Below, piece after piece: positions 1-64,000 of a stretch of 64,000 nt of DNA (positions are counted from its first letter, which is position 1; every line of letters begins with the position of its first letter). The stretch lies in NCBI GenBank assembly GCA_026645945.1, contig JAPKMO010000004.1, positions 1-64,000 on the forward strand. Reading direction: 5' to 3'. The position numbers and the translations under genes are program-made. The DNA is from Anaerolineae bacterium. GTDB taxonomy: Bacteria > Chloroflexota > Anaerolineae > Aggregatilineales > Phototrophicaceae. Below the pieces are notes generated by a model. The model did no database searches. It saw only the letters and a program-made list of their open reading frames with translations, and was not told the origin of the DNA.

Positions 1-903
1 GCCGTCAATCACCTCGTCCGTCACCTCGATGTTGCGGTCGGCGGGCAGACAGTGCATATACACGGCCTCCCGCTTCGCCAGCGCCATCCGCCGCGAATCG
101 GTAATCCAATCGGCGTACTGCCTGCCGATTTTGGCCGACTCTTCTTTGTCCTCGGTGGTCATCCAGCAGCCCCAGCTTTTCGGATACAGCACATCGGCAT
201 CCTTGAAGCCGGCATCAAAATCGTGCAGGATTTCCAGCGAGCCGCCGCTCTTGACGGCATTTTCCTGCGCCTGCCCGACGATCTCCGGCATCAGCCCGAA
301 TTCCGGTGGGTGCGTCAGACGAACGTTCATGCCGAAGCGCGTCATCAGCAGAATCAGGCTTTGCGGCACGGACAGCGGCTTCTGATAGCTGGACGCATAG
401 GCCCAACTGACGTTGATGGTCTTGCCGCGCAGGTCACGCCCGAACTTCTCCATGATGGTCATCAGATCGGCCAGCGCCTGGAAGGGATGGTACACGTCAC
501 ACTGCATGTTCAGCACCGGCACGCGGCTGGCGGCGGCCACTTCGCGGATGTACTGGTTGCCGAAGTTCCAGTCGCACTGGCGGATGGCAATGGCGTCACT
601 GTAACGTCCGATGATTTCGCCGATCTCCTTCGCCGTGTCGCCATGAGAAATCTGCGTCGTTTCGCTGTCAATGAACATGGCGTGGCCGCCAAGCTGCGCC
701 ATGCCCGCCTCGAAGCTGGCGCGAGTGCGCGTGCTGGTGAAAAAAAACAGCATCGCCAGCACTTTATCGCGCAAAAGGGGATGCGCTTCGCCCAGCGCGC
801 GCTTGCGCTTGAGGTCCCAGGCCACATCCAGCAGCGTTTCGATTTCCTCGCGCGTCCATTCTTGGGTGGTAATGAGGTCACGACCTCGCAGGTCGGTTTG
901 CAT
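1..903 (-). CDS. Knotted-class carbamoyltransferase (YgeW/acetylornithine type), 3' end outside window
   Basis: Transfers a carbamoyl group between carbamoyl phosphate and an amino or ureido acceptor in the cytoplasm. 301 residues are present and the C-terminus lies beyond the left edge. The carbamoyl-phosphate loop STRTR is at residues 57-61, HPFQALAD at 139-146 and HCLPAD at 284-289. The stretch SWAYASSYQKPLSVPQ (166-181) resembles the knotted families (YgeW, N-acetylornithine and N-succinylornithine carbamoyltransferases) more than ordinary ornithine carbamoyltransferase, and HCLPAD rather than HCLPAH points the same way. AAGGAG lies about 10 bases before the ATG. A YgeY-type hydrolase and two purine-base deaminases nearby favour a role in purine or ureide breakdown, but the true acceptor cannot be read from the sequence. 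Arginine synthesis is the alternative. Confidence 0.85.
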   Translation of the reverse strand, partial: MQTDLRGRDLITTQEWTREEIETLLDVAWDLKRKRALGEAHPLLRDKVLAMLFFFTSTRTRASFEAGMAQLGGHAMFIDSETTQISHGDTAKEIGEIIGRYSDAIAIRQCDWNFGNQYIREVAAASRVPVLNMQCDVYHPFQALADLMTIMEKFGRDLRGKTINVSWAYASSYQKPLSVPQSLILLMTRFGMNVRLTHPPEFGLMPEIVGQAQENAVKSGGSLEILHDFDAGFKDADVLYPKSWGCWMTTEDKEESAKIGRQYADWITDSRRMALAKREAVYMHCLPADRNIEVTDEVIDG

Positions 904-972
904 GAAACAAGGCTCCTTGTCGGTGCAAAGTATTGCTTACTGCCGATGTGGATATTTTAATATACGAACGAA

Positions 973-1002
973 CAAAAAGCACCGGCTTTTACTGCCGGTG
1001 CT
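973..1002 (-). terminator. Intrinsic terminator after the secreted protein gene
   Basis: A perfect 9-bp stem (978-986 with 994-1002) and a 7-base loop are followed on the minus strand by TTTTTG. It lies 27 bases past the stop codon of the gene ending at 1029 and separates it from the carbamoyltransferase. Confidence 0.85.
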
Positions 1003-1028
1003 GAAGAACGTTAGATACCGCGAGTCAT

Positions 1029-1976
1029 TTATTTTTTGCCCTTGCCGCCGCCGGGGTTGCCGTTGTTACCGTTATTGCCATTATTGCCGTCATTACCCCG
1101 CTCGCCGCTGTTGCCGGGGTTATCCTCCCTGCCGCGCCCTTTGTTGTCTTTTTCCTCTTTATCTTTGTCAGCGCCGTTGCCGTTACCGCCGCCATTTTCA
1201 TTGCCACCCCGGATCGCGCCCGCATCCCCTGCATCTGGCGTCGGCGTCATCTTCTTTAGCTGTCCCGGAGCCAGCGCGCTGGGATGAACGTCAGCCTCTT
1301 TGCGAATCGCGCCCCACCCTTCACCACTCTTGTGTCGGTTCAGCAGATCGAGCGCGGTTGTGCCATCGTTCATCGCCTGCGCCAGCGCCAGCGCGCGGAT
1401 GATGTTCCCCACGCCGTTTCCCGCGCAGTGCATCGCCACCAGTTCTTCATAACTCACACCGAAGGCCTGGGACGCTTCCCACAGTACCGGATGGAATGCA
1501 TAACCGCAGGAAACCGCTTCCGGTGTGGTTTCGGGTGTCGCCTTAGGCGTTATCTCCGGCGTCACTTCGAGCGTTGGTTCGGGTGTGAATTCGGCGGTCG
1601 GCTCTGGCGTGATCTCAGCCGTTGGCTCTGGCGTCACTTCCGGCGGCTCCTCATCGGAGTCGAACGGTTCCAGGCTGATGGCTTGCAGCGTGCCGCTGGG
1701 CAGCAAAATCCCGGTCACAACCACGATTTCACCCGCTTCCAGAGTCGAAGGGTTGAAACCGCTCGCAGGCGCGATCACCACGCCGTTTACCAGAATTTCG
1801 CCGTTTGGCCCAAATTCGACCGGACCGATCACAATTTCCAGATCGCCCTCATCAATATCCGGTGTATCAACTGTTAACCCCTGCGCGAAAACCGGCAGCA
1901 CCGCGCCCAGGGCGACCACCACTGCCAGCGCCGCCAGCAGCAGCCCGATACCAGATACCTGTTTTTTCGCTCTCAT
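1029..1976 (-). CDS. Secreted protein with Pro/Glu/Thr repeats and Asn/Gly-rich tail
   Basis: Exported protein of 315 residues, function unknown. The ATG at 1976 was chosen because GGAGAG precedes it and a signal peptide follows directly (basic MRAKK, hydrophobic stretch, probable cleavage after VFA near residue 31). An upstream in-frame ATG would bury that signal. Residues 32-105 form a small beta-rich domain reminiscent of DUF5666. Residues 111-154 repeat TPEPT-like units. Residues 160-240 hold a compact domain with two Cys and the pattern FGVSYEELVA..C.GNG.G.I, and the last 60 residues are almost only Asn, Gly, Asp and Lys. The divergent ECF sigma/anti-sigma-like pair encodes a related Asn/Gly/Lys tail, suggesting a shared surface function or regulon. 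Confidence 0.75.
   Translation of the reverse strand: MRAKKQVSGIGLLLAALAVVVALGAVLPVFAQGLTVDTPDIDEGDLEIVIGPVEFGPNGEILVNGVVIAPASGFNPSTLEAGEIVVVTGILLPSGTLQAISLEPFDSDEEPPEVTPEPTAEITPEPTAEFTPEPTLEVTPEITPKATPETTPEAVSCGYAFHPVLWEASQAFGVSYEELVAMHCAGNGVGNIIRALALAQAMNDGTTALDLLNRHKSGEGWGAIRKEADVHPSALAPGQLKKMTPTPDAGDAGAIRGGNENGGGNGNGADKDKEEKDNKGRGREDNPGNSGERGNDGNNGNNGNNGNPGGGKGKK
1515..1646 (-). repeat. In-gene repeat encoding Pro-Glu-Pro-Thr units
   Basis: Imperfect short tandem repeats encode about eight TPE(P/V/I)T-type units, residues 111-154 of the secreted protein. Such linkers usually act as stalks or sites of O-glycosylation. Confidence 0.7.
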
Positions 1977-2059
1977 CTTACTCTCTCCAGGCTCAGAACA
2001 AGCCGTGATAAGGTCTGTTAGTCTGTAAACCGTTGACGTTGTATAAATGTCGCAGGCAT

Positions 2060-2098
2060 TTGACAATTTTTCGCAAATGTAGGACTATGGTCATAGTC
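2060..2098 (+). promoter_or_regulatory. Probable promoter with palindrome over the -10
   Basis: TTGACA (2060-2065) is followed after 17 bases by GACTAT (2083-2088). The -10 lies inside a perfect inverted repeat GACTATG-GT-CATAGTC (2083-2098), a plausible operator. The rest of the 272-base gap between the divergent genes shows no ORF. It would drive the ECF sigma gene with a leader of about 150 bases. The -10 match is weak, so this is tentative. Confidence 0.45.
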
Positions 2099-2248
2099 AA
2101 CCCCACTTTTCTGCGACGTATCGGGCCGCGGCGCGGTTTTCTCTATAACACAAACAGAACACGTCCAATACGGCGATATCGGGTGGGTTCTTAACCAACG
2201 GTGGCCTGATCTTCGCAGCCGCGTTGAGCGAACGAAGGATAATCGCTG

Positions 2249-2827
2249 GTGTCTTTACCACCTCAGCAAGTCAAGCAGCTTATCCGCCGGTCGCAGCAGG
2301 GTGATGCTGACGCTTTGGCACGCCTGTATGCGGCTTTTGCGCCCGCCGTTTATCGCTACATCGCTTTCCGGGCGCCGGCATCCGAAGTCGAGGATTTAAC
2401 AGCGGAAGTGTTCCTGAAAATGGTCGAAGGCTTGCCCAGCTACCAGATCACAGAAGTCCCTTTTGAAGTATGGCTGTACCGCATCGCCGCCGCGCGCATC
2501 ACCGACTATTACCGCAAATCAGGCCGTTATCAGGAAACTGAATTGAACGAGGAGATGCCATTTGAGGGCGCAGCGCCGGATGAAAATGTCCTCGATGAAC
2601 AGGAACGCGCCGCACTAATGCGCGCGCTGCACCAGCTTAGCGACGAACAGCAGAACGTCCTGGTGCTGCGTTTTGTCGAGCGGAAAAGCCACGAGGAAGT
2701 AGCGCGCATTCTGGATAAAAGCGTGACGGCCATCAAGAGCATCCAGCATCGCGCGCTGATACAGTTAGCCAAACTCATGGGCGCGGAAAAACAAAACCGC
2801 CATTATCTGCGAGGCGGCCATGCCTGA
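2249..2827 (+). CDS. ECF-type RNA polymerase sigma factor
   Basis: Sigma-70 family, extracytoplasmic-function type, 192 residues. Region 2 lies at about residues 20-90 (LARLYAAFAPAVYRYI, then EDLTAEVFLKM for -10 recognition) and region 4 at about 125-180 (LSDEQQNVLVLRF and the helix-turn-helix around EEVARILDKSVTAIKS). Start is GTG with GAAGGA about 10 bases upstream. Its 3' end overlaps the next gene by 8 bases, so the two are translationally coupled, which fits a sigma/anti-sigma pair. Target promoters are unknown; the divergent secreted-protein gene is a natural candidate. Confidence 0.93.
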   Translation: MSLPPQQVKQLIRRSQQGDADALARLYAAFAPAVYRYIAFRAPASEVEDLTAEVFLKMVEGLPSYQITEVPFEVWLYRIAAARITDYYRKSGRYQETELNEEMPFEGAAPDENVLDEQERAALMRALHQLSDEQQNVLVLRFVERKSHEEVARILDKSVTAIKSIQHRALIQLAKLMGAEKQNRHYLRGGHA

Positions 2828-3794
2828 AAATCCGCTGAATGCCGACGAACTGGCCGACCGGCTGAACGCGGCGCTGCCGCCGGGGCGATCAGACTTGCCA
2901 TCCACCGACGATGGTGATGCGCTTGTCCGCGCCGCGTCGCTGCTGGCCGCGCAGCCGCGCCCGGAAATCTCACCTGACGATCTGGCGCGCATCCAGACAC
3001 GCATCCTCGAAGCCTACCGGCGGCAGTTTCCCAATCACCGGCCACAACCGGTACGCAAAACCTACCGTCCGGTATGGCGCTGGATGGCAGCGGCAGCCGC
3101 CGCCATGACCATCATCGGCGCGGCTGTGATGTTATGGCGCAGCGCGCAGCCTTTAACACAGCCGGAAGTATTGACGCCGGTCAGCATCGCCGCGCTGGCG
3201 ACCATGACCGATGCCTATACGCCAGAACCCTCGGCCACACCAAGCCCGACAGCCCTTCCACCGACGCCAACCGATCAACCGGCGACCGATGCGCCGCCCT
3301 CAACACCGACGGCGACCGTTCCGCCGACAGACACAGAAACGCCGCCGCCCAGCCCGACCCCCTTCATCGCCTATGTTTCGGCATCCCAGCCCGTAAATGT
3401 TCGAGCCGAGCCAAGCCGGCAGTCAGACATAATCACAACAGTGCAGCCCGGCGCTGCTGTCATCATCATCAACACCAGCACAAGTGACGATTGGAAACAG
3501 ATTCGCCTTGATGATGGCCGTACCGGCTGGGTCGCTGGGGCGCTGCTGTCGCCCAATAAACCGCCGGTCGCCACCTCAACGCCTGCCGGGACGACCGTCC
3601 CCAAACGATCCGGCCTGCCCGATGCTGAAACCGGCGTTGAGGGCGGAAGCGAAGATCAAAACAGCCGGGGTGGGGACTTCGGGTGCGAGCATCCAGGCAA
3701 CTTCTGCAACGCACCTGGTCAGGATGGCAAACAACCGCCCGGCCAGGACAAAAAAGACATTCCCAACAACAAAGGTAATTCCGGCAAACCATAA
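2820..3794 (+). CDS. Membrane-anchored SH3-domain protein, probable anti-sigma partner
   Basis: 324 residues: a cytoplasmic part (1-85), one membrane helix (about 87-106), a Pro/Thr-rich stalk (about 134-180), a bacterial SH3 domain (about 181-246, PVNVRAEPSRQSDIITTV then GRTGWVAG) and a tail with two Cys ending in Asn/Gly/Lys-rich sequence. An inside-helix-outside layout directly behind an ECF sigma gene is typical of anti-sigma factors. The N-terminus shows no clear zinc anti-sigma HxxxCxxC motif, so the role rests on position. The SH3 domain probably binds cell-wall material outside the membrane and could act as the sensor. Confidence 0.7.
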   Translation: MPENPLNADELADRLNAALPPGRSDLPSTDDGDALVRAASLLAAQPRPEISPDDLARIQTRILEAYRRQFPNHRPQPVRKTYRPVWRWMAAAAAAMTIIGAAVMLWRSAQPLTQPEVLTPVSIAALATMTDAYTPEPSATPSPTALPPTPTDQPATDAPPSTPTATVPPTDTETPPPSPTPFIAYVSASQPVNVRAEPSRQSDIITTVQPGAAVIIINTSTSDDWKQIRLDDGRTGWVAGALLSPNKPPVATSTPAGTTVPKRSGLPDAETGVEGGSEDQNSRGGDFGCEHPGNFCNAPGQDGKQPPGQDKKDIPNNKGNSGKP

Positions 3795-3836
3795 CACCCC
3801 GCCGTTGATTATTGATTATTCAGAGCGGGGTGTTAT
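3791..3836. terminator. Bidirectional hairpin between convergent genes
   Basis: A perfect 12-bp stem, ATAACACCCCGC (3791-3802) with its complement at 3825-3836, has a 22-base AT-rich loop. It includes the stop codon of the SH3 protein and lies 12 bases from the 3' end of the convergent phosphatase gene. No long T-tract follows on either strand. Confidence 0.6.
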
Positions 3837-3847
3837 GTCCTCTACGG

Positions 3848-4450
3848 TCACACCAGGTGTTCAGCCAGATTCCAGGCACGGCAGATAAAACGGCCATCGC
3901 CATATGGCTCTAACACAATCATGCCGGTATTGGCGAGATATTCGCGCCGCTGCAAGGCGGCGGCATTCACGCACAACAGCGGGATGACCACGCGCGTGAT
4001 GCCGCCATGACTCACCAGCAGCACCGTTTCGTCCGGTTTTACGGCGGCCAGCACCCGGCTCAGGCGCTCATACGCCTGTAAAAACGTTTCGCCGCCGGGG
4101 AAAGCCGCCTCCCACTCGGCGGCCTCCCAGCGGCGATAAACCTGCGTCCAGATGTCCCACCCTGCCGGGTCGGTACGGCCTTCAAGATCGCCACAGTCCA
4201 TCTCGCGCAGGTCATCATCAGCGGACGGGACTAATTTCAGGCGCACACCGATAATATGCGCGGTTTCCTGAGCGCGATGAAACGGGCTGTGGACGATGCG
4301 CCGGATGTTTTTATCCGCCAACCAGACAGCAGCCTGCGCCGCCTGTTCGCGCCCCACCGGCGATAGATCGCCTTCAGGCTGGCGGCAGGTCAGCCGGCGT
4401 TCGATGTTAACCACACTCTCGCCGTGCCGCATGATGTAGACGAGATTCAC
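3848..4450 (-). CDS. Histidine phosphatase family protein (phosphoglycerate-mutase-like)
   Basis: Cytoplasmic phosphomonoesterase of 200 residues. The phosphoenzyme motif RHGES is at residues 8-12, a second Arg at HSPFHRAQETA (about 54-64), the acid at REMDCGDLEG, and the second catalytic His in LLVSHGGITR (about 144-153). The substrate cannot be told; relatives include cobalamin-pathway phosphatases, broad phosphatases and mycobacterial glucosyl-3-phosphoglycerate phosphatase. The start lies 4 bases after the ygeY stop, so it is the last gene of the purine-type operon. Confidence 0.9.
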   Translation of the reverse strand: MNLVYIMRHGESVVNIERRLTCRQPEGDLSPVGREQAAQAAVWLADKNIRRIVHSPFHRAQETAHIIGVRLKLVPSADDDLREMDCGDLEGRTDPAGWDIWTQVYRRWEAAEWEAAFPGGETFLQAYERLSRVLAAVKPDETVLLVSHGGITRVVIPLLCVNAAALQRREYLANTGMIVLEPYGDGRFICRAWNLAEHLV

Positions 4451-4454
4451 GCAC

Positions 4455-5657
4455 TCAGCCTCTCGAAATCAACCCCGGCAGCAGCGCGTACCACTCGGTG
4501 GCGCGCACCACATCATCCAGCTTCACCTGGTCGATCACTGTATGGGCGTGGATTTCGTCGCCCGGCCCGAAGCCAATGCTCGGAATGCCGGCCTTGCCCG
4601 ACCAGTACGTGCCGTTGGTGGAAAAGTCCCATTTGCCGGTCGGCAGCGGCTCGCCCCACAACAGCGTCCCAGCCTGCACCCCGGCCTGCACATAAGGATG
4701 ATCTTCCGGCATCGCCCAGGCCGGGTAAATTTTATCCAGCGGGAAAACGAAGCCGGTGTAGCTCGGATCGTTATACAGCAGAATCGAGGCTTCTATGTCA
4801 CTGCGGCTGCCGATCAGCCGTTTGATGCGCTCCAGTTCAGCCTGGGGGTCTTCACCAAAGGTGATGCGCCGGTCAATGTAAATGGTGGCTTCATCTGGCA
4901 CAGCGTTAATACTGGGGGTTTTCACGCGCATGTCCGTCACAGTGATGCGCCCGTGTCCCAGGAAGGGGTCGTCGCCCAGTTCCGGCTCAAGTTTGCTGAT
5001 AGCCTCGATAATCGGCAGCAGTTTGTAGATGGCGTTGTCGCCCAAAAAGTTGCTGGCGGCATGGGCGCTTTTGCCCTTCGCCACTACCTGCATCTCCACG
5101 CGGCCTTTATGTCCACGATAAACCTGCATCCGGGTCGGCTCGCCGATGACCACAAAATCCGGGCGCAGCCCTTCCACATCCACCAGGGCATGTGGCGCGC
5201 TGCCGTCGTTCCATTCCTCCATGTTGCCAAAGTAGTAGCCGGTGAAACCGTCCAGCAGCCCCAGTTCTTTAGCCAGCGCCAGCCCGTAGATCATGCCCGG
5301 TGTGCTGCCTTTTTCGTCGCACGCCCCGCGTGCGAAAAACACGCCGTTTTCGACCTTGCCCTGGAACGGATCCCATTCCCAACTGTCCGGGTCGCCGATA
5401 CCGACCGTATCAATGTGGCTGTCGTAGAGCAGCTTGCGCGGCCCATCGCCGATGCGCCCGACGATGTTGCCCATTTTGTCCCACCACACTTCGTCAAAAC
5501 CGAGCTTTTTCATCTCGGCTTCGGCGCGTTCTCCCACCGCCCGAATCTGGCTGTCGTAGCTGGGGATGGCGCACAACTCGCGCAGGAAAGTGATGATGTC
5601 CGCGCGCTGCGCTGCCACGCGGGTTTGAATGGTTTTAACTGTCTGCTGCTCAATCAT
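4455..5657 (-). CDS. ygeY: YgeY-family M20 metallohydrolase
   Basis: Zinc-dependent amidohydrolase/peptidase of the M20 (ArgE/DapE) superfamily, 400 residues. Metal ligands are visible: DSHIDTV (H81, D83), GACDEKG (D114), MEE (147-148), GEP (E173) and the late His in IHAHTV. WDFSTNG, IGFGPGDE and DDPFLG around the catalytic domain match the YgeY branch, which in enterobacteria and clostridia sits with ygeW, ygeX, ssnA and the selenium-linked purine hydroxylases. The ATG has GAGGTGA just upstream. Its position between the purine-base deaminases and the YgeW-like gene supports a role in cleaving a ureido or acyl-amino intermediate of purine breakdown; the exact substrate is inference. Confidence 0.88.
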   Translation of the reverse strand: MIEQQTVKTIQTRVAAQRADIITFLRELCAIPSYDSQIRAVGERAEAEMKKLGFDEVWWDKMGNIVGRIGDGPRKLLYDSHIDTVGIGDPDSWEWDPFQGKVENGVFFARGACDEKGSTPGMIYGLALAKELGLLDGFTGYYFGNMEEWNDGSAPHALVDVEGLRPDFVVIGEPTRMQVYRGHKGRVEMQVVAKGKSAHAASNFLGDNAIYKLLPIIEAISKLEPELGDDPFLGHGRITVTDMRVKTPSINAVPDEATIYIDRRITFGEDPQAELERIKRLIGSRSDIEASILLYNDPSYTGFVFPLDKIYPAWAMPEDHPYVQAGVQAGTLLWGEPLPTGKWDFSTNGTYWSGKAGIPSIGFGPGDEIHAHTVIDQVKLDDVVRATEWYALLPGLISRG

Positions 5658-5676
5658 GAGTCACCTCGCTTATTGA

Positions 5677-6885
5677 TTACCAAAGGTTGGTTATTATATC
5701 CCCCATCCAGACGGCATTCACATGGATGGCATACCAGTTCAGGCCGCTGATGATATGCAGCGCGAGTGCCGCCAGTGCTGCCAGCAGCCGGGCGCTCGCA
5801 CGCTCCGACCGCACCAGCCGGATGAGAAAGGCCAGCGACGCGGCAAACAGCACAAACAGCGTGATCTGCGCGCTCCAGGTGAAGTTGGCATGGCCGAGCC
5901 GATCCCCTGACTCCGCCAGCAGAAACATATAAGCCGCGCCAAAAACAAATACCAGCCACGCCAGGTTAAGATGGGTGTTTCGAATCGCCTCGCGCCGGTA
6001 GAGCAGATAGACCGCCGCCGGGAACAGAATCGAACCGGCCAGTTTCAGCGGCAAGTTGGCGCTGGCCTGCGGATTAATCTGAGCCGACCAGTTGTGGATA
6101 ACGGCCAGCGGCGCGAACACGATGCCGCCAGTGTTACGGAACAGGACGGCCTGCGCGGCCAGCACGGCGGCCATCGGCAGGGCGACAGCCGCCAGCAGCG
6201 GCCAGTTCACCGCTCGGCGGCGCAGCAGGTCCCGACCCACCAGCATCGCCAGCGCGGGCAGCAGCGGCAGCGCATAGCTCGATTTTGCCGTCACCGACAG
6301 GGCGGACAGGAGCGCGACCGCCCACAGCGCCTTGAAGCCTGCTCGCCCATCCTGTGCCGAAGGCGCGAAAGCATTTCCGGCGAACCAGAAAACTGGCAGG
6401 GCGAACGGTTTTAACAGGGTTATCGTCGGGTTGTGATAAGCGTGGATGACCACGTAGCCGAGATACAGATTCGACGGCGTGAGCAGGTTGAACGGCATGA
6501 CCAGCATCACTGCCAGAGGCGCCAGAACATACACCAACCCCTGAAGCAGCGTCCCCGGTCTTCCGGCAAAACAGCACAGCAGCCAGAAAACGGCCCATCC
6601 CCCGGCGGCATGAGCCCCGACAGCCACCCACAGCGCGGCTTCGTTGAGCGAAAGCCCGGCGGTATGCAAAGCTGCCACCAGCAGGAAAAACAGAAAGTGC
6701 GGGATGTTTGACAGCAGTTCCCGCAGCGAGCCGCCGTCCAACGCCTGCCGCAGATAGCCGAGGTGGTTGTTATAATCTACGTCCTGGTAAGCCACAAAGG
6801 CCGCGACGGGCCGGAACAACAGCAGCGCGCTAATCACAGCCAGCATTGCAAACAGGGCTGTGAAGCGCGGACGGGTCGTTTCCAC
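5677..6885 (-). CDS. Polytopic membrane protein, possibly GT-C-like
   Basis: 402 residues with about ten hydrophobic segments and basic cytoplasmic loops. After the first helix comes a charged extracytoplasmic loop with DVDYNNHL, a D-x-D arrangement of the kind seen in GT-C glycosyltransferases, and a later YHNPTI motif. I do not recognise the family. It lies between ade (17 bases) and ygeY (19 bases) on the same strand, so it is co-transcribed with the purine genes. No transporter signature was seen, so a role as a purine permease is possible only by position. Confidence 0.6.
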   Translation of the reverse strand: METTRPRFTALFAMLAVISALLLFRPVAAFVAYQDVDYNNHLGYLRQALDGGSLRELLSNIPHFLFFLLVAALHTAGLSLNEAALWVAVGAHAAGGWAVFWLLCCFAGRPGTLLQGLVYVLAPLAVMLVMPFNLLTPSNLYLGYVVIHAYHNPTITLLKPFALPVFWFAGNAFAPSAQDGRAGFKALWAVALLSALSVTAKSSYALPLLPALAMLVGRDLLRRRAVNWPLLAAVALPMAAVLAAQAVLFRNTGGIVFAPLAVIHNWSAQINPQASANLPLKLAGSILFPAAVYLLYRREAIRNTHLNLAWLVFVFGAAYMFLLAESGDRLGHANFTWSAQITLFVLFAASLAFLIRLVRSERASARLLAALAALALHIISGLNWYAIHVNAVWMGDIITNLW

Positions 6886-6902
6886 GGGTTCTGGCGTCCT
6901 GG

Positions 6903-8609
6903 TTATACAAACAGATCAACAACCTTAAACTGCTCGACATCCACCAGGCCGACATCGGTTAGCTTCAGCTTGGGAATGACCTCCAACCCCATAAAACTCA
7001 TCGTCATAAATGGGTCTGGCAGCGTACTGCCAAGCTCGCGCGCGTGAGCGATCAGCGCATCGTAATCGCGCCGCACCTGCTCCAGCGGGCGTTCGGTCAT
7101 TAAACCGGCCACCGGCAGCGCCAGCCGCCCCAGCACGTTTTCGCCATCTACCGCCACCAGCCCGCCGCCCATTCGTATCGCAGCCTGAACCGCATTGTAC
7201 ATACTGGCGTCATCCACGCCGATGACCACCAGATTATGGTGGTCGTGCGCCACCGTACCGGCGATAGCCCCGCGTTTGAGGCCAAAACCCTTAATAAACC
7301 CCTTTCCGATTTTACCGGTGGCGCGGTGGCGCTCCACGACGACGATCTTCAGCAGATCGCGTCCGGTATCGGCGACGGCATTCCCTTCGACCACCGTCAC
7401 ATCTTCAAGCAGGTGTTCCGTCACCACCTGGTCGCCCAGGCCGCCGATCACCCGCGCGCGTCCGCTCCGCACTGGAATAGTAAAATCCAGGCTGTCCAGC
7501 CGCACATTCATCGAACCCCGGATGTCTAGCGGGCGCAGCGGCGGTTTTTCGCGTAACATGCGCCCATTTTCGGCCACCAGTTCGCCACCCCGGAAGACCA
7601 TCTCTGCCTGGAGGTCGCGCAGATCGCTGAACACAACCATATCCGCCCACTTGCCAGGCGCGATCAGGCCGTAATCATGCAAGCGGAAGTACTGCGCCGT
7701 GTTCAGCGTTCCCATCCGAATCGCCATGATCGGGTCAATCCCCTCGGCGATGGCGGTGCGGATCATGAAGTCAATCGAGCCTTCGTCCATCAAGCTGTTG
7801 GGCTGGCGATCATCGGTGCAGAAGCACAGCCTCGTATGGTTCTCCGGCGTCACCAGCGGCAGCAGCGGGCGCAGATTGCGCGTGGTCGTGCCTTCGCGGA
7901 TGAAGATGGTCAGCCCCAGGCGCAGTTTTTCCCGCGCTTCCTCAACCGTCGTACACTCATGTTCGCTGCCGATGCCCGACGCTGCATACGCATTCAACGC
8001 CTGGCCGGTCAGCGCCGGGCAGTGGCCGTCCAGCACCTTCTGCCGGAACAGCACGATCTTGTCCAGCATCCCTTCGTCGCCCTGGACGACGCCGGGATAA
8101 TTCATCACTTCGGCCAGACCCAAAACCCATTGATGGCTTAGAAGCTGCTCCAGGTCTTCGGCTTCCAGGCGCGCGCCGCTGGTTTCCATGTGCGTGGCCG
8201 GCACGCAGCTTGAGGCCATCACATACATATTGAGCGGGCCGTGTTTGGCGCGCTCCAGCATAAAACGGATGCCCTCCAGGCCCAATACATTGGCGATTTC
8301 ATGCGGGTCGGTGACGACGGTCGTCACACCATGCACCAGCACCGCCCGCGCGAACTCCGGCGGCGTACACAGGCTGCTTTCGATATGCACGTGTGCATCA
8401 ATAAAACCGGGACACAGGTAGCGCCCCTTCAGGTCTATTTCCTGCTCGGCGGCGTAACCCACCCCAATCGCCGCGATGTGCGAACCCTGAACAATCACAT
8501 CTGTCGAATAAATTTCGCCCGCCCACACATTCACCAATCGCGCGTTTCGCAACGCCAGCGTTGCGGGTTTATCACCGCGCGCCACCGCCAGCCGGTCAAC
8601 CAGACTCAT
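6903..8609 (-). CDS. ade: Adenine deaminase
   Basis: Converts adenine to hypoxanthine and ammonia; amidohydrolase superfamily with a binuclear metal site, 568 residues, the normal length for bacterial Ade. Motifs: PGFIDAHVHIESS with H73 and H75, VVTDPHEIANVLG, the GEGTTTRNL-like segment, CTDDRQP, and the Ade-specific C-terminal AHDHHNLVVIGVDD. Start ATG at 8609 has GGGGGAA upstream and overlaps the NUDIX stop by 14 bases, indicating translational coupling. It feeds adenine into a hypoxanthine/xanthine route for salvage or breakdown. Confidence 0.95.
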   Translation of the reverse strand: MSLVDRLAVARGDKPATLALRNARLVNVWAGEIYSTDVIVQGSHIAAIGVGYAAEQEIDLKGRYLCPGFIDAHVHIESSLCTPPEFARAVLVHGVTTVVTDPHEIANVLGLEGIRFMLERAKHGPLNMYVMASSCVPATHMETSGARLEAEDLEQLLSHQWVLGLAEVMNYPGVVQGDEGMLDKIVLFRQKVLDGHCPALTGQALNAYAASGIGSEHECTTVEEAREKLRLGLTIFIREGTTTRNLRPLLPLVTPENHTRLCFCTDDRQPNSLMDEGSIDFMIRTAIAEGIDPIMAIRMGTLNTAQYFRLHDYGLIAPGKWADMVVFSDLRDLQAEMVFRGGELVAENGRMLREKPPLRPLDIRGSMNVRLDSLDFTIPVRSGRARVIGGLGDQVVTEHLLEDVTVVEGNAVADTGRDLLKIVVVERHRATGKIGKGFIKGFGLKRGAIAGTVAHDHHNLVVIGVDDASMYNAVQAAIRMGGGLVAVDGENVLGRLALPVAGLMTERPLEQVRRDYDALIAHARELGSTLPDPFMTMSFMGLEVIPKLKLTDVGLVDVEQFKVVDLFV

Positions 8610-9498
8610 GATTCCCCCGGTTTTTAATAACCATCTCGGTTTCCTTTACGATTGTCCAAACCGGATCGCGGGCATAGGTGGGCCGCGTATATTCGACGTA
8701 GGCTGCATCTCGCCCTGCCAGCGCCGCGTTGCGCGCCGTAGACCATTCGGCAGGCTCCGGTAAATCAGCTTCCTCAACTGTCGCGGCAAAAACGAATTCC
8801 ATCTCATCCTGAGATGTGTCCTGCCACAGCCCGACCCAGTGAAAAACCGGGCCGCCATATGGCCTGACCGCTGCCGCCAATTCATGCCAGGGCGCGCGCG
8901 CGCCGGAACAAACCACACGCGGCAGAGCGCGCCCGCGCGCATCCGGCAGGGTTAACACGCGCCGGTGGCTTTCATCCCAAATCAACCCCACCGCGCGCAC
9001 CTCAAAACGCGGGTAGCGCGGCTCTGGCCGCCCGGCCAGCAGATTCTTGAACCAGCGCAGGCGAAGCTGCCGCCGCGCGCGTTGGAGATCATCCGGCAAC
9101 ATTTCGATCACGCGCGGCAGCGGGCGCTCGTCAGAAATGGCGTCGAACAGCAGCCATTCCCAGCTAATGCCCTCCGGCAGATGCCGCAGATCGAAATAAC
9201 CGTTCGCCCGGCTTTCGCCGGTTTTATCCAGCAGACTGCCGCCCAGCGGCCAGCCGGTATACACCACGTTCAGCCGGTTCCAACCTTCCAGGTAATATAA
9301 CCCGACCGCGCGTTCGACATGAGCGATCACGCCGGTTTCTTCCTGCACTTCACGGGCGGCGGTTTCGGCCAGCAGTTCGCCGGCGTCCACCCGCCCACCC
9401 GGCAGATTCCACACGTTTAAATCGCCGCGCCGGGAAAGCAGCACCCGTCCCTCGTCGTCCAGCACCGCGCAAACTACGCCTAGCCTCAAAAAAGCCAT
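8596..9498 (-). CDS. NUDIX hydrolase with a second, degenerate NUDIX-like half
   Basis: 300 residues. The first half has a complete NUDIX box, GRVDAGELLAETAAREVQEETGV, at about residues 36-58 (quoted in two parts: G..(5)..E and REVQEETGV), so it should hydrolyse a nucleoside-diphosphate-linked compound with Mg2+. The second half (about 165-260) repeats the fold pattern but lacks the box. ATG at 9498 follows GAGGA closely; a TTG three codons upstream is an alternative. It is coupled to ade and lies downstream of an 8-oxoguanine-deaminase-like gene, which makes an oxidised purine nucleotide an attractive substrate, but this is position only. Confidence 0.85.
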   Translation of the reverse strand: MAFLRLGVVCAVLDDEGRVLLSRRGDLNVWNLPGGRVDAGELLAETAAREVQEETGVIAHVERAVGLYYLEGWNRLNVVYTGWPLGGSLLDKTGESRANGYFDLRHLPEGISWEWLLFDAISDERPLPRVIEMLPDDLQRARRQLRLRWFKNLLAGRPEPRYPRFEVRAVGLIWDESHRRVLTLPDARGRALPRVVCSGARAPWHELAAAVRPYGGPVFHWVGLWQDTSQDEMEFVFAATVEEADLPEPAEWSTARNAALAGRDAAYVEYTRPTYARDPVWTIVKETEMVIKNRGNHESG

Positions 9499-9521
9499 TG
9501 TCCTCAAAGTTTTTGCGTAAA

Positions 9522-9543
9522 GGCGGGTATCTAAAAACCCGCC
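9522..9543 (-). terminator. Weak hairpin between deaminase and NUDIX genes
   Basis: A 7-bp stem GGCGGGT (9522-9528) with ACCCGCC (9537-9543) is followed on the minus strand by only TTT. It may attenuate read-through rather than end transcription. Confidence 0.4.
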
Positions 9544-9587
9544 CTAACGAACAAATTCGTCGCATTTACAAGACAACCGCGCGCCGA

Positions 9588-10940
9588 TTAATCCCCATCA
9601 ATCAACCGCTTCGACAGCCGGTTATGCTGCTCGATCAAAACCGGCATATCTGCCGTCAGCAGGGCGCCCTCCTTAACGACAACACGCCCATTGATGATGC
9701 TCAAATCCACCTGGGGCGACTGGCAGAAAACCAGCGCCGCCGCCGGGTCATGCAGCGCCCCCGCAAAACCGACCGTATCCAGCCGGAAGGCGATTATATC
9801 TGCCGACATGCCGGGCGCTATCGCGCCGATGTCGTCCCGCCCCAGCACCGCCGCCCCGCCGAGGGTCGCCATTTCCAGCGCCTCCCGCGCGGACAGCCCC
9901 GTCGGGCTGCCCCCTACCCTTTGCAGCAGCATCGCCTCTCGCGCTTCATTCAGCAGATGCCCGGCATCATTGGAAGCCGAACCGTCTACGCCCAGGCCGA
10001 CCTTCACCCGCGCGGCCAGCATTTTTCGCACCGGCGCGATCCCCGACGCCAGCCGCATATTGCTGCCCGGACAGTGGCAAACGCCCGTTCCGGTACGAGC
10101 AAACAGGCCGATTTCACCCTCGTCCAGCTTCACGCAGTGGGCGTGCCACACGTCCTCACCAACCCACCCCACTTCTTCCGCCCAGTCACCGGGGCGTTTG
10201 CTGAAAACTTTCAGGCTGTATTCCACGTCATTGTCGTTTTCGGCCAGGTGGGTATGCAGGTGAACGCTGTAGCTGCGTGCCAGCGCCGCCGATTCACGCA
10301 TCAGTTCCGGCGTGACGCTGAATGGCGAACACGGCGCGACGACTATGCGAAGCATAGCGTGGCGTTTGGAGTCGTGAAACTGCTCAATCGCCCGCTGTGT
10401 GTCCCGCAAGATCGCCGTTTCATCTTCCACCACGCGGTCTGGCGGCAGCCCGCCTTTGCTCTCGCCCAGGCTCATCGAACCCCGTGCCGCGTGAAAACGA
10501 ATGCCGATTTCCTGCGCCGCGCGGATTTCATCGTCAATTTTGACATCGTTGGGATAAATATACAGGTGATCGCTAGAAGTGGTGCAGCCTGAAAGCAGCA
10601 GCTCGGCCATCGCCAGCCTGGCGGACACGTACACCGCCTCGCCGGTCAGCCGGCTCCAGATCGGGTACAGCGTCTTCAGCCAGCCGAACAGTTCCAAATC
10701 CTGCGCCATCACCCGCGTAAGCGTCTGGTACATATGATGATGCGTGTTCACCAAACCCGGCAAAACAATATGACGGCGCAGGTCGAATACTTCGTCGGCA
10801 GTCTGCGCCGGCATATCCGCCGGCGCGCCAACCGCTTCGATCACGCCGTCGCGCGCAAAAACCGCCCCATCGCGGATTTCCCGCCGTGCGGTGTCCATCG
10901 TCACCAGCGTATGAATATTTTTGAGAAGAAGGGTTGGCAT
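9588..10940 (-). CDS. 8-Oxoguanine deaminase-like amidohydrolase (AtzB/SsnA-related)
   Basis: Cytoplasmic metal-dependent deaminase of 450 residues. Metal motif NTHHHMYQTLTR with H67 and H69, further His in HTHLAEND, and the late GVDGSASND aspartate. SGCTTSSDHLYIYPN and the sequence near RGSMSLGESKGGLPPD match the family annotated as 8-oxoguanine deaminase and hydroxydechloroatrazine ethylaminohydrolase, related to SsnA. The expected reaction is 8-oxoguanine to urate, or deamination of a similar purine or triazine. First catabolic gene of the minus-strand run, followed by NUDIX and ade. Guanine deaminase activity remains an alternative. Confidence 0.85.
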   Translation of the reverse strand: MPTLLLKNIHTLVTMDTARREIRDGAVFARDGVIEAVGAPADMPAQTADEVFDLRRHIVLPGLVNTHHHMYQTLTRVMAQDLELFGWLKTLYPIWSRLTGEAVYVSARLAMAELLLSGCTTSSDHLYIYPNDVKIDDEIRAAQEIGIRFHAARGSMSLGESKGGLPPDRVVEDETAILRDTQRAIEQFHDSKRHAMLRIVVAPCSPFSVTPELMRESAALARSYSVHLHTHLAENDNDVEYSLKVFSKRPGDWAEEVGWVGEDVWHAHCVKLDEGEIGLFARTGTGVCHCPGSNMRLASGIAPVRKMLAARVKVGLGVDGSASNDAGHLLNEAREAMLLQRVGGSPTGLSAREALEMATLGGAAVLGRDDIGAIAPGMSADIIAFRLDTVGFAGALHDPAAALVFCQSPQVDLSIINGRVVVKEGALLTADMPVLIEQHNRLSKRLIDGD

Positions 10941-11030
10941 AAAATTTCTCGTTGCAGCGTCAGGTTTACAGCCGATTATACCACGCTCGACCGTTTGCTC
11001 TCCGGTATATTCCAGCGCAGCATAGATTGA

Positions 11031-11053
11031 GCCGAGGGGTTTGAACCCTCGGC
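11031..11053 (-). terminator. Hairpin downstream of folD
   Basis: A perfect 8-bp GC-rich stem, GCCGAGGG (11031-11038) with CCCTCGGC (11046-11053), and a 7-base loop, begin 7 bases past the folD stop. No T-tract follows on the minus strand, so it may stabilise the 3' end or be a REP-like element. Confidence 0.45.
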
Positions 11054-11059
11054 CCGTGT

Positions 11060-11950
11060 TTACACCGCCGCCCGCTCCGCGATGCGCCGCGCCGCTTTCA
11101 TGGTGTTATGCAGCAGCATGGTGATCGTCATCGGCCCCACCCCGCCCGGCACCTGCGTGATGGCGCTGGCGACTTCTTTGGCCGCCTCAAATTCCACGTC
11201 GCCCACCCAGCGGTAGCCTTTTTCCGCCTGCGGATCGTCAATTTTGTTTGTGCCTACGTCAATCACCACCGCGCCGGGTTTGATCCACTCGCCCTTCACA
11301 AACTCCGGTTGGCCGATGGCAGCGATCACAAGGTCGGCGCGCCGCACGATGTCGGGGATGTCCTTCGTCCGGCTGTGGCAGACCGTCACGGTCGCGTTGG
11401 CCTTCAGCAGCATCAGCGCCACCGGCAGCCCGACGATGTTGCTGCGCCCGATCACCACCGCATTCGCGCCTTCGATTTTAGCGCCAACCTCTTTCAGAAT
11501 GACCATGCATCCGGTCGGTGTGGCCGGAGTGAAGGTTGGCTCGCGGCCTTTCATACCCAGCAGCCCAATATTCTCCGGGTGGAAGCCGTCTACGTCTTTA
11601 TCCAGGCTGACCAGGCGCAGCACACGCTCCTCGTGAATATGTTTCGGCAGCGGGAGCTGTACCAGAATGCCATGTATGGACGGGTCATCGTTTAATGCCT
11701 GCACCGCCGCTTCAACTTCTTCCTGGGTGCTGGCCGCCGTCATGGTGTGTGCAACCGAGCTGAACCCCACTTTTTCGCAGGCGCGGCGTTTCATCCGCAC
11801 GTACTGGGCAGAGGCCGGGTCGTCCCCGGCCAGCACTGCGCCCAACCCCGGCGCATAACCGAACCGGGCCTTAAATCCTTCGACCTCAGCAGCGATTTCC
11901 GCCTGCATCCGGTCGGCAATCACTTTTCCATCAATAATGCTTGCGCTCAT
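11060..11950 (-). CDS. folD: Bifunctional methylene-THF dehydrogenase/methenyl-THF cyclohydrolase
   Basis: Interconverts 5,10-methylene-, 5,10-methenyl- and 10-formyl-tetrahydrofolate with NADP(H). 296 residues from the ATG at 11950, which is preceded by GAGG at good spacing; an in-frame extension to 12019 exists but lacks support. Motifs: YVRMKRRACEKVG with the catalytic Lys, GILVQLPLP, DVDGFHPENIG, the dinucleotide site VIGRSNIVGLP and the C-terminal PGGVGPMT. Housekeeping, but its place next to purine deaminases is notable because anaerobic purine breakdown yields formimino-THF that enters this enzyme. Confidence 0.97.
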   Translation of the reverse strand: MSASIIDGKVIADRMQAEIAAEVEGFKARFGYAPGLGAVLAGDDPASAQYVRMKRRACEKVGFSSVAHTMTAASTQEEVEAAVQALNDDPSIHGILVQLPLPKHIHEERVLRLVSLDKDVDGFHPENIGLLGMKGREPTFTPATPTGCMVILKEVGAKIEGANAVVIGRSNIVGLPVALMLLKANATVTVCHSRTKDIPDIVRRADLVIAAIGQPEFVKGEWIKPGAVVIDVGTNKIDDPQAEKGYRWVGDVEFEAAKEVASAITQVPGGVGPMTITMLLHNTMKAARRIAERAAV

Positions 11951-12159
11951 CATTTTCCTCAACTTTTTGGTTTTCAGGTGGGACAAAACGGGCTTTATCC
12001 CGGTTAAAAGAACCTTCAATCCTTAGTTTTGAGCATAACATAGGCCCAAAGTATAGACGAGTGATAAAGGTTACTATTGCCCATTGATGAATTGTCAACG
12101 CATTTGTACAACTCGCCGACAAAAATTGCATCGCCTATTGCCGGTAATCGAGTAACATA

Positions 12160-12199
12160 GATGCAGGGGAAGGTTTCTTCCCCATAACATCCCTGCATC
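12160..12199 (+). promoter_or_regulatory. Leader hairpin upstream of the giant pilin-like gene
   Basis: Inverted repeat GATGCAGGG (12160-12168) with CCCTGCATC (12191-12199). An inner alternative stem GGGGAAG (12166-12172) with CTTCCCC (12177-12183) competes for the same bases. It ends 33 bases before the start codon. The rest of the 282-base gap (11951-12232) shows no gene and no riboswitch I recognise. Confidence 0.5.
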
Positions 12200-12232
12200 G
12201 TAACCGATCAAATGATTGGGTAGGGGGTCGAG

Positions 12233-15200
12233 ATGACGAATCCACAATCAAAGCTTAGGCTTTTATGGCGCGGAGCAGACGGCCAGGCGCTCATCGAGTA
12301 TGCGCTGATTCTGGTGCTGGTGGCGATGGCGCTGCTGGCCGCGCTGCTGGCGACCGGGCCAGCAATTGCCAACGTCTTCAGTAACACCGTCTGTAACCTG
12401 GTCGGCCTGGAGGACTGCAACCCGGATAGTCTGGCAGACCGGGGCGGCGGGCCGGAAAGCTTCTGGGAAACGGTCACGGCGGTCGCGTTAAACCCGCCTA
12501 AAGAAGAGCCAATCCCGACCAACAAGCCATTCCCGACTAAACCCATCCCCACCGATGGCCCATCGCCAACGCCGACGCCCGAAACGCCGACGGCGACCTT
12601 CCCTCCAACGGCCACCGACAAACCGACCAATACGCCGGAAGACTTCGGCCACAGCATCCCGTTCATAGACCCGATTGATCGCCCTGAGTGGTGGCGCGTG
12701 GACAGCAGCATCTTCCTGGGCGGCGAGGACTGGTGGGGCGAGTATTACCCCAACAAAGACCTCTCCGGCGTAGCCGATGACCAGATGTGGAATTACCAGC
12801 TCACCCCCGATAAAATTCACAAGTTCAATATCAACTTCGATTGGGGCGCGGGCGGGCCGATCTCCGGCTGGCTAACGGACAACTTCTCCGTCCGCTGGAC
12901 ACGGACAATTTATGTCTCCGGGACAGAGAACATCACCCTGACGGCCACCATCACTTCAATCGGCGGCGTGCGATTCTGGGTGGATTCCGACCTTAAACTC
13001 AACGACTGGTCGAACCGGACGTTCAACAGCACCCCCCTGGTAACTACCTTCACGCTCACCCCCGGCACGCATCAGTTCAAACTCGAATATTATGTCGGCA
13101 CGGGTAATGCCGCTGTTTTCCTGGACATCAACCAGTATAAAGGCAACGTCCGCGATGATGCGAACCTGGCTTCCGGCACCCCCAACTGCCAGTGGACGCG
13201 CATCAACGGCAGCCAGCCGAATACGGTCGCCTGGGCCTGGAAAGAAAGCCCCGGCGGCACCGGCAGCGGTTTCCCGGCCAACATGCGCTGCAACCTGGAA
13301 CTGCGCGGTTACGTGTTCCTGGATACCGCCAAGCAGTCCACGCCCAAGATGACCTTCTGGGATGTCTGGGACCTAGGCGGCAGCGGCTCGGTAACGCTGC
13401 AAATCGCGGAATACGCGCCTTATGTTTATCTACCGGATGGAACGGTTGACCCCAGCAGCGGCCCGAACTGGGCGGCTGGCACTTCGATTCTGCTGCGTAA
13501 CGGCGGCAGGAACTACGCCTGGACGCGCAATTTCGTGGACATCCCGGCCAGCTACTATAACAAAAACATCTCTTACCGCTTTGTCCTGCAAAGCGGGGGC
13601 GGCAGCGGCACGCGGCGCTGGTATCTGGACGACATCGCCATCCTGAACATGCCCACGCGCGACTTTAGCGTTTGTACCGGCAGTCTGGCGTCGTGCGGCA
13701 ATTACTGGCATCTCGATAACGACGGCCAGAAAGGTGATTTCATCACCTCCGGGCGCTGGGCGCTGACGACCACCAACCGCCAGGGCAGCACTGGCAGCGC
13801 CTGGGATTCCAGCGGTGGTTCGTCCTATGTGCGTTTTGGGCCGGAGCAGCCGTCCGGCCAGGCCGACGATAACCGCATTTACTCCATCGAGTTTAACGGC
13901 CAGGTGGTCTTCCAGAACATTGATGAAAACGGCCTGGGCGGCATCCCCGACTGGGAAGGCAACGATGGCACCCCGCTGCTCCGTTTTTATCATGCCTACG
14001 ACATCGAATCCGGCACCTCACTGGAAGTCCAGTACACCCGTGACCCGATCGGCACGACGCCGGCCAACTGGCAAACCGTCCGCTCACTGGTAAGCGGCGC
14101 CGCCACCGATCTGAGCATGAAGCAGGTCGAAATAGACCTCAGCACCATACCAAACTGGTGGCAGTCGCCGTTCCGGCTCCGGTTTGCCATGAAAGTGAAC
14201 AACAGCCGCACCCCGGCTAAACCCGGCTGGTGGATAGACAGCATCGTGTTCGCCCGCAAAGGGGTCGCGCGGTTCAGCGAATATCCATTCTGCGATAGCG
14301 CCGAAACCGGTATGGATAACTGGCTGACCGCCGGCGGCTGGGAAAACAGCGCCCAGCCGGGCGTGTTCGGCAGCTCACGCGCCTTCACCGACAGCCCGCT
14401 GGGCAACTATCCGCACGGCCAGGAAACCTGGATAGAACTGCGTTATCCGATTGACTTCAACAACGATACGCCGGAAAACCTGACCGTCTGGGGCGGCAAC
14501 AAAGACTGCCTGAACAAAAACCCGTCCGGCGCTGCTGTCCGCCCAATCCTTACCTTCTGGCATTGGCGCGATCTGGCAGCCAACGAGTCCTTCTATGTGG
14601 ATGTCATGCGGCCTGCCCACACCGACTCCGGAACGGCGCGGATCAACTGGACGCCGGTCTGGGCTTACACCTACAACAGCGTCAACCGGGCGCAGTTGGC
14701 CTGGGAACGGGTCGAAATAGACATGGAAAGGGGCATCCTGGAGGCCATCAGGACGAGTACCGGCGTCACTATGGATTGGAACACCCTCAAAACCAACGGC
14801 AATCCCTACGACGACGACTTCTACTTCCGAATCCGCCTGGATGCGCGCTCGAATACCGCCACTGCCGACGGCATCTACATAGATAACATAGACCTCGGCA
14901 ACTACTACGAGTTTTCTCACCGCCTGTGGGACCTCTCTAAAGGCGGCGACGGCGCGCGCCTTGTGGACAACATTGATACCCCGGCGGAGTGGTGGACACG
15001 CTGGCGCAACGGCGGCGCGTGGTCAACGACAAACAGCGACAACTGGCAAATTCCTGACCCGCCGATGCCTTACTGGTGGAAAGCGCGCAGCGGCTTCGCG
15101 GCCTTCCACGACAGCCCGCCGCCCACCACAAGCGACCCCTACGACACGTACTACCGGCACGCTACTTTCTCCGTGCTGGAGATGACCCGAATCATTGACC

Positions 15201-16690
15201 TGACCGGCGCGCTGGCTTCCGACCAGCCCACCCTGTACTTCTGGAATCACTACAGTGTCGGCTCCAGAGACAAAATTCGGGTCGAAGTCGCCGTCGAAGA
15301 CCCATCGCGCACCCGCACCGGCTACGAGTACATTTACGGCTGGGGGTCGGACAAATCCTATGCTTCGCCGAACTACTCGTCCTGGCAGGATATCTGGAGC
15401 AAGGGCGAGTTCGCCCGCGTGGATACCTGGGTGCGCGAGCAGGTTGACCTGTCAGAGTTTGCCGGCAAACGCATTCGCCTCCGATTTGTGATGAACGCGC
15501 TCGAAGGCTCCAGCAGCCTGCGAGACGGCTGGTACATTGACGACGTTCGGATCGAACACAAATCCACGCGTATCATGCCCTTCCCATTCTTCGACGCGGC
15601 GGCCAATACCCAGAACTGGATCACCGAAGGTCTGTGGGGGCTGGCGCCTGACCTGTGGAAAGGCAGCGGCGGCGGCCCGGCCAACCTCGGCCCGGACACC
15701 TGGAAGGGCTACTTCATGAAGTGTACCAACACTTCCGGCACGGTTGTGAGCTGCTCGGTCAACAAAAACCCGTCCAACGCGAATAACTTCCTGAACCGGC
15801 TGACGCCGACGGTCGCGGCCATGAATGCCTATGTGGCCGCCAACCCGACCAAGGCGCTGCCAATGTACGAGTCCAACGATATTATCTTCGACTTCGGCAC
15901 GACCGGCCGGCCGCCGGGTGCGCCGCTCGGTTCGGCAGGTAGCGACTGGGATAACCAGTATGTCGGGCGCTGGATTCGCCAGATCAGCGTGCTGTCGGGC
16001 GAATATCTCTTCGCCACCACTTCCGACGACGGCGTGCGGATGCGCTACGAACCGGCGGACACGCCAGACATCACACCACCCTATGACTGGAATATCCTCA
16101 ACTACTGGAAAGATACGTCTCGCACCGTCCAATACAAGGTCGTCACACTGAACGAAGGCAGCTACAATGTCGTCCTGGAGTGGTACGAAGCCAGCGGCGA
16201 TGCGGCGATCATCCTGCAAGCCGGCAACAACAACTTCTCCTTCAGCGACAGCCCGCGCGCAAACCTGCTCAGCGATGCCGTGCCATCGGTGGCTTACGGC
16301 AACTCGTCGCTCCTGCTGGACGGCGTGCTGAACCTGAACCGCCCCAGCGGCCTGCCGTCCTCGCTGTGGCTGCCCAAACTCAGCTACTATACCTACTGGC
16401 AGCTTGGCAGCAGCAACTCGGCCAATGTTGAGGTTTCCATTGACGGCGGCCTGAGCTGGACTCAGAGCAACCTGAGCAACAACTGCCCGTCCGGCGCGAC
16501 ATGCAGCCCGACCATCACCGGTTGGAGCGACCGCCTGCCGCCCAACGACTGGCAGTGGCGCGTGCATGATCTTCGCACCTATGGCAACCGGCCAGGTACG
16601 AGCAATTTCATCGGGCTGCGCTTCCGGTTGAACACCGGCAGCAGCATCCGTGACGGGTGGTGGATCACGGAAATCAGCGTCAACAACTAA
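12233..16690 (+). CDS. Giant exported protein with Flp-type prepilin N-terminus, PA14 and jelly-roll modules
   Basis: 1485 residues. The N-terminus reads as a Flp/type-IVb prepilin: short basic leader, Gly17, then QALIEYALILVLVAM with Glu at +5 and a long hydrophobic helix to about residue 45, so prepilin-peptidase cleavage after Gly17 is likely. Flp pilins normally end near residue 60. Here a Pro/Thr stalk (about 85-145) leads to a PA14-like domain (about 165-300), five beta-rich modules ending in W(Y/W)(I/L)D(D/S)I-type motifs (near 465, 672, 885, 1103 and 1480) and a second PA14-like domain (about 1237-1327). PA14 and MAM-like folds bind glycans. Probably a surface adhesin or minor pilin tip; no assembly genes lie nearby. 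Confidence 0.8.
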   Translation: MTNPQSKLRLLWRGADGQALIEYALILVLVAMALLAALLATGPAIANVFSNTVCNLVGLEDCNPDSLADRGGGPESFWETVTAVALNPPKEEPIPTNKPFPTKPIPTDGPSPTPTPETPTATFPPTATDKPTNTPEDFGHSIPFIDPIDRPEWWRVDSSIFLGGEDWWGEYYPNKDLSGVADDQMWNYQLTPDKIHKFNINFDWGAGGPISGWLTDNFSVRWTRTIYVSGTENITLTATITSIGGVRFWVDSDLKLNDWSNRTFNSTPLVTTFTLTPGTHQFKLEYYVGTGNAAVFLDINQYKGNVRDDANLASGTPNCQWTRINGSQPNTVAWAWKESPGGTGSGFPANMRCNLELRGYVFLDTAKQSTPKMTFWDVWDLGGSGSVTLQIAEYAPYVYLPDGTVDPSSGPNWAAGTSILLRNGGRNYAWTRNFVDIPASYYNKNISYRFVLQSGGGSGTRRWYLDDIAILNMPTRDFSVCTGSLASCGNYWHLDNDGQKGDFITSGRWALTTTNRQGSTGSAWDSSGGSSYVRFGPEQPSGQADDNRIYSIEFNGQVVFQNIDENGLGGIPDWEGNDGTPLLRFYHAYDIESGTSLEVQYTRDPIGTTPANWQTVRSLVSGAATDLSMKQVEIDLSTIPNWWQSPFRLRFAMKVNNSRTPAKPGWWIDSIVFARKGVARFSEYPFCDSAETGMDNWLTAGGWENSAQPGVFGSSRAFTDSPLGNYPHGQETWIELRYPIDFNNDTPENLTVWGGNKDCLNKNPSGAAVRPILTFWHWRDLAANESFYVDVMRPAHTDSGTARINWTPVWAYTYNSVNRAQLAWERVEIDMERGILEAIRTSTGVTMDWNTLKTNGNPYDDDFYFRIRLDARSNTATADGIYIDNIDLGNYYEFSHRLWDLSKGGDGARLVDNIDTPAEWWTRWRNGGAWSTTNSDNWQIPDPPMPYWWKARSGFAAFHDSPPPTTSDPYDTYYRHATFSVLEMTRIIDLTGALASDQPTLYFWNHYSVGSRDKIRVEVAVEDPSRTRTGYEYIYGWGSDKSYASPNYSSWQDIWSKGEFARVDTWVREQVDLSEFAGKRIRLRFVMNALEGSSSLRDGWYIDDVRIEHKSTRIMPFPFFDAAANTQNWITEGLWGLAPDLWKGSGGGPANLGPDTWKGYFMKCTNTSGTVVSCSVNKNPSNANNFLNRLTPTVAAMNAYVAANPTKALPMYESNDIIFDFGTTGRPPGAPLGSAGSDWDNQYVGRWIRQISVLSGEYLFATTSDDGVRMRYEPADTPDITPPYDWNILNYWKDTSRTVQYKVVTLNEGSYNVVLEWYEASGDAAIILQAGNNNFSFSDSPRANLLSDAVPSVAYGNSSLLLDGVLNLNRPSGLPSSLWLPKLSYYTYWQLGSSNSANVEVSIDGGLSWTQSNLSNNCPSGATCSPTITGWSDRLPPNDWQWRVHDLRTYGNRPGTSNFIGLRFRLNTGSSIRDGWWITEISVNN

Positions 16691-16713
16691 TCATCCAACC
16701 AACCGTTTAGCCA

Positions 16714-16750
16714 AAAGGGCGACCATCAGAATACGGTCGCCCTTTGTTTT
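16714..16750 (+). terminator. Strong intrinsic terminator of the giant gene
   Basis: A perfect 11-bp stem AAAGGGCGACC (16714-16724) with GGTCGCCCTTT (16735-16745), a 10-base loop and then GTTTTTCTC. It lies 24 bases after the stop codon. Confidence 0.93.
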
Positions 16751-16836
16751 TCTCACCAAATCTCTATAGTCGAAGCGGGCAACTCCTGCTAGACTAAACC
16801 ACAAGCTGCCTTTGTTCAGGCCACAGGATTCTTCGC

Positions 16837-17859
16837 ATGATTACCACTTCACAAAGACGCCAGGGGCTTCTGTTCGTGCTGGTCGGGCCGGCGGGAGCAG
16901 GCAAAAACGAGGTTATGAAACGGGTGCTGCCGCGCCTCACCAACCTGCGCCAGCTTCCAACGGCGACCACACGTCCCAGGCGCCCTAACGAACAGCACGG
17001 GCGCGAGCATCTGTTCGTCTCCCACCCCGAATTTCAGAAATTGATTGAAAACAACGCCCTCATCGAGTGGCAAAAGGTTCACGGTGAACTGTATGGGATG
17101 CCGCGCGCCACCGTCGAAGAGGCGATTGCCGGCGAAGAAGATTTGGTCGCCGATATTGATGTGTTGGGGGCAACTTACCTGCGCTCGCTTTACCCGGACA
17201 ATTCGGTGCTGATTTTTATCCAGCCCCCCTCGCTCGATGACCTCAAAAAGCGCATGGCGACGCGCGGCGAGCCGCCGGAAGAAATCGCCAAACGGCTGCG
17301 CCGGGTGGACATGGAAATGCAGTACGCGCCGTTGTGCGATTATCTCATCATCAACGAAGACGAAAAACTTGACGAAGCCGCCGAAATTTTATACGCCATC
17401 GTGCTGGCGGAGCGCAGCCGCAAGGCGCTGCTGAATCTGCGTGTTGAGCGCGATCTGCCGCGCCACAAATTCACTTATGCGACGATGGCGATTCCGGTGT
17501 TTGATAACGAAGTTTTGTGCCGCGACCATCAGCCGCATTTTCCCACCAGCCACCTGGCTCATGGCGAGTTTCCGCACGAAGCCGCACTGCGCGCGCTCGG
17601 CCAGGACATCGGCATCGTGCCGTCGGTTGCTGATCTTTCCAAAGCGCCGTCCGACTCCTTCATCCTGCCGGTGACGATGGATACCTTCGTCCAGGAACAC
17701 GCGCGGCAGGTGTTGTTCATCTATCTCTATACCCTGCCGGAACGTATTATTCCGCCGGAAGGCTGGCAGTGGACACCCTACCAGCAGGCTGCCCTGCCCC
17801 GGCCTGTACTGGAAATGTTCAACGACCAGAAAACGCTCGCCCCGGAAGGCGCTTCTTAA
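16837..17859 (+). CDS. Guanylate-kinase-like protein fused to a NUDIX-like domain
   Basis: 340 residues. Residues 10-195 follow guanylate kinase: P-loop GPAGAGKN (17-24), TATTRPRRPNE, the GMP lid, YGMPRATVEE, ADIDVLGA, FIQPPSLDDLKKRMATRG and the CDYLIIN C-terminus. Gmk usually has Ser or Gly-Thr after the P-loop Lys; here Asn-Glu replaces it, so Mg-ATP binding may be changed. Residues 215-330 look like a NUDIX fold with a decayed box (HGEFPHEAALRALGQDIGI lacks the catalytic Glu pair). It lies 9 bases upstream of ygfZ and forms an operon with it. It could be an active kinase, a nucleotide sensor, or a kinase for another nucleotide. Confidence 0.8.
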   Translation: MITTSQRRQGLLFVLVGPAGAGKNEVMKRVLPRLTNLRQLPTATTRPRRPNEQHGREHLFVSHPEFQKLIENNALIEWQKVHGELYGMPRATVEEAIAGEEDLVADIDVLGATYLRSLYPDNSVLIFIQPPSLDDLKKRMATRGEPPEEIAKRLRRVDMEMQYAPLCDYLIINEDEKLDEAAEILYAIVLAERSRKALLNLRVERDLPRHKFTYATMAIPVFDNEVLCRDHQPHFPTSHLAHGEFPHEAALRALGQDIGIVPSVADLSKAPSDSFILPVTMDTFVQEHARQVLFIYLYTLPERIIPPEGWQWTPYQQAALPRPVLEMFNDQKTLAPEGAS

Positions 17860-17868
17860 GAGGCCGCC

Positions 17869-18948
17869 ATGAGCCTGCCTGAACTACACGCTGCTCAGGG
17901 TGCGGCGCTCGCCGCCGACAGCATCCCGCTGCACTACAGTGATCTGCGCGCGGAATATCAGGCCGCTTTACAAGCCGCCGTGCTGATGGATCGGTCGCAT
18001 GAAGGCCGCCTGGAAGCAACGGGCAGTGGCTGTTTCAACCTGATTCAGCGGATGTCAACTAATGATGTGCTGGGACTGTCGGCAGGCGAAGGCCGCCCCA
18101 CCATTTTTACCAACCCCAATGGGCGCATCCTGGATCGCGTGATGGTTTACAACCGTGATGAGGCGGCGCTGCTCGTCACCGAAGCAGGGCGCGGCACGCC
18201 GCTGTTGCAGTATCTCCAGCGTAACATCTTTTTTAACGACGACGTGCGGCTGACCGATCTGGCCGACTCGACCCACCTGTTTGCTCTGCACGGCCCCCAG
18301 GCCGATGCCATCATGGAAAACCTGTCTCCCGGCATTTCCAACCTGACAGGCTTCAACGGTCTGCATATCTTGGTTGATGGCGCGCCGGTTTTCGCCGCGC
18401 GCCGCAAACCCATCAGCGGCGCGCACTGGGTTTTGATCGCGCCGCTCGACCAGGCCGAAAATATCTGGCAGGCGGTGCTGGAACGCGGCCAGGCTTATGG
18501 TTTGCGGTTAGCCGGTTCATTAACCTACAATACGCTGCGAATCCGCGCCGGGCGACCGGCAGCGCGCAGCGAGCTGACCACCGATTATATCCCGCTCGAA
18601 GCCGGGCTGTGGGACGAAGTGAGTTTTAACAAGGGCTGTTATACCGGGCAGGAAATCATCGCCCGTATGGAAAGCCGCAGCCGGCTGGCAAAAGTGCTGG
18701 TGACGCTGCGTTTAGAGCAGTTCGTTCAGTCCCCGGCGGCGCTTTACGAAGCCGGAAAAACCGCCGGGACGCTCACCAGCAGTGTAACCACCCCCGACGG
18801 CGAGCATCTCGGCCTGGGTTTCGTCCGGCTTGGGCTGGCTGTGTCAGGCAGCCGGCTTACTATCGGCGAAACAGGCGTCACCGGCCTGATAACCGGCCTG
18901 GCGGGGTCGCAGCCGGCGCGCCCCGATTTTTCCCCGCCTCAGCCTTAA
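17869..18948 (+). CDS. ygfZ: YgfZ/GcvT-like folate-binding protein
   Basis: 359 residues; tetrahydrofolate-dependent helper in maturation or repair of iron-sulfur enzymes. The diagnostic KGCYTGQE motif (about residues 256-263) carries the conserved Cys. The N-terminal part shows the GcvT fold (VLMDRSHEGRLEATG, IQRMSTNDVLGL, PNGRILDRVMVY), and the barrel near the C-terminus ends in GLGFVRLGL. It lacks the glycine-cleavage context of true GcvT. It overlaps the convergent FtsB-like gene by 4 bases at the stop codons. Confidence 0.92.
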   Translation: MSLPELHAAQGAALAADSIPLHYSDLRAEYQAALQAAVLMDRSHEGRLEATGSGCFNLIQRMSTNDVLGLSAGEGRPTIFTNPNGRILDRVMVYNRDEAALLVTEAGRGTPLLQYLQRNIFFNDDVRLTDLADSTHLFALHGPQADAIMENLSPGISNLTGFNGLHILVDGAPVFAARRKPISGAHWVLIAPLDQAENIWQAVLERGQAYGLRLAGSLTYNTLRIRAGRPAARSELTTDYIPLEAGLWDEVSFNKGCYTGQEIIARMESRSRLAKVLVTLRLEQFVQSPAALYEAGKTAGTLTSSVTTPDGEHLGLGFVRLGLAVSGSRLTIGETGVTGLITGLAGSQPARPDFSPPQP

Positions 18949-19385
18949 CTCCCCAATCGCGGCGGCGGGCCGTCGAAAAACAGCGCCCACCACAGCATCC
19001 AGGCTTCCGGCTCAGGTGGCGCGGTTTCGATGGCAACTTCAGCCGATGCCGACTCAGGCGTTGTCTCAGTGTTGATGCCGGACGGCACCGGCACAACCAG
19101 CACATCGCCCGGTTTAACCATTTTGCCTTCGGCGCGCGCCCAGCTTTCAACATAAGCATCGCTGCGGGCGTAATCGCGCTCGACCACCAGTGCCGCCTGT
19201 TCGCGTTCCAACCGGGCGATTTCGGTCGAAAGCTGGCGATATTTCTCCTGGAGCGGCTGGGCAGAAGTAATTAGGCTGCTGAGGTTGATCGCCAGCGCCA
19301 GCCCAATCGCCAGGATGGCGGCGAACATCACCTGCACGCCTGATAACTGCCCGGTGCGTTTGCGCGTTTTTTTCTCCGGCTGCAT
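18945..19385 (-). CDS. FtsB/DivIC-like septum protein
   Basis: 146 residues: a basic cytoplasmic start, one membrane helix (about 19-40), a coiled coil (about 45-75, LQEKYRQLSTEIARLEREQAAL split over heptads), and the family motif with ...YVESWARAEGKMVKPGDVLVVP. This is the layout of FtsB/DivIC, which links FtsQ/DivIB and FtsL in the divisome. The C-terminal 45 residues are Pro/Glu-rich and extra to the family. The stop codon overlaps the ygfZ stop on the other strand. Confidence 0.85.
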   Translation of the reverse strand: MQPEKKTRKRTGQLSGVQVMFAAILAIGLALAINLSSLITSAQPLQEKYRQLSTEIARLEREQAALVVERDYARSDAYVESWARAEGKMVKPGDVLVVPVPSGINTETTPESASAEVAIETAPPEPEAWMLWWALFFDGPPPRLGS

Positions 19386-19505
19386 AAACCATTCCCGTAC
19401 CGTTCTTCTCGCTACGAGGGTACACCAAACCCGCCCGCTTCACAAACCGGCGTCAGGGCCAAAACCGCGCGAAGCGGTCAAAGCGATGTGCGTTGATGCG
19501 CGTTA

Positions 19506-19534
19506 TTGACAATCAAACGGTTTTCGGCTACTTT
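19506..19534 (+). promoter_or_regulatory. Sigma-70-type promoter for the BtpA-family gene
   Basis: A perfect TTGACA (19506-19511), a 17-base spacer, then TACTTT (19529-19534). It is in the 239-base gap before the gene at 19625 and leaves a leader of about 85 bases. No other feature is seen in the gap. Confidence 0.7.
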
Positions 19535-19624
19535 TCGGCCACCAGAAAAACCCTACTCTTATCTTTATATCCATCACAATCGCTAAAAGGCGCTGCCCGA
19601 TCAAGCTAATCATTCAAGAGGATC

Positions 19625-20437
19625 ATGATGAACTGGCTGAACGAACTCTTTCATGTGGACAAACCAATTATTGCCATGTGCCATCTGAAGGCGCTGCCCG
19701 GCGACCCAGGATATGACGCCCACAAAGGCATGGAATGGATTGTTGAACAGGCGCGGATGGATTTACGCGCCCTGCAGGATGGCGGCGTGGACGCTGTCAT
19801 GTTCTCCAACGAGGCCAGCCTGCCTTATTTGACCAAAGTCGAAACGGTCACGGTGGCCTGCATGGCGCGGGTTATTGCCGAACTGCGCGGCGACATCCGC
19901 GTGCCGTTTGGCGTCAACGTGCTGTGGGACTCGGCCGCCTCGATTGATTTGGCGGTCGCCACTGGCGGGCAGTTCGTGCGCGAGATTTTCACCGGCGTGT
20001 ACGCCAGCGATTATGGCCTTTGGAACACCAACTGCGGCGAAACCATCCGCCACCGGCAGCACGTTCACGGCGAGAATGTGCGGCTGTTTTTTAACATCGT
20101 GCCGGAATCCGCCGTTTATCTGGGCCAGCGCCCGGTTGAAGACATCGCCCGCACGACCGTATTTGTTTCGCAGCCGGATGCGTTGTGTGTCTCCGGCGCG
20201 ACGGCAGGCACGGAAACGCCGCTGGACATACTCAAGCGGGTCAAACAGGCCGTGCCGGATACAGTCGTATTCGCCAATACCGGCGTGCGCCTGTCGAACG
20301 TCGAAGCGATGCTGGACGTGGCCGATGGCGCGATCATCGGCACAACCTTTAAACGCGATGGTTACATCTGGAATGATGTGGACGTAAGCCGCGTGAGCGA
20401 ATTTATGCGGAAGGTGAATAACATTCGTCATGGATAA
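19625..20437 (+). CDS. BtpA/SgcQ-family TIM-barrel protein
   Basis: 270 residues. IAMCHLKALPGDPGYD at the N-terminus, ALQDGGVDAVMFSNE, VPFGVNVLWD, the CVSGATAGTETPLD phosphate-binding region and VFANTGVRLSNVEAML match the BtpA/SgcQ family. The cyanobacterial member helps photosystem I accumulate and SgcQ lies in a sugar operon; the biochemical activity is not known. The two adjacent ATGs (19625, 19628) follow AAGAGGATC. It stands alone between its own promoter and a terminator. Confidence 0.88.
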   Translation: MMNWLNELFHVDKPIIAMCHLKALPGDPGYDAHKGMEWIVEQARMDLRALQDGGVDAVMFSNEASLPYLTKVETVTVACMARVIAELRGDIRVPFGVNVLWDSAASIDLAVATGGQFVREIFTGVYASDYGLWNTNCGETIRHRQHVHGENVRLFFNIVPESAVYLGQRPVEDIARTTVFVSQPDALCVSGATAGTETPLDILKRVKQAVPDTVVFANTGVRLSNVEAMLDVADGAIIGTTFKRDGYIWNDVDVSRVSEFMRKVNNIRHG

Positions 20438-20489
20438 ACGCTGGAAACAGGCGACACTTTTATTTCAACCGCTTCAACAGCCAACCAAA

Positions 20490-20510
20490 AACCCGGCTTA
20501 AAGCCGGGTT
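20490..20510. terminator. Bidirectional terminator between btpA-family gene and tRNA-Leu
   Basis: 8-bp stem AACCCGGC (20490-20497) with GCCGGGTT (20503-20510) and a 5-base loop. It is followed by TTTTTGG on the minus strand, where it ends tRNA-Leu, and by a shorter T-rich run on the plus strand. Confidence 0.8.
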
Positions 20511-20516
20511 TGTTTG

Positions 20517-20600
20517 TGCCGAAGGTGGGAGTCGAACCCACACTCCCTTGCGAGAACTACGCCCTGAACGTAGCGCGTCTGCCAATTCCGCCACTTCGGC
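20517..20600 (-). tRNA. tRNA-Leu (CAG)
   Basis: Acceptor stem GCCGAAG pairs with CTTCGGC. The anticodon stem CTACG/CGTAG encloses loop TTCAGGG with anticodon CAG. The long variable arm (class II) fits leucine, and the T-arm is GTGGG-TTCGACT-CCCAC. CCA is not encoded; the discriminator is A. Confidence 0.96.
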
Positions 20601-20613
20601 AGGAAGTAAGTTT

Positions 20614-20641
20614 ATTCTAGCAAATGCCGGTGGAATGTCAA
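20614..20641 (-). promoter_or_regulatory. Promoter of tRNA-Leu
   Basis: On the minus strand a perfect TTGACA (20641-20636), a 16-base spacer and TAGAAT (20619-20614) end 14 bases before the mature tRNA 5' end. Confidence 0.8.
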
Positions 20642-20666
20642 GCCAGATTTTGGAAAAATTGAGATG

Positions 20667-20675
20667 TGTTATAAT
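20667..20675 (+). promoter_or_regulatory. Extended -10 promoter for the SH3/beta-lactamase-like gene
   Basis: TGT-TATAAT: a perfect -10 with the TGn extension. No good -35 lies at 16-18 bases, as is usual for extended -10 promoters. The start codon lies 60 bases on. Confidence 0.65.
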
Positions 20676-20734
20676 GCGCCGCGCTCGATCATCGGCACGG
20701 AGAAGCTGATGTTGGAGGGACTATACAAAACACA

Positions 20735-22417
20735 ATGAAAAACGCCAGAATCCTTTTTTTACTGCTCCTGCTGGCAATCGCGCTGGGATTTTTTCCCGCC
20801 AGGGCGCAGCGCACCGGGGTTGAGGCAGAAGCCATCGGCCAGGCTAACCTGCGCGCCACCACCGACATAAACTCGACGCTGGTCGGGCAAATCCAGCGCG
20901 GCACGCGCTATCCGGTGATCGGACGCAGCGAATTTTTCCCCTGGCTGCTGCTGGCCGACCCGGCCACCAACCAACCAATCGGCTGGGTTTTCCGCGATCT
21001 GGTGAATGTCTACGGTGATATAAATCAAACGCCGTTCTCGAACCTGGAAATTGGCGCGCCGGCGGTTTCTCCTGCTCCACCATTAAGCACTGCATCGCCG
21101 GGGGCCGTAATAATTACCCCCACCCTACCGGCTGCCACGCCGGTCGCGCAAAGCGGCATAACGGGGCGCGTCACCGGCGAAATCAACATTCGTTATGGGC
21201 CGGGGGTTGATTATCCGCGTATCGGCGTCGCCCGCGTCGGCGACAGTTTCGAAATCACCGGCTGGCACACCCAATTACCCTGGCTGCAAATCCGCTACCC
21301 ATCTGCGCCAAACGGCTTTGGCTGGGTGGCGAAAGATCTGCTCGAAGTTCAGGGCGACGTGTTCACCCTGCCGCCAATCAGCCAGACGCGCTTCGACCTG
21401 CCGACACTGACGCCGACGCAGCCGGTTGTCCAGGCCAGCACCATCTTTAATGCCACGCCGGCGGCCATCAGCCCGGCTTTTCGCGCCCTGGGCGACCAAC
21501 TGTGGGCCATGATGCTGCAAGCCGGCTTCGAGCCGGAAACCAGCCGCCTGGGGGCGCTGTTCCTGCTCGACCTGCAAACCGGTGAGGCCATCACCTTCGG
21601 CAGCCAAATCGCCTTCAGCGGCATGAGCCTGAACAAAATCGCCATCCTGGCGGAACTTTACGGAATTCTAAACCAGCCGCCCAATCTGGCGCAGGCCAAT
21701 ACCATCGCCGGCGCTATGATTTGCAGCGAAAACACCTCCAGCAACGATATGCTCAACATTATCGGCGGCGGTGATGCCTATACCGGCGCGTCGGCAGTCA
21801 CCCGATTCTTACAGGATTTGGAGCTGACCAATACCTTTCTGGTCGCGCCGTTTGTGATTGACCCCCAAAACATCCCGACGCCGCCGTTCCCTGTCGTCGC
21901 GCCCGTCACCAGCGCCGACAAAAATATCACCCAGCCAGACCCCTGGAATCAGGCAACCGTAGATAATCTCGGCTGGCTGCTGGGCAGTATTTATAGCTGC
22001 GCTTACGATGAAAGCGGGCCGCTGCTGGAAAAATTTCCTGGCGCCTACACGCCATCCGAATGTCGCCAGATGTTACATGCCATGAGCAGCAATAAAATTG
22101 GCGCGCTAATCGAAGCCGGCGTGCCGCCGGGAACGCGGGTGGCGCACAAACACGGCTGGATTGCCGATACACATGGCGACGCGGGAATCGTTTTTACGCC
22201 TGGGGGAAATTTCGTCCTGGTTACCATCCTGCACAACCCGACCTGGCTCGATTTTTCCGAGTCTTTCCCCTTGATTGCAGAGATAACGCGCGCCGTTTAT
22301 AACTACTATAATCCCACCGCGCCGCTGGAACAAATCCGCGAGGAACCCGTGCCGGAATGCGACCTGTTCAGCAATCCGCTGATTGATGATCTGATGTCCG
22401 CGTCCTTTGAAGGATAA
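20735..22417 (+). CDS. Exported class-A beta-lactamase-like serine hydrolase with two SH3 domains
   Basis: 560 residues: signal peptide (1-24, cleavage after ARA), SH3-like domain 1 (about 30-95, ANLRATTDINSTLVGQI) and 2 (about 150-215, INIRYGPGVDYPRIG), then a penicillin-recognising catalytic domain. Active-site motifs: S298-L-N-K301, S335-S336-N337 in place of SDN, and K472-H-G474 in place of KTG. The architecture suggests a wall-bound hydrolase or sensor acting on peptidoglycan-like substrates. The KHG variant and the SH3 targeting argue against a simple secreted beta-lactamase. GGAGG lies about 14 bases before the ATG, slightly far. Confidence 0.85.
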   Translation: MKNARILFLLLLLAIALGFFPARAQRTGVEAEAIGQANLRATTDINSTLVGQIQRGTRYPVIGRSEFFPWLLLADPATNQPIGWVFRDLVNVYGDINQTPFSNLEIGAPAVSPAPPLSTASPGAVIITPTLPAATPVAQSGITGRVTGEINIRYGPGVDYPRIGVARVGDSFEITGWHTQLPWLQIRYPSAPNGFGWVAKDLLEVQGDVFTLPPISQTRFDLPTLTPTQPVVQASTIFNATPAAISPAFRALGDQLWAMMLQAGFEPETSRLGALFLLDLQTGEAITFGSQIAFSGMSLNKIAILAELYGILNQPPNLAQANTIAGAMICSENTSSNDMLNIIGGGDAYTGASAVTRFLQDLELTNTFLVAPFVIDPQNIPTPPFPVVAPVTSADKNITQPDPWNQATVDNLGWLLGSIYSCAYDESGPLLEKFPGAYTPSECRQMLHAMSSNKIGALIEAGVPPGTRVAHKHGWIADTHGDAGIVFTPGGNFVLVTILHNPTWLDFSESFPLIAEITRAVYNYYNPTAPLEQIREEPVPECDLFSNPLIDDLMSASFEG

Positions 22418-22462
22418 AAGATAACTGTCTTTATGGGTAAACGGAAAAGAATGAGCCTGATA

Positions 22463-22486
22463 GACAGTGGGCTCCAGCCCACTGTC
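22463..22486. repeat. Dispersed palindrome, copy 1
   Basis: A perfect 11-bp inverted repeat GACAGTGGGCT (22463-22473), CC, then its complement (22476-22486). A close copy is at 48006-48027, and both are preceded by CTGATAG and a CTGTC..TAAAC segment. A weaker hairpin follows at 22493-22511. It occupies the 162-base gap between two plus-strand genes and has no T-tract. It looks REP-like. Confidence 0.6.
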
Positions 22487-22579
22487 AGCTTTAGCCCACT
22501 GGCAACGGGCTGAAGCCGGCTGTCCACTCAGGATCAGGCACAGTCTGATTGTTTATCTATTAAGACAGGAGCGAAAACG

Positions 22580-23914
22580 ATGCGCGCTGTGGACATTATC
22601 GCCAAAAAACGTGATGGTGCGGCGTTGAGCGCCGACGAAATTGCCTGGTTTGTGCAGGGTTATGCGCGCGGCGATGTGCCGGATTATCAGGCTGCCGCAT
22701 TTTTAATGGCGGTTTTCATCCAGGGCATGTCCCGCGAGGAAACCGTCAACCTGACGTTGACGATGGCGCGCTCCGGCGACGTGCTGGATTTGTCGGACAT
22801 CGCCGATTACGCGGTGGACAAACATTCGTCCGGCGGCGTGGGCGATAAAACGACGCTGGTGGTGCTGCCGCTGGTGGCGGCCTGCGGCGTGCCGGTCGCC
22901 AAGATGAGCGGGCGCGGCCTGGGTTTTTCCGGCGGTACGCTGGATAAATTAGAAAGTTTCACCGGGTATAATGTCCAGCTTTCCAACGAGGAATTTCGCC
23001 GCCTGGCGCGGATGAACGGCATTGTGCTGGCCGGGCAGTCGCACGATCTGGCTCCGGCGGATGGTAAACTGTACGCCCTGCGCGACGTGACCGCCACTGT
23101 GCCAAGCCTACCGCTGATCGCCAGCAGCATTATGAGCAAAAAAATCGCCGCCGGGGCTAACGGCATCGTGCTGGATGTAAAAGTGGGGCGGGGGGCGTTT
23201 ATGACCAACTTGGACGACGCGCGCGCCCTGGCGCAGATCATGGTGGACATCGGCGCAGACGCCGGGCGCGATATGATCGCCGTGCTTTCTGACATGGACC
23301 AGCCGCTCGGCTGCGCGGTCGGCAACGCGCTGGAAGTGGCCGAAGCGATAGAGACGCTCAACGGCGGCGGCCCGGCGGATTTGCGCGAACACTGCCTGGA
23401 AGTGGCCGGACACATGCTGCGCCTGTACGGGCGCGGGCGGCGCTGGACGGACGCCGCCGAAATACGCGCCGACCTGGAAGCGTGCCTGCACCGGGGCGAA
23501 GCCCTGGCGAAATTCCGGCTGATGGTCGAGGCGCAGGGCGGCGATGCCGGCATGGTGGATGACCCGGCGCGGCTGCCGGCGGCGCGGCTGGTGGAGCCGT
23601 TCGCCGCTCCGCAGGCGGGTTTTATCGCCCAGGCCGCCGCCGACCAGATCGGCATCGCCTCGTTTGAACTGGGCGCGGGGCGTGAGAAAAAAGGTGACCC
23701 GGTTGATCTGGCGGTTGGCCTCAAAATTCATGTGAAGGTCGGTGACCGGGTGGAACGCGGCGCGCCGCTGGCGACGATTTATGCCAATGACGAAGACCGG
23801 CTGGCGGCCTGCCGCGCGCGTCTTGAGGGCGCGTTCGTTTTCAGCGACAGCCCGGTGAAGCCGCTGCCGCTGTTTTATGATACGCTCTACGGCGCGGCTT
23901 CGGCGGGCGTTTGA
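22580..23914 (+). CDS. pdp: Pyrimidine-nucleoside (thymidine) phosphorylase
   Basis: Cleaves thymidine, uridine or deoxyuridine with phosphate to base and (deoxy)ribose-1-phosphate. 444 residues, the usual length. The signature with DKHSSGGVGDKTT (about residues 79-91) binds phosphate. KMSGRGLGFSGGTLDK, the SSIMSKKIA segment and LDVKVGRGAFM complete the active site, and the C-terminal biotinyl-like domain ends in HVKVGDRVERG. ATG follows AGGAG at 8-9 bases. Its 3' end overlaps the convergent lipoprotein gene by 28 bases. Confidence 0.96.
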   Translation: MRAVDIIAKKRDGAALSADEIAWFVQGYARGDVPDYQAAAFLMAVFIQGMSREETVNLTLTMARSGDVLDLSDIADYAVDKHSSGGVGDKTTLVVLPLVAACGVPVAKMSGRGLGFSGGTLDKLESFTGYNVQLSNEEFRRLARMNGIVLAGQSHDLAPADGKLYALRDVTATVPSLPLIASSIMSKKIAAGANGIVLDVKVGRGAFMTNLDDARALAQIMVDIGADAGRDMIAVLSDMDQPLGCAVGNALEVAEAIETLNGGGPADLREHCLEVAGHMLRLYGRGRRWTDAAEIRADLEACLHRGEALAKFRLMVEAQGGDAGMVDDPARLPAARLVEPFAAPQAGFIAQAAADQIGIASFELGAGREKKGDPVDLAVGLKIHVKVGDRVERGAPLATIYANDEDRLAACRARLEGAFVFSDSPVKPLPLFYDTLYGAASAGV

Positions 23915-24798
23915 GGCGCGGGGACAAGGCACATCTGCTGGCCGCGCTCCAGGCAGGTTTCGTCATAGATGTAATAATGCAGCGGCGCGTCCTGCCACCA
24001 GCCGCCCTCAAAACGAATCGGGCCGTTATAACCATCGTAGGCGGTGTTGGACAGCGCCGCCGTCAGGTTCATCTCCGGGTTTCGCAAAGCCATAAACACC
24101 AGAGCAAAAGCGTCGTAGGTCAGTGTCGCCAGCGGCCCCGGCTGCGGCACGAACAGGCCGGTCTGCCGGTAGCGTTCGGCAAAAGCTGCATCCGGCAGGG
24201 CGGCGCTGGACAAAATTTTCACCCCGGCCAGCGACGGGCGCAGGCGTGCGAATTGTTCCAGCGCGAAAACTTCGCCGCCCACCAGCGGGGCTTCAAGCCG
24301 TGCGGCTTCGGTCACTTCGATGCGCGTTTCAACCGTGAGCGTCCCGGCCAGCGAGGGACTCGCCAGGATAAAAACGCCGGGGGTTTCCGGCTGCGCGCCC
24401 CAGCTGCCGGCGATTATCATCGGCGTATTGCCCAGCGCGCGCTGTGTTTCCGGCGCGGCGGCGGCGTAACCCAGGGCGACGACCGCCTTCACCAGGGGGT
24501 CGCCGGCCAGAGCGCGGGCGCGATCTGCTGCGTTGGCGGCGCTGCCGCCGTCGTCAATCGCCAGCAGTTCAACCGATATATCGCCAAAATCCAGGGCCGC
24601 CAGCCGTGCAGCGTACAGGGCTTGATAGCCAACCTCCCGATAGCGCCCCTCGAACGAGGCCAACAGCGCCACCCGGCTGATGCCGCCCGGCCTCGCGCCG
24701 CAGGCAGATAAAAAAATCAGGGCGCAGCACGCTGCAATCCACAGCCATCTTATGCCGGTAACTGACGACTGAAAACTGAGGACTTGTTTAGCACCCAT
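23887..24798 (-). CDS. Substrate-binding lipoprotein (branched-chain amino acid/receptor type)
   Basis: 303 residues. A hydrophobic helix and lipobox LSACG (Cys32) show a lipoprotein. The body (VALLASFEGRYREVGYQALYAARLA, given in part; YAAAAPETQRALGNTPMI; DAFALVFMALR) follows type I periplasmic-binding folds of the Leu/Ile/Val family. No permease or ATPase gene adjoins it, so it may be an orphan binding protein or sensor. It overlaps mltG by 11 bases upstream and pdp by 28 bases downstream. Confidence 0.8.
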   Translation of the reverse strand: MGAKQVLSFQSSVTGIRWLWIAACCALIFLSACGARPGGISRVALLASFEGRYREVGYQALYAARLAALDFGDISVELLAIDDGGSAANAADRARALAGDPLVKAVVALGYAAAAPETQRALGNTPMIIAGSWGAQPETPGVFILASPSLAGTLTVETRIEVTEAARLEAPLVGGEVFALEQFARLRPSLAGVKILSSAALPDAAFAERYRQTGLFVPQPGPLATLTYDAFALVFMALRNPEMNLTAALSNTAYDGYNGPIRFEGGWWQDAPLHYYIYDETCLERGQQMCLVPAPQTPAEAAP

Positions 24799-25888
24799 TC
24801 GCCAGATGTTCCTGGAAGGTGCGGGCGAAATCGTGGTATCCGTCGCTGCGGCAGTCGGCGCGGAAGTAATAATAGTCAGATTCAGCCGGGTAGGTCGCTG
24901 CCTGGATGGCCGTTATACCGGGGCTGGCGATAGGCCCCGGCGGCAGCCCGTCGTTCAGATAGGTGTTGTAGGGCGAAAAAACGCTGCTGTAATCGGCGGC
25001 GGTGATGCGCGGCCACCAACTGCCCGGCCCGCCAAGCGGGTACTGTACGGTCGGGTCGGCTTCCAGGCGCATCCCAGCACGCAGGCGGTTGCGGTAGACG
25101 CTGGCGATGAGCGGCTGTTCGTCCGCGTGGATGGCCTCGCGCTCGATGATGGCCGCCAGCGTGACGATCTGGTACAGGTTAAAACCCTGCGTGGCGGCAT
25201 CCACCGGAATCTGCGGGCCGACACGTTCCAGAAACGTTTCGGTCAGAAAGTCGCGCAGCCAAGCCGTTGTTAAATCAGCCGGAAGTTGGTAGGTGTCCGG
25301 GTACAAAAAACCTTCCAGCGAACTGCCCGGCGGCAGGCCGATCTGCGCCGCAAACTGCGGATCAACAGCGGCGCCCGGCCCCACCGCCGCCAGAAAATCC
25401 GCCCCGCTGAACGGAAAATAACGGTTAGTATCAATCGCGGCAGCGATTTCTTCCATTCGCCAGCCTTCCAGGATACGAAAGGCGAACTGGGTATTGCGGG
25501 AGTCGGTCAGGGCGTTGGCGATGTCCGGGATGGTCAGCGCGCGGCTGAGGAAATACGTCCCGGCCTGAAGCTGGCGGTCGAAATCGTACAGCCGCACGTA
25601 GTCCACGAACAGACCGGCGTCGGCGATAAGTCCCTGGTCAGCCAGATTTCGAGCGATGACGGGGGGTGTATCGCCGGGGTTAACGGTGAAACGCACCGGG
25701 GTGGCATCGTCGCTGATGGCGCGGCGCAAGTCATCCTGCCGCGAAGACAGCGACAGGCGAATCAGCGATTTCTGGACAAAATCCACCGGCTGGCCGCCGG
25801 AGAGGACGAACAGCGCGCCCAGACTCAAAAGACCAAACAAACCGAGCGCCAGGGCAGCCAGCGCGATTAATCGTAAAAAGCGTACCAA
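24788..25888 (-). CDS. mltG: Endolytic murein transglycosylase MltG
   Basis: Cuts nascent glycan strands to end peptidoglycan elongation. 366 residues: N-terminal membrane helix (about 5-30), a LysM-like part around FTVNPGDTPPVIARNLADQG, and the YceG domain with EGFLYPDTYQL, the catalytic Glu in LAAIIEREA (about residue 220), SVYRNRLRAGMRLEADPTVQY and YNTYLNDGLPPGPI. It forms a minus-strand operon with ruvX and the lipoprotein gene. Confidence 0.96.
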   Translation of the reverse strand: MVRFLRLIALAALALGLFGLLSLGALFVLSGGQPVDFVQKSLIRLSLSSRQDDLRRAISDDATPVRFTVNPGDTPPVIARNLADQGLIADAGLFVDYVRLYDFDRQLQAGTYFLSRALTIPDIANALTDSRNTQFAFRILEGWRMEEIAAAIDTNRYFPFSGADFLAAVGPGAAVDPQFAAQIGLPPGSSLEGFLYPDTYQLPADLTTAWLRDFLTETFLERVGPQIPVDAATQGFNLYQIVTLAAIIEREAIHADEQPLIASVYRNRLRAGMRLEADPTVQYPLGGPGSWWPRITAADYSSVFSPYNTYLNDGLPPGPIASPGITAIQAATYPAESDYYYFRADCRSDGYHDFARTFQEHLANGC

Positions 25889-25937
25889 GCCTGAATATCT
25901 CCTCTACCCCCACCAGCGCCCCGATAAAAACAGGCGT

Positions 25938-26378
25938 TCATTCGGCGGCGGGCGGCGCGGCCAGCCCGTCGCGCACGGCGTCCAGGTAACTTTGCAGCAT
26001 CACACGGGCGGCCAGGTCGTCAATCGGGTCACGCGGTTTGCGGCGCTGACGGATGGCGATTTCCCGCGCTTCGACGGTGGTGAGCTGCTCGTCCCAGAAG
26101 CTGACCGGTAAATTCGTCGTCGGACGGAATTTTTCTACCCACTGCCGCACGGCTTCGGTCTGGTTTTGCCCGCCGGCTTCCGGCCAGTCGTTGACCGGCA
26201 GCCCGACGATGATGGCCGTGACCTGCTGCTCCTCGGCGGCGCGGTTGATGCGCTCAAAATCTTCCCGGTTGGAGATGCGGTGGATGATTGCCAGTTCCCG
26301 CGCGACCAAACCGGACGAGTCGCTGACGGCCAGGCCAATGCGCTTTAAACCGAAGTCTATACCCAGCAGCCGCATCAT
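25938..26378 (-). CDS. ruvX: Putative pre-16S rRNA nuclease / Holliday junction resolvase YqgF
   Basis: RNase-H-fold nuclease, 146 residues. GIDFGLKRIG at the start, IIVGLPVN, the DEQLTTVEA acid and DDLAARVMLQSYLD carry the conserved acidic residues. Essential in many bacteria for 16S rRNA 5' maturation. The start ATGATG overlaps the TGA of the upstream gene, so translation is coupled. Confidence 0.95.
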   Translation of the reverse strand: MMRLLGIDFGLKRIGLAVSDSSGLVARELAIIHRISNREDFERINRAAEEQQVTAIIVGLPVNDWPEAGGQNQTEAVRQWVEKFRPTTNLPVSFWDEQLTTVEAREIAIRQRRKPRDPIDDLAARVMLQSYLDAVRDGLAAPPAAE

Positions 26379-27928
26379 GTCGCGGTTTCAACGATCTGGA
26401 TGGTGATACGCATCGGCAGCAGCGGCATCTGCCCCAGCCAATCGGGTGTGAGGGCGATGGTGGGCAGCGTGCCTTCGGCCAGATGGATTTCGTTAACCAG
26501 GTAGGCGGTTGCGTCGTTAAGTGTTCGCCCGGCCAGGCGTTCGCGGACCTGATCGGCGTTAATCTGCTCGGTGACGATGCCGCTGCCGCGCATGGTGAAC
26601 ACGACCTGCCCGGTCTGTAAATTCACGTCCGAAACCGCGCCGCGTTCGTAGGCAACCGTCTCCGGTTTGATGAACTGGCCGACGGCGATGCGGTTGGACA
26701 TCTGAGCATAAACGATCTGCCGCCCGAACTGCTCGCCAACGGCCACCGCTTCGACAACAGCGCGCATCGTCAGCGACAGGGTATCGGCGATGTCGCCCGG
26801 CTGCGCGCTGAAGGTCGTCCAATCGCTGCGTTCTTCCGCGATATGCACCGTTTCCAGGACGATAAACTGCGATTCGTTCAGCCTGGGCTGCATCTCCACG
26901 TAGGCGCGCGCCTGAAGCTGCTGCCGCAGAGTCGCCAGCAGGCGCTGCTGGTCGGCAGGGTTGACCACCCGGCGCAATTGGGTCGCGCCGCCAGAGGTGG
27001 GCGCGATATTCCGCACCGTCAGGCGGCTCGACAGCGGGCCGATAATCGTGTTAATCAGGCCGCTGTCCACGTTGCCGGCTTCTCCCTGGGAAGTCGGCAG
27101 GGCTTCAATCGGCACTTCGATCTGCAAACCCAATCCCGCCGGCAGTTCAACATCCCGCGTGGTGCGGAACTGTATTGGCGTCCCGGCGCTGGTGGTTACG
27201 GTCGTGCCTGCCGGGATGCTGACCGCCTCATTGGTCTGGTTAACGAAAACCACAGAGCCGGTTGCCAGGGTGTCGCCTAGTTCTTGCTGGCCGGTCGTTT
27301 CAATCGTGCCGGTGTCCTCGATCTGCACGCTGAGTTTGGTGGCCGGGATGAGCCGGTTTTCGACATCCACAGCCTGAATATTCGTTCCGGCGGTGATTTC
27401 GGTTTCGATCTCAATACGGCTCTGGGCAGGGGTGAACGTCACGACGGCGCTGGGCAGGACGGCATAAGCCGCGCCGGACAGAACGGCCAGAATCACCAGC
27501 ACAATCGCCAGCCGGCCCAGAATACGCCGCCGCCGCGAGGGGGCTTCTCCGCGCACCCGGCTGGCGACTTCCATCAGTTCATCGGGTTCCGGCTCGTCTT
27601 TTGGGCGCTGGAAGCGGGTGGCGAAAACTTTGGCGCGCCCGCGTTTCCAGCGGCCTCGCTCGCTGGAGCCGATGGTTTCAAAGGTACTGATATTCAGTTC
27701 CTCCGCGTGCTGGATGACCTGAGGATCGTGCGTGACCAGCGCCAGCCGGATGGCTCGGCGCATGGCCTCGCGCTGGACCAGCACCAGGTCGAGCTTGCGG
27801 GTCATAACCGTGCCTTCCTCCGGCCAGATGAGCAGCACGCGCCTGCCGCGCAAAAACGACAGCCGATCACGGACGGAGGCTGCATCCTCGCCTGCTTCGA
27901 GTTGGATATATTCCGGTCGGTCTGCCAT
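26375..27928 (-). CDS. Membrane protein with baseplate-J/gp47-like extracytoplasmic domain
   Basis: 517 residues. The cytoplasmic N-terminal 135 residues include an alpha/beta region (VLLIWPEEGTVM, LALVTHDPQVIQHA) and a basic stretch RRRR, then one membrane helix (about 138-158). The outer part is beta-rich with Ig-like segments such as GSVVFVNQTNEAVSIPAGTTV, the pattern called baseplate J-like in non-phage genomes. It lies between alaS and ruvX with 1- and 4-base overlaps, so it is an integral operon member. Function unknown; the N-terminal part resembles a nucleotide- or ligand-binding module, not a phage protein. Confidence 0.7.
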   Translation of the reverse strand: MADRPEYIQLEAGEDAASVRDRLSFLRGRRVLLIWPEEGTVMTRKLDLVLVQREAMRRAIRLALVTHDPQVIQHAEELNISTFETIGSSERGRWKRGRAKVFATRFQRPKDEPEPDELMEVASRVRGEAPSRRRRILGRLAIVLVILAVLSGAAYAVLPSAVVTFTPAQSRIEIETEITAGTNIQAVDVENRLIPATKLSVQIEDTGTIETTGQQELGDTLATGSVVFVNQTNEAVSIPAGTTVTTSAGTPIQFRTTRDVELPAGLGLQIEVPIEALPTSQGEAGNVDSGLINTIIGPLSSRLTVRNIAPTSGGATQLRRVVNPADQQRLLATLRQQLQARAYVEMQPRLNESQFIVLETVHIAEERSDWTTFSAQPGDIADTLSLTMRAVVEAVAVGEQFGRQIVYAQMSNRIAVGQFIKPETVAYERGAVSDVNLQTGQVVFTMRGSGIVTEQINADQVRERLAGRTLNDATAYLVNEIHLAEGTLPTIALTPDWLGQMPLLPMRITIQIVETAT

Positions 27929-30636
27929 CAGCCTTTATAGTTGTTGATAATCAACCGGCGCGCGGTTTCCAGCGCGGCAGGCAGTTTCTCGGCGTCCTTG
28001 CCGCCTGCCTGGGCCAGATTCGGCCGCCCGCCGCCACCGCCGCCGACCACTGCCGCGATTTCCTTGATGAGATTACCGGCATGAAGTCCCTTTTTGGTGA
28101 GATCATCGGTGACGGCCACGAGAAGCTGGGGTTTGCCTTCTACCACGCTGCCCATGACCATCACACCGCTGCTCACCTTGTTGCGGAACCAGTCGGACAT
28201 TTCCCGTAAGTGTTCCATCGTCAGGCCGTCCAGGCTGGCGATCAGCGCCGGAACGCCGCCGATGCTCTCCAGTTTTTCCACCAGGGCGTTAAATCGGGTG
28301 CGGGCGATGTCGCGCTGAAGCTGCGCGATTTGCTTTTTGCTGGCGGCCAGTTCGTCTTGCAGCGCCTCGACGCGCCGCGCCGCGTTATCCGGGGTCGCGC
28401 CCAGACGGTGGGCGATTTCGCCCAGCGTATTCAGGCTGTGCTGGATGTACGCCACTGCGCCATGTCCGGTCAGGGCTTCGACACGGCGAATGCCGGCGCT
28501 GACGCTGCTTTCGCTGACGATCACAAACGGCCCGATTTCGCCGGTTTCCCTGACGTGAACGCCGCCGCAAAGTTCATAACTGTAGCGGTGGCTGTCCTGG
28601 GCGATGATGATGGTACGCACGCGCTCGCCGTATTTTTCGCCGAACAGCGCCATTGCGCCTTCCTGCCGCGCCTGCGCCAGCGGTTTTTCCTCCGCGATGA
28701 CCGGGTAATTTCGCAGGATAATGTCGTTGACCTGCGCTTCGATGGCGGCGATGTCGTCCGGCGTGAGTTTTTGATCGTGTACGAAATCGAAGCGCAGCCG
28801 GTCAGGCGCGACCAGCGAGCCGCGCTGCTGGACGTGCGACCCCAGGCGGCTGCGAAGCGCGGCGTGAAGCAAATGCGTGCCGGTGTGGTTGCGGGTGATG
28901 TCCGCGCGGCGTTCGGCGTCCACTTCTGCCCGCGCCGGGTCGCCTTCGCGCGGCGTGCCTTCGATCACTTCGCCGACGTGGACGATCAGACCGCCGACCG
29001 GCTGTTTCATATCTTCCACTTCGATCAGCCAGTCCGGGCCGGCGATGATGCCGGTATCGCTGATTTGGCCGCCGGACTCGACGTAAAACGGCGTGTGACC
29101 GAGAACCACTTCCACCCGGTCGCCGGCCATAACGCTTTCGACGCGCTGGCCGTCGCGGAACAGGGCCAGCAGGCGGTCATCTACCGTCGTTGGGCCATAA
29201 GGAGCGTAATTAACACCCTTTTCGCCCACCAGCCCCGCGACTTTGATCTGCGACAGCGTTTCGGCGTACAGCTCGCCCATCTCGATTTCGCCCATCGCCT
29301 GGCCGCCGCCGCTGACTTCGGCGTGTCGCGCTTCTTCTTCGTTGAAGCCGGGCATATCTACCCCGAACCCGCGCTCGCCGGCGATGTCCTGGATAACCTG
29401 GATGGGCAGCCCCAGTGTGGCCTTCAGATAAAACGCCACGCGCCCCGGCAGTTCGTTTTTGCCGTCATGCGCCAGCATATCCAGCTCGGCTTCCAGTTCG
29501 CTCAGGCCGCGATCCAGCGTGCGGCGGAAGCGAATTTCCTCCTGCGTGATGATCTTCTGGATGGCATCGGCGCGTTCGAGCAGTTCGGTATAATGCCTGC
29601 CCATGATGTCAATCACCGTCCGGGCCACGTCGGCCAGGAACGGCTGCTGGAAGCCGAGTTTTGTCCCAAAACGCGAAGCGCGCCGAATGACCAGGCGGCA
29701 GACCGAATCGCGGCCTTTCGCGCCGGGCAGCACGCCGTCGGCGATGAGGAAAACCGCCGCGCGAATGTGGTCGGCGATAACGCGGTAGGGGACGATGTTG
29801 GCGTTGCGTTCGGCATCTGTGTGGCCGGTGAGCCGCTGGGTCTGTTCGATGATGGGCATGAAAAGGTCGGTTTCGTAGTTGGATGCGACGCCGTTCACCA
29901 CGCTGAGGATGCGCTCCAGCCCCATACCGGTATCCACGCCGGGCGCGGGCAGCGGCACGTCGTACTGGCCGCTGTGCTGAGGGTCGGCTTGGGTGCGGTT
30001 GAACTGCATGAACACCAGATTCCATAGTTCGAGGAAACGGTCGTCTTCGGCTTCCAGCGACGGGATGATGTTCTCAATGCCGCGCTCTGGGTATTTGTCC
30101 CAATGCAGTTCGCTGGTGGGGCCGCACGGCCCGGTTTCGGCCATCTGCCAGAAGTTGGTCTTTGGCCCCAGGCGCGCCACCCGCCGGGGGTCTATACCCA
30201 GTTCCTCAACCCAGACGTTGTAGGCCTCGTCATCATTGTGGTAGACGGTGAACGCCAGCCGGTCTGCCGGCAGGCCGTAAACTTCGGTCAGCAGCGTATA
30301 GGCGTATTTGATGGCGTCGCGCTTGAAGTAGTCGCCAAAGCTGAAGTTGCCGAGCATTTCAAAGAAGGTGTGGTGGCGCGGCGACGGCCCGACGTTCTCA
30401 AGATCATTATGTTTGCCAGAAACCCGCATACATTTCTGAGATGTTGCAGCGCGTTTATAATCGCGCTTATCCAGCCCCAGGAACACATCTTTAAACTGCA
30501 CCATACCCGCGTTGGTGAACAGCAGGGTAGGATCATTGGCCGGGACAAGTGAAGACGAATGAACCTGCTTGTGTCCCATTTCTTCAAAATAATCTAAAAA
30601 CGCCTGGCGCGCTTCGGCGCTGGTCATCGGTTTCAT
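27928..30636 (-). CDS. alaS: Alanyl-tRNA synthetase
   Basis: Charges tRNA-Ala and edits mischarged Ser/Gly. 902 residues. Class II motifs RHHTFFEMLGNFSFGDYFK and CGPTSELHWD; editing domain HTGTHLLHAALRS with the zinc-binding CGGVHVRETG; C-Ala domain VGGGGGGRPNLAQAGG. The ATG at 30636 was chosen because the longer in-frame start at 30705 would translate the -10 box of the promoter seen at 30679-30707. The stop overlaps the next ATG (TGATG). Confidence 0.97.
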   Translation of the reverse strand: MKPMTSAEARQAFLDYFEEMGHKQVHSSSLVPANDPTLLFTNAGMVQFKDVFLGLDKRDYKRAATSQKCMRVSGKHNDLENVGPSPRHHTFFEMLGNFSFGDYFKRDAIKYAYTLLTEVYGLPADRLAFTVYHNDDEAYNVWVEELGIDPRRVARLGPKTNFWQMAETGPCGPTSELHWDKYPERGIENIIPSLEAEDDRFLELWNLVFMQFNRTQADPQHSGQYDVPLPAPGVDTGMGLERILSVVNGVASNYETDLFMPIIEQTQRLTGHTDAERNANIVPYRVIADHIRAAVFLIADGVLPGAKGRDSVCRLVIRRASRFGTKLGFQQPFLADVARTVIDIMGRHYTELLERADAIQKIITQEEIRFRRTLDRGLSELEAELDMLAHDGKNELPGRVAFYLKATLGLPIQVIQDIAGERGFGVDMPGFNEEEARHAEVSGGGQAMGEIEMGELYAETLSQIKVAGLVGEKGVNYAPYGPTTVDDRLLALFRDGQRVESVMAGDRVEVVLGHTPFYVESGGQISDTGIIAGPDWLIEVEDMKQPVGGLIVHVGEVIEGTPREGDPARAEVDAERRADITRNHTGTHLLHAALRSRLGSHVQQRGSLVAPDRLRFDFVHDQKLTPDDIAAIEAQVNDIILRNYPVIAEEKPLAQARQEGAMALFGEKYGERVRTIIIAQDSHRYSYELCGGVHVRETGEIGPFVIVSESSVSAGIRRVEALTGHGAVAYIQHSLNTLGEIAHRLGATPDNAARRVEALQDELAASKKQIAQLQRDIARTRFNALVEKLESIGGVPALIASLDGLTMEHLREMSDWFRNKVSSGVMVMGSVVEGKPQLLVAVTDDLTKKGLHAGNLIKEIAAVVGGGGGGRPNLAQAGGKDAEKLPAALETARRLIINNYKG

Positions 30637-30678
30637 AAAAGGCGGCTGTCCTTGCTTATTCTGTGGTAATCCCTCAAA

Positions 30679-30707
30679 ATTATAGTGGGAGTGAGGGGGG
30701 TTCACAA
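30679..30707 (-). promoter_or_regulatory. Promoter of alaS
   Basis: On the minus strand TTGTGA (30707-30702), a 17-base spacer and a perfect TATAAT (30684-30679). This leaves a leader of about 35 bases before the ATG at 30636. Confidence 0.75.
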
Positions 30708-30732
30708 GGGAGTTATAAAGCGAGGTTTTGCG

Positions 30733-30981
30733 ATGGCGGTTATTCAGCGGACACCCTATCAGGAGTTTGCAGAGTTTGTCACATCTTCTCCTACATTAGA
30801 GCAAATCGCTGCGTTCCGGCTTTCGAACGAGAGTGATGCCCGTATCAGTTATTTGTTACAGGCCAATCGTGATGGGGTGTTAAGCCCGGAAGAAGAAGCC
30901 GAACTGGCGGATTATACGCGCCTAGAGCACCTCATGCGGATAGTCAAAATTCGCGCCTATGAAAAGCTGGGACGTTCGTGA
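30733..30981 (+). CDS. Small helical protein paired with an HNH gene
   Basis: 82 residues from ATG 30733, which has GAGG 7 bases upstream. Mostly alpha-helical and charged: ERISYLLQ-like helix, then LSPEEEAELADYTRLEHLMRI and VKIRAYEKLG. Similar small proteins precede standalone HNH endonucleases and resemble antitoxins or accessory subunits. Its TGA overlaps the GTG start of the HNH gene (GTGA). No DNA-binding motif is certain. Confidence 0.7.
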   Translation: MAVIQRTPYQEFAEFVTSSPTLEQIAAFRLSNESDARISYLLQANRDGVLSPEEEAELADYTRLEHLMRIVKIRAYEKLGRS

Positions 30982-31385
30982 CCTATCTCCCGGATGTGCT
31001 TCGGCGCCAGGTCTATCTACGAGCGGGCGGACGCTGCGAATACTGCCTACTGAGTGAAAATTACACCGTTAAGCGGCATGAGGTAGATCATGTTATCGCC
31101 AGGAAACACGGCGGCGATTCGTCGGAGTCGAACTTGTGCTTAAGCTGCTACGATTGCAACCGTCACAAAGGCAGTGATTGGACATCAATTGACCCGCAAA
31201 CAGGTGATGTGGTTTCCCTGTTTAATCCCCGGACTGAGCATTAGGAAGATCACTTCCGGCTGCGGGGTGCGCTGATCGATCCGCTCACAGCGAAAGGGCG
31301 AGTCACCACAGAACTCCTGCACTTCAATGACCCTGTTCGGGTATGGGAGCGCGAACTACTGGTTAAGCAGGGGCGTTATCCGTAA
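30978..31385 (+). pseudogene. HNH endonuclease broken by an in-frame amber codon
   Basis: The open part (30978-31244) encodes 88 residues with CEYC, EVDHVIARKHGG and LCLSCYDCNRHKGSD, a clear HNH/zinc nuclease of the small standalone type. It ends at TAG (31242-31244) after NPRTEH. The same frame continues for 46 codons (EDHFRLRGALIDPLTAKGR, then TELLHFNDPVRVW) to TAA at 31385, which is the normal C-terminus of the family, where a Trp codon TGG is expected at the TAG. A single G-to-A change therefore truncates it. The HNH core is intact, so a partly active short form is possible. Confidence 0.85.
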
Positions 31386-31478
31386 GAAAATTAGCGCGAA
31401 ATCGGCCTCTATTAAAACAACTCGTTCGTGTATACTGTGCAAACTTCAACACGCTAAACTTATTGAGGACGGTTTTTT

Positions 31479-32720
31479 ATGCCTACCATTGACGAACAGG
31501 TCGAAATTCTGATGTCGGGCACGGAGTACGGCGACCCGCAGATCAGGGAAAATATGAAGCGCGATCTGCGCGAACGCCTGCTGGAATCCGAAAAAACCGG
31601 GCGACCGCTGCGCGTCTACTGCGGTTACGACCCGCGCACGTCTGATCTGCACCTGGGACACACCATCACCATGCGGAAGCTGCGCCAGTTCCAAGACTTC
31701 GGCCATGATGTGACCTTCCTGGTCGGCACATTCACCAGCCTGATCGGCGATCCGTCCGATAAAGACAAAGCGCGTGACCAGCTCACCCGTGAACAGGTTG
31801 AGGAAAACGCCCGCACTTATGCCGAGCAGGCGTTCAAAATCCTCGACCGCGAGCGCACGCGGGTGCGTTTTAACGATGAGTGGCTGTCCACGCTGGATTT
31901 TGCTGACATTATCCGGCTGGCAAGCAACTTCACCGTCCAGCAGTTTTTGGCGCGCGAAAACTTCAAAAACCGCCTGGATGCCGGCGAGCCGATCTTCCTG
32001 CACGAGCTGTTTTACGGGCTGATGCAGGGGTACGATGCCGTCGCCCAGGAAACCGACGTGCAGGTAGGTGGGCAGGATCAACTGTTTAATATCCTGGTGG
32101 CCGGGCGCAAACTGCAAGAGGCAATGGGCCAGCGCCCCCAGGTGGCGATCATCATGGGCGAAAGCCTGCCCGGCACCGACGGCGACATCAAAATGAGCAA
32201 AAGCCTGGGCAATCATATCCCGATTCTGGCCGAACCCTGGGATATGTTCGGCAAGGTAATGAGCGTGCCGGATAAGGCGCTGCTGATCTACCACAAACTG
32301 CTGCTGGGCTGGACTCCGCAGCAGTTACAAGACCTGCAAAACGGCCTGGAAAGCGGCGCTCTGCACCCCAACGAGGAAAAAATGCGCCTGGCGCGGACGC
32401 TGGTCAGCATCTTTCACAGCCCGGAGGCCGCCGAAGCGGCCCAGAAACGCTGGGACGAGGTGTTCCGCAGTCATGGCGGGCTGCCGACCGATATGCCGGA
32501 GGAAACGCTGGCGCAAGAAGAGCGCGTGATTGATGTGCTGCGGCGGCTGAACATGGTCAGCAGCGGCGGCGAGGCCAAACGCCTGATGGAGCAGAAGGGC
32601 ATCCGCCTGAACGAACTGCCCGTTACCGACCCACAGGCGGTAGTTACATTTGACATGCTGCCGGCGGTGCTGCAAGTGGGCAAACGTAAGTTCGTGCGGC
32701 TGGTCAAAAACGAGGCTTAG
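31479..32720 (+). CDS. tyrS: Tyrosyl-tRNA synthetase
   Basis: 413 residues. Class I signature HLGH (in SDLHLGHTITMRKL) and KMSKS (DIKMSKSLG), with the tyrosine-site segments VYCGYDPR, QVGGQDQLFN and PVTDPQAVV-type S4 domain at the C-terminus. This is the TyrRZ-like branch, about 410 residues. A -10-like TATACT lies at 31431-31436 without a good -35. The stop overlaps the convergent dehydrogenase gene by 4 bases. Confidence 0.96.
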   Translation: MPTIDEQVEILMSGTEYGDPQIRENMKRDLRERLLESEKTGRPLRVYCGYDPRTSDLHLGHTITMRKLRQFQDFGHDVTFLVGTFTSLIGDPSDKDKARDQLTREQVEENARTYAEQAFKILDRERTRVRFNDEWLSTLDFADIIRLASNFTVQQFLARENFKNRLDAGEPIFLHELFYGLMQGYDAVAQETDVQVGGQDQLFNILVAGRKLQEAMGQRPQVAIIMGESLPGTDGDIKMSKSLGNHIPILAEPWDMFGKVMSVPDKALLIYHKLLLGWTPQQLQDLQNGLESGALHPNEEKMRLARTLVSIFHSPEAAEAAQKRWDEVFRSHGGLPTDMPEETLAQEERVIDVLRRLNMVSSGGEAKRLMEQKGIRLNELPVTDPQAVVTFDMLPAVLQVGKRKFVRLVKNEA

Positions 32721-33715
32721 GCTATTCGCAGTACGGCAGCGCCGGTTACTTCGCTGCGTTTAAGGTGCTGCAATGCGACATTCGCCGCGTCGAAGTCGAA
32801 CGGCTGTATGGCCGTCTGGATGCCGATGGAGGCCGCCAGCGGCAGAAATTCCTCAGCGTCTTGGCGGGTGGCGTTGGCGACGCTGCGAACGGTGCGTTCG
32901 TGCCACAGCAGGCTGTAGGGCATGGTGGGCAGGTCGCTGGCGTGGATGGCATTGAAACACAGCGTGCCGCCCCGGTGTAAATGCCCCAGCGCCAGCGGCA
33001 CCATCCAGCCGGCGGGCGCGAAGATGATCGCCCGGTCGAGTTTTTCCGGTGGTTCGTCGTGCGCCTGCCCGACCCAGGCCGCGCCCAGGTCGCGGGCGTG
33101 GTGCTGGTGTTCTGCGCTGCGGGTGAATACAAAGACCGGGCAGCCCCAGTGCCGCGCCACCTGGATACACAGGTGCGCGCTGCCGCCGAAGCCGTACAGC
33201 CCCAACCGTTCACCCGGTTTTACATCCGACAGCCGGAGCGAACGATAACCCACGATGCCAGCGCACAGCAGCGGCGCGGCCTCCAGGTCGTTAAAACGAT
33301 CCGGTATCGGCACGGCGAACGCTTCCGGCACGGTCACATATTCCGCATAACCGCCCATTGCCGTATAACCGGTAAAACGCGCGTGTTCGCACAGGTTTTC
33401 CTGCCCGCGCCGGCAAAAGTCGCAGCCGCCGCAGGTTTCGTGCAGCCAGGGGATGCCCACCCGCGCCCCGACGGGGAAACGCGCCGCGCCTTCGCCGAAC
33501 GTTTCGACGATGCCGATAATTTCATGGCCGGGGATGACCGGCAGTATTGGGTGGGGCAGTTCGCCTTCGACCAGATGTAAATCGGTGTGGCAGACGCCGC
33601 AGGCGCGAACCTTCACCAGAAGATGTCCCGGTGGTGGGGTCGGGCGGGGGAGGTCGGCCAGCCGCAGGGGGGCGGTTTCGACCGGAGCGGGTGCGTATAA
33701 AACCTGCGCCTCCAT
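32717..33715 (-). CDS. Zinc-dependent alcohol dehydrogenase family protein
   Basis: Medium-chain dehydrogenase/reductase, 332 residues. Catalytic zinc ligands are in CGVCHTD and GHE; the structural zinc is bound by CGGCDFCRRGQENLC. The nucleotide-binding turn YGFGGSAHL is a variant GxGxxG, seen in a branch of alcohol dehydrogenases. Substrate unknown. It lies 11 bases behind the TauE-like gene and is probably co-transcribed. Confidence 0.92.
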   Translation of the reverse strand: MEAQVLYAPAPVETAPLRLADLPRPTPPPGHLLVKVRACGVCHTDLHLVEGELPHPILPVIPGHEIIGIVETFGEGAARFPVGARVGIPWLHETCGGCDFCRRGQENLCEHARFTGYTAMGGYAEYVTVPEAFAVPIPDRFNDLEAAPLLCAGIVGYRSLRLSDVKPGERLGLYGFGGSAHLCIQVARHWGCPVFVFTRSAEHQHHARDLGAAWVGQAHDEPPEKLDRAIIFAPAGWMVPLALGHLHRGGTLCFNAIHASDLPTMPYSLLWHERTVRSVANATRQDAEEFLPLAASIGIQTAIQPFDFDAANVALQHLKRSEVTGAAVLRIA

Positions 33716-33726
33716 GATGCTGCTTT

Positions 33727-34470
33727 CTAGCGCGGCGCGCTGAACAGCAAGGCCAGGCTGGCCGCGAACAGCAAAACGACCATTAACTGCTCAAAAACCT
33801 GGGGATTCACCCAGTCTACAAATTTGCGCCCCAGCCAGATGCTTGGCGGAATCAGTGGCAGCGCCCACAGGACGCCGATGAACTGGTTAAGGTCAAGCAC
33901 CCCGGTCAGCAGCACGCCCGGCAGTTTGAGCGCGTTGACGATAGCGAACAGCAGGGTCGTATTGGCGATGAAGGCCACCGGGCTGATGTTCTGCAAAAGC
34001 ATGTAGGCGGTAAACGGCGGCGCGCCCACATTTGCCAGCGCCGAACCGAAGCCGGACAGCCAGCCCACCAGCCAGCTGTGCCAGCGCCGCGAACGGTATT
34101 CCAGCTTCCGCAGCCGTTCGCTGCCCACTTTGTAGATGACAACCAGCAGGGTGAATAAACCCAGAATGCGCCGCAGCAGCAAATCCTGACCGGCCAGCGA
34201 AGCCAGCAGCAGCGTACCCATGACGACACCGATGACGGCCATCGGCAGCAGCAGTTTAATCTGGTGGGTATCCCACCGCCGCCAGTAGGCCCACAGCGCG
34301 AAAAGGTCGCCTACCATCAGCAGCGGCAGCGCGATGCCGACCGCCTGCGCGGCGGGCATGACCTGGCTGAGTAAGGGTGTGACCAGCGCCACCGGCACCG
34401 GCCCGCCCAGACCCCCCTTTGATAAACCGATGAGCAGCGTCCCTAACAGGATGACGAGGATATAGGCCAT
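33727..34470 (-). CDS. TauE/SafE-family membrane exporter
   Basis: 247 residues with seven or eight membrane helices. LLIGLSKGGLGGPVPVALVTP at the first helix pair and the repeat near SGFGSALANVGAPPFTAYML are the paired TauE/SafE motifs. Family members export sulfite, sulfoacetate or similar organic anions. The substrate is unknown; the co-encoded dehydrogenase suggests a small organic compound. No clear ribosome-binding site was seen. Confidence 0.92.
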   Translation of the reverse strand: MAYILVILLGTLLIGLSKGGLGGPVPVALVTPLLSQVMPAAQAVGIALPLLMVGDLFALWAYWRRWDTHQIKLLLPMAVIGVVMGTLLLASLAGQDLLLRRILGLFTLLVVIYKVGSERLRKLEYRSRRWHSWLVGWLSGFGSALANVGAPPFTAYMLLQNISPVAFIANTTLLFAIVNALKLPGVLLTGVLDLNQFIGVLWALPLIPPSIWLGRKFVDWVNPQVFEQLMVVLLFAASLALLFSAPR

Positions 34471-34500
34471 GATGGATGGAAAATGATGTTAAGCCGGGTG

Positions 34501-34995
34501 TTATGCGCTGGGCTGGTTGGGCGCCCAGGTCAGCTGCTCCCGAACCTGAAGGTCGGTATGGCGAATTTTCATCGCCAGGTCGGCGGCCAGGTTACGCATC
34601 AACCGGTAGCCGAGCTGCGGATAGGTATCGCACAGGAGCATGAGTTTGTCGCGCGGGATGATGATGAGGTGCGTATCCGGCTGCGAACAGCGCGCGCCGG
34701 CGGAACGAACGCCTTCATCTACCAGCGATACTTCGCCAAAGGACTGCCCACGCCGCAGGGTGGCGATGGTGTACATGCCGCCGGCGGCCTCTTTGCCCAC
34801 CAATGCCGGATTGACGATAATTTCAACCTCACCGTTGGCGATGACATAAAGTTCCGTGCCGGGGGTATTTTCTTCAAAAATAATATCGTTGGCCTGGTAG
34901 TGTTTCTCGGTGCAGATGGAAGCGACCAGTTCAAGCTGGGTATTGGTGAGTTCGTAAAAAATGTCCGCTTGTTTCAGGATTGTGATGAAGGACAT
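34501..34995 (-). CDS. Single-domain cyclic-nucleotide-binding protein
   Basis: 164 residues from the ATG at 34995, which has AGGAG 6 bases upstream; a longer frame to 35274 exists without support. It is almost only a cNMP-binding fold: FYELTNTQLELVASICTEKHY, TPGTELYVIANGEVEI and the phosphate cassette FGEVSLVDEGVRSAGARC. No HTH follows, so it is not a Crp/Fnr transcription factor on its own and probably acts on a partner. The 169-base gap to rtcB holds no recognisable element. Confidence 0.88.
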   Translation of the reverse strand: MSFITILKQADIFYELTNTQLELVASICTEKHYQANDIIFEENTPGTELYVIANGEVEIIVNPALVGKEAAGGMYTIATLRRGQSFGEVSLVDEGVRSAGARCSQPDTHLIIIPRDKLMLLCDTYPQLGYRLMRNLAADLAMKIRHTDLQVREQLTWAPNQPSA

Positions 34996-35164
34996 CTTAT
35001 GCTCCTGTTGTTCCAAATCGGGAACAGCGCCGATTGATGATTGTGAAGCCATTGTAGCATAGTTGTTATACCCGTCAAATCTTCGGGATATGCCGTAGAC
35101 CCGGCGCGCTCGATCTTGATAAAACCCTGACCGCCCTTTATGATCGAATGAATATTCGATTTGT

Positions 35165-36406
35165 GTGAGGCGAATCCGTTTGAATGACGAACTGCGCTCC
35201 GTCCCGCTGCCGTACCGGGTATGGGGGCAGGAGCATATTGACCCCGAATCGCGCGCGCAGATGGATGCGGCCATGCGACTGCCGGTCAGCGTGGCCGGGG
35301 CGCTGATGCCGGATGCTCATGTTGGGTACGGCCTGCCGATCGGCGGCGTGCTGGCAACCGAAAACGCCGTCATCCCGTATGCCGTCGGCGTGGACATCGC
35401 CTGTCGGGTGCGCCTGTCGGTGTTCCAGGAGGCGCCGATTGTCCTCAAACAGCGCGCCGGCCAGTTCAAAAAGGCGCTGGTGGAACAAACGCTGTTCGGG
35501 GCAGGCAAAGAATGGCGGGGCAGCCAGCGTGCCGAACACGAGGTTCTGGACGACCCGGCCTGGGAAGCCGACAAGTTTCTGAAATCGCTCAAAGATACGG
35601 CTCGCGGCCAGCTTGGCACAAGCGGCAGCGGTAATCATTTTGTCGAGTGGGGCGCGCTGCGGCTGGAAAAAGATGACCTGGCGCTTGGTTTGAAGGCCGG
35701 CGAATACCTGGCGCTGCTGTCACACAGCGGGTCGCGCGGGGTCGGTTTTAAGATCGCCAACCACTATTCACAGATAGCAATGGCGCTGCATCCCGGCTTG
35801 GATAAATCGGCGCGGCATCTGGCCTGGCTGCCGCTGGATTGGCACGAAGGCCAGGCATACTGGCTGGCGATGGAACTGGCCGGGCGTTTTGCCTCGGCCA
35901 ATCACCAGGTTATTCATGCCCGCGTGGCAAAAGCAGCAGGACTCAAGCCGCTGACGATGGTCGAAAATCACCACAATTTTGCCTGGAAGGAACGCCTGCC
36001 TGCGCCCGGCGGTTTTACCGACGCCGAACGAGAGGTGATCGTACATCGTAAGGGCGCGACTCCGGCAGGGCCGGGAGTGATGGGGGTGATTCCGGGTTCG
36101 ATGGCCGATGCCGGTTTTGTCGTGCGCGGGCGAGGCGTGGTCGAGGCGCTTAATTCGGCGGCACACGGCGCGGGGCGGGCCATGAGCCGCCGTCAGGCGA
36201 CCGCATCCATCACCAAAACGGAGCGCGACCGCTACCTTAAAGAGCGCGGCGTGACGCTCATCAGCGCCGGGCTGGACGAGTCGCCGCAGGCTTACAAACC
36301 GATTGAAGTGGTGATGGCGGCCCAGGCTGACCTGATTGATATTGTCGGCAAATTCACGCCGCTGATGGTTCGCATGGACGGCACGGGCAGCAAAGCCGAG
36401 GATTAA
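35165..36406 (+). CDS. rtcB: RNA-splicing ligase RtcB
   Basis: GTP- and Mn-dependent ligase joining 2',3'-cyclic-phosphate or 3'-phosphate ends to 5'-OH RNA, 413 residues. MPDAHVGYGLPIGGV, the Mn-binding Cys in VGVDIACRV, GTSGSGNHFVE, SHSGSRGVG, HHNFAW and the guanylylated His in AAHGAGRAMSR are all present. Start is GTG at 35165; TTG at 35180 with GAGG 9 bases upstream is a good alternative. No rtcA cyclase is nearby. It is followed within 3 bases by a CoA-transferase gene, an unusual neighbour. Confidence 0.96.
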   Translation: MRRIRLNDELRSVPLPYRVWGQEHIDPESRAQMDAAMRLPVSVAGALMPDAHVGYGLPIGGVLATENAVIPYAVGVDIACRVRLSVFQEAPIVLKQRAGQFKKALVEQTLFGAGKEWRGSQRAEHEVLDDPAWEADKFLKSLKDTARGQLGTSGSGNHFVEWGALRLEKDDLALGLKAGEYLALLSHSGSRGVGFKIANHYSQIAMALHPGLDKSARHLAWLPLDWHEGQAYWLAMELAGRFASANHQVIHARVAKAAGLKPLTMVENHHNFAWKERLPAPGGFTDAEREVIVHRKGATPAGPGVMGVIPGSMADAGFVVRGRGVVEALNSAAHGAGRAMSRRQATASITKTERDRYLKERGVTLISAGLDESPQAYKPIEVVMAAQADLIDIVGKFTPLMVRMDGTGSKAED

Positions 36407-36409
36407 AGC

Positions 36410-37222
36410 GTGGACTTTACGATAGATGAGCTGATTTGCGCCTGCATCGCTCGCCAGGTGCAGGATGGCGATCTGCTGGCGCAGGGCATCAATACGCCGC
36501 TGGTGATGGCCGGGTTCATCCTGGCGAAAATCACACATGCGCCGAATGCCATCTTCACCTCGGCCATCGGACAGAGCATGTGCCAGGACTGGTCGCCGCT
36601 GGGTGTTGGGCGCATCGAAGACCTGTGGTTGGGGCAGGCGCTGGCGCACTTTGGTTTTGTGGCCGGCGCTGCCGACCTGCTGCCGAACTATCCGACGAAA
36701 GAGTTTTTTCGCCCCGCGCAGGTGGATGCCGCCGGGAACTTCAATAATATCGCGTTTGGCAGGGACTATCGCCATCCCCGGATGCGGCTGCCCGGCAGCG
36801 GCGGCATCCCGGATGTGACCGTGTTTTCCGACCACATCCATTTATACGTTCCCCGCCATTCCCGCGTGACGTTCACGGAGCAGGTGGATTATATCAGCGG
36901 CCTGGGGCATGTGCCGACTCGCCGGCGCGGCGCCGGGGCGCGTTATCTCATTAGTGATCTGGGGCAGTTCGACTGGGCGAATGGCCGGATGCGCCTGACC
37001 AGCGTGCATCCGGGCATCAGCATCGAACAGGCGCAGAAAAAGACCGGCTTCGCGCTGGAGATCGCGCCGGATGCGCGCGAGACGCCGCCCCCTACGCCGG
37101 AAGAAGTCCGCCTGCTGCGGGAAGTTATAGACCCGCTGGGCGTCCGCAAGCTGGAAATCCTGGGCGGCAGCGCCCGCAAAGACCTGCTGCGTCACATCCT
37201 GGCGCAGGAAAACGCGCTTTAA
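36410..37222 (+). CDS. CoA-transferase, beta-subunit type (GctB/IpdB-like)
   Basis: 270 residues. FTIDELICACIARQVQDGD at the start, QGINTPLVMAGFILAKITHAPN, DVAAGNFNNIAFG (as QVDAAGNFN), the GSGGIPD nucleotide-type loop and RYLISDLG match the beta subunit of glutaconate/ring-opening CoA-transferases. These enzymes act as alpha-beta pairs. No alpha gene adjoins it, but one is at 48425-49252. GTG start, 3 bases after rtcB and 1 base before the flavoprotein gene. Confidence 0.85.
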   Translation: MDFTIDELICACIARQVQDGDLLAQGINTPLVMAGFILAKITHAPNAIFTSAIGQSMCQDWSPLGVGRIEDLWLGQALAHFGFVAGAADLLPNYPTKEFFRPAQVDAAGNFNNIAFGRDYRHPRMRLPGSGGIPDVTVFSDHIHLYVPRHSRVTFTEQVDYISGLGHVPTRRRGAGARYLISDLGQFDWANGRMRLTSVHPGISIEQAQKKTGFALEIAPDARETPPPTPEEVRLLREVIDPLGVRKLEILGGSARKDLLRHILAQENAL

Positions 37223-37223
37223 C

Positions 37224-38462
37224 ATGCCCGAAACTGCCGATGTGGTGATCGTCGGGGCCGGGGCTGCCGGGCTGATGGCCGGCATCTGGGCCGGGCGGAC
37301 AAACCCTGGCCGCCGTGTGGTGCTGCTGGACGGCGCGCGCAGGCTGGGAGCCAAGATTCTGGTGGCCGGCGGTGGCCGCTGTAATGTCACTCATGCGGTG
37401 GTGGACGAAAGCGCCTATGCCGGCTCGTCGCGCAACGCCATCAAAAAAGTCCTGCGCCGCTTTGACGTGCCGCAGACGACGGCTTTTTTCCGCGAGATGG
37501 GCGTTGAACTGAAATGCGAAGACACCGGCAAGTTATTTCCGGTCACAGATGATGCTCGAACGGTGCTGGACGCGCTGCTGTCGGCGGCGTTTCAGGCCGG
37601 CGCCAGCATCCTGCACCCACACCGCGTTGAGGCGGTGACGCGGGCCGGGGACGGGTTCATCGTGGGCGGCGAATGGGGGCAGATCGAAACGCCGAACGTC
37701 GTGCTGGCGACCGGCGGCCGCAGCCTGCCGAAAACCGGCTCGGACGGTTTTGGCTATCAGATCGCGCGCGCGCTCGGCCATACGCTGACGCCGCACATTT
37801 TCCCGGCTTTGGTGCCGCTGACGCTGCCCGGCGATCATTTCATTTGTTCGCTCGGCGGTATCACCGTTCCGGCCACGTTGGAAGTTCGCGCGCCGTCCGG
37901 CAAGGTGCTAGCCGCTTTTACGGATTCGACGCTTTGCGCGCACTTTGGCTTGTCTGGGCCGTCGGTGCTGGACATCAGCCGTTATTATCTGGCCGCGCGC
38001 TTTGATGACCCCGGCGTAATTTTGACGATCAACTGGCTGCCAGGCAAAACGCCGGAACAGGTGGAGGCGGATTTACAGAGTTTGGGGCGCGGCAGCCCGG
38101 CGCGGTATCTGCGGGCGTTTTTGCCGGAGCGGCTGGCGCGCGCGCTGTGCGAATATGCCGGAGTCGATTCCAATAGACCTGCCGATCAACTCACCCGCGA
38201 GGCGCGCAAAACACTGGCGCGGACGATTGCCCGCCTGGTGCTGCCGATCACTGGCCAGCGGGGTTTTAATTATGCCGAAGTGACAGCCGGCGGCGTGCCG
38301 CTGGCGGAAATTCACCTCCATACCATGCAGTCCCGCGTGTGTCCCGGTTTGTATTTCTGCGGCGAAATCTGCGACGTAGACGGGCGAATCGGGGGGTACA
38401 ACTTCCAATGGGCCTGGGCCAGCGGGTATGTTGCTGGGGCATCGGTCGGCAGGCCGGGATAA
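37224..38462 (+). CDS. BaiN/HI0933-family FAD flavoprotein
   Basis: 412 residues. FAD site VVIVGAGAAGLMAGIWAGR with the acidic end of the fold, KILVAGGGRCNVTH, the second dinucleotide motif LATGGRSLPKTGSDGFGY, and the C-terminal GRIGGYNFQWAWASG. The family is annotated as NAD(P)/FAD-dependent oxidoreductase and includes BaiN. Substrate unknown. Third gene of the rtcB operon. Confidence 0.92.
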   Translation: MPETADVVIVGAGAAGLMAGIWAGRTNPGRRVVLLDGARRLGAKILVAGGGRCNVTHAVVDESAYAGSSRNAIKKVLRRFDVPQTTAFFREMGVELKCEDTGKLFPVTDDARTVLDALLSAAFQAGASILHPHRVEAVTRAGDGFIVGGEWGQIETPNVVLATGGRSLPKTGSDGFGYQIARALGHTLTPHIFPALVPLTLPGDHFICSLGGITVPATLEVRAPSGKVLAAFTDSTLCAHFGLSGPSVLDISRYYLAARFDDPGVILTINWLPGKTPEQVEADLQSLGRGSPARYLRAFLPERLARALCEYAGVDSNRPADQLTREARKTLARTIARLVLPITGQRGFNYAEVTAGGVPLAEIHLHTMQSRVCPGLYFCGEICDVDGRIGGYNFQWAWASGYVAGASVGRPG

Positions 38463-40232
38463 TCATTGGCGCGGCGGCGCGATTTCCCAATCCCTGAGGG
38501 TTAAAAACCGGTCGGCGGGCGTTCCGACAAAACCGAGCTGCACGCCGCCGACGCGGGCAGCGGTCGCATAGGTGAACAGCGGGTAATAAAGCGGAATGGC
38601 GACCGCGCGTTCGATGAAATTCCGTTGAAATTCGTGGTAATGAACGGCGCGGTTGATGCCGCTGGGGTCGCGCCGGGCGCGCTCTAGGTTTTCGCTGATG
38701 CGCCGGTCGTTGACGCCGCCGTAGTTCAGGCCGTCCGGGTACTGCCCTTCATCCCAGAAGGTATACACGTCCGGGTCGGCGCTGCCGCCAAGCGAGAGTT
38801 CGACAATTGCGGCATCAAAATCACCGCTGTCCAGGCGCGATTGGTAGTCCCCCGGAGCAGCTGCCTCGACCGCCGCCTGGACGCCGAGGGGCGACCACTG
38901 AGCCGCGATTTCCTGCGCCAGGTTGACCAGCGCCGGGGTATCCGGCACGAGGATGCGGAACTGATAGCGGCTGCTGGCGGCTTCTTCGGTCGCTTCCGGC
39001 GAAGTAACTGCCGGACGGGCGTTTTCTAGCAGGGCGCGAGCGGCGTTTATGTCCGGCTGCGGCCAGGGCAGGTCGGCAGTATAAGCCCACGAACCGGGGA
39101 ACAGCGGGCTGTCCGCCCGGACGGCCTGACCTGACAGATATCGCTCGATGATGCCGGCACGGTCGAGTCCGGTCATCAGCGCCAGCCGCACCCGCTGTTC
39201 GCGGAAGTAAGCGGTTTCGTCCTTCACCCAGTTAAAAATCAGCACGCCCAGCGCGGCTTCGATCTGCGTGTGAATGTTCAGCCCCGGCGAATTGACCAGC
39301 GCCAGCCGTTCCTGCGCGTTTCGCGCCATCAGCCCGTCGGCTTCGCCGTTTTGCAGCGCGGCCAGAGCCGCTTCAAATGTATCGTACAGGCGGAAGCGGA
39401 AGCGGTTAATGGCATATCCGGCCTGGCCTTCGGGCCGCTGCCGGTATACCGGGGCAGCCTGCAAATCAATGATGTCTATACGGCTGCCGTCGGACGAGCG
39501 CAGCGGGCCGATCTGGTAAGGGCCGGTGCCAATAGGGGACAGGTTAAAAGGATGGTTGGCGATTAGCGCCGCCGTCGTGCCGCGCAGGGCGTGTTCCGGC
39601 AGAATGCCGATACGCAGCATGTCTAAAAACGTTCCGAGCGGCTGTGTCAGGCGGAAGCGTACCAGATGGTCGCCCAACCGTTGAACTTCAACCGTTCGCC
39701 AGAAGCGCCCCAGCTCCGCCGGGCCGGGAAAATCCGGCGATTGCAGCAGCGAAACCGTGTACATCACATCATCTGCCGTGAAGGGCGCGCCGTCCTGCCA
39801 CAGCACATCCTGTCGCAGACGCACCACATATTCCAGATGATCGGATGAAATCACCCATTCAGCCGCCAGAGCCGGCGTCGGCTCGCCGTACTGGTTGGTG
39901 CGGGTCAGCCCCTCAAAAATCAGGGCGGTGATGTCCTGGTCTGCCGGGTTTAATCCAGCCAGCAGGGGGTTCAAACGCTGCACGCTGCCGACCAGCGCCT
40001 CGGTAAATTCCAGGGTGGGCGTATTTTCATCGGCAGGCAGCGGCACGGGCAGCGGTATCGGGGTTTCGTCCGCTGCTGCGGAAACGATGGGTTCGGCGCT
40101 GGCCGCCGGCGTCGGCTCGGCGGGAATATCCGGCGCGGGGGTATCATCCAGCGAACGCGAGGCTAAACCGGCGAGAAAAAGCCCCAGCGCCGTGAGCAAA
40201 ACGATCAGTTGCCAGCGAAATCCGCGCAGCAT
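38463..40232 (-). CDS. Family 5 extracellular solute-binding protein (peptide/nickel type)
   Basis: 589 residues: N-terminal hydrophobic anchor (about 8-25) without a lipobox Cys, a Pro/Ala/Thr-rich linker, then the SBP_bac_5 fold with RLNPLLAGLNPADQDITALIFEGL, FTADDVMYTVSLL, SPIGTGPYQ, RVRLALMTGLDRAGII and a late YYPLFTYA segment. It should bind oligopeptides or a related solute outside the cell. No permease or ATPase genes lie beside it. Its stop abuts the convergent flavoprotein gene. Confidence 0.9.
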   Translation of the reverse strand: MLRGFRWQLIVLLTALGLFLAGLASRSLDDTPAPDIPAEPTPAASAEPIVSAAADETPIPLPVPLPADENTPTLEFTEALVGSVQRLNPLLAGLNPADQDITALIFEGLTRTNQYGEPTPALAAEWVISSDHLEYVVRLRQDVLWQDGAPFTADDVMYTVSLLQSPDFPGPAELGRFWRTVEVQRLGDHLVRFRLTQPLGTFLDMLRIGILPEHALRGTTAALIANHPFNLSPIGTGPYQIGPLRSSDGSRIDIIDLQAAPVYRQRPEGQAGYAINRFRFRLYDTFEAALAALQNGEADGLMARNAQERLALVNSPGLNIHTQIEAALGVLIFNWVKDETAYFREQRVRLALMTGLDRAGIIERYLSGQAVRADSPLFPGSWAYTADLPWPQPDINAARALLENARPAVTSPEATEEAASSRYQFRILVPDTPALVNLAQEIAAQWSPLGVQAAVEAAAPGDYQSRLDSGDFDAAIVELSLGGSADPDVYTFWDEGQYPDGLNYGGVNDRRISENLERARRDPSGINRAVHYHEFQRNFIERAVAIPLYYPLFTYATAARVGGVQLGFVGTPADRFLTLRDWEIAPPRQ

Positions 40233-40270
40233 AAAAAGCGGTTAAGATAAAACGAAGCGCAAAGAGAGCT

Positions 40271-40498
40271 TTACATGCGGAAAGCCACAACCGACAGAAT
40301 CGAAATCGCCAGGAAAGCGATTGAAAGACCGATGGTGATGTTAAACAGGGTCTTTTCGAGGCCGCGCCGCGTGCGCGCGAAGCCGCCGGTTTCGCCGCCG
40401 AGCAGGCTGCCGAGCGCGCCGCCTTTGACCTGAAGCAGAATCAAAATAATCAGCACCACCGAAATGATGATCGAAGCGATCTGCAAAGCTGCCTGCAT
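40271..40498 (-). CDS. secG: Protein-export membrane protein SecG
   Basis: 75 residues with two membrane helices and the conserved cytoplasmic loop LLQVKGGALGSLLGG..GGFARTRRGLEK. The ATG at 40498 was chosen over 40525 because GAGGAG lies 9 bases upstream. It assists SecYEG translocation. Confidence 0.92.
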   Translation of the reverse strand: MQAALQIASIIISVVLIILILLQVKGGALGSLLGGETGGFARTRRGLEKTLFNITIGLSIAFLAISILSVVAFRM

Positions 40499-40525
40499 GT
40501 GCGCTAACTCCTCAATGACCGGCAT

Positions 40526-40567
40526 AAAAAGCCACCGCAGTATAGCACGCGCGGTGGCCGTTGCAAA
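40526..40567 (-). terminator. ctpA terminator hairpin overlapping the secG promoter
   Basis: Stem GCCACCGC (40531-40538) with GCGGTGGC (40551-40558), followed on the minus strand by TTTTTA: an intrinsic terminator for the S41 protease gene. Its loop holds TATACT (40544-40539), with TTTGCA (40567-40562) 17 bases upstream, a plausible promoter for secG. Confidence 0.7.
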
Positions 40568-40590
40568 GACAGAAGTCGCCGGGGCGGATG

Positions 40591-41808
40591 TTATGGCATG
40601 AGGCTGGCCGGTTGCAGCGTCAGCAGGTAATCGAGCGCCGCCTTAAGCTGCGGATCGTTAGGGTCGTTCCGTACCTCCGGCGTCCATTCCACCACAATAT
40701 CCGGTGTAATACCCACGTCATGAATCCAGCTGCGGTTTGGCGTCAGCCACCGGGCAATCGTCAGCCGCACGCCCCCGCCGTTGACCAGCTCGCGCCAGGT
40801 CTGAACCGTGCCTTTGCCGAAGGTGGTTTCGCCGATGATTTTGGCGCGTCCCCGGTCTTGCAGCGCGCCGGCCACCAGTTCGGATGCGCTGGCGCTGTCC
40901 TCGTCCACCAGCAGTACCAGCGGGACGGAAACGCCGATGTACGAGCCGCTGGCCTCAAAAACGCGCTCCTCGCCCCTGCCGAAGTCTTCGATCAGGATCG
41001 TGCCATCTTTGATGAAGGCGCTGGCGATTTCGATAGCGGTCGAAAGCAGGCCGCCGGGGTTGCCGCGCAGGTCGAAGATCAGCCCATCCAGTCGGTTAAC
41101 ATCCAGGGCTTGCAGCGCGCCGTCCAGTTTGGTGCGCGCGTCGGCGCTGAAGTCCCGCATTTTGACGTAACCGATATTATTGTCCAGGATTTTGTATTCG
41201 ATGTTGGGAACTTCGATGCGGGCGCGCGTGACGGAAAACTCCAGCAGTTGGTCGCCGCGCTGCATGGTCAGGTTGACCACCGTGCCTGCCGGGCCGCGCA
41301 CCTTGATGACCAGTTCCATCTGGCTGAGGCCGGTGACATCTTCACCGTTCACCTGGATGAAAATATCGCCGTCCTGGATGCCGGCGGCCTCCGCCGGCGA
41401 ACCTTCCAGCACGCTGGCGATACGAATGGCGCCGGTTTCTTCAATGGTTTCCACCAGCGCGCCGATTCCTTCAACCGCGCCGGACAGATCAGCGTTCATC
41501 AGAGGATAAACTTCCGGGTTCATGTACCCGCTGAACTGGTCCCCCAGGGCGTTCATCATGCCCTGAATAGCGCCGTTCACCAGGGTTTCCGGCTCGACAG
41601 GCTCTAGGTATTCGGTGGTAATGAGGTTATAAACCTGCCAGAAAGGCGCGAACAATGTCTCGCTCCCGGCGGGGGGCATGAGGTCGCTCTGCGCCTGGCT
41701 GACGTTATATTGGCTGCCAAGTACGAAGCCGGCCAGAAAAATGCCGACAACCAGGAAACTGATTTGAAGCGGGCGGAAACGCTGCCAGGCGGCACGAAGG
41801 TGATCCAT
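40591..41808 (-). CDS. S41-family carboxyl-terminal processing protease (CtpA-like)
   Basis: 405 residues from ATG 41808 with GGAG 7 bases upstream. N-terminal signal/anchor helix (about 13-32), a PDZ domain (about 115-190, GIGALVETIEETGAIRIASV split with GIQDGDIFIQVNGEDV) and the tail-protease domain with FDLRGNPGG, the nucleophile in DEDSASASELVAGAL and the base Lys in TTFGKGTVQ. It cleaves C-terminal tails of exported proteins. Its own terminator is at 40531-40558. Confidence 0.95.
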   Translation of the reverse strand: MDHLRAAWQRFRPLQISFLVVGIFLAGFVLGSQYNVSQAQSDLMPPAGSETLFAPFWQVYNLITTEYLEPVEPETLVNGAIQGMMNALGDQFSGYMNPEVYPLMNADLSGAVEGIGALVETIEETGAIRIASVLEGSPAEAAGIQDGDIFIQVNGEDVTGLSQMELVIKVRGPAGTVVNLTMQRGDQLLEFSVTRARIEVPNIEYKILDNNIGYVKMRDFSADARTKLDGALQALDVNRLDGLIFDLRGNPGGLLSTAIEIASAFIKDGTILIEDFGRGEERVFEASGSYIGVSVPLVLLVDEDSASASELVAGALQDRGRAKIIGETTFGKGTVQTWRELVNGGGVRLTIARWLTPNRSWIHDVGITPDIVVEWTPEVRNDPNDPQLKAALDYLLTLQPASLMP

Positions 41809-41890
41809 ACCATACTCCAGCAAAACTAACCATGATATTATTATAAACGTTTCGCGGAATTCGCGCGGTGAATTTGCGATTAGAGTTGTG

Positions 41891-42946
41891 ATGGTCAAGA
41901 CGCTTGTTTTACGGCTGGACGCGCGCCAGCCCGATTCCCATCTGATCGAACGGGCGGCGGCGGCTCTCCGGGACGGGGGACTGGTGGCTTTTCCGACCGA
42001 AACGGTATACGGTCTGGGCGCGGACGCCACCAGCGCGCCAGCGGTCAATCGCATTTTTACGGCCAAAGGTCGCCCGGCATCCGACCCGATCATTGTGCAT
42101 TTATACGATCTGGCGCAGTTGGAACAGGTGGCCGTTGGTGTGCCGGGACTGGCTTATGATCTGGCGCGCCGCTTCTGGCCGGGACCGCTGACGCTGGTTT
42201 TGAAGCGAAACGCGCGTATTCCCCCCAATGTTTCCGCCGGGCTGGAAACCGTCGCAGTGCGAATGCCCGATCACCCGGCTGCGCTGGCGCTGTTCCGAGC
42301 GGCGGACTTGCCGGTGGCTGCGCCCAGCGCCAACCGCTTCGCCCGCCCCAGCGCGACGACGGCGGCGCATGTTCTGGAAGACCTGGACGGTCGAATAGAT
42401 GTGGTGCTGGACGGCGGCCCGACCGTCATCGGTTTAGAGTCGACTGTGCTGGATTTGACGAAACCCGCCCCGGTTGTGCTGCGTCCCGGCGGCATCACCC
42501 TGGAAATGCTGCGGGCGGTTATCCCGGATGTGGCGCTGGTTTCGCGCCATTTGCAGCCCGACGATGCCGGAATCGAAGCGCCGGGTATGCTGCTCAAACA
42601 TTATTCACCGCGCGCGGAACTGCTGCTGTTCACCGGCGAGCCGGAGCGGGTTATCCCGCGAATGCAGGCCGCCGTAAAGGATTACCTGCAAGCGGGGCAG
42701 CGGGTGGGCATTTTACTGCCGGATGAGGATGCCGATGTTTTTGAAGGCGCGGATGTGCTGGTGTTTCGTTTGGGCGCGCGGGAAAACCTGGCGCAGCTTG
42801 GCGCGAATTTATTCACCGGCCTGCGAGAGTTAGATCGCCAGTCGGCAGATGTGATTTTAACCCGCGCCGTCGAACGTTCCGGGCTGGGTGTCGCCATTTA
42901 TGACCGTCTGCTGCGCGCCGCCGAGGGGCATATCATCGCCTGCTGA
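41891..42946 (+). CDS. sua5: L-threonylcarbamoyladenylate synthase, long Sua5 form
   Basis: Makes threonylcarbamoyl-AMP for tRNA t6A37. 351 residues: the YrdC domain (KGRPASDPIIVHL, RFWPGPLTLVLKR, VAVRMPDHP, APSANRFARPSATTAAHV, GLESTVLDL, LRPGGIT), the linker PGMLLKHYSP and a C-terminal Sua5 domain, so it is the long form, not TsaC. ATG at 41891; a GTG one codon upstream is possible. It is divergent from the S41 protease gene. Confidence 0.95.
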   Translation: MVKTLVLRLDARQPDSHLIERAAAALRDGGLVAFPTETVYGLGADATSAPAVNRIFTAKGRPASDPIIVHLYDLAQLEQVAVGVPGLAYDLARRFWPGPLTLVLKRNARIPPNVSAGLETVAVRMPDHPAALALFRAADLPVAAPSANRFARPSATTAAHVLEDLDGRIDVVLDGGPTVIGLESTVLDLTKPAPVVLRPGGITLEMLRAVIPDVALVSRHLQPDDAGIEAPGMLLKHYSPRAELLLFTGEPERVIPRMQAAVKDYLQAGQRVGILLPDEDADVFEGADVLVFRLGARENLAQLGANLFTGLRELDRQSADVILTRAVERSGLGVAIYDRLLRAAEGHIIAC

Positions 42947-42961
42947 TATTTTCGGCTGCGA

Positions 42962-44719
42962 TCAGATGTTATGGCCGCGCTGCTGCCAGGCGGTTTCATC
43001 GAGCGCGAGTTCGATGAACAGCGCCGCCGACCAGCCATACATCGGGGCGGCTTTTGGCGGTCGTTCCCCTGTCAGCGGGTGGTAATACTCGTAGATGTCC
43101 GCCTGCCCCATCACCATCTCCAGTGTCTTGCGCCGCAGTTCCGCCGCCCAGTCGGCGTAGCCCGACCGCTTCAGTCCTTCCACCAGCAGGTAGTTGACAT
43201 TGACCCAGCTCGGCCCGCGCCACATTTGCCAGGGGTCGAAGGCCGGGTCATTCAGCGCCACCGTTGGCACCGGGTAAGGCGTCCAGAACTGGCGCGGGTC
43301 GGTCAGGGTCTCCACCAGCCGGTCGCTGATGGCGCGGGGCAGCCGTCCGGTCAGCAGCGGCAGCAGCCCGAAGGGCGTGCGCGTGGGCAGCATCTGGCCG
43401 TCGCGGCGGGCGCGGAACAAGCCGGCCTGCTCATCCCACAGGTGGGTGAGCATGGCATCCAGCAGCCGGTTGGCTTCGGCGCGGCGGCGGGCGGCAGCCT
43501 CAGCCTCACCCAGCGTCTCGGCGATGCGGGCCAAGCTGTCGTGCTGCAAGATCAGATAGGTGTTCAGATCGGGCGAGACGACCGGCATCCCGGCATCCCA
43601 CAGTGGGCTGTCGTCCAGGCCGGAGGAGAAGGGGTGCTGGTACAGGCACAGGCCGTCGGGGGCGCGGTTGGCGTTCATCCACCAGGCATTCCAGCGGGTG
43701 AGCGGGTCGTAGACTTCGGCCAGGAAGTCGGGATGCGGCTGGCTTTCCTGCATCTTCAGCACCGCCCAGGTGATGATGGGCGGCTTGGTGACATCGGCAT
43801 CCACCGGCTGCGTCAGGTGCGTAATCAGGCCCTCGTCGTGGATGGCATCGGGCAGCATCCCGTCGGGGCGCTGATGATCGAGGACGATGCGAAGCTGGTC
43901 TTCGGCCAGCTGCAAGTCCACATGGCGGTAAGCCAGGGCGTGGAAGACCTGATCCCAGTGCCAGACGCCGACATAGTGGACTTTGGAAGGCAGCAGCGCC
44001 TCGCGGGTGAAGAAGTAGCGGGTGTTGACCAAGCCGGCGCGCATGATCCACCAGGCGTAATCGTACTGGGGGCGGAGGTGATCGAGAACCGGCGGCGCGA
44101 CATCAAACCAGGCGTCCCAGCGGCGGCGGGCGGCGTCGAGGGCGGCGGCAGGGTCGGGGATGGAGCGGTTGAACCCCAGGCGGGGCGTGATGTTGAGCAG
44201 CAGCGACTGGCCGGCGTGGGCGTCGAGCTGGAGGGTGGCCTGGAAATGGTCAGCGTCAAGCGGTTCGATCTGGTTGGCGAGGATGTGGGCATTGGTGGTG
44301 TAGGCCAGGTTGCGTTTGCCGCGCAGGGTGGCGCCGCGAAAGTCGGTGGCGGCCTGTTGGGCATACAGGCTGAAGCGCAGGCCAAAGCGGGCGGAGGGCA
44401 GGCTGAGCAGCAGGGTTTCGGGGTCGAGGAACAGCCAGGTGAAGCGCCCCAGGGCGGTGCTGATGTGGACGGCGTGAGGTGTGGTTTCGATGGTCAGTTC
44501 GGTGAGCGGCTGGCCGTCGGCGTCGAGGAAGGTGAAGTCGGTGACAAGCGGCGGGCGCTGGCGGTAGTGGCCGACCTCGGCTTCCCACTTCACCCAGCGT
44601 TCGGCCAGGCGGATGGCGAACTGGTGCTGGCTGCGGAACAGCAGCAGGCGCGAGCCGCGATCGGTGAAGGGGATGCTGGTCAGGTTGATACGATTGTGCA
44701 GTCGTTCCGCGCCGCTCAC
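42962..44719 (-). CDS. GH63-type glycoside hydrolase, likely glucosyl- or mannosylglycerate hydrolase
   Basis: 585 residues from GTG 44719, which has GGAGG 6 bases upstream. An N-terminal beta-sandwich precedes an (alpha/alpha)6 barrel with HWDQVFHALAYRHVD (catalytic acid region), WRGPSWVNVNYL and EYYHPLTGERP, the GH63 signature set. Bacterial GH63 proteins of this size include glucosylglycerate hydrolases. The next genes upstream make glucosyl-3-phosphoglycerate, so hydrolysis of glucosylglycerate is the best reading; mannosylglycerate or trehalose-like substrates are alternatives. No signal peptide: it acts in the cytoplasm on a stored solute. Confidence 0.85.
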   Translation of the reverse strand: MSGAERLHNRINLTSIPFTDRGSRLLLFRSQHQFAIRLAERWVKWEAEVGHYRQRPPLVTDFTFLDADGQPLTELTIETTPHAVHISTALGRFTWLFLDPETLLLSLPSARFGLRFSLYAQQAATDFRGATLRGKRNLAYTTNAHILANQIEPLDADHFQATLQLDAHAGQSLLLNITPRLGFNRSIPDPAAALDAARRRWDAWFDVAPPVLDHLRPQYDYAWWIMRAGLVNTRYFFTREALLPSKVHYVGVWHWDQVFHALAYRHVDLQLAEDQLRIVLDHQRPDGMLPDAIHDEGLITHLTQPVDADVTKPPIITWAVLKMQESQPHPDFLAEVYDPLTRWNAWWMNANRAPDGLCLYQHPFSSGLDDSPLWDAGMPVVSPDLNTYLILQHDSLARIAETLGEAEAAARRRAEANRLLDAMLTHLWDEQAGLFRARRDGQMLPTRTPFGLLPLLTGRLPRAISDRLVETLTDPRQFWTPYPVPTVALNDPAFDPWQMWRGPSWVNVNYLLVEGLKRSGYADWAAELRRKTLEMVMGQADIYEYYHPLTGERPPKAAPMYGWSAALFIELALDETAWQQRGHNI

Positions 44720-44737
44720 GTTCGCCCTCCGGCCTAA

Positions 44738-44752
44738 TTCACAATTTGTGAA
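44738..44752. promoter_or_regulatory. Putative operator, 15-bp palindrome
   Basis: TTCACAA-T-TTGTGAA, a perfect inverted repeat 18 bases upstream of the GH63 start codon and downstream of a TATACT -10 candidate. The position suits a repressor site for the hydrolase gene. Confidence 0.55.
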
Positions 44753-44763
44753 AAACAAGGAAC

Positions 44764-44787
44764 AGGCCGGACAGTATAAACCGGCCT
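44764..44787 (-). promoter_or_regulatory. Hairpin with -10 element before the GH63 gene
   Basis: Stem AGGCCGG (44764-44770) with CCGGCCT (44781-44787) follows gpgS and could end its transcript. The loop holds TATACT on the minus strand (44778-44773). The -35 region is weak. Confidence 0.45.
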
Positions 44788-44843
44788 TTATATCCTTAAT
44801 TACCGAATCATGCCACCATCCGGTGGTTAAATCAACGGGGATT

Positions 44844-46646
44844 CTAAGTGGGGTCGGCGATTCCGTGTTTTTCTCGATAGGCGGGGATGGTTATCATCGG
44901 CGGGCGTTCAACATCCCCGATTTCGGCGATGTCCAGCGCAAAACGTTCCGGCTCCTGTACTACCAGCTTCATGCTGCGGTTGGCTTTATCCAGAAGCTGC
45001 ACGCCGTAGCGTCCTTCCAGGCGCGCGATAAATACCTGCAAAATCGCAAACGACATCTTGCTCAGGTTAAGCAGGGGCTGGTTATGGTGGACGCGCACTT
45101 CCAGGTCGCTCTGGGCGATTCCGGCCAGGCCGTAGCGTTCGTGGAGGTCTATAATCAGACCGGTTTCGACACCGTAACCGCTGAAAAACGGCACTTGTTC
45201 CAGCGCCTCACGCCGCCCGGCGTATTCACCTGAAAGCGGCTGAATGATGCCGGAGAGTTCGGGATAAAACAGGTTGAGAAGCGGCCTCGCCACCAGTTCG
45301 GTCACACGTCCGCCGCCAAAAGCCTGAATTTTGCCGTTCACCTGAATCGGGCGCGCATAGAAGCCTTTCACGTACTGGATTTGCTGGTGTTTGAGCAGCG
45401 GGCCGATTAACCCGTACAGAAAACGCGGGTGAATATTGGTAATGTCTGTATCCACCCAGGCGATGATGTCCCCTTTGGTCACATACAGGCTTTTCCAGAG
45501 CGCCTCGCCCTTGCCGCTAAATGAACCGACTTCATCGCGCAGGATTTCCTGATGAATATAGGTGGGGATGCCGTTTCCCTGGGCGATGGCAACGGTGTTA
45601 TCGGTCGAACTGCTGTCCATCAGCACGATCTCGTCTATCAGCGGCATATCGTCCATCAACGCTTTTTTCAGCGTGCTGATTACCGCTCCAACGGTTTCCT
45701 GTTCGTTAAGCGCCGGCAGTGCCAGGCTGATGCTCAGGCCGCGTTTTTCCTTGAGCGATACTAACTCGCGCAGATCGCTGAATTCGCCGCTGTGGAAGGT
45801 GTTTTCAGCAAACCACCGATCCACACGGGTGGATAGACTTTCTTCAGGCATCAGCAGCGGTTTCGGTTGGTGAAACTCCAGCGCTTCCTGCTGTGTGCCG
45901 CGCACCAGGACGACCGGCAGTTTCGCGCGTTGGTAGACTTCTTCCACGATGATACCGGATGGCTCACCTTTTTGGGGGCGGCGGAACGATGCGCCCATAA
46001 CCACAGCTTTATGCTCGGCAGCCTCGCGGACGATGCCGTCGGTTATAGCAGTGACGGCGGTGACGGTGCGGGCGATTTGAGGGACGGCGCGCATAACCAG
46101 TTCCAGATCGGGGGCGGTGCGGCGGCGATCGGCGGCATGGAACAGGGTGATCGAATCTTCGGCGGCCAGCGCCTGCGCCACGCGCACACCCAGCGAGATG
46201 TTGGGGCCGCCCCGCAGCGCCATCAATACATCGCCGCGGCGTTCCCACCCCTCACCGCTGACCAGCACAACGTCAGAAGGCACCAGATCAAAGATGTCGT
46301 CGGCGCTGACGCCGCCGATCAACTGGCCGGGCGCGCCGCACTGCGCCAGCAGCAGATCGGCCTCTAGGCCGGCGATATTCTCTAACACGCGCATGAAGGG
46401 CTGGTAATCCACGTAGACCTGCACTTCGTCATGCACGGAGGGATGGTTACGCGCCGCTTCGTAAATCGCATCGCGCATTGCGCGCGCCGGCAGCATTCCT
46501 TCGCTCAAGGAGACGCCTGCCTCTACCGTGACCATACCCCGGACGTGAATTTCGCCGCCTTCCGGCAACAACCGCAGCGCCAACTCGATCCAGTTATCGA
46601 GCATGGTCGCGTTAGATAAAGCCAACACCAATTTATAATCGTTCAT
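44844..46646 (-). CDS. gpgS: Glucosyl-3-phosphoglycerate synthase with universal-stress-like N-terminus
   Basis: Transfers glucose from an NDP-glucose to 3-phosphoglycerate, first step to glucosylglycerate. 600 residues from ATG 46646 (GGAGG 4-5 bases upstream, overlapping the GT4 stop as ATGA). Residues 1-280 look like two universal-stress-protein folds (AVVMGASF, GIIVEEVYQRAKLPVVLVRG). Residues 320-600 are GT81: LALPALNEQETVGAVI, MDSSSTDNTVAIA, GKGEALWKSL, WVDTDITNIHPRFLYGLIGP and the GEYAGRREALEQVPF loop. Mycobacterial GpgS is about 320 residues, so the N-terminal half is extra. No phosphatase partner lies beside it. Confidence 0.93.
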   Translation of the reverse strand: MNDYKLVLALSNATMLDNWIELALRLLPEGGEIHVRGMVTVEAGVSLSEGMLPARAMRDAIYEAARNHPSVHDEVQVYVDYQPFMRVLENIAGLEADLLLAQCGAPGQLIGGVSADDIFDLVPSDVVLVSGEGWERRGDVLMALRGGPNISLGVRVAQALAAEDSITLFHAADRRRTAPDLELVMRAVPQIARTVTAVTAITDGIVREAAEHKAVVMGASFRRPQKGEPSGIIVEEVYQRAKLPVVLVRGTQQEALEFHQPKPLLMPEESLSTRVDRWFAENTFHSGEFSDLRELVSLKEKRGLSISLALPALNEQETVGAVISTLKKALMDDMPLIDEIVLMDSSSTDNTVAIAQGNGIPTYIHQEILRDEVGSFSGKGEALWKSLYVTKGDIIAWVDTDITNIHPRFLYGLIGPLLKHQQIQYVKGFYARPIQVNGKIQAFGGGRVTELVARPLLNLFYPELSGIIQPLSGEYAGRREALEQVPFFSGYGVETGLIIDLHERYGLAGIAQSDLEVRVHHNQPLLNLSKMSFAILQVFIARLEGRYGVQLLDKANRSMKLVVQEPERFALDIAEIGDVERPPMITIPAYREKHGIADPT

Positions 46647-47869
46647 TCGACCTCCAACAACGGTAAGACGCTTTCGCGTATCAGCGTTTCCCAGCGATAT
46701 TGGCGGCGCACCCGCCCACGCAGGCGGTGGGAGGGATACGCATTCAGAACATCCAGGATGCGGGCAGCAATGGCCTCGGCGGATTCGTTGAGTGGGTGGA
46801 AATAGGTCGCATCCTGCCTGCCTGTCAGTCGAAATGCCGGGATGTCGGAGCAAAACACCGGCACGCCGGCCAGCCCAGCTTCTAGAACGGGTATGCCGAA
46901 TCCTTCCTGGACGCTGGGGAAAAACAGCGCATCAACCAGTTGGTACAGGTTCGCCATCGTTGTATCGTCGGGGATGAGCGGGGGATCGGAAAGTTCGTAC
47001 AGAAAGTGGGCTGCCGCTGTGAGGTTCAGTTCGCGGCGCAGGTCGAGCAGTTCGCCCAGATAACCGGGGTTGGCCGGGTTGTGCGGCCCCGGCGGCCCGG
47101 TGACGATCAGCCGGAAATCCTGGCCGCTGCGCTGCCGCAGGGATGCCAGCACGCGCAGCGCCAGCGCAATATTTTTGCGCCGTGTCAGCCGCGCCGGCAG
47201 CAGCAGGATGCCATCTGCGTCCAGCAGCCCCAGCCGCGATACGATGTGCTGTGTCGTTTCCGTCCACTGGAAAAAGCGTGCCGGATCAACCCCTGGTACA
47301 ACAACAGTGATCTGTTCCGGCGCGATATTCAGCAGCCCGGCCAGTTCTTCGCGTCGGGCTTCGGAAACAGTCACATAGCGTGTATCCGGCCATACCTGCC
47401 GCAGCAGGTCCCAGGGATAACCGTTGTGCAGTTCCGGCAGGTACTGCGGATTTGTCCAGGCCAGGTCATGACACCAGGCGACACAGCGCGGGGACTGCAT
47501 TTGGGCTAAAGCCGCCGTCAGCGGCAGGTTTTTGTTAAGCGAATGGGTGTTGTGCGCCAGGCACACATCGCAGCCCTCCAGCGCCGCTTGCAGGTCTTCA
47601 CCAATCTGGCGCGCCAGCGCCTCAAACGCCGGGGAGACGATACCGGCATCCAGTTCTTTTTTGACGGCCAGCACGCCGGAATGTTTGGAGCTAAAACGGG
47701 GATAGACGCGGGTTTCTACCCGGTCATCAAACGTTCCGCCGTCCCCGCTGACGACTCGAACCCGGCAGCCCAGATCGGTCAGCCCGCGCGCGTGGTAGGC
47801 GATGGTGGATTCGACCCCGCCAACGACCGGCGGGCTGGCGTAGTGCAGGATGGCGATCTGCTTGGTCAT
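46643..47869 (-). CDS. GT4-family glycosyltransferase
   Basis: 408 residues, GT-B fold. SPPVVGGVESTIAYHARGL at the N-terminus, ARLTRRKNIALALRVLA and the EX7E motif EGFGIPVLEAGLAG. It takes an NDP-sugar donor. Translationally coupled to gpgS downstream. It may extend glucosylglycerate or its phosphate with another sugar, or act on a surface glycan; the sequence does not tell. AGGAAT precedes the ATG. Confidence 0.92.
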   Translation of the reverse strand: MTKQIAILHYASPPVVGGVESTIAYHARGLTDLGCRVRVVSGDGGTFDDRVETRVYPRFSSKHSGVLAVKKELDAGIVSPAFEALARQIGEDLQAALEGCDVCLAHNTHSLNKNLPLTAALAQMQSPRCVAWCHDLAWTNPQYLPELHNGYPWDLLRQVWPDTRYVTVSEARREELAGLLNIAPEQITVVVPGVDPARFFQWTETTQHIVSRLGLLDADGILLLPARLTRRKNIALALRVLASLRQRSGQDFRLIVTGPPGPHNPANPGYLGELLDLRRELNLTAAAHFLYELSDPPLIPDDTTMANLYQLVDALFFPSVQEGFGIPVLEAGLAGVPVFCSDIPAFRLTGRQDATYFHPLNESAEAIAARILDVLNAYPSHRLRGRVRRQYRWETLIRESVLPLLEVE

Positions 47870-48005
47870 GATTCCTGCTGTTTATTAAACTCTATTACGA
47901 ATTGTTTTACTGCCGCTGATGATACCGTAATTCGCGGGGTTCTCCAAAGCCGGGATACAATATGGACTTAGTATCTGTCCATAAACCGATTGATCTGATA
48001 GCAGA

Positions 48006-48027
48006 ACAGTGGGCTTAAGCCCGCTGT
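48006..48027. repeat. Dispersed palindrome, copy 2
   Basis: ACAGTGGGCT-TA-AGCCCGCTGT, ten pairs with one G-T pair. It matches the copy at 22463-22486, and the preceding CTGTCCATAAACC and CTGATAG also match segments there. It lies in the 200-base gap between the GT4 gene and the MmcQ-like gene. Confidence 0.6.
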
Positions 48028-48069
48028 CTGGTGGGTTTACGGATAAACTCTAAGTTAAGGATGAAGCCT

Positions 48070-48423
48070 ATGGATCGAAATGAACTGCGTTTATATTGTC
48101 TTTCCAGGTGCGCTGCGGTCGAGGATTTTCCGTTTGGTGACGATGTGGCCGTTTTTAAGGTGGCGGGCAGGGTTTTTGCGCTGCTGCCGGTGGCCGGTCC
48201 GGCGCGCATCAGCCTCAAATGCGACCCCACCTGGGCGGTCGTTCTGCGGCAGACGTATCCGGCGGTCAAACCGGGCTGGCATCTGAACAAAAAACACTGG
48301 AACACCGTTGAAGTGGACGGCAGCATCGCCGACGATGAAATCCTGGAGATGGTGGAACACTCGTACCAACTAGTGGTGAAAGGGCTGACGAAAGCCGAAC
48401 GGGCGCGCCTGGAGGAGTCGTGA
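48070..48423 (+). CDS. MmcQ/YjbR-family protein
   Basis: 117 residues, the usual family length, from ATG 48070 with AAGGA 9 bases upstream. VEDFPFGDDVAVFKVAGRVFALL, SLKCDPTWAVVLRQTYP, VKPGWHLNKKHWNTV and IEHSYQLVVKGL-type end (MVEHSYQLVVKGL) match the CyaY-like YjbR fold, proposed to bind DNA. Function unknown. One base separates it from the CoA-transferase alpha gene. Confidence 0.9.
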   Translation: MDRNELRLYCLSRCAAVEDFPFGDDVAVFKVAGRVFALLPVAGPARISLKCDPTWAVVLRQTYPAVKPGWHLNKKHWNTVEVDGSIADDEILEMVEHSYQLVVKGLTKAERARLEES

Positions 48424-48424
48424 G

Positions 48425-49252
48425 TTGAAACAACATTCAACCGGCCAGCGTATGACGGAATGGATTTCGCTGCCGGAAGCGGCGGCGCTGGTTGAGGATG
48501 GTCAGACGCTTGCTCTGGGCGGCATGACGATTTACCGCCGCCCGGTGGCGTTCGTCCGGGAACTGCTGCGCCGCACCCCGCGCCCGAAAGACCTGACGCT
48601 GCTGTGTTTTACCGCCGGTTTCGAGTCGGATCTGCTGGTGGGGGCGGGCTGTGTCAGCCGCACGCGCTCAGTTTATTTCGGTCTGGAATCATTCGGTTTT
48701 GCGCCGATGTTCACCGAAGCCGCCCAGCGCGGCCAGATCGAAGTGGTCGAGGAGACGGAAGCCAGCCTGGCGTTGGGGATTCGCGCCGGAGTATCCGGGG
48801 TAGGTTTTATGCCGTCGCGGGCGTGGTTGGGGACGGATTTACCGCGCCTGCGCCCGGATGTGAAAACCGTGACCGACCCCTACAGCGGCGAAGAACTGCT
48901 GGCTTTTCCGGCTATTTCATGCGATGTGGCGGTACTGCACGGCCTGGAAGGCGACCCGCGTGGCAATGTGAAGCTGAATAATAACGTCGGCGTGGATGTT
49001 GAACTGGTGTATCTGGCAAAAACGGTGATCGTGACCGTCGAACGGATGGTGGAAAAGGTCGAACGGTCGCTGGATGGCACGTTAATTCCCGCGCCGGGCG
49101 CGACCTACATCGCCCATGCCCCGCGCGGCGCGTGGCCGACGAGCTGCTACCCGGATTACCCGCTGGCGGGGGGCGAATTTTTGCGCTACACCGATGCTTG
49201 TAATGCCGGGCGATTTGACGACTACCTGGCCGAATTTTTGCGAACGGGCTGA
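48425..49252 (+). CDS. CoA-transferase, alpha-subunit type (GctA/IpdA-like)
   Basis: 275 residues. LVEDGQTLALGGMTIYRRPVA (in part), LTLLCFTAGFESDLLVGAG, GFMPSRAWLGTDL, DPYSGEELLAFPAISCDVAVLH and ERMVEKVE match the alpha subunit of the glutaconate/IpdAB group, where a Glu in the beta or alpha chain carries CoA. TTG start is preceded by GGAGGAG at 8 bases; ATG at 48452 is an alternative. The likely partner is the beta subunit at 36410-37222, 11 kb away. Confidence 0.85.
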   Translation: MKQHSTGQRMTEWISLPEAAALVEDGQTLALGGMTIYRRPVAFVRELLRRTPRPKDLTLLCFTAGFESDLLVGAGCVSRTRSVYFGLESFGFAPMFTEAAQRGQIEVVEETEASLALGIRAGVSGVGFMPSRAWLGTDLPRLRPDVKTVTDPYSGEELLAFPAISCDVAVLHGLEGDPRGNVKLNNNVGVDVELVYLAKTVIVTVERMVEKVERSLDGTLIPAPGATYIAHAPRGAWPTSCYPDYPLAGGEFLRYTDACNAGRFDDYLAEFLRTG

Positions 49253-49260
49253 AAACGGCC

Positions 49261-49289
49261 TTGCCACAGGCCGAAACGCGCATTATACT
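49261..49289 (+). promoter_or_regulatory. Promoter of the thiamine-import operon
   Basis: TTGCCA (49261-49266), a 17-base spacer and TATACT (49284-49289), ending 15 bases before the riboswitch. Confidence 0.75.
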
Positions 49290-49303
49290 GAAAACACATA
49301 CAG

Positions 49304-49396
49304 ACCAGGGGAGTCCGTGTCAAGCGGGCTGAGAGGGCGCGTAATGCCGCGCCGACCCTTAACCTGATCCGGGTCATACCGGCGTAGGGAGTGTAG
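49304..49396 (+). ncRNA. TPP riboswitch (THI element)
   Basis: The aptamer is evident: GGGGAGTCC at the P1/P2 side, GGGCTGAGAGGGC, a variable P3 hairpin rich in CG, GACCCTTAACCTGATCCGGGTC and ATACCGGCGTAGGGAG. Thiamine pyrophosphate binds and shuts off the downstream import genes. The terminator at 49412 forms the expression platform. Confidence 0.95.
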
Positions 49397-49411
49397 CATA
49401 CCTGCCTGAGC

Positions 49412-49443
49412 AACCACCCCTACAACTAACGGGGTGGTTTTTC
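49412..49443 (+). terminator. Riboswitch-controlled terminator
   Basis: 9-bp stem AACCACCCC (49412-49420) with GGGGTGGTT (49431-49439), then TTTTTC. It is placed 16 bases after the aptamer, so TPP binding probably favours termination. Confidence 0.9.
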
Positions 49444-49501
49444 ATTTATGCTCCCGAAAAGGTCTGTCACTCGTTTATACAGAACGGAGGGAGTTTGTGA
49501 T

Positions 49502-50539
49502 ATGAAGACCCGATGGTTAGTCGTCCTGCTGCTGTTCGGCCTGGCGGCGTTCCCGGCATTTGCCCAGGACAACACGCTCACGCTCGTTACGCACGACAGC
49601 TTCAACGTCAGCGAGTCGGTGCTGGCGGCTTTCGAGGCGGAAACCGGCATCCGCGTGGAAATCCTGCGCGGCGGCGATGCCGGGACGATGTTAAACCAGT
49701 CCATCCTCAGCAAGTCTAACCCGCTGGGCGATGTGCTGTTCGGCGTGGACAATACCTTCCTGGGGCGCGCGCTGGACGAAGACCTGTTCGTGCCTTACGA
49801 GTCGCCCCTGCTGGAGAGCGTGCCGGAGGCGCTGCGGCTGGACGCCGAATTTCGCGTCACGCCGATTGATTACGGCGACGTTTGCCTGAACTACGACATC
49901 GCTTACTTCGAGAAAAATGATCTGCCGCTGCCGGCCAGCCTGCAAGACCTGACGCGCCTGGAATATAAAGGGCTGCTGGTGGTGCAGAACCCGGCTACGT
50001 CGTCTCCGGGGCTGGCGTTTTTGCTGGCGACCGTCGGCGCGTTCGGGACAGAAGGCGATTATACGTATCTGGACTTTTGGGCCGATCTGGTTGCCAACGA
50101 TGTGCTGGTGACAGAAGGGTGGGAGGATGCTTACTTCGGCCAGTTCACCGCCGGGGGAGGCGGCGGCACGCGCCCGCTGGTGGTCAGCTATGCCAGCAGC
50201 CCGCCGTTTACCATTGTGGAAGAAACCGGCCAGCCAACCACCGGGAGCATCACCGCCGATGATACCTGCTTCCGGCAGATCGAGTTCGCCGGCATCCTGC
50301 GCGGGACAGATAACCTGGAAGCCGCGCAGATGTGGATAGACTTCATGCTGGGGCCGGCCTTCCAAGAAGACCTGCCGATGCAGATGTACGTGTTCCCGGC
50401 CAACCAGAACGCGGCGCTGCCCGACGAGTTCGCGCAGTTCGCGGCCATCCCGGAAAACCCGGCGGTCGTGCCGTTTGAGGACATCAACGCTGGCCGCGAA
50501 GAATGGATACGGGCTTGGACAGAAGTCGTGCTGCGTTAA
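49502..50539 (+). CDS. thiB: Thiamine ABC transporter substrate-binding protein
   Basis: 345 residues from ATG 49502 with GGAGGGAG about 10 bases upstream. Signal peptide 1-21 (cleavage after AFA). Then LTLVTHDSFNVSESVLAAFE, VLRGGDAGTMLNQSILSK-like region, DVLFGVDNTFLGRALDED, VTPIDYGDVCLNYD and PLVVSYASSPPF, typical of TbpA/ThiB. It captures thiamine or TPP outside the membrane. First gene after the TPP riboswitch. Confidence 0.95.
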   Translation: MKTRWLVVLLLFGLAAFPAFAQDNTLTLVTHDSFNVSESVLAAFEAETGIRVEILRGGDAGTMLNQSILSKSNPLGDVLFGVDNTFLGRALDEDLFVPYESPLLESVPEALRLDAEFRVTPIDYGDVCLNYDIAYFEKNDLPLPASLQDLTRLEYKGLLVVQNPATSSPGLAFLLATVGAFGTEGDYTYLDFWADLVANDVLVTEGWEDAYFGQFTAGGGGGTRPLVVSYASSPPFTIVEETGQPTTGSITADDTCFRQIEFAGILRGTDNLEAAQMWIDFMLGPAFQEDLPMQMYVFPANQNAALPDEFAQFAAIPENPAVVPFEDINAGREEWIRAWTEVVLR

Positions 50540-52200
50540 TCCGGCTGCCGCTGCGGTACGGCCTGCTGCTGGTGCCGGCGGTTTTCCTGGCGCTGTTTTA
50601 TTTTTACCCACTGGTTTCGATTCTGGCCGTCGGCCTCACGCCCGGCGGCCAGCCTGACCTGACCGGATTCGCCGAAATCGTCACGTCGGCATATTACCGG
50701 CATACACTTGGCTTTACGCTGGCGCAGGCCGCGCTTTCGACGGCGCTGACACTGCTGTTGGCGCTGCCGGGGGCATATGTGTTCGCGCGGTACGATTTTC
50801 CGGCCAAGTCGCTGTTGATGGCGCTGGCGACGCTGCCGTTTGTCCTGCCAACGGTGGTCGTGGCGGCGGCCTTCAGCGCGCTGGTCGGGCCGCGCGGGTT
50901 GGTTAATGAAGGGCTGATGTTCCTGTTGGGGCTGGAGTCTCCGCCGGTGCAGCTTGAGCGCACGCTGGCAATCATCCTGATCGTGCATGTGTTTTATAAC
51001 TATGCGGTGGCGCTGCGAATTATCGGCAGTTATTGGGCGAACCAGAACCCGCGTATGGAGGAGGCCGCCCGCGTATTGGGCGCGGCGGGCTGGCGGCTGT
51101 GGTGGGAAATCCGGCTGCCGATTTTACGCCCGGCGCTGCTGGCTGCCGGAACGCTGGTGTTCATTTTCACGTTTACCAGCTTCGGCGTGGTGCTGATTTT
51201 GGGCGGGCCGCGCTTCGCCACGCTGGAAGTGGAGATTTACCGGCAGACGGCCAATCTGCTGAATCTGCCGATGGCGGCGGCGCTTTCGCTGGTGCAGATC
51301 GGGCTGATGCTGGTGATGATGGCGGTTTATACGCGGATGCAGCGCCGCGCTGCTGCTGATGTCGTTAGCGCCGCATCTGCCGCCCGCCCGCCGCGAAGCC
51401 GCCGGGCGCGGATGCTGGTTTTCGGCAACCTGCTGTTTATGGCGGTAATGTTGTTCGCGCCGCTGCTGGCGCTGATGGCGCGTTCGTTCACTGCCGGCGG
51501 GGAGGGGTTTACAACACGCTATTACGAGCTGCTGTTCGCCAACGTGCGCGGCTCGGTGCTGTTCGTGCCGCCCATGCGCGCGGTCGGCAATTCGCTGGTG
51601 TTCGCGCTGGCGACGACGGCGCTGGCTGTCGCCCTGGGCTTAATCACGGTTTATCTGCTGTCGCAGCGAGGCAGCCGGTGGGCGAACTGGCTCGACCCGC
51701 TGTTTATGATGCCGCTGGCGACCAGCGCCGTCACGCTCGGCTTCGGTTACATCATCGCGCTGGATAAACCGCCGTTGAATTTGCGCGCCTCGCCGGTTTT
51801 GATTCCGCTGGCGCATACGCTGGTCGCCATGCCGTTCGTCGTCCGCAGTGTGCTGCCGGCCAAACGCAGCATCACGCCTCATCTGCCGGAGGCCGCCCGT
51901 GTGCTGGGCGCTTCGCCCTGGCAGGTCTGGCGTTTTGTTGACCTGCCGCTCATCAGCCGAGGTTTGATCGTCGGCGCAGTGTTCGCTTTTACGGTGAGTA
52001 TGGGCGAGTTCGGCGCGTCATTGTTCATCGCGCGCCCGAATACGCCGACCATGCCGGTTGTGATCTTTCGCCTGCTGGGACAGCCGGGAGCCGCCAATTA
52101 CGGGCAGGCATTGGCGATGAGCGTTTTACTGATGGTGGTCTGTGCGGTCGGTTTTATTCTGATCGAACGTCTGCGGACGGTTGGGATGGGTGAGTTCTGA
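50503..52200 (+). CDS. thiP: Thiamine ABC transporter permease
   Basis: 565 residues, about twelve membrane helices in two homologous halves, each with an EAA loop (EEAARVLGAAGWRLWWEIRLPIL, shown in part, and PEAARVLGASPWQVWRFVDLPLI, in part). This two-in-one layout is that of ThiP and FbpB. The ATG overlaps thiB by 37 bases; no other start with a better site was found. Confidence 0.93.
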   Translation: MDTGLDRSRAALIRLPLRYGLLLVPAVFLALFYFYPLVSILAVGLTPGGQPDLTGFAEIVTSAYYRHTLGFTLAQAALSTALTLLLALPGAYVFARYDFPAKSLLMALATLPFVLPTVVVAAAFSALVGPRGLVNEGLMFLLGLESPPVQLERTLAIILIVHVFYNYAVALRIIGSYWANQNPRMEEAARVLGAAGWRLWWEIRLPILRPALLAAGTLVFIFTFTSFGVVLILGGPRFATLEVEIYRQTANLLNLPMAAALSLVQIGLMLVMMAVYTRMQRRAAADVVSAASAARPPRSRRARMLVFGNLLFMAVMLFAPLLALMARSFTAGGEGFTTRYYELLFANVRGSVLFVPPMRAVGNSLVFALATTALAVALGLITVYLLSQRGSRWANWLDPLFMMPLATSAVTLGFGYIIALDKPPLNLRASPVLIPLAHTLVAMPFVVRSVLPAKRSITPHLPEAARVLGASPWQVWRFVDLPLISRGLIVGAVFAFTVSMGEFGASLFIARPNTPTMPVVIFRLLGQPGAANYGQALAMSVLLMVVCAVGFILIERLRTVGMGEF

Positions 52201-53246
52201 TGCTGGAAGTGCGCGATGTTGAGCTGGCTTTTGGCGATCTGCCGGTGCTGCGCGGCGTTTCTCTGGAAGCAGCCGAGGGAGAAATCGTCTGCCTGCTGGG
52301 GCCGAGCGGCTGCGGTAAAACCACACTGCTGCGGGTGATCGCCGGCCTGGAAGTGCCGGAGCGCGGCGACGTGATTTTTGACGGGCGTTCGGTGCGGGAC
52401 GTGCCGGTTCACCGGCGCGGCTTCGGGCTGATGTTCCAGGATTTTGCGCTGTTTCCTCACCTGGATGTTGCCCGGAACGCTGCTTTTGGCCTGCGGATGA
52501 TGGGGATTCCGGCGGCGGAACGGCAGCGGCGCGTGCAGGAGGTTTTGTCCCTGGTGGGGCTGGCCGGTTTTGAACGGCGCGACGTGGCGAAACTTTCCGG
52601 CGGCGAAAAACAGCGGGTGGCACTGGCGCGCAGCCTGGCCCCCAACCCGCGCCTGCTGATGCTGGACGAACCGCTGGGGTCGCTGGACGCGGCGCTGCGC
52701 GAGCGGCTGGTGATCGAAATCCGCGAGATCATCAAACAGGTCGGGCGGGCGGCGCTGTACGTAACGCACGACCAGCACGAAGCCTTCGCCATCGCCGATC
52801 GGATTATCATCATGAACGAGGGGCGTTTTGAGCAGGTTGGCACGCCGGAGGCGGTCTACCGCCGCCCGGCCTCGGCCTTTGTGGCGCGTTTTCTGGGGTT
52901 AAATAACATCCTGCCGGTGGCGGCGCGGGCGGAAAACCGGGTTCGGACAGCAGTCGGCCAGTTCCACCTGGAAGCCGCCGTCGATGTAGAGGCCGTTCTG
53001 CTGCACCCCGATGGCTTCCAACCGGCAGCGGCAGACAGCCTGGAGGCCATCGCCGGGCAGGTGGAGCGGCGGGTGTTCCTGGGGGATGCTTACCAGTTTC
53101 AACTGCGCGCCGGCGATGGCGTTCAGTTAACGTTTAAACTGGCGGCGCAGGCTGAACGGCTGCCGCAGGTGGGCGAAAATATGAGCGTGCGGCTGCTGCC
53201 GGATTATGTCGTGCCGCTCAATGGCCGGCGCGGCGCAAAAGGTTAG
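52200..53246 (+). CDS. thiQ: Thiamine ABC transporter ATP-binding protein
   Basis: 348 residues. Walker A GPSGCGKTTLLR, Q-loop in GLMFQDFALFPHL, signature KLSGGEKQRVALARSL, Walker B LLMLDEPLGSLD and switch His in VTHDQHEA. A C-terminal TOBE-like domain (about 240-348) makes it longer than the 232-residue enterobacterial ThiQ and like PotA/FbpC. ATG overlaps the thiP stop (TGATG). The thiamine role follows from the riboswitch. Confidence 0.93.
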   Translation: MLEVRDVELAFGDLPVLRGVSLEAAEGEIVCLLGPSGCGKTTLLRVIAGLEVPERGDVIFDGRSVRDVPVHRRGFGLMFQDFALFPHLDVARNAAFGLRMMGIPAAERQRRVQEVLSLVGLAGFERRDVAKLSGGEKQRVALARSLAPNPRLLMLDEPLGSLDAALRERLVIEIREIIKQVGRAALYVTHDQHEAFAIADRIIIMNEGRFEQVGTPEAVYRRPASAFVARFLGLNNILPVAARAENRVRTAVGQFHLEAAVDVEAVLLHPDGFQPAAADSLEAIAGQVERRVFLGDAYQFQLRAGDGVQLTFKLAAQAERLPQVGENMSVRLLPDYVVPLNGRRGAKG

Positions 53247-53301
53247 CCAGCTAAACGGGCATCCCTATAGGTTTTTATTCACAAATCTTACGGCTTTCCA
53301 C

Positions 53302-53330
53302 CCGACAGCGTTAAGTTTATAACATATAAT
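53302..53330 (+). promoter_or_regulatory. Promoter of the TIR-WD40 gene
   Basis: A perfect TATAAT (53325-53330) and CCGACA (53302-53307) 17 bases upstream. The leader is about 40 bases. The -35 is weak. Confidence 0.6.
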
Positions 53331-53376
53331 TAACGTAGCTCAGGCTCTTGGGGGCATTGGGAAAGGGGACGCAGCT

Positions 53377-56217
53377 GTGAGCGACGTTTTTGTTTCTTAT
53401 TCCCGTCGGGATAAAGAGTTTGTCAAGCGGCTGGATGAGGCATTTAAGGCGCATGGCCGCGATATATGGGTGGATTGGGAAGATATTCCGCTGGCCTCGG
53501 ACTGGCTGAGCGAAATTTACGCCGGCATCGAGTCCGCCGATAACTTTGTGTTCGTCATCAGCCCGGATTCGATAGCCTCCGAAGTTTGTGGGCAGGAACT
53601 GGCTCATGCAATCGAACACAACAAACGGCTGGTGCCGGTTTTGTACCGCGAAGTAAGCGACTATAAATCCCTCCATAAACAACTTTCGTCCCACAACTGG
53701 ATTTACTTCCGCGATACAGACGATTTTGATGCCGCCTTCCAATCGTTGATTCGCACGCTGGACACCGATTTAGACCATGTGCGCGCGCATACGCGCCTGC
53801 TCAAACGCGCCCTGGAATGGGAAAGTAAAAACCAGGATACCAGCTATCTGCTGCGCGGAACCGATTTACAGGACGCCGAGCAGTGGTTGGCGCAAAGCAC
53901 GGGCAAACAGCCGGAAGTGACGGCGCTTCAGTCCCAGTATGTGTTTGCCAGCCGTAAGGCGGCAGCCGCCCGCCAGCGCATGATGATGGCCGGCGTGACG
54001 GTCGCGCTGGTGGTTGCCATCGTGCTGGCGCTGGTGGCACTGTACCAGGCGCAGATTGCGGAAACACGCCGCCGGGAAGCCGACGAAGCGCGCTCAACGG
54101 CAGTTTTTGAGCGCGACCGCGCCAACCTGGAATCGCGGATTGCGCTGTCGCGCCAGCTGGCGGCGCAGTCGTTGGTGCGGATGGGCAGCGAGCTGGACCT
54201 GGCGCTGCTGCTGAGTCTGGAGGCCAACCGGGTCGCGTTTGACGTGAACGCCAACAGCGGGGAAGTGCGCGGCAGCCTGCTGAACGGCCTGGAGTCGAAC
54301 CCCCACATCATTCAGTATTTGCACATTCATGATGATTGGGTGCGGACGGTGGCCTTCAGTCCAGACGGCAAAATCCTGGCCTCCGGCAGCCGCGATGGGA
54401 CGATCCTGCTGTGGGACATGGCCGAGCAAAAAATCATCGGCGGCCCGTTGACCGGTCATACCGATCAGGTGCGCTCGCTGGCCTTCAGCCCGGACGGCAA
54501 AATCCTGGCCTCCGGCAGCAACGACCAGACGATTATCCTGTGGGACGTGTCGAGCGGCGAGCCGGTGGGCGATCCGCTGACCGGCCACGAGGGGCGGATT
54601 CGTGCGGTGGCCTTCAGCCCGGACGGCGAAACGCTGGTTTCCGGCGCGGAAGACCAGACCGTGCGCCGCTGGAGCGTTTCCAGCCGCGAGCCAATCGGCG
54701 ACGCGCTGCGCGGACATCAAGGCGCGGTGCGTGCGGCGGCGGTCAGCCCGGATGGCCGCCTGATTGCTTCCGGCGCGACCGACAGCCAGGTGATTTTGTG
54801 GAATCTGGAAACCGGGGAAATGGTCGGTGGGCCGTTAAGCGGTCACAGCGACGGCGTACAGAGCGTGGCCTTCAGTCCCGATGGGCGGCTGCTGGCGTCC
54901 GGCAGCCTGGACGGCTCAATCGTCCTGTGGGATGTTGAGGCGCGGGCGGCGGTCGGGCAGCCGATTCAGGGACATGATAATTTCGTGCTGTGTGTGGCCT
55001 TCAGCCCGGATGGAAAAGTGCTGGTTTCTTCCAGCGCCGATGAGACGGTTCGGCTGTGGGACGTGAATACAGGGCGGCAGATTGGCAAGCCGCTGACCGG
55101 GCATACCGATTTTGTAAACAGCGCGGCCTTCACGCCGGATGGTTCAATGATGGCTTCTGGGGCCGATGATCGAAATATCATCCTGTGGAACGTTCAGGCA
55201 CGTAACCCGCTCGTTCGCCTGCTGGCGGGGCATGTAGACCAGATTTTGAGCGCCGTCTACAGCCCGGACGGGAAGATAATCGCTTCCGCCGGGGTAGATA
55301 AAGCGATTATCCTGTGGGATGCGGCCTCCGGTGAGATGATCGGCAGTCCGCTGGTCGGCTCGGAGAGTTTTGTGCAGGCGCTGGCCTTCAGCCCAGATGG
55401 AAAAACGCTGGCTTCTGCTGGTGACGACAAAATGATTCGCCTGTGGGACATGACCAGCCGCGAACCGATTGGCGAGCCGCTGGCGGGGCATACGGATATT
55501 ATTTTCAGCCTGGCGATCAGCCCGGATGGGAAAACGCTGGCTTCCGCCGGAAATGATAAAACCATACGCCTGTGGGACATGACCAGCCGCGAGCCGATTG
55601 GCGACCCGCTGACCGGCCACGAGGCCGTCATTCGTAAAATCACGTTCAGCCCGGATGGCCGGCTGCTGGCTTCTGCCGGCGACGACGGCAAAATCGTGCT
55701 GTGGGATACAGCCACCTGGCAGCCCGTCGGCCAGCCGCTGGTGGGACACAGCGCCGGAGCGCGCAGCGCGGCCTTCAGCCCAGACAGCCGGCTGCTGGCT
55801 TCAGGTGGGTCTGACCAGATGGTTATTCTGTGGGACGTGGAAACCGGCCAGATGATCGGCCAGCCGCTCGCCGGGCATAATGGCCTGGTGAACGGCGTGA
55901 CCTTCAGCCCGGATGGTAAAACGCTGGCTTCCGCCAGCCACGATAACCACGTCTTTTTGTGGGACGTGTCCACCCGGCAGTCGTTCGGCAGCCCGCTGGT
56001 CGGCCATACCGACCGGGTGTATACGGCGGCCTTCAGCCCGGATGGCCAGACGCTGATTTCCGGCGGCGCGGACAGGCTCGTTAACCTGTGGGATGTCAGT
56101 TATGACTCCTGGCATGACCGGGCCTGCGCCATCGCCAATCGAAACCTGACTCAGACTGAATGGGACCTGTTTGTGGGGGACGAAGATGCCCAGGCGACCT
56201 GCGCCAACGTAGAATAG
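53377..56217 (+). CDS. TIR-transmembrane-WD40 protein (two seven-bladed propellers)
   Basis: 946 residues. A TIR domain (1-130) with VFVSYSRRDKEFVKRL, the DWEDIPLASDW loop and SEVCGQEL, where Glu74 sits at the place of the TIR NADase glutamate. A linker, one membrane helix (about 206-226), a helical region with SRQLAAQSL and DLALLLSLEANR as in STAND-type sensors, then fourteen WD40 repeats of exactly 43 residues (318-919) and a C-terminal ...ANRNLTQTEWDLFVG motif. Expected topology places TIR inside and the propellers outside, or the protein tethered. It may be a stress or phage sensor that depletes NAD, or a TIR scaffold. GTG start with GGGGA 9 bases upstream. No nSTAND ATPase is present. 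Confidence 0.88.
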   Translation: MSDVFVSYSRRDKEFVKRLDEAFKAHGRDIWVDWEDIPLASDWLSEIYAGIESADNFVFVISPDSIASEVCGQELAHAIEHNKRLVPVLYREVSDYKSLHKQLSSHNWIYFRDTDDFDAAFQSLIRTLDTDLDHVRAHTRLLKRALEWESKNQDTSYLLRGTDLQDAEQWLAQSTGKQPEVTALQSQYVFASRKAAAARQRMMMAGVTVALVVAIVLALVALYQAQIAETRRREADEARSTAVFERDRANLESRIALSRQLAAQSLVRMGSELDLALLLSLEANRVAFDVNANSGEVRGSLLNGLESNPHIIQYLHIHDDWVRTVAFSPDGKILASGSRDGTILLWDMAEQKIIGGPLTGHTDQVRSLAFSPDGKILASGSNDQTIILWDVSSGEPVGDPLTGHEGRIRAVAFSPDGETLVSGAEDQTVRRWSVSSREPIGDALRGHQGAVRAAAVSPDGRLIASGATDSQVILWNLETGEMVGGPLSGHSDGVQSVAFSPDGRLLASGSLDGSIVLWDVEARAAVGQPIQGHDNFVLCVAFSPDGKVLVSSSADETVRLWDVNTGRQIGKPLTGHTDFVNSAAFTPDGSMMASGADDRNIILWNVQARNPLVRLLAGHVDQILSAVYSPDGKIIASAGVDKAIILWDAASGEMIGSPLVGSESFVQALAFSPDGKTLASAGDDKMIRLWDMTSREPIGEPLAGHTDIIFSLAISPDGKTLASAGNDKTIRLWDMTSREPIGDPLTGHEAVIRKITFSPDGRLLASAGDDGKIVLWDTATWQPVGQPLVGHSAGARSAAFSPDSRLLASGGSDQMVILWDVETGQMIGQPLAGHNGLVNGVTFSPDGKTLASASHDNHVFLWDVSTRQSFGSPLVGHTDRVYTAAFSPDGQTLISGGADRLVNLWDVSYDSWHDRACAIANRNLTQTEWDLFVGDEDAQATCANVE
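54328..56133 (+). repeat. Fourteen tandem 129-bp WD40 repeats
   Basis: The His codon that opens each blade recurs every 129 bases from 54328 to 56005 without any insertion or deletion. Each unit carries FSPDG, LASG/LASA and (I/V)xLWD. Units 9 and 10 share nearly all residues of RLWDMTSREPIG, pointing to recent duplication. Confidence 0.9.
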
Positions 56218-56225
56218 GCATAAAA

Positions 56226-56263
56226 ACAGGGCATCAGATGGCGAAAAAATCCTGATGCCCTGT
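56226..56263. terminator. Bidirectional terminator between TIR-WD40 and gyrB
   Basis: A perfect 12-bp stem ACAGGGCATCAG (56226-56237) with its complement (56252-56263) and a 14-base A-rich loop. On the minus strand it is followed by TTTTA, ending gyrB. Confidence 0.8.
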
Positions 56264-56274
56264 ATTGGCAGGCG

Positions 56275-58254
56275 TTAAATGTCCAGGTTGCGGACGCTGC
56301 GCGCGTGGGTTTGAATAAACCGCTTGCGGGGTGGAACGCTGCTGCCCATCAGCATATCGAAGATGCGGTCGGCTTCCGCCGCGTCCTCAATCGTCACCTG
56401 GAGCAGTGTCCGGCGCGCCGGGTCCATGGTGGTTTCCCACAATTGATCGGGGTTCATCTCGCCCAGACCTTTGTAACGCTGAATTTGCAGCTTATCCGGC
56501 GATGTATATTTTTTGAGCGCCTTGGTGAGAATTTCGCCTTCCGACAGTCCGGATTCGGGATAGACGTACTCGATGTCGCGCCCGTTTTTGATGCGGTAAA
56601 TGGGCGGCTGGGCGATGTACAGGTGGCCGGCCTGAATGAGCATCTGCATATGCCGGAAGAAGAAGGTCAGCAGCAGCGTGCGAATGTGGCTGCCGTCAAC
56701 GTCGGCGTCGGTCATCACGATCACACGCCCGTAGCGTATGCTGTCCAGCTTAAAATCCTCACCGATGCCGGTTCCCAGGGCGGAAATGAGCGCCTTGATT
56801 TCGTTATTATCGAGGATTTTGTCGAGCCGGGCGCGTTCGGTGTTCAGGATTTTGCCGCGCAAGGGCAGAATGGCCTGGAAGTGGCGGTCGCGGCCCTGTT
56901 TGGCGCTGCCGCCGGCGCTGTCGCCCTCAACGATGTAAATTTCGGCCTCCGCGCCGCGCTGCGAGCAGTCGGCCAGCTTGCCGGGCAGCGTGCTGCTTTC
57001 CAGCAGGCTGGGTCCGCTGCGTACCAGCTCGCGCGCTTTGCGGGCGGCTTCGCGGGCGCGCATACTGGTGGAACACTTTTCCACAATCCGGCGCGCTTCG
57101 CGGGGGTTCAGTTCCAGAAACTCGTTGAAGGCATCGGATACCACCTGGGAGACCGCGCCCTGGACTTCGGGATTAATCAGTTTGACTTTGGTCTGGCTTT
57201 CAAACGACGGGTGCGGGTGTTTGACACTGACGATGGCCGTCAGACCTTCCAGCGTATCGCTGCCGGAGAAGTTAGGGTCTTTATCCTTTAACAGCCCGGC
57301 TTTGCGGGCATAACGGTTAATGACGCTGGTGATGGCCGAGCGCAGGCCGGTCAGATGCGTGCCGCCGTCGGGCGTGTTGATGGTATTGGCAAACGCCAGT
57401 TCGGTGACGGTGGCCGAATCGGTGTATTGGAAAGCGACTTCAATGCCGATCAGGTAAGGCGCTTTACCTTCCGGCGTGATTTCAATATCCCGTTCGGCAT
57501 AAACCGGGTCATGGAGCGACCGCCGGTTGCCGTTGAGGTAGCGCACGAACGAATGCAGGCCGCCCTCGAAATAGAAAGTGAGTTCGCGGGGCAGGGGGCG
57601 CACCCGCTCGTCACGCAGGGTAATCGTCACCCGGCGTGTGACAAAAGCCATTTCACGAAACCGCTGGGCCAGCGTGTCAAAACTGAAACTGTTCGTTTCC
57701 AGGATGGTGAAATCGGGTTTGAAGGTTTGAATCGTGCCGGTCGATTCGCCCGGCTCCATCTTGCGAATTTTTTCAACTTCAGTTACGGGGCGACCCTGCC
57801 GATAGACCTGTTCCCACACATAACCATCGCGGAATACGGTCGTTCGCATTTCGTCGGAAAGCGCGTTCACTGCCGATACGCCGACACCGTGCAGGCCGCC
57901 GCTGACCTTATATGCGCCGCTGCCAAACTTGCCGCCCATGCCGATTTTGGTCATCACACCTTCAACGGTCGGTCTGCCGGTATCCTGGTTGATACCGACG
58001 GGGATGCCGCCGCCGTTGTCCGCGACCGATACCACATGATCATCGTGCAACGTGACGATAACATGATCGCAGCGTCCGGCCAGCACTTCGTCAATCGAGT
58101 TGTCTACAACTTCGTAAACCAGATGGTGCAAAGCTCGGCTGTCCACACCGCCGACGTACATGCCGGGGCGGGTGCGGACATGCTCCATGGGGTCCAGATA
58201 GCGAATATCGGCGTCAGTCTGCTGCCGGATGTCGAGGGTATCCTTATCGGCCAT
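56275..58254 (-). CDS. gyrB: DNA gyrase subunit B
   Basis: ATPase subunit of DNA gyrase, 659 residues. GHKL motifs [24 protein letters not shown] and [18 protein letters not shown]; transducer [26 protein letters not shown] and [14 protein letters not shown]-terminal [21 protein letters not shown] (in part). ParE is an alternative, but length and the KGLGEM context fit GyrB. ATG 58254 was preferred over 58278 because GGGAA lies 8 bases upstream. gyrA is not in the window. Confidence 0.95.
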
Positions 58255-58417
58255 AGTTGTTCCCTTTTCTGCACACAAACCGGGTGCTTTTCCCCCAAAA
58301 AAGCACCCGTCCTCTTCATCTATATTATATCACGCTGCGGCACGTTCGACAATGGGCGCTTATTCCTTTTAAAGGACAATTAAATGATAAAACATTTGTT
58401 CGGTTTTGGCAAGCGGC

Positions 58418-58446
58418 TTGACAGCTACCTGGCCGGGCTTTAGAAT
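58418..58446 (+). promoter_or_regulatory. Promoter of tRNA-Arg
   Basis: A perfect TTGACA (58418-58423), a 17-base spacer and TAGAAT (58441-58446), 10 bases before the mature tRNA. Confidence 0.85.
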
Positions 58447-58456
58447 CGACCTAACT

Positions 58457-58529
58457 GCCCTTGTAGCTCAGAGGATAGAGCAGCGGTCTTCTAAACCGTG
58501 GGTCGGGGGTTCGAGTCCCTCCAGGGGCG
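58457..58529 (+). tRNA. tRNA-Arg (TCT)
   Basis: Acceptor GCCCTTG pairs with CAGGGGC (one G-T pair). D-arm GCTCAGAGGATAGAGC, anticodon loop CTTCTAA with anticodon TCT, T-arm GGGGG-TTCGAGT-CCCTC. CCA is not encoded; the discriminator is G. The 384-base gap between gyrB and the BTAD gene holds this tRNA, its promoter and the hairpin at 58578. Confidence 0.96.
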
Positions 58530-58577
58530 CACGTGTACTAACAACTCTCCTGTGTCTAACTGCCGATAAAAAACATG

Positions 58578-58625
58578 AGTCATCCCCTAGTTTTTCACTT
58601 TGGATAGAAAAATTCGGGGATGACT
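58578..58625 (-). terminator. Long hairpin terminator of the BTAD regulator gene
   Basis: Outer 10-bp stem AGTCATCCCC (58578-58587) with GGGGATGACT (58616-58625) and an inner 6-bp A/T stem (58591-58596 with 58607-58612). On the minus strand CATGTTTTTT follows. It may also serve tRNA-Arg on the plus strand. Confidence 0.65.
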
Positions 58626-58638
58626 GACGTTTATGTTT

Positions 58639-59910
58639 TTACGCCATGATCTCTTTATAGAGCGCCTGCGTTTCGGCGGACGGCTCGCGCCCTTCCTTAC
58701 GCAGATCGTCAACCAGGCGTTGGTAGTGCGCGGCGGCCTCGCTGCGGCGCCCCAGGCGGGTATAAAGCTGCATCACGTCGCGGTGCAGGCTTTCGCGGCT
58801 GGAGTCCTCGGCCAGCGCCCGCTGGAACAAACCCAGCGCCTGTTCGGGGCGGTCTTCATTCAGGCGAACATAAGCCATTTCGGTTAGGGCTTCCAGATAG
58901 CCGGACTGGAAATCGCGCCGCCGGTCGAGAATCCAGTCATCGGTGTGGCCCTGCAAAAACGGCCCGCGATAGATGTCTATCGCCCGCTGCCAGGCCTGGA
59001 CACGATGGGGATTTTGGTCATTACGGCCTTCCATCAGCGCCTCTACGAAGTCCATCACATCATACTGAATGGCGAGATCAGGATTGATGCGATAGTACCC
59101 GCCGTCATGCACCAGCACATCCATATCCAGGGCTTTGTGCAGCCGCCGTTTGGTGACATGGAAAACGTTCACGGCCTGGTCGGTGTCCAGTTCCGGCCAG
59201 AAAGCCTGGCAGATTTCCGAACGGGTGATGATAGGACGATCAAGGGCGAAGAAAAAGAGCAGCCGGGGCAGGTGACCTTCCCAGGTATCAATCGGCTGGC
59301 CGTTCATCAGCACGTAACCCGGCCCCAGGGCATAAACCTCTAATTTGCTTTTCCCCTCGGTTTCGATTTCGTAAAAGTCGCGCCGGATGAGATGGTCATC
59401 TTCCAGCAGGATGGCCTTTTTCTGGGCGATCAGCGAAACCCAGGGCAGGCGCGGCAGCGTCCGGCTGTTGATGACCAGGCGGCAGGTTTCCGGCAGCCGC
59501 CCGACCAGTTTTTCGACAAACATCTGCACATCGTCGGCGCTGTCGCTGCGGTCGTATTCATCCAGAATCAGGTAATAGGGGGTGTCGCTGATTTCGGCCA
59601 GATCGCGGGCGAAGGTGTCCAGCAAAAGATCAAGGTCGTTATATGCTTCCTGGGGTAAGATATTGGTATGGCGTCCGAAGGTGGGATGCTGGTTCGCCAG
59701 GTCGTGCGTGACGCCGGTTAAAAACGACTGGATGTTGATGTCATCCTGTCCCATTGCGTAATAAAAAACCCTCAGGTCGGGCGAGTTAATGAGTTTGGCG
59801 ACCAGCACCGACCGATAGCGGCTGCGGGGATGCAGCAGCACCACTTTGGCGCCGATGGCCTGTTCCTGGAAAGCTTGAAAGGATTGGTCAATTAAGTTGT
59901 GTAGTTGCAT
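58639..59910 (-). CDS. BTAD (SARP-type) transcriptional regulator with degenerate ATPase-like N-terminus
   Basis: 423 residues from ATG 59910. The N-terminal part (about 1-200) has the outline of a MalT-like STAND ATPase: LILDEYDR in the Walker B place and NSRTLPRLPW as sensor; but the expected P-loop region reads VVLLHPRSRYRSVLVAKL and lacks GxGKT. A winged-helix domain (about 215-305, LLFFFALDRPIITRSEICQAFW shown in part) is followed by a BTAD helical domain (about 305-423, VLHRDVMQLYTRLGRRSEA-type ending). A response regulator sensing an unknown signal without ATP binding. Target unknown; the divergent small membrane-protein gene is adjacent. Confidence 0.85.
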   Translation of the reverse strand: MQLHNLIDQSFQAFQEQAIGAKVVLLHPRSRYRSVLVAKLINSPDLRVFYYAMGQDDINIQSFLTGVTHDLANQHPTFGRHTNILPQEAYNDLDLLLDTFARDLAEISDTPYYLILDEYDRSDSADDVQMFVEKLVGRLPETCRLVINSRTLPRLPWVSLIAQKKAILLEDDHLIRRDFYEIETEGKSKLEVYALGPGYVLMNGQPIDTWEGHLPRLLFFFALDRPIITRSEICQAFWPELDTDQAVNVFHVTKRRLHKALDMDVLVHDGGYYRINPDLAIQYDVMDFVEALMEGRNDQNPHRVQAWQRAIDIYRGPFLQGHTDDWILDRRRDFQSGYLEALTEMAYVRLNEDRPEQALGLFQRALAEDSSRESLHRDVMQLYTRLGRRSEAAAHYQRLVDDLRKEGREPSAETQALYKEIMA

Positions 59911-60069
59911 GGGTTGAATAATCCCCACTAGGTTATGACGAAAATCAGACTGCTGCACATAGTATAGCACATCTATAATAATATTTGCTAATGTACACGT
60001 ATTTTCAGGTTACAAAACTCGTTTTTGGGTTCTTCTCGATATGTTTGCTGGTGTTATAGGGAGGCCGGT

Positions 60070-60645
60070 ATGGAACGTCCGGGGCGTCCGCTGGGTGTCT
60101 CGCTGGCGATTATCGCCAGTGCGCTGGTATTTTCGCTACTGCCGCTTTTACAGGTCGGCATGGTGCTGACCATCCGGCAGGTGCGGCTCAATTCCCTGAA
60201 CCAAGACCTTTCCGAGGCCGTGCCGGCGTTTTCGGGCGCCGATCTTATCGGCGGGATTTCGGAAACGGAACTGCTGGTTCAGGGCATCCTGGGATTGGGG
60301 TTTTTAGGGCTGGCCGTGCTGGCCTGGCGAGGGCGTCCTCCGGCACTGCGGTTTATGCTGGTGGGGGCGGTCATTTTGCTGACCGGAATCAAACTGCTGG
60401 TGATGCTCGTCCAATCGCTGGCGCAGCAAAATTTCCAGATCGGCATGAGTTCCGGCGACTCGATCTTCCAATCGCTGTCCATTGGGCAGTTGGCGGTCGA
60501 GTTTCTGGTGATGTTATATGTGGTCTGGTATATGAATCGCGGCCCCGCGCGGGCGTTTTTCCGGGGGTATTATCTATCTCACCCGGCGGGAGCCGCTCGA
60601 CCTGAGGCTGCGCCGGGCGACCGGGCGCAGCGCAGCGAATTATGA
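60070..60645 (+). CDS. Four-helix membrane protein of unknown function
   Basis: 191 residues from ATG 60070 with GGGAGG 6 bases upstream. Helices at about 9-33, 68-87, 95-118 and 140-160. A loop of about 30 residues after the first helix and a basic Arg/Pro/Ala tail. I do not recognise the family. It is divergent from the BTAD gene; the 159-base gap is AT-rich, with TATAAT at 59974-59979 lacking a good -35. Its 3' end overlaps the ligase gene by 6 bases. Confidence 0.65.
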   Translation: MERPGRPLGVSLAIIASALVFSLLPLLQVGMVLTIRQVRLNSLNQDLSEAVPAFSGADLIGGISETELLVQGILGLGFLGLAVLAWRGRPPALRFMLVGAVILLTGIKLLVMLVQSLAQQNFQIGMSSGDSIFQSLSIGQLAVEFLVMLYVVWYMNRGPARAFFRGYYLSHPAGAARPEAAPGDRAQRSEL

Positions 60646-62415
60646 GCCGGAGGAGTTTTCCTGCGCCTCCAGTTCCATCTGGATTAACTCGCGCCGCAGC
60701 GTTTTACCCACCAGCGTTTTCGGCAGTTCGGGGATAAAGGCGTAGCGGCGCGGGATTTCGTAACCGGCCAGGTGTTGGGCGCAGTGGGCGATGAGTTCCT
60801 GCTCGGTGATGGTTATGCCGGGTTTTAAAACAATCCAGGCTTTTAAGGCTTCCTCGCCGCGTTTTTCAGGGTGGGGGATGCCGGCGACGCCGACTTCCAG
60901 AACCGCCGGGTGTTCCTTCAGCACCTTTTCGATGTTATTGGGGTAGACGTTAAAACCGCCGATCAGCACCATATCCTTCTGGCGGTCTACGATGTAAAAG
61001 TAGCCGTCTTCATCCATGTAGCCGATGTCGCCCGAATGCAGCCATTTTTTGCCATTATGTTCGCGCAGGGCATTGGCCGTTTCGGTCGGCATTCCATGAT
61101 AACCGACCATGATATTCGGGCCGGTCATGACGATTTCGCCGATTTCGCCGACCGGCACATCGGTCACGCCGTCGTCCAAGCTGACCACGCGCACGTCCAT
61201 ATCCGGCAGGGGCATCCCCACCGAGCCGGTGCGGTTGTCGCCGACTATTGGGTTGCAGTGCGAACCCGCCGATGTTTCGCTCATGCCGTAGGCTTCGGTC
61301 AGCCGCCGCCCGCCGAACGACTCAAATTCGCGTTTGGTGGCGGGGGGCAGCGGGGCCGCGCCGCTGACGGCCAGCAGGAACGAGTCCAACGGCACTTTGC
61401 CGGATTTCACGTCAGGATGGTTGACGACGGCATTAAACATGGCCGGAACACCCAGAAAGACATTCGGTTTGTAGGCTTCGATGACGCCGACCAGGTTGTC
61501 CACGTCGCGCGGGTTGCTGATGAGGACGATCTTTGAGCCGGATGCGACCGCCTGGCTGAGCAGCACCACCAGGCCGTAAACGTGAAACATCGGGATAGCG
61601 CCCAGGTAGACCAGATCGCTGCGTTTCAGGTCACCCATCGCGCCGGTTTTTTCGGAAGTCCAGGCCATCATTTGCAGCAGATTGGCGATCAGCGTGCGGT
61701 GGGGCAGTTTGGCGGCTTTGGAAACGCCGGTCGTGCCGCCGGTGTACTGGAACAGGCCGATGTCGTCCGGCGTAACCTGTACGTTCGGCTTCTGCCCGTC
61801 AAAACGCCGCAGCACGTCCTGAAGCCAGTGATCGCCTTCGGCCAGCTTTTCGAGGCGGTGGCCGTCTTTTTTCTCCCGCATGAGGGTGAACAGCAGTCTG
61901 GCTGCCGGCGGCAGATATTCCTTGATGTTGGTGACGATGATGGTTTTAAGTTTCGTGCCGGGCTGTATCTGCCTGAGGGTGTTGTAAAACAGGCTGAGTG
62001 TGACGGCGATGGGCGCGTCGCTGTCGTTGATCTGGTGGCGCATTTTTTCGGCGGGGTAGGTGGGGTTGGTGGCCGCCACTACGCCGCCGGCTTTTAAGAC
62101 GGCAAAATAGGTGATGGCGAAAGCCGCCGAATTGGGCAGGACGACGGCTACCCGGTCGCCCTTTTGCAGCCCCATACTGATGAAAGCCGCCGCCAGCGCG
62201 TCCGACTGCCGGTTCAGTTCACCATAGGTCATGCTGGCCGCCTGCCATCCGAGGCCGGGCAGCCGGGCGGGAGTCACCAGCGCGGTGCGGTCGGGGGATG
62301 CCTGCGCAGTTTCCGTCAAAAAGTCGTGCAGGGTTTTGTTGGGGTAAGGCTCCAGCGAGGCCGGCACGCCGGCGTCGTAGTTTTTCACCCAGGGACGTTC
62401 CGCATAAGTTGTCAT
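60640..62415 (-). CDS. Long-chain fatty-acid-CoA ligase
   Basis: Activates fatty acids to acyl-CoA via acyl-AMP. 591 residues of the ANL family: P-loop YTGGTTGVSKAAKLPHR, AYGMSET, the hinge with GDIGYMDEDGYFYIVDRQKDM and the catalytic Lys in PKTLVGKTLRREL. FadD-like length. It is the last gene of a minus-strand lipid operon with a MaoC hydratase and a second ligase. Confidence 0.93.
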   Translation of the reverse strand: MTTYAERPWVKNYDAGVPASLEPYPNKTLHDFLTETAQASPDRTALVTPARLPGLGWQAASMTYGELNRQSDALAAAFISMGLQKGDRVAVVLPNSAAFAITYFAVLKAGGVVAATNPTYPAEKMRHQINDSDAPIAVTLSLFYNTLRQIQPGTKLKTIIVTNIKEYLPPAARLLFTLMREKKDGHRLEKLAEGDHWLQDVLRRFDGQKPNVQVTPDDIGLFQYTGGTTGVSKAAKLPHRTLIANLLQMMAWTSEKTGAMGDLKRSDLVYLGAIPMFHVYGLVVLLSQAVASGSKIVLISNPRDVDNLVGVIEAYKPNVFLGVPAMFNAVVNHPDVKSGKVPLDSFLLAVSGAAPLPPATKREFESFGGRRLTEAYGMSETSAGSHCNPIVGDNRTGSVGMPLPDMDVRVVSLDDGVTDVPVGEIGEIVMTGPNIMVGYHGMPTETANALREHNGKKWLHSGDIGYMDEDGYFYIVDRQKDMVLIGGFNVYPNNIEKVLKEHPAVLEVGVAGIPHPEKRGEEALKAWIVLKPGITITEQELIAHCAQHLAGYEIPRRYAFIPELPKTLVGKTLRRELIQMELEAQENSSGS

Positions 62416-62487
62416 TTTTCAAACAACCTCATCATTTTTTCCGATAAACGACACAACAGGCACTATCAAGCAGGCCGATCCGCCATG

Positions 62488-63369
62488 TCAGCCGTTCAGT
62501 TCCACCGCAGCATGGGTCAGCACGTCCTCGGCGCGCTCCTCGACGCGGGTGCGGAAGATCACGCGGTTGTCCTGTTTCCACATCTCGGTAAGCAGCGTTT
62601 CGCCGGGAAAAACGTGTTTGGCGAAACGCACCTTGATGCTCTTAAAATGCGCTGGGTCGTTATCGCAGAAGTGTTTGAGGACGGCCCGCCCGGCGAAACC
62701 GAAGGTACACAAGCCGTGCAGGATGGGCCGGTCGAAGTTCCCGACGGCGGCCATGGCCGGGTCGGCGTGGAGGGGATTGCGGTCGCCGCACAGCCGGTAG
62801 AGAAGCGCCTGTTTTTCCAGGGTGGTTTCGCGCTGGACGGCGTCCGGGGCGCGGTTGGGGATGGCTTCCGGCTGGCCGGACGGGCCGCGCTCACCGCCGA
62901 AGTTGCCCAGGCCGCGAATGAACATGGATGATTGGTTGAAAGCCACTTCCTCGCCGGACTCGTCGTAACAGGGTGTTTCGGTGATGACCAGCATCCCGCT
63001 GCCTTTGTCGTAGACATTGGCGATGCGGGGGCGGCAGGTGATTTCGCCGCTGGTGGGGATGGTTTTTTTAATTTCGAGATACTGCTCGCCATGAACCAGC
63101 ATCATTGGGTTAAACTCAATCTGCCCCAGCCGCCCGGTCAGGATGTGGTCAATCATGCGGGTGGGGTACAGCACCGGGAAGGTCGGCAGCGCCTTAAAAC
63201 CCTGGCCGCTCAATTCATAAACGAATGTCAACTCACCCTGGTCGAGCCAGTCTGCCGGCGCGCCGACCGCCAGGGCGTACAGGCACACGTCGCGTTCGGT
63301 GTACGAAAAGGTGAAGGGTTCAAAGGCGTGGCCGGTGATCTGGCTCACATCGAAGGACTTGTCAGTCAT
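62488..63369 (-). CDS. MaoC-family enoyl-CoA hydratase 2
   Basis: 293 residues with two hot-dog domains. The C-terminal half carries YRLCGDRNPLHADPAMA and FDRPILHGLCTFG, the hydratase-2 motif with catalytic Asp and His; the N-terminal half is a degenerate copy, as in the peroxisomal MFE-2 hydratase. It converts trans-2-enoyl-CoA to (R)-3-hydroxyacyl-CoA. GGGAGAA lies 5 bases before the ATG. Flanked by two acyl-CoA ligases. Confidence 0.93.
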   Translation of the reverse strand: MTDKSFDVSQITGHAFEPFTFSYTERDVCLYALAVGAPADWLDQGELTFVYELSGQGFKALPTFPVLYPTRMIDHILTGRLGQIEFNPMMLVHGEQYLEIKKTIPTSGEITCRPRIANVYDKGSGMLVITETPCYDESGEEVAFNQSSMFIRGLGNFGGERGPSGQPEAIPNRAPDAVQRETTLEKQALLYRLCGDRNPLHADPAMAAVGNFDRPILHGLCTFGFAGRAVLKHFCDNDPAHFKSIKVRFAKHVFPGETLLTEMWKQDNRVIFRTRVEERAEDVLTHAAVELNG

Positions 63370-63397
63370 ACGTTTCTCCCTGATTGCCGGTTGAAGC

Positions 63398-63423
63398 AGG
63401 GGCGACCCTGTGCGGTCGCCCCT
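63398..63423. repeat. Palindromic hairpin between MaoC and second ligase
   Basis: A perfect 10-bp stem AGGGGCGACC (63398-63407) with GGTCGCCCCT (63414-63423) and a 6-base loop. The core GGGCGACC/GGTCGCCC is also in the terminator at 16714. No T-tract is present. Confidence 0.55.
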
Positions 63424-63438
63424 CGATTCGAGAACAAG

Positions 63439-64000
63439 TCACTTTTCGCGTTCCGCCAGTTCCATCTGCACCAGTTCGCGGCGCAGGGTTTTGCCAACGG
63501 CGGTTTTGGGAAGTTCGTTGAGGAAGGCGAAACGAGTTGGCACTTCATAACGCGCCAGCTTGGACTCGCAGTGGGCGATGAGTTCCTGTTCGGTGACGGT
63601 CATGCCCGGTCGCAGGACAATCCAGGCTTTGAGGGCTTCCTGGCCGGCCTTTTCGGGATGGGGGATGGCGGCGACGCCGGCTTCCAGAACCGCCGGGTGA
63701 TCGGTCAGTACTTTTTCGACGGCGTTGGGGTAAACGTTAAAGCCGCCGATGAGCGCCATATCCTTCTTGCGGTCAACAATGTAAAAATAACCATCGTCGT
63801 CCATACGGGCGATGTCGCCAGTGTACAGCCAGACCTTACCATCCTGTTCGCGCAGGACGTTGGCGGTTTCGGTGGGCATCCCGTGATAACCGACCATCAG
63901 CTGCGGGCCGGTCATGATGAGTTCGCCCACGTCGCCGACCGGCAAATCGGTCACGCCGTCGTCCAAGCTGACGATGCGGCAGTCCATATCCGGCAGCGGC
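63439..64000 (-). CDS. Second long-chain fatty-acid-CoA ligase, 5' part outside window
   Basis: Only the C-terminal 187 codons or so are inside. The visible part, GDIARMDDDGYFYIVDRKKDM, the hinge and PKTAVGKTLRREL with the catalytic Lys, closely follows the ligase at 60640, which implies a tandem duplication. The start lies beyond 64000. Confidence 0.92.
   Translation of the reverse strand, partial: PLPDMDCRIVSLDDGVTDLPVGDVGELIMTGPQLMVGYHGMPTETANVLREQDGKVWLYTGDIARMDDDGYFYIVDRKKDMALIGGFNVYPNAVEKVLTDHPAVLEAGVAAIPHPEKAGQEALKAWIVLRPGMTVTEQELIAHCESKLARYEVPTRFAFLNELPKTAVGKTLRRELVQMELAEREK

Follow-up and report, generated by a model that had tools for sequence, protein, structure and literature searches.

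A giant Flp-headed protein with PA14 and MAM-like domains as a probable modular Tad pilin of Chloroflexota

Background

Modular pilins are an established concept, with the most extreme version quoted reaching 860 residues in a survey limited to the IPR012902 head (PMC8179133). In Streptococcus sanguinis, PilB and PilC, which are type IVa pilins, combine a small pilin module bearing a class III signal and Glu5 with a bulky ligand-binding module, the mature PilB being 454 residues long (PMC8179133, PMC9934059). Among the Tad systems, the Caulobacter tip pilin CpaL, a TadG orthologue of ~626 residues with a vWA domain, couples a Tad-associated pilin-like head to a large extracellular module proposed to act in surface contact (PMC12607857). 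Tad pili are also customized by minor pilins in the Kil system of Myxococcus, wherein the large Tip subunits are TadE/F/G-like and the Flp-type KilK and KilO, which adjoin the tip, are small, all-helical adapters devoid of an ectodomain; Flp pilins in general are characterized there as type IV pilins of short length and entirely helical structure (PMC12075869). The large modules in described Tad systems are borne on heads of the TadE/F/G type. Tad pili have been observed in the phylum Chloroflexota (PMC13319060). Our literature searches recovered neither an Flp pilin joined to PA14 nor a modular pilin from Chloroflexota, and no description of a Chloroflexota adhesin of the kind presented below was found in the literature searched.

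A complete Flp module at the head of a giant protein

The window analysed here is a stretch of 64,000 nucleotides from an Anaerolineae bacterium (contig JAPKMO010000004.1). An open reading frame on its forward strand (12233-16690, with the ATG at 12233 and the stop codon ending at 16690) codes for a protein of 1485 amino acids, henceforth the giant, whose N-terminal part comprises the following features:

12233-12283, + strand: class III (prepilin) leader, residues 1-17, ending in Gly17; Gly17, Gln18, Glu22 and Tyr23 are invariant in 27 homologues
12284-12403, + strand: Flp pilin helix QALIEYALILVLVAMALLAALLATGPAIANVFSNTVCNLV, residues 18-57; a single predicted helix (18-57) matched by the plain-Flp HMM
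12452-12490, + strand: short conserved helix with the motif FWxTV, residues 74-86; F77, W78, T80 and V81 are invariant in 27 homologues, and the segment is helical in the structure model
12494-12640, + strand: Pro/Thr-rich linker, residues 88-136; of its 49 residues, 17 are Pro and 12 are Thr

An HMM trained on ordinary plain Flp pilins from within this Chloroflexota class recovers the giant at E 5.1e-15, the next best of the 682 reading-frame segments of the window reaching only E 2.7. The class III leader is followed, as is typical of Flp/Fap pilins, by a hydrophobic helix with a glutamate at position +5 after Gly17; in the structure model this helix begins at the predicted cleavage site, and further along it T41 and F49 are likewise invariant in the 27 homologues. 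The Pfam Flp_Fap profile (PF04964) matches residues 21-51 with E 3.2e-4 (8e-5 on a 480-residue piece), and its score of 20.9-26.8 bits lies below the curated cut-off of 32.2. This cut-off discriminates poorly here because the plain Flps of the same genome miss it too: the two short ones tested score 26.8 and 17.4 bits, and no Flp_Fap hit in the genome, plain short Flps included, exceeds it. The head of the giant is hence a complete Flp module, more than the signal alone, yet with 1485 mostly β residues the protein as a whole differs from the small (~50-80 residues), fully helical plain Flp pilin.

For an independent view of the head, homologues were recruited by the jelly-roll motif, which lies far from it; whole-protein recruitment was avoided, since the Flp head would draw in plain pilins. 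The Flp head is present in all 26 homologues recruited in this manner and in 10 of 11 further loci from distant families, and no homologue examined starts with a Sec or lipoprotein signal instead. A chance likeness to pilins was rejected on the strength of the HMM test and of the homologues recruited without the head.

The eleventh distant locus has a TadE head. In one genus of another family, this minor-pilin head replaces the Flp head on the same ectodomain: the TadE-headed protein is collinear with the giant over residues 126-1483 (E 2e-108), and a TadG-like gene is found nearby. The family, whose members range from 970 to 2,000 amino acids (most exceeding 1,200), is vertically kept across the order; a search of 301 genomes across the phylum found no Flp+PA14 fusion beyond the order, where Flp and PA14 turned up only separately.

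A tethered ectodomain of PA14 and MAM-like modules

The Pro/Thr linker, mostly modelled at pLDDT < 50, is nearly fixed in length, spanning 46-50 residues in 26 of 27 homologues. Beyond it, an ectodomain of ~1,350 residues comprises a PA14 domain and five MAM-like jelly-rolls, with a second PA14 domain inserted:

12644-13150, + strand: PA14 domain 1, residues ~138-306; PF07691 over cut-off
13151-13666, + strand: MAM-like jelly-roll module 1, residues ~307-478; homologous to modules 2-5
13667-14281, + strand: MAM-like module 2, residues ~479-683; GWWIDSI signature at 665
14282-14938, + strand: MAM-like module 3, residues ~684-902; GIYIDNI signature at 880
14939-15592, + strand: MAM-like module 4, residues ~903-1120; GWYIDDV at 1099
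15593-16687, + strand: MAM-like module 5, split by the second PA14 domain, residues ~1121-1485; GWWITEI at 1475
15692-16234, + strand: PA14 domain 2, inserted in module 5, residues ~1154-1334; assigned by fold

The first PA14 domain is detected by PF07691 at E 4.9e-8 (33.3 bits against a cut-off of 24) and superimposes on the RsgI3 PA14 domain (6qe7) with Z 16.3 and rmsd 1.9 over 122 residues. The second is recognized in the giant by fold only, with the sugar-binding RTX-adhesin PA14 domain 6m8m as a match (Z 12.9, rmsd 3.1, 146 residues); Pfam detects it in some homologues. Alignment shows IG in the first domain (SIGGVRF) where PA14 lectins have DD, whereas the second retains DD (SDDGVRM), as do most homologues covering it. 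We take this DD (DcisD) position to be the calcium site of the calcium-dependent PA14 lectins. Module 1 matches the meprin MAM domain (Z 13.5, rmsd 3.0, 151 residues), PF20773 (InhA-like_MAM) is over cut-off at residues 1060-1114 of module 4, and module 5 is homologous to modules 1-4 by profile match. All ten pairs of the five modules are mutually homologous (probability 96-99% in profile comparison). PA14 and MAM folds are common among ligand-binding surface proteins.

The giant thereby displays the layout of modular type IV pilins, namely an N-terminal pilin module, a linker and a module that is not pilus-specific. An earlier note, made from the sequence alone, had proposed an Flp-prepilin signal heading a 1485-residue protein with two PA14-like domains and five similar modules, and in each of these respects the profile and fold comparisons agree with it.

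A conserved locus with its own upstream element

The giant occupies the same folD-gmk locus even among homologues at 25-30% identity; this is a housekeeping locus, the tad loci lying elsewhere. The region upstream of the gene contains:

12089-12128, + strand: conserved upstream element GAATTGTCAACGCATTTGTACAACTCGCCGACAAAAATTG, an inverted TTGT...ACAA plus a second ACAA
12153-12158, + strand: TAACAT, a -10-like box with conserved spacing in most aligned upstream regions; putative promoter role
12218-12227, + strand: likely ribosome-binding site GGGTAGGGGG, 5 bases before the ATG, as read from the sequence

The upstream element is found 5' of the giant in 27/27 loci examined, in degenerate form in a few. 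Its core pattern occurs once in the source genome, and 34 of its 35 matches across 151 genomes sit 140-275 bp before the Gly(-1) codon of the giant. In those tad loci that were scanned, the element did not appear. That it might belong to folD is disfavoured, given that a pattern scan of 48 giant-less genomes, in which folD was not located, found it in none. The Rfam scan of the 5' region gave only sub-threshold chance hits, and scans for sigma-70 promoters and terminators returned no more than shuffled sequences did.

Co-occurrence with the Tad machinery

As the earlier note had observed, the window lacks tad/flp assembly genes, and no further Flp_Fap, T2SSF, Peptidase_A24 or TadE hits were found on its contig. 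Elsewhere, the source genome contains the Tad set of TadA, TadB, TadC, CpaB, TadE, Flp and prepilin peptidase: a Tad core (CpaB, CpaE-like, TadA, TadB, TadC) is on one contig (C55), TadE/TadG-like minor pilins are on another (C230), and plain Flp pilins are also encoded. The prepilin peptidase, whose absence the note had named as fatal to its proposal, is represented by its C-terminal part on a third contig (C117), the gene being cut by the contig end, and a full version over cut-off was recovered in 20/20 relatives. The note's other such outcome, a normal Sec signal in homologues, is likewise contradicted by the uniform Flp heads of the 26 motif-recruited versions.

Among 151 genomes from the order, the giant and TadC are both present in 102 and both absent from 39, with TadC alone in 9 and the giant alone in 1 (Fisher p 2.9e-26; 10 discordant genomes). 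Counting only head-reaching matches, as listed, the numbers are 83 with both, 28 with TadC only, 1 with the giant only and 39 with neither (p 8e-17). This co-occurrence is partly phylogenetic, a single genus accounting for most of the listed genomes with neither gene; within genus g6, G135 alone among the listed genomes has both genes, and the others have neither. Because nine TadC-positive genomes had no match, the giant is not essential to the pilus.

Functional interpretation and alternatives

The domains observed above, the conservation of the head and of the length of its tether, the genomic association with Tad and the exchange for a TadE head together make the giant a probable modular Tad (type IVc) pilin, whose ectodomain, exposed on the pilus, would bind ligands and likely act in adhesion. 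By analogy with known pilin biology, Sec would insert the prepilin with the leader on the inner side, and the prepilin peptidase of the genome would cleave behind Gly17. TadA/TadB/TadC would then draw the 40-residue Flp helix, still bearing Glu5 of the mature protein, into the Flp filament, and the fixed-length Pro/Thr tether could keep the ~1,350-residue PA14/MAM ectodomain clear of the filament for display outside the cell. There it might bind glycan or protein ligands, probably in cell-cell or cell-surface adhesion. In the earlier note's suggestion of a pilus-borne adhesin, the pilus-borne part is supported by the TadC co-occurrence, and the adhesin part is inferred from domain type. Counting against this interpretation are the missing DD motif in the first PA14 domain and the location of the gene apart from the tad loci, with an upstream element of its own; further, a class III signal by itself is no proof of pilus incorporation.

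The separate location also bears on a rather unlikely alternative, wherein the giant is a surface protein whose class III signal and the peptidase serve only for insertion and trimming, with the Flp helix as an unpolymerized membrane anchor. The absence of linkage to tad genes and the gene's own upstream element would fit such a protein, a large ectodomain would be hard to pack along a filament, and a helix of ~40 residues is able to span the membrane. However, a plain membrane anchor would need neither the invariant Gly(-1), Glu5, Tyr6, T41 and F49, nor strict co-occurrence with TadC, nor a head swap to another class of Tad pilin. PA14 and MAM ectodomains are often found on Sec-secreted proteins, which would suit a surface protein that is exported by Sec or is a lipoprotein in the ordinary way, its hydrophobic start being pilin-like by chance; the plain-Flp match (E 5e-15 against 2.7 in the window) and the retention of the head in 26/26 homologues render this exceedingly improbable.

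The position in the pilus is a separate matter. Large modular Tad minor pilins have been modelled at tips (PMC12075869, PMC12607857) and the body of the giant also occurs with a TadE head, both of which would accord with one copy of the giant priming each pilus, either replacing the TadE/TadG tip complex or atop it, as opposed to decorating the shaft or serving as an accessory adhesin. This is improbable, in that TadE and TadG-like genes are separately present in the source genome, the head is of the Flp type with Glu5, and priming cannot generally depend on the giant when nine Tad-positive genomes lack it. As for the favoured modular pilin, a full Flp head with Glu5, as opposed to a TadE/G head, and a fixed tether could make it insertable anywhere along the filament. 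Tentatively, adhesive arms of ~160 kDa might decorate the sides of the Tad pili in this order, making them cables that stick along their length and not, as thin fibres would, at the tip alone; in this picture the arm dose may be set by the giant's own dedicated promoter.

Comparison with known systems

The earlier note's wording of a new way to anchor a large extracellular protein goes too far, modular pilins being already known (PMC8179133); what is new is an order-wide, Flp-headed family of them with sizes of 970-2,000 amino acids. With a complete Flp pilin as the carrier of as many as ~2,000 residues, the Flp-type subunit itself appears to offer a route to functionalizing Tad filaments, and the ectodomain swap between Flp and TadE heads suggests selection for display by the Tad pilus. 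The giant is also a candidate for the means by which aggregate-forming, filamentous Chloroflexota adhere to one another in flocs, mats and sludge.

In its overall plan the giant resembles PilB and PilC, from which it differs in its Tad-type Flp head and its length of 1485 amino acids. It shares with CpaL the coupling of a Tad-associated head to a large extracellular module; unlike CpaL, it has an Flp head with PA14 and MAM domains, no vWA domain was found in it, and separate TadE/TadG-like genes coexist with it. With KilK and KilO it has in common the Flp-type head, to which the giant adds the ectodomain that those adapters lack. Finally, both its PA14 domains share their fold with those of RTX adhesins and MpAFP (6m8m, 5j6y) and RsgI3 (6qe7), with Z of 12-16, but unlike these they ride on a pilin.

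The giant begins with a predicted whole Flp pilin

The 1485-residue protein for which the earlier note had claimed an Flp-prepilin signal is indeed encoded, at the position and size proposed there, by a single open frame:

12233-16690, + strand: giant ORF, one open frame of 1485 codons
5 bases before the giant's ATG, + strand: likely purine-rich ribosome-binding site, read from the sequence

Its N-terminus reads MTNPQSKLRLLWRGADG up to the predicted cleavage site and QALIEYALILVLVAMALLAALLATGPAIANVFSNTVCNLV beyond it, and a cut after Gly17 would leave a mature protein computed at 1468 residues and 163.7 kDa, with a pI of 4.8. Pfam Flp_Fap matches the giant under its cut-off (E 3.2e-4), as it does every match in this genome, plain short Flp pilins included. 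A plain-Flp profile built from same-class Flp pilins, with a few stray TadE-like sequences among them, reaches the giant at E 5.1e-15, against E 2.7 for the runner-up among 682 window segments. In the AlphaFold2 model of residues 1-480 (27 sequences, mean pLDDT 73), the head is a single helix (18-57) whose first residue lies exactly at the predicted cleavage site, and a short helix (74-86) is formed around a conserved FWxTV motif. Judged by sequence, the start of the giant is an Flp pilin over its full length, a whole module beyond the signal first noticed.

The alignment used in the homologue search omitted the head, against bias, and the sole pattern used lay in jelly-roll module 1. Where the earlier note had envisaged homologues with an ordinary Sec signal at this place, the Flp head is found instead in 26/26 homologous loci from this head-free search. 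Nearly all of these bear the titles of MAGs from Anaerolineae or Chloroflexi, with Aggregatilineales named in one; another, titled Bacteroidetes, must be mislabelled. Residues invariant across the 27 aligned sequences are Gly17, Gln18, Glu22, Tyr23, Leu25, Thr41, Phe49, Phe77, Trp78, Thr80 and Val81.

Tether and ectodomain

Following the head, the same model shows a mostly disordered Pro/Thr linker and then a PA14 domain. The linker measures 46-50 residues in 26/27 sequences, exactly 47 in most, and such fixed length despite low complexity points to a constraint on reach. Both PA14-like domains of the earlier note are borne out by structure comparison of the models: PA14-1 aligns with the RsgI3 PA14 (6qe7; Z 16.3, rmsd 1.9, 122 residues), and PA14-2, inserted in the fifth jelly-roll, with 6m8m (Z 12.9). 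Five jelly-rolls are present in the model covering residues 300-1485 (mean pLDDT 82.6, pTM 0.65), and they resemble reelin repeats as well as meprin MAM domains (Z 13-15); profile comparison gives these modules, already described as similar, a mutual homology probability of 96-99%.

PA14 and MAM domains are common among ligand-binding surface proteins, and the nearest solved structures to the giant's PA14 domains include sugar-binding PA14s. The DD motif, which we take to be the calcium-dependent sugar-binding motif, is lost in the giant's PA14-1 and, by alignment, kept in PA14-2 of most homologues covering that domain; hence PA14-2 would be the better lectin candidate. The likeliest role of the giant would be adhesion within aggregates. 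Frames with several PA14-like repeats resembling PA14-1 also occur on another contig of this genome (C192; L009/L010/L016).

A conserved locus and upstream element

The giant is matched at E <= 1e-10 in 103/151 genomes and 50/61 genera of the order, the family boundary being drawn from a single set of genomes sampled at each rank; among the matches listed, the head is reached in about 84 of the 103. The Flp head is also present in giants of distant families, and members in f3, f6 and f8 lie at the same folD locus. In most loci long enough to show it, amidohydrolase-folD, giant, gmk-like, gcvT-like and divIC stay together, with giant identity down to 30%, and the folD and gmk neighbours persist where it is only 25-26%. 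Apparently, the giant is an old, vertically inherited gene situated away from tad loci. Its conserved neighbour at 16837-17859 is a guanylate kinase whose C-terminal stretch weakly matches NUDIX (E 0.0018, under cut-off). At about 20000-22000 the GC skew turns from negative to positive, with a cumulative-skew minimum, as near a replication origin or strand switch.

12089-12160: upstream element of the giant, inverted TTGT...ACAA plus -10-like TAACAT, deeply conserved

This element, laid out as TTGTCAACGCATTTGTACAAC...ACAAAA followed by the -10-like TAACAT, is present in 27/27 loci examined, degenerate in a few, and was not found in the tad loci scanned. Its core pattern is single-copy in this genome and has 35 matches in 34/151 genomes, with none in the giant-less genomes among the 151 scanned. 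All but one (34/35) are placed upstream of the giant, with its Gly(-1) codon 140-275 bp away; the 35th sits close to a contig end, in a genome that has a regular copy on another contig.

Association with the Tad machinery

The earlier note had considered the case of a genome without prepilin peptidase; here the last part of one is found at the end of C117, and the enzyme scores over the cut-off in 20/20 relatives searched. Contig C55 encodes CpaB, TadA, TadB and TadC together with a CpaE-like ATPase that includes a receiver domain; on C230, a TadG-like vWA protein is accompanied by two proteins with TadE heads; short Flp pilins lie on C75, with more short Flp matches on C42 and C44. The minor pilins at L157:2029-8130 (-) are oversized too: consecutive TadE-headed 787-aa (with Pro/Thr-rich tracts), TadG-like vWA 873-aa and TadE-headed 382-aa frames.

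Across the 151 genomes, giant and TadC are both found in 102, TadC only in 9, the giant only in 1 (a 78%-complete genome) and neither in 39 (Fisher p 2.9e-26; p 8e-17 by the stricter head-reaching count), values that overstate independence because many of the double-negative genomes come from one genus. The only genome of that genus found with TadC, G135, also has the giant. Three genomes of genus g6 (G039, G058, G063) have one Flp_Fap match each (E about 1e-5), and TadC, the usual platform protein, was not found in them despite this Flp-like gene.

Whether the head serves Tad-pilus display or general membrane anchoring is best addressed by two frames of family f4, in which the body follows a TadE-type head:

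L192:5774-11317, - strand: TadE-headed PA14/MAM frame, 1848 residues (G004)
L199:1233-7055, + strand: TadE-headed PA14/MAM frame, 1941 residues (G012)

The first (PF07811, E 4.6e-12), with a TadG-like gene nearby, is collinear with giant residues 126-1483 (28% identity, E 2e-108), and the match of the second spans residues 124-1483. These proteins may have arisen from orthologues of the giant by exchange of the head, or through a fusion event of their own; the shared body means that the ectodomain is carried by two Tad pilin classes, and in our view no other single finding argues more strongly that the head would serve Tad-pilus display rather than general membrane anchoring.

The Flp-plus-ectodomain architecture recurs in this genome in a second, unrelated 795-aa protein (L024:5758-8145, C206) with an Flp head, a PT repeat linker and malectin-like, Ig-like and laminin-G-like domains; two congeners have orthologues of it, and in other genera frames of 438-910 aa give matches that extend into the head. 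A further Flp-headed protein of 149 aa (L028:1671-2120, -) has a C-terminal domain of ~90 residues, and the Flp-headed proteins of this genome form a graded series of 48-67, 149, 795 and 1485 aa.

Comparison with known modular pilins

Modular pilins form a well-established class (PMC8179133, PMC10191384), Tad examples of which have TadG-type heads (PMC12607857, PMC12075869), and in published descriptions Flp subunits are short and helical throughout (PMC12075869). No description of an Flp pilin with an ectodomain of the giant's kind was found in the open-licence literature. The published survey was limited to the IPR012902 head and quotes an extreme of 860 residues (PMC8179133), whereas the giant has an Flp head and 1485 aa; from the published Tad modular pilins, with their TadG-type heads, it likewise differs in being headed by Flp.
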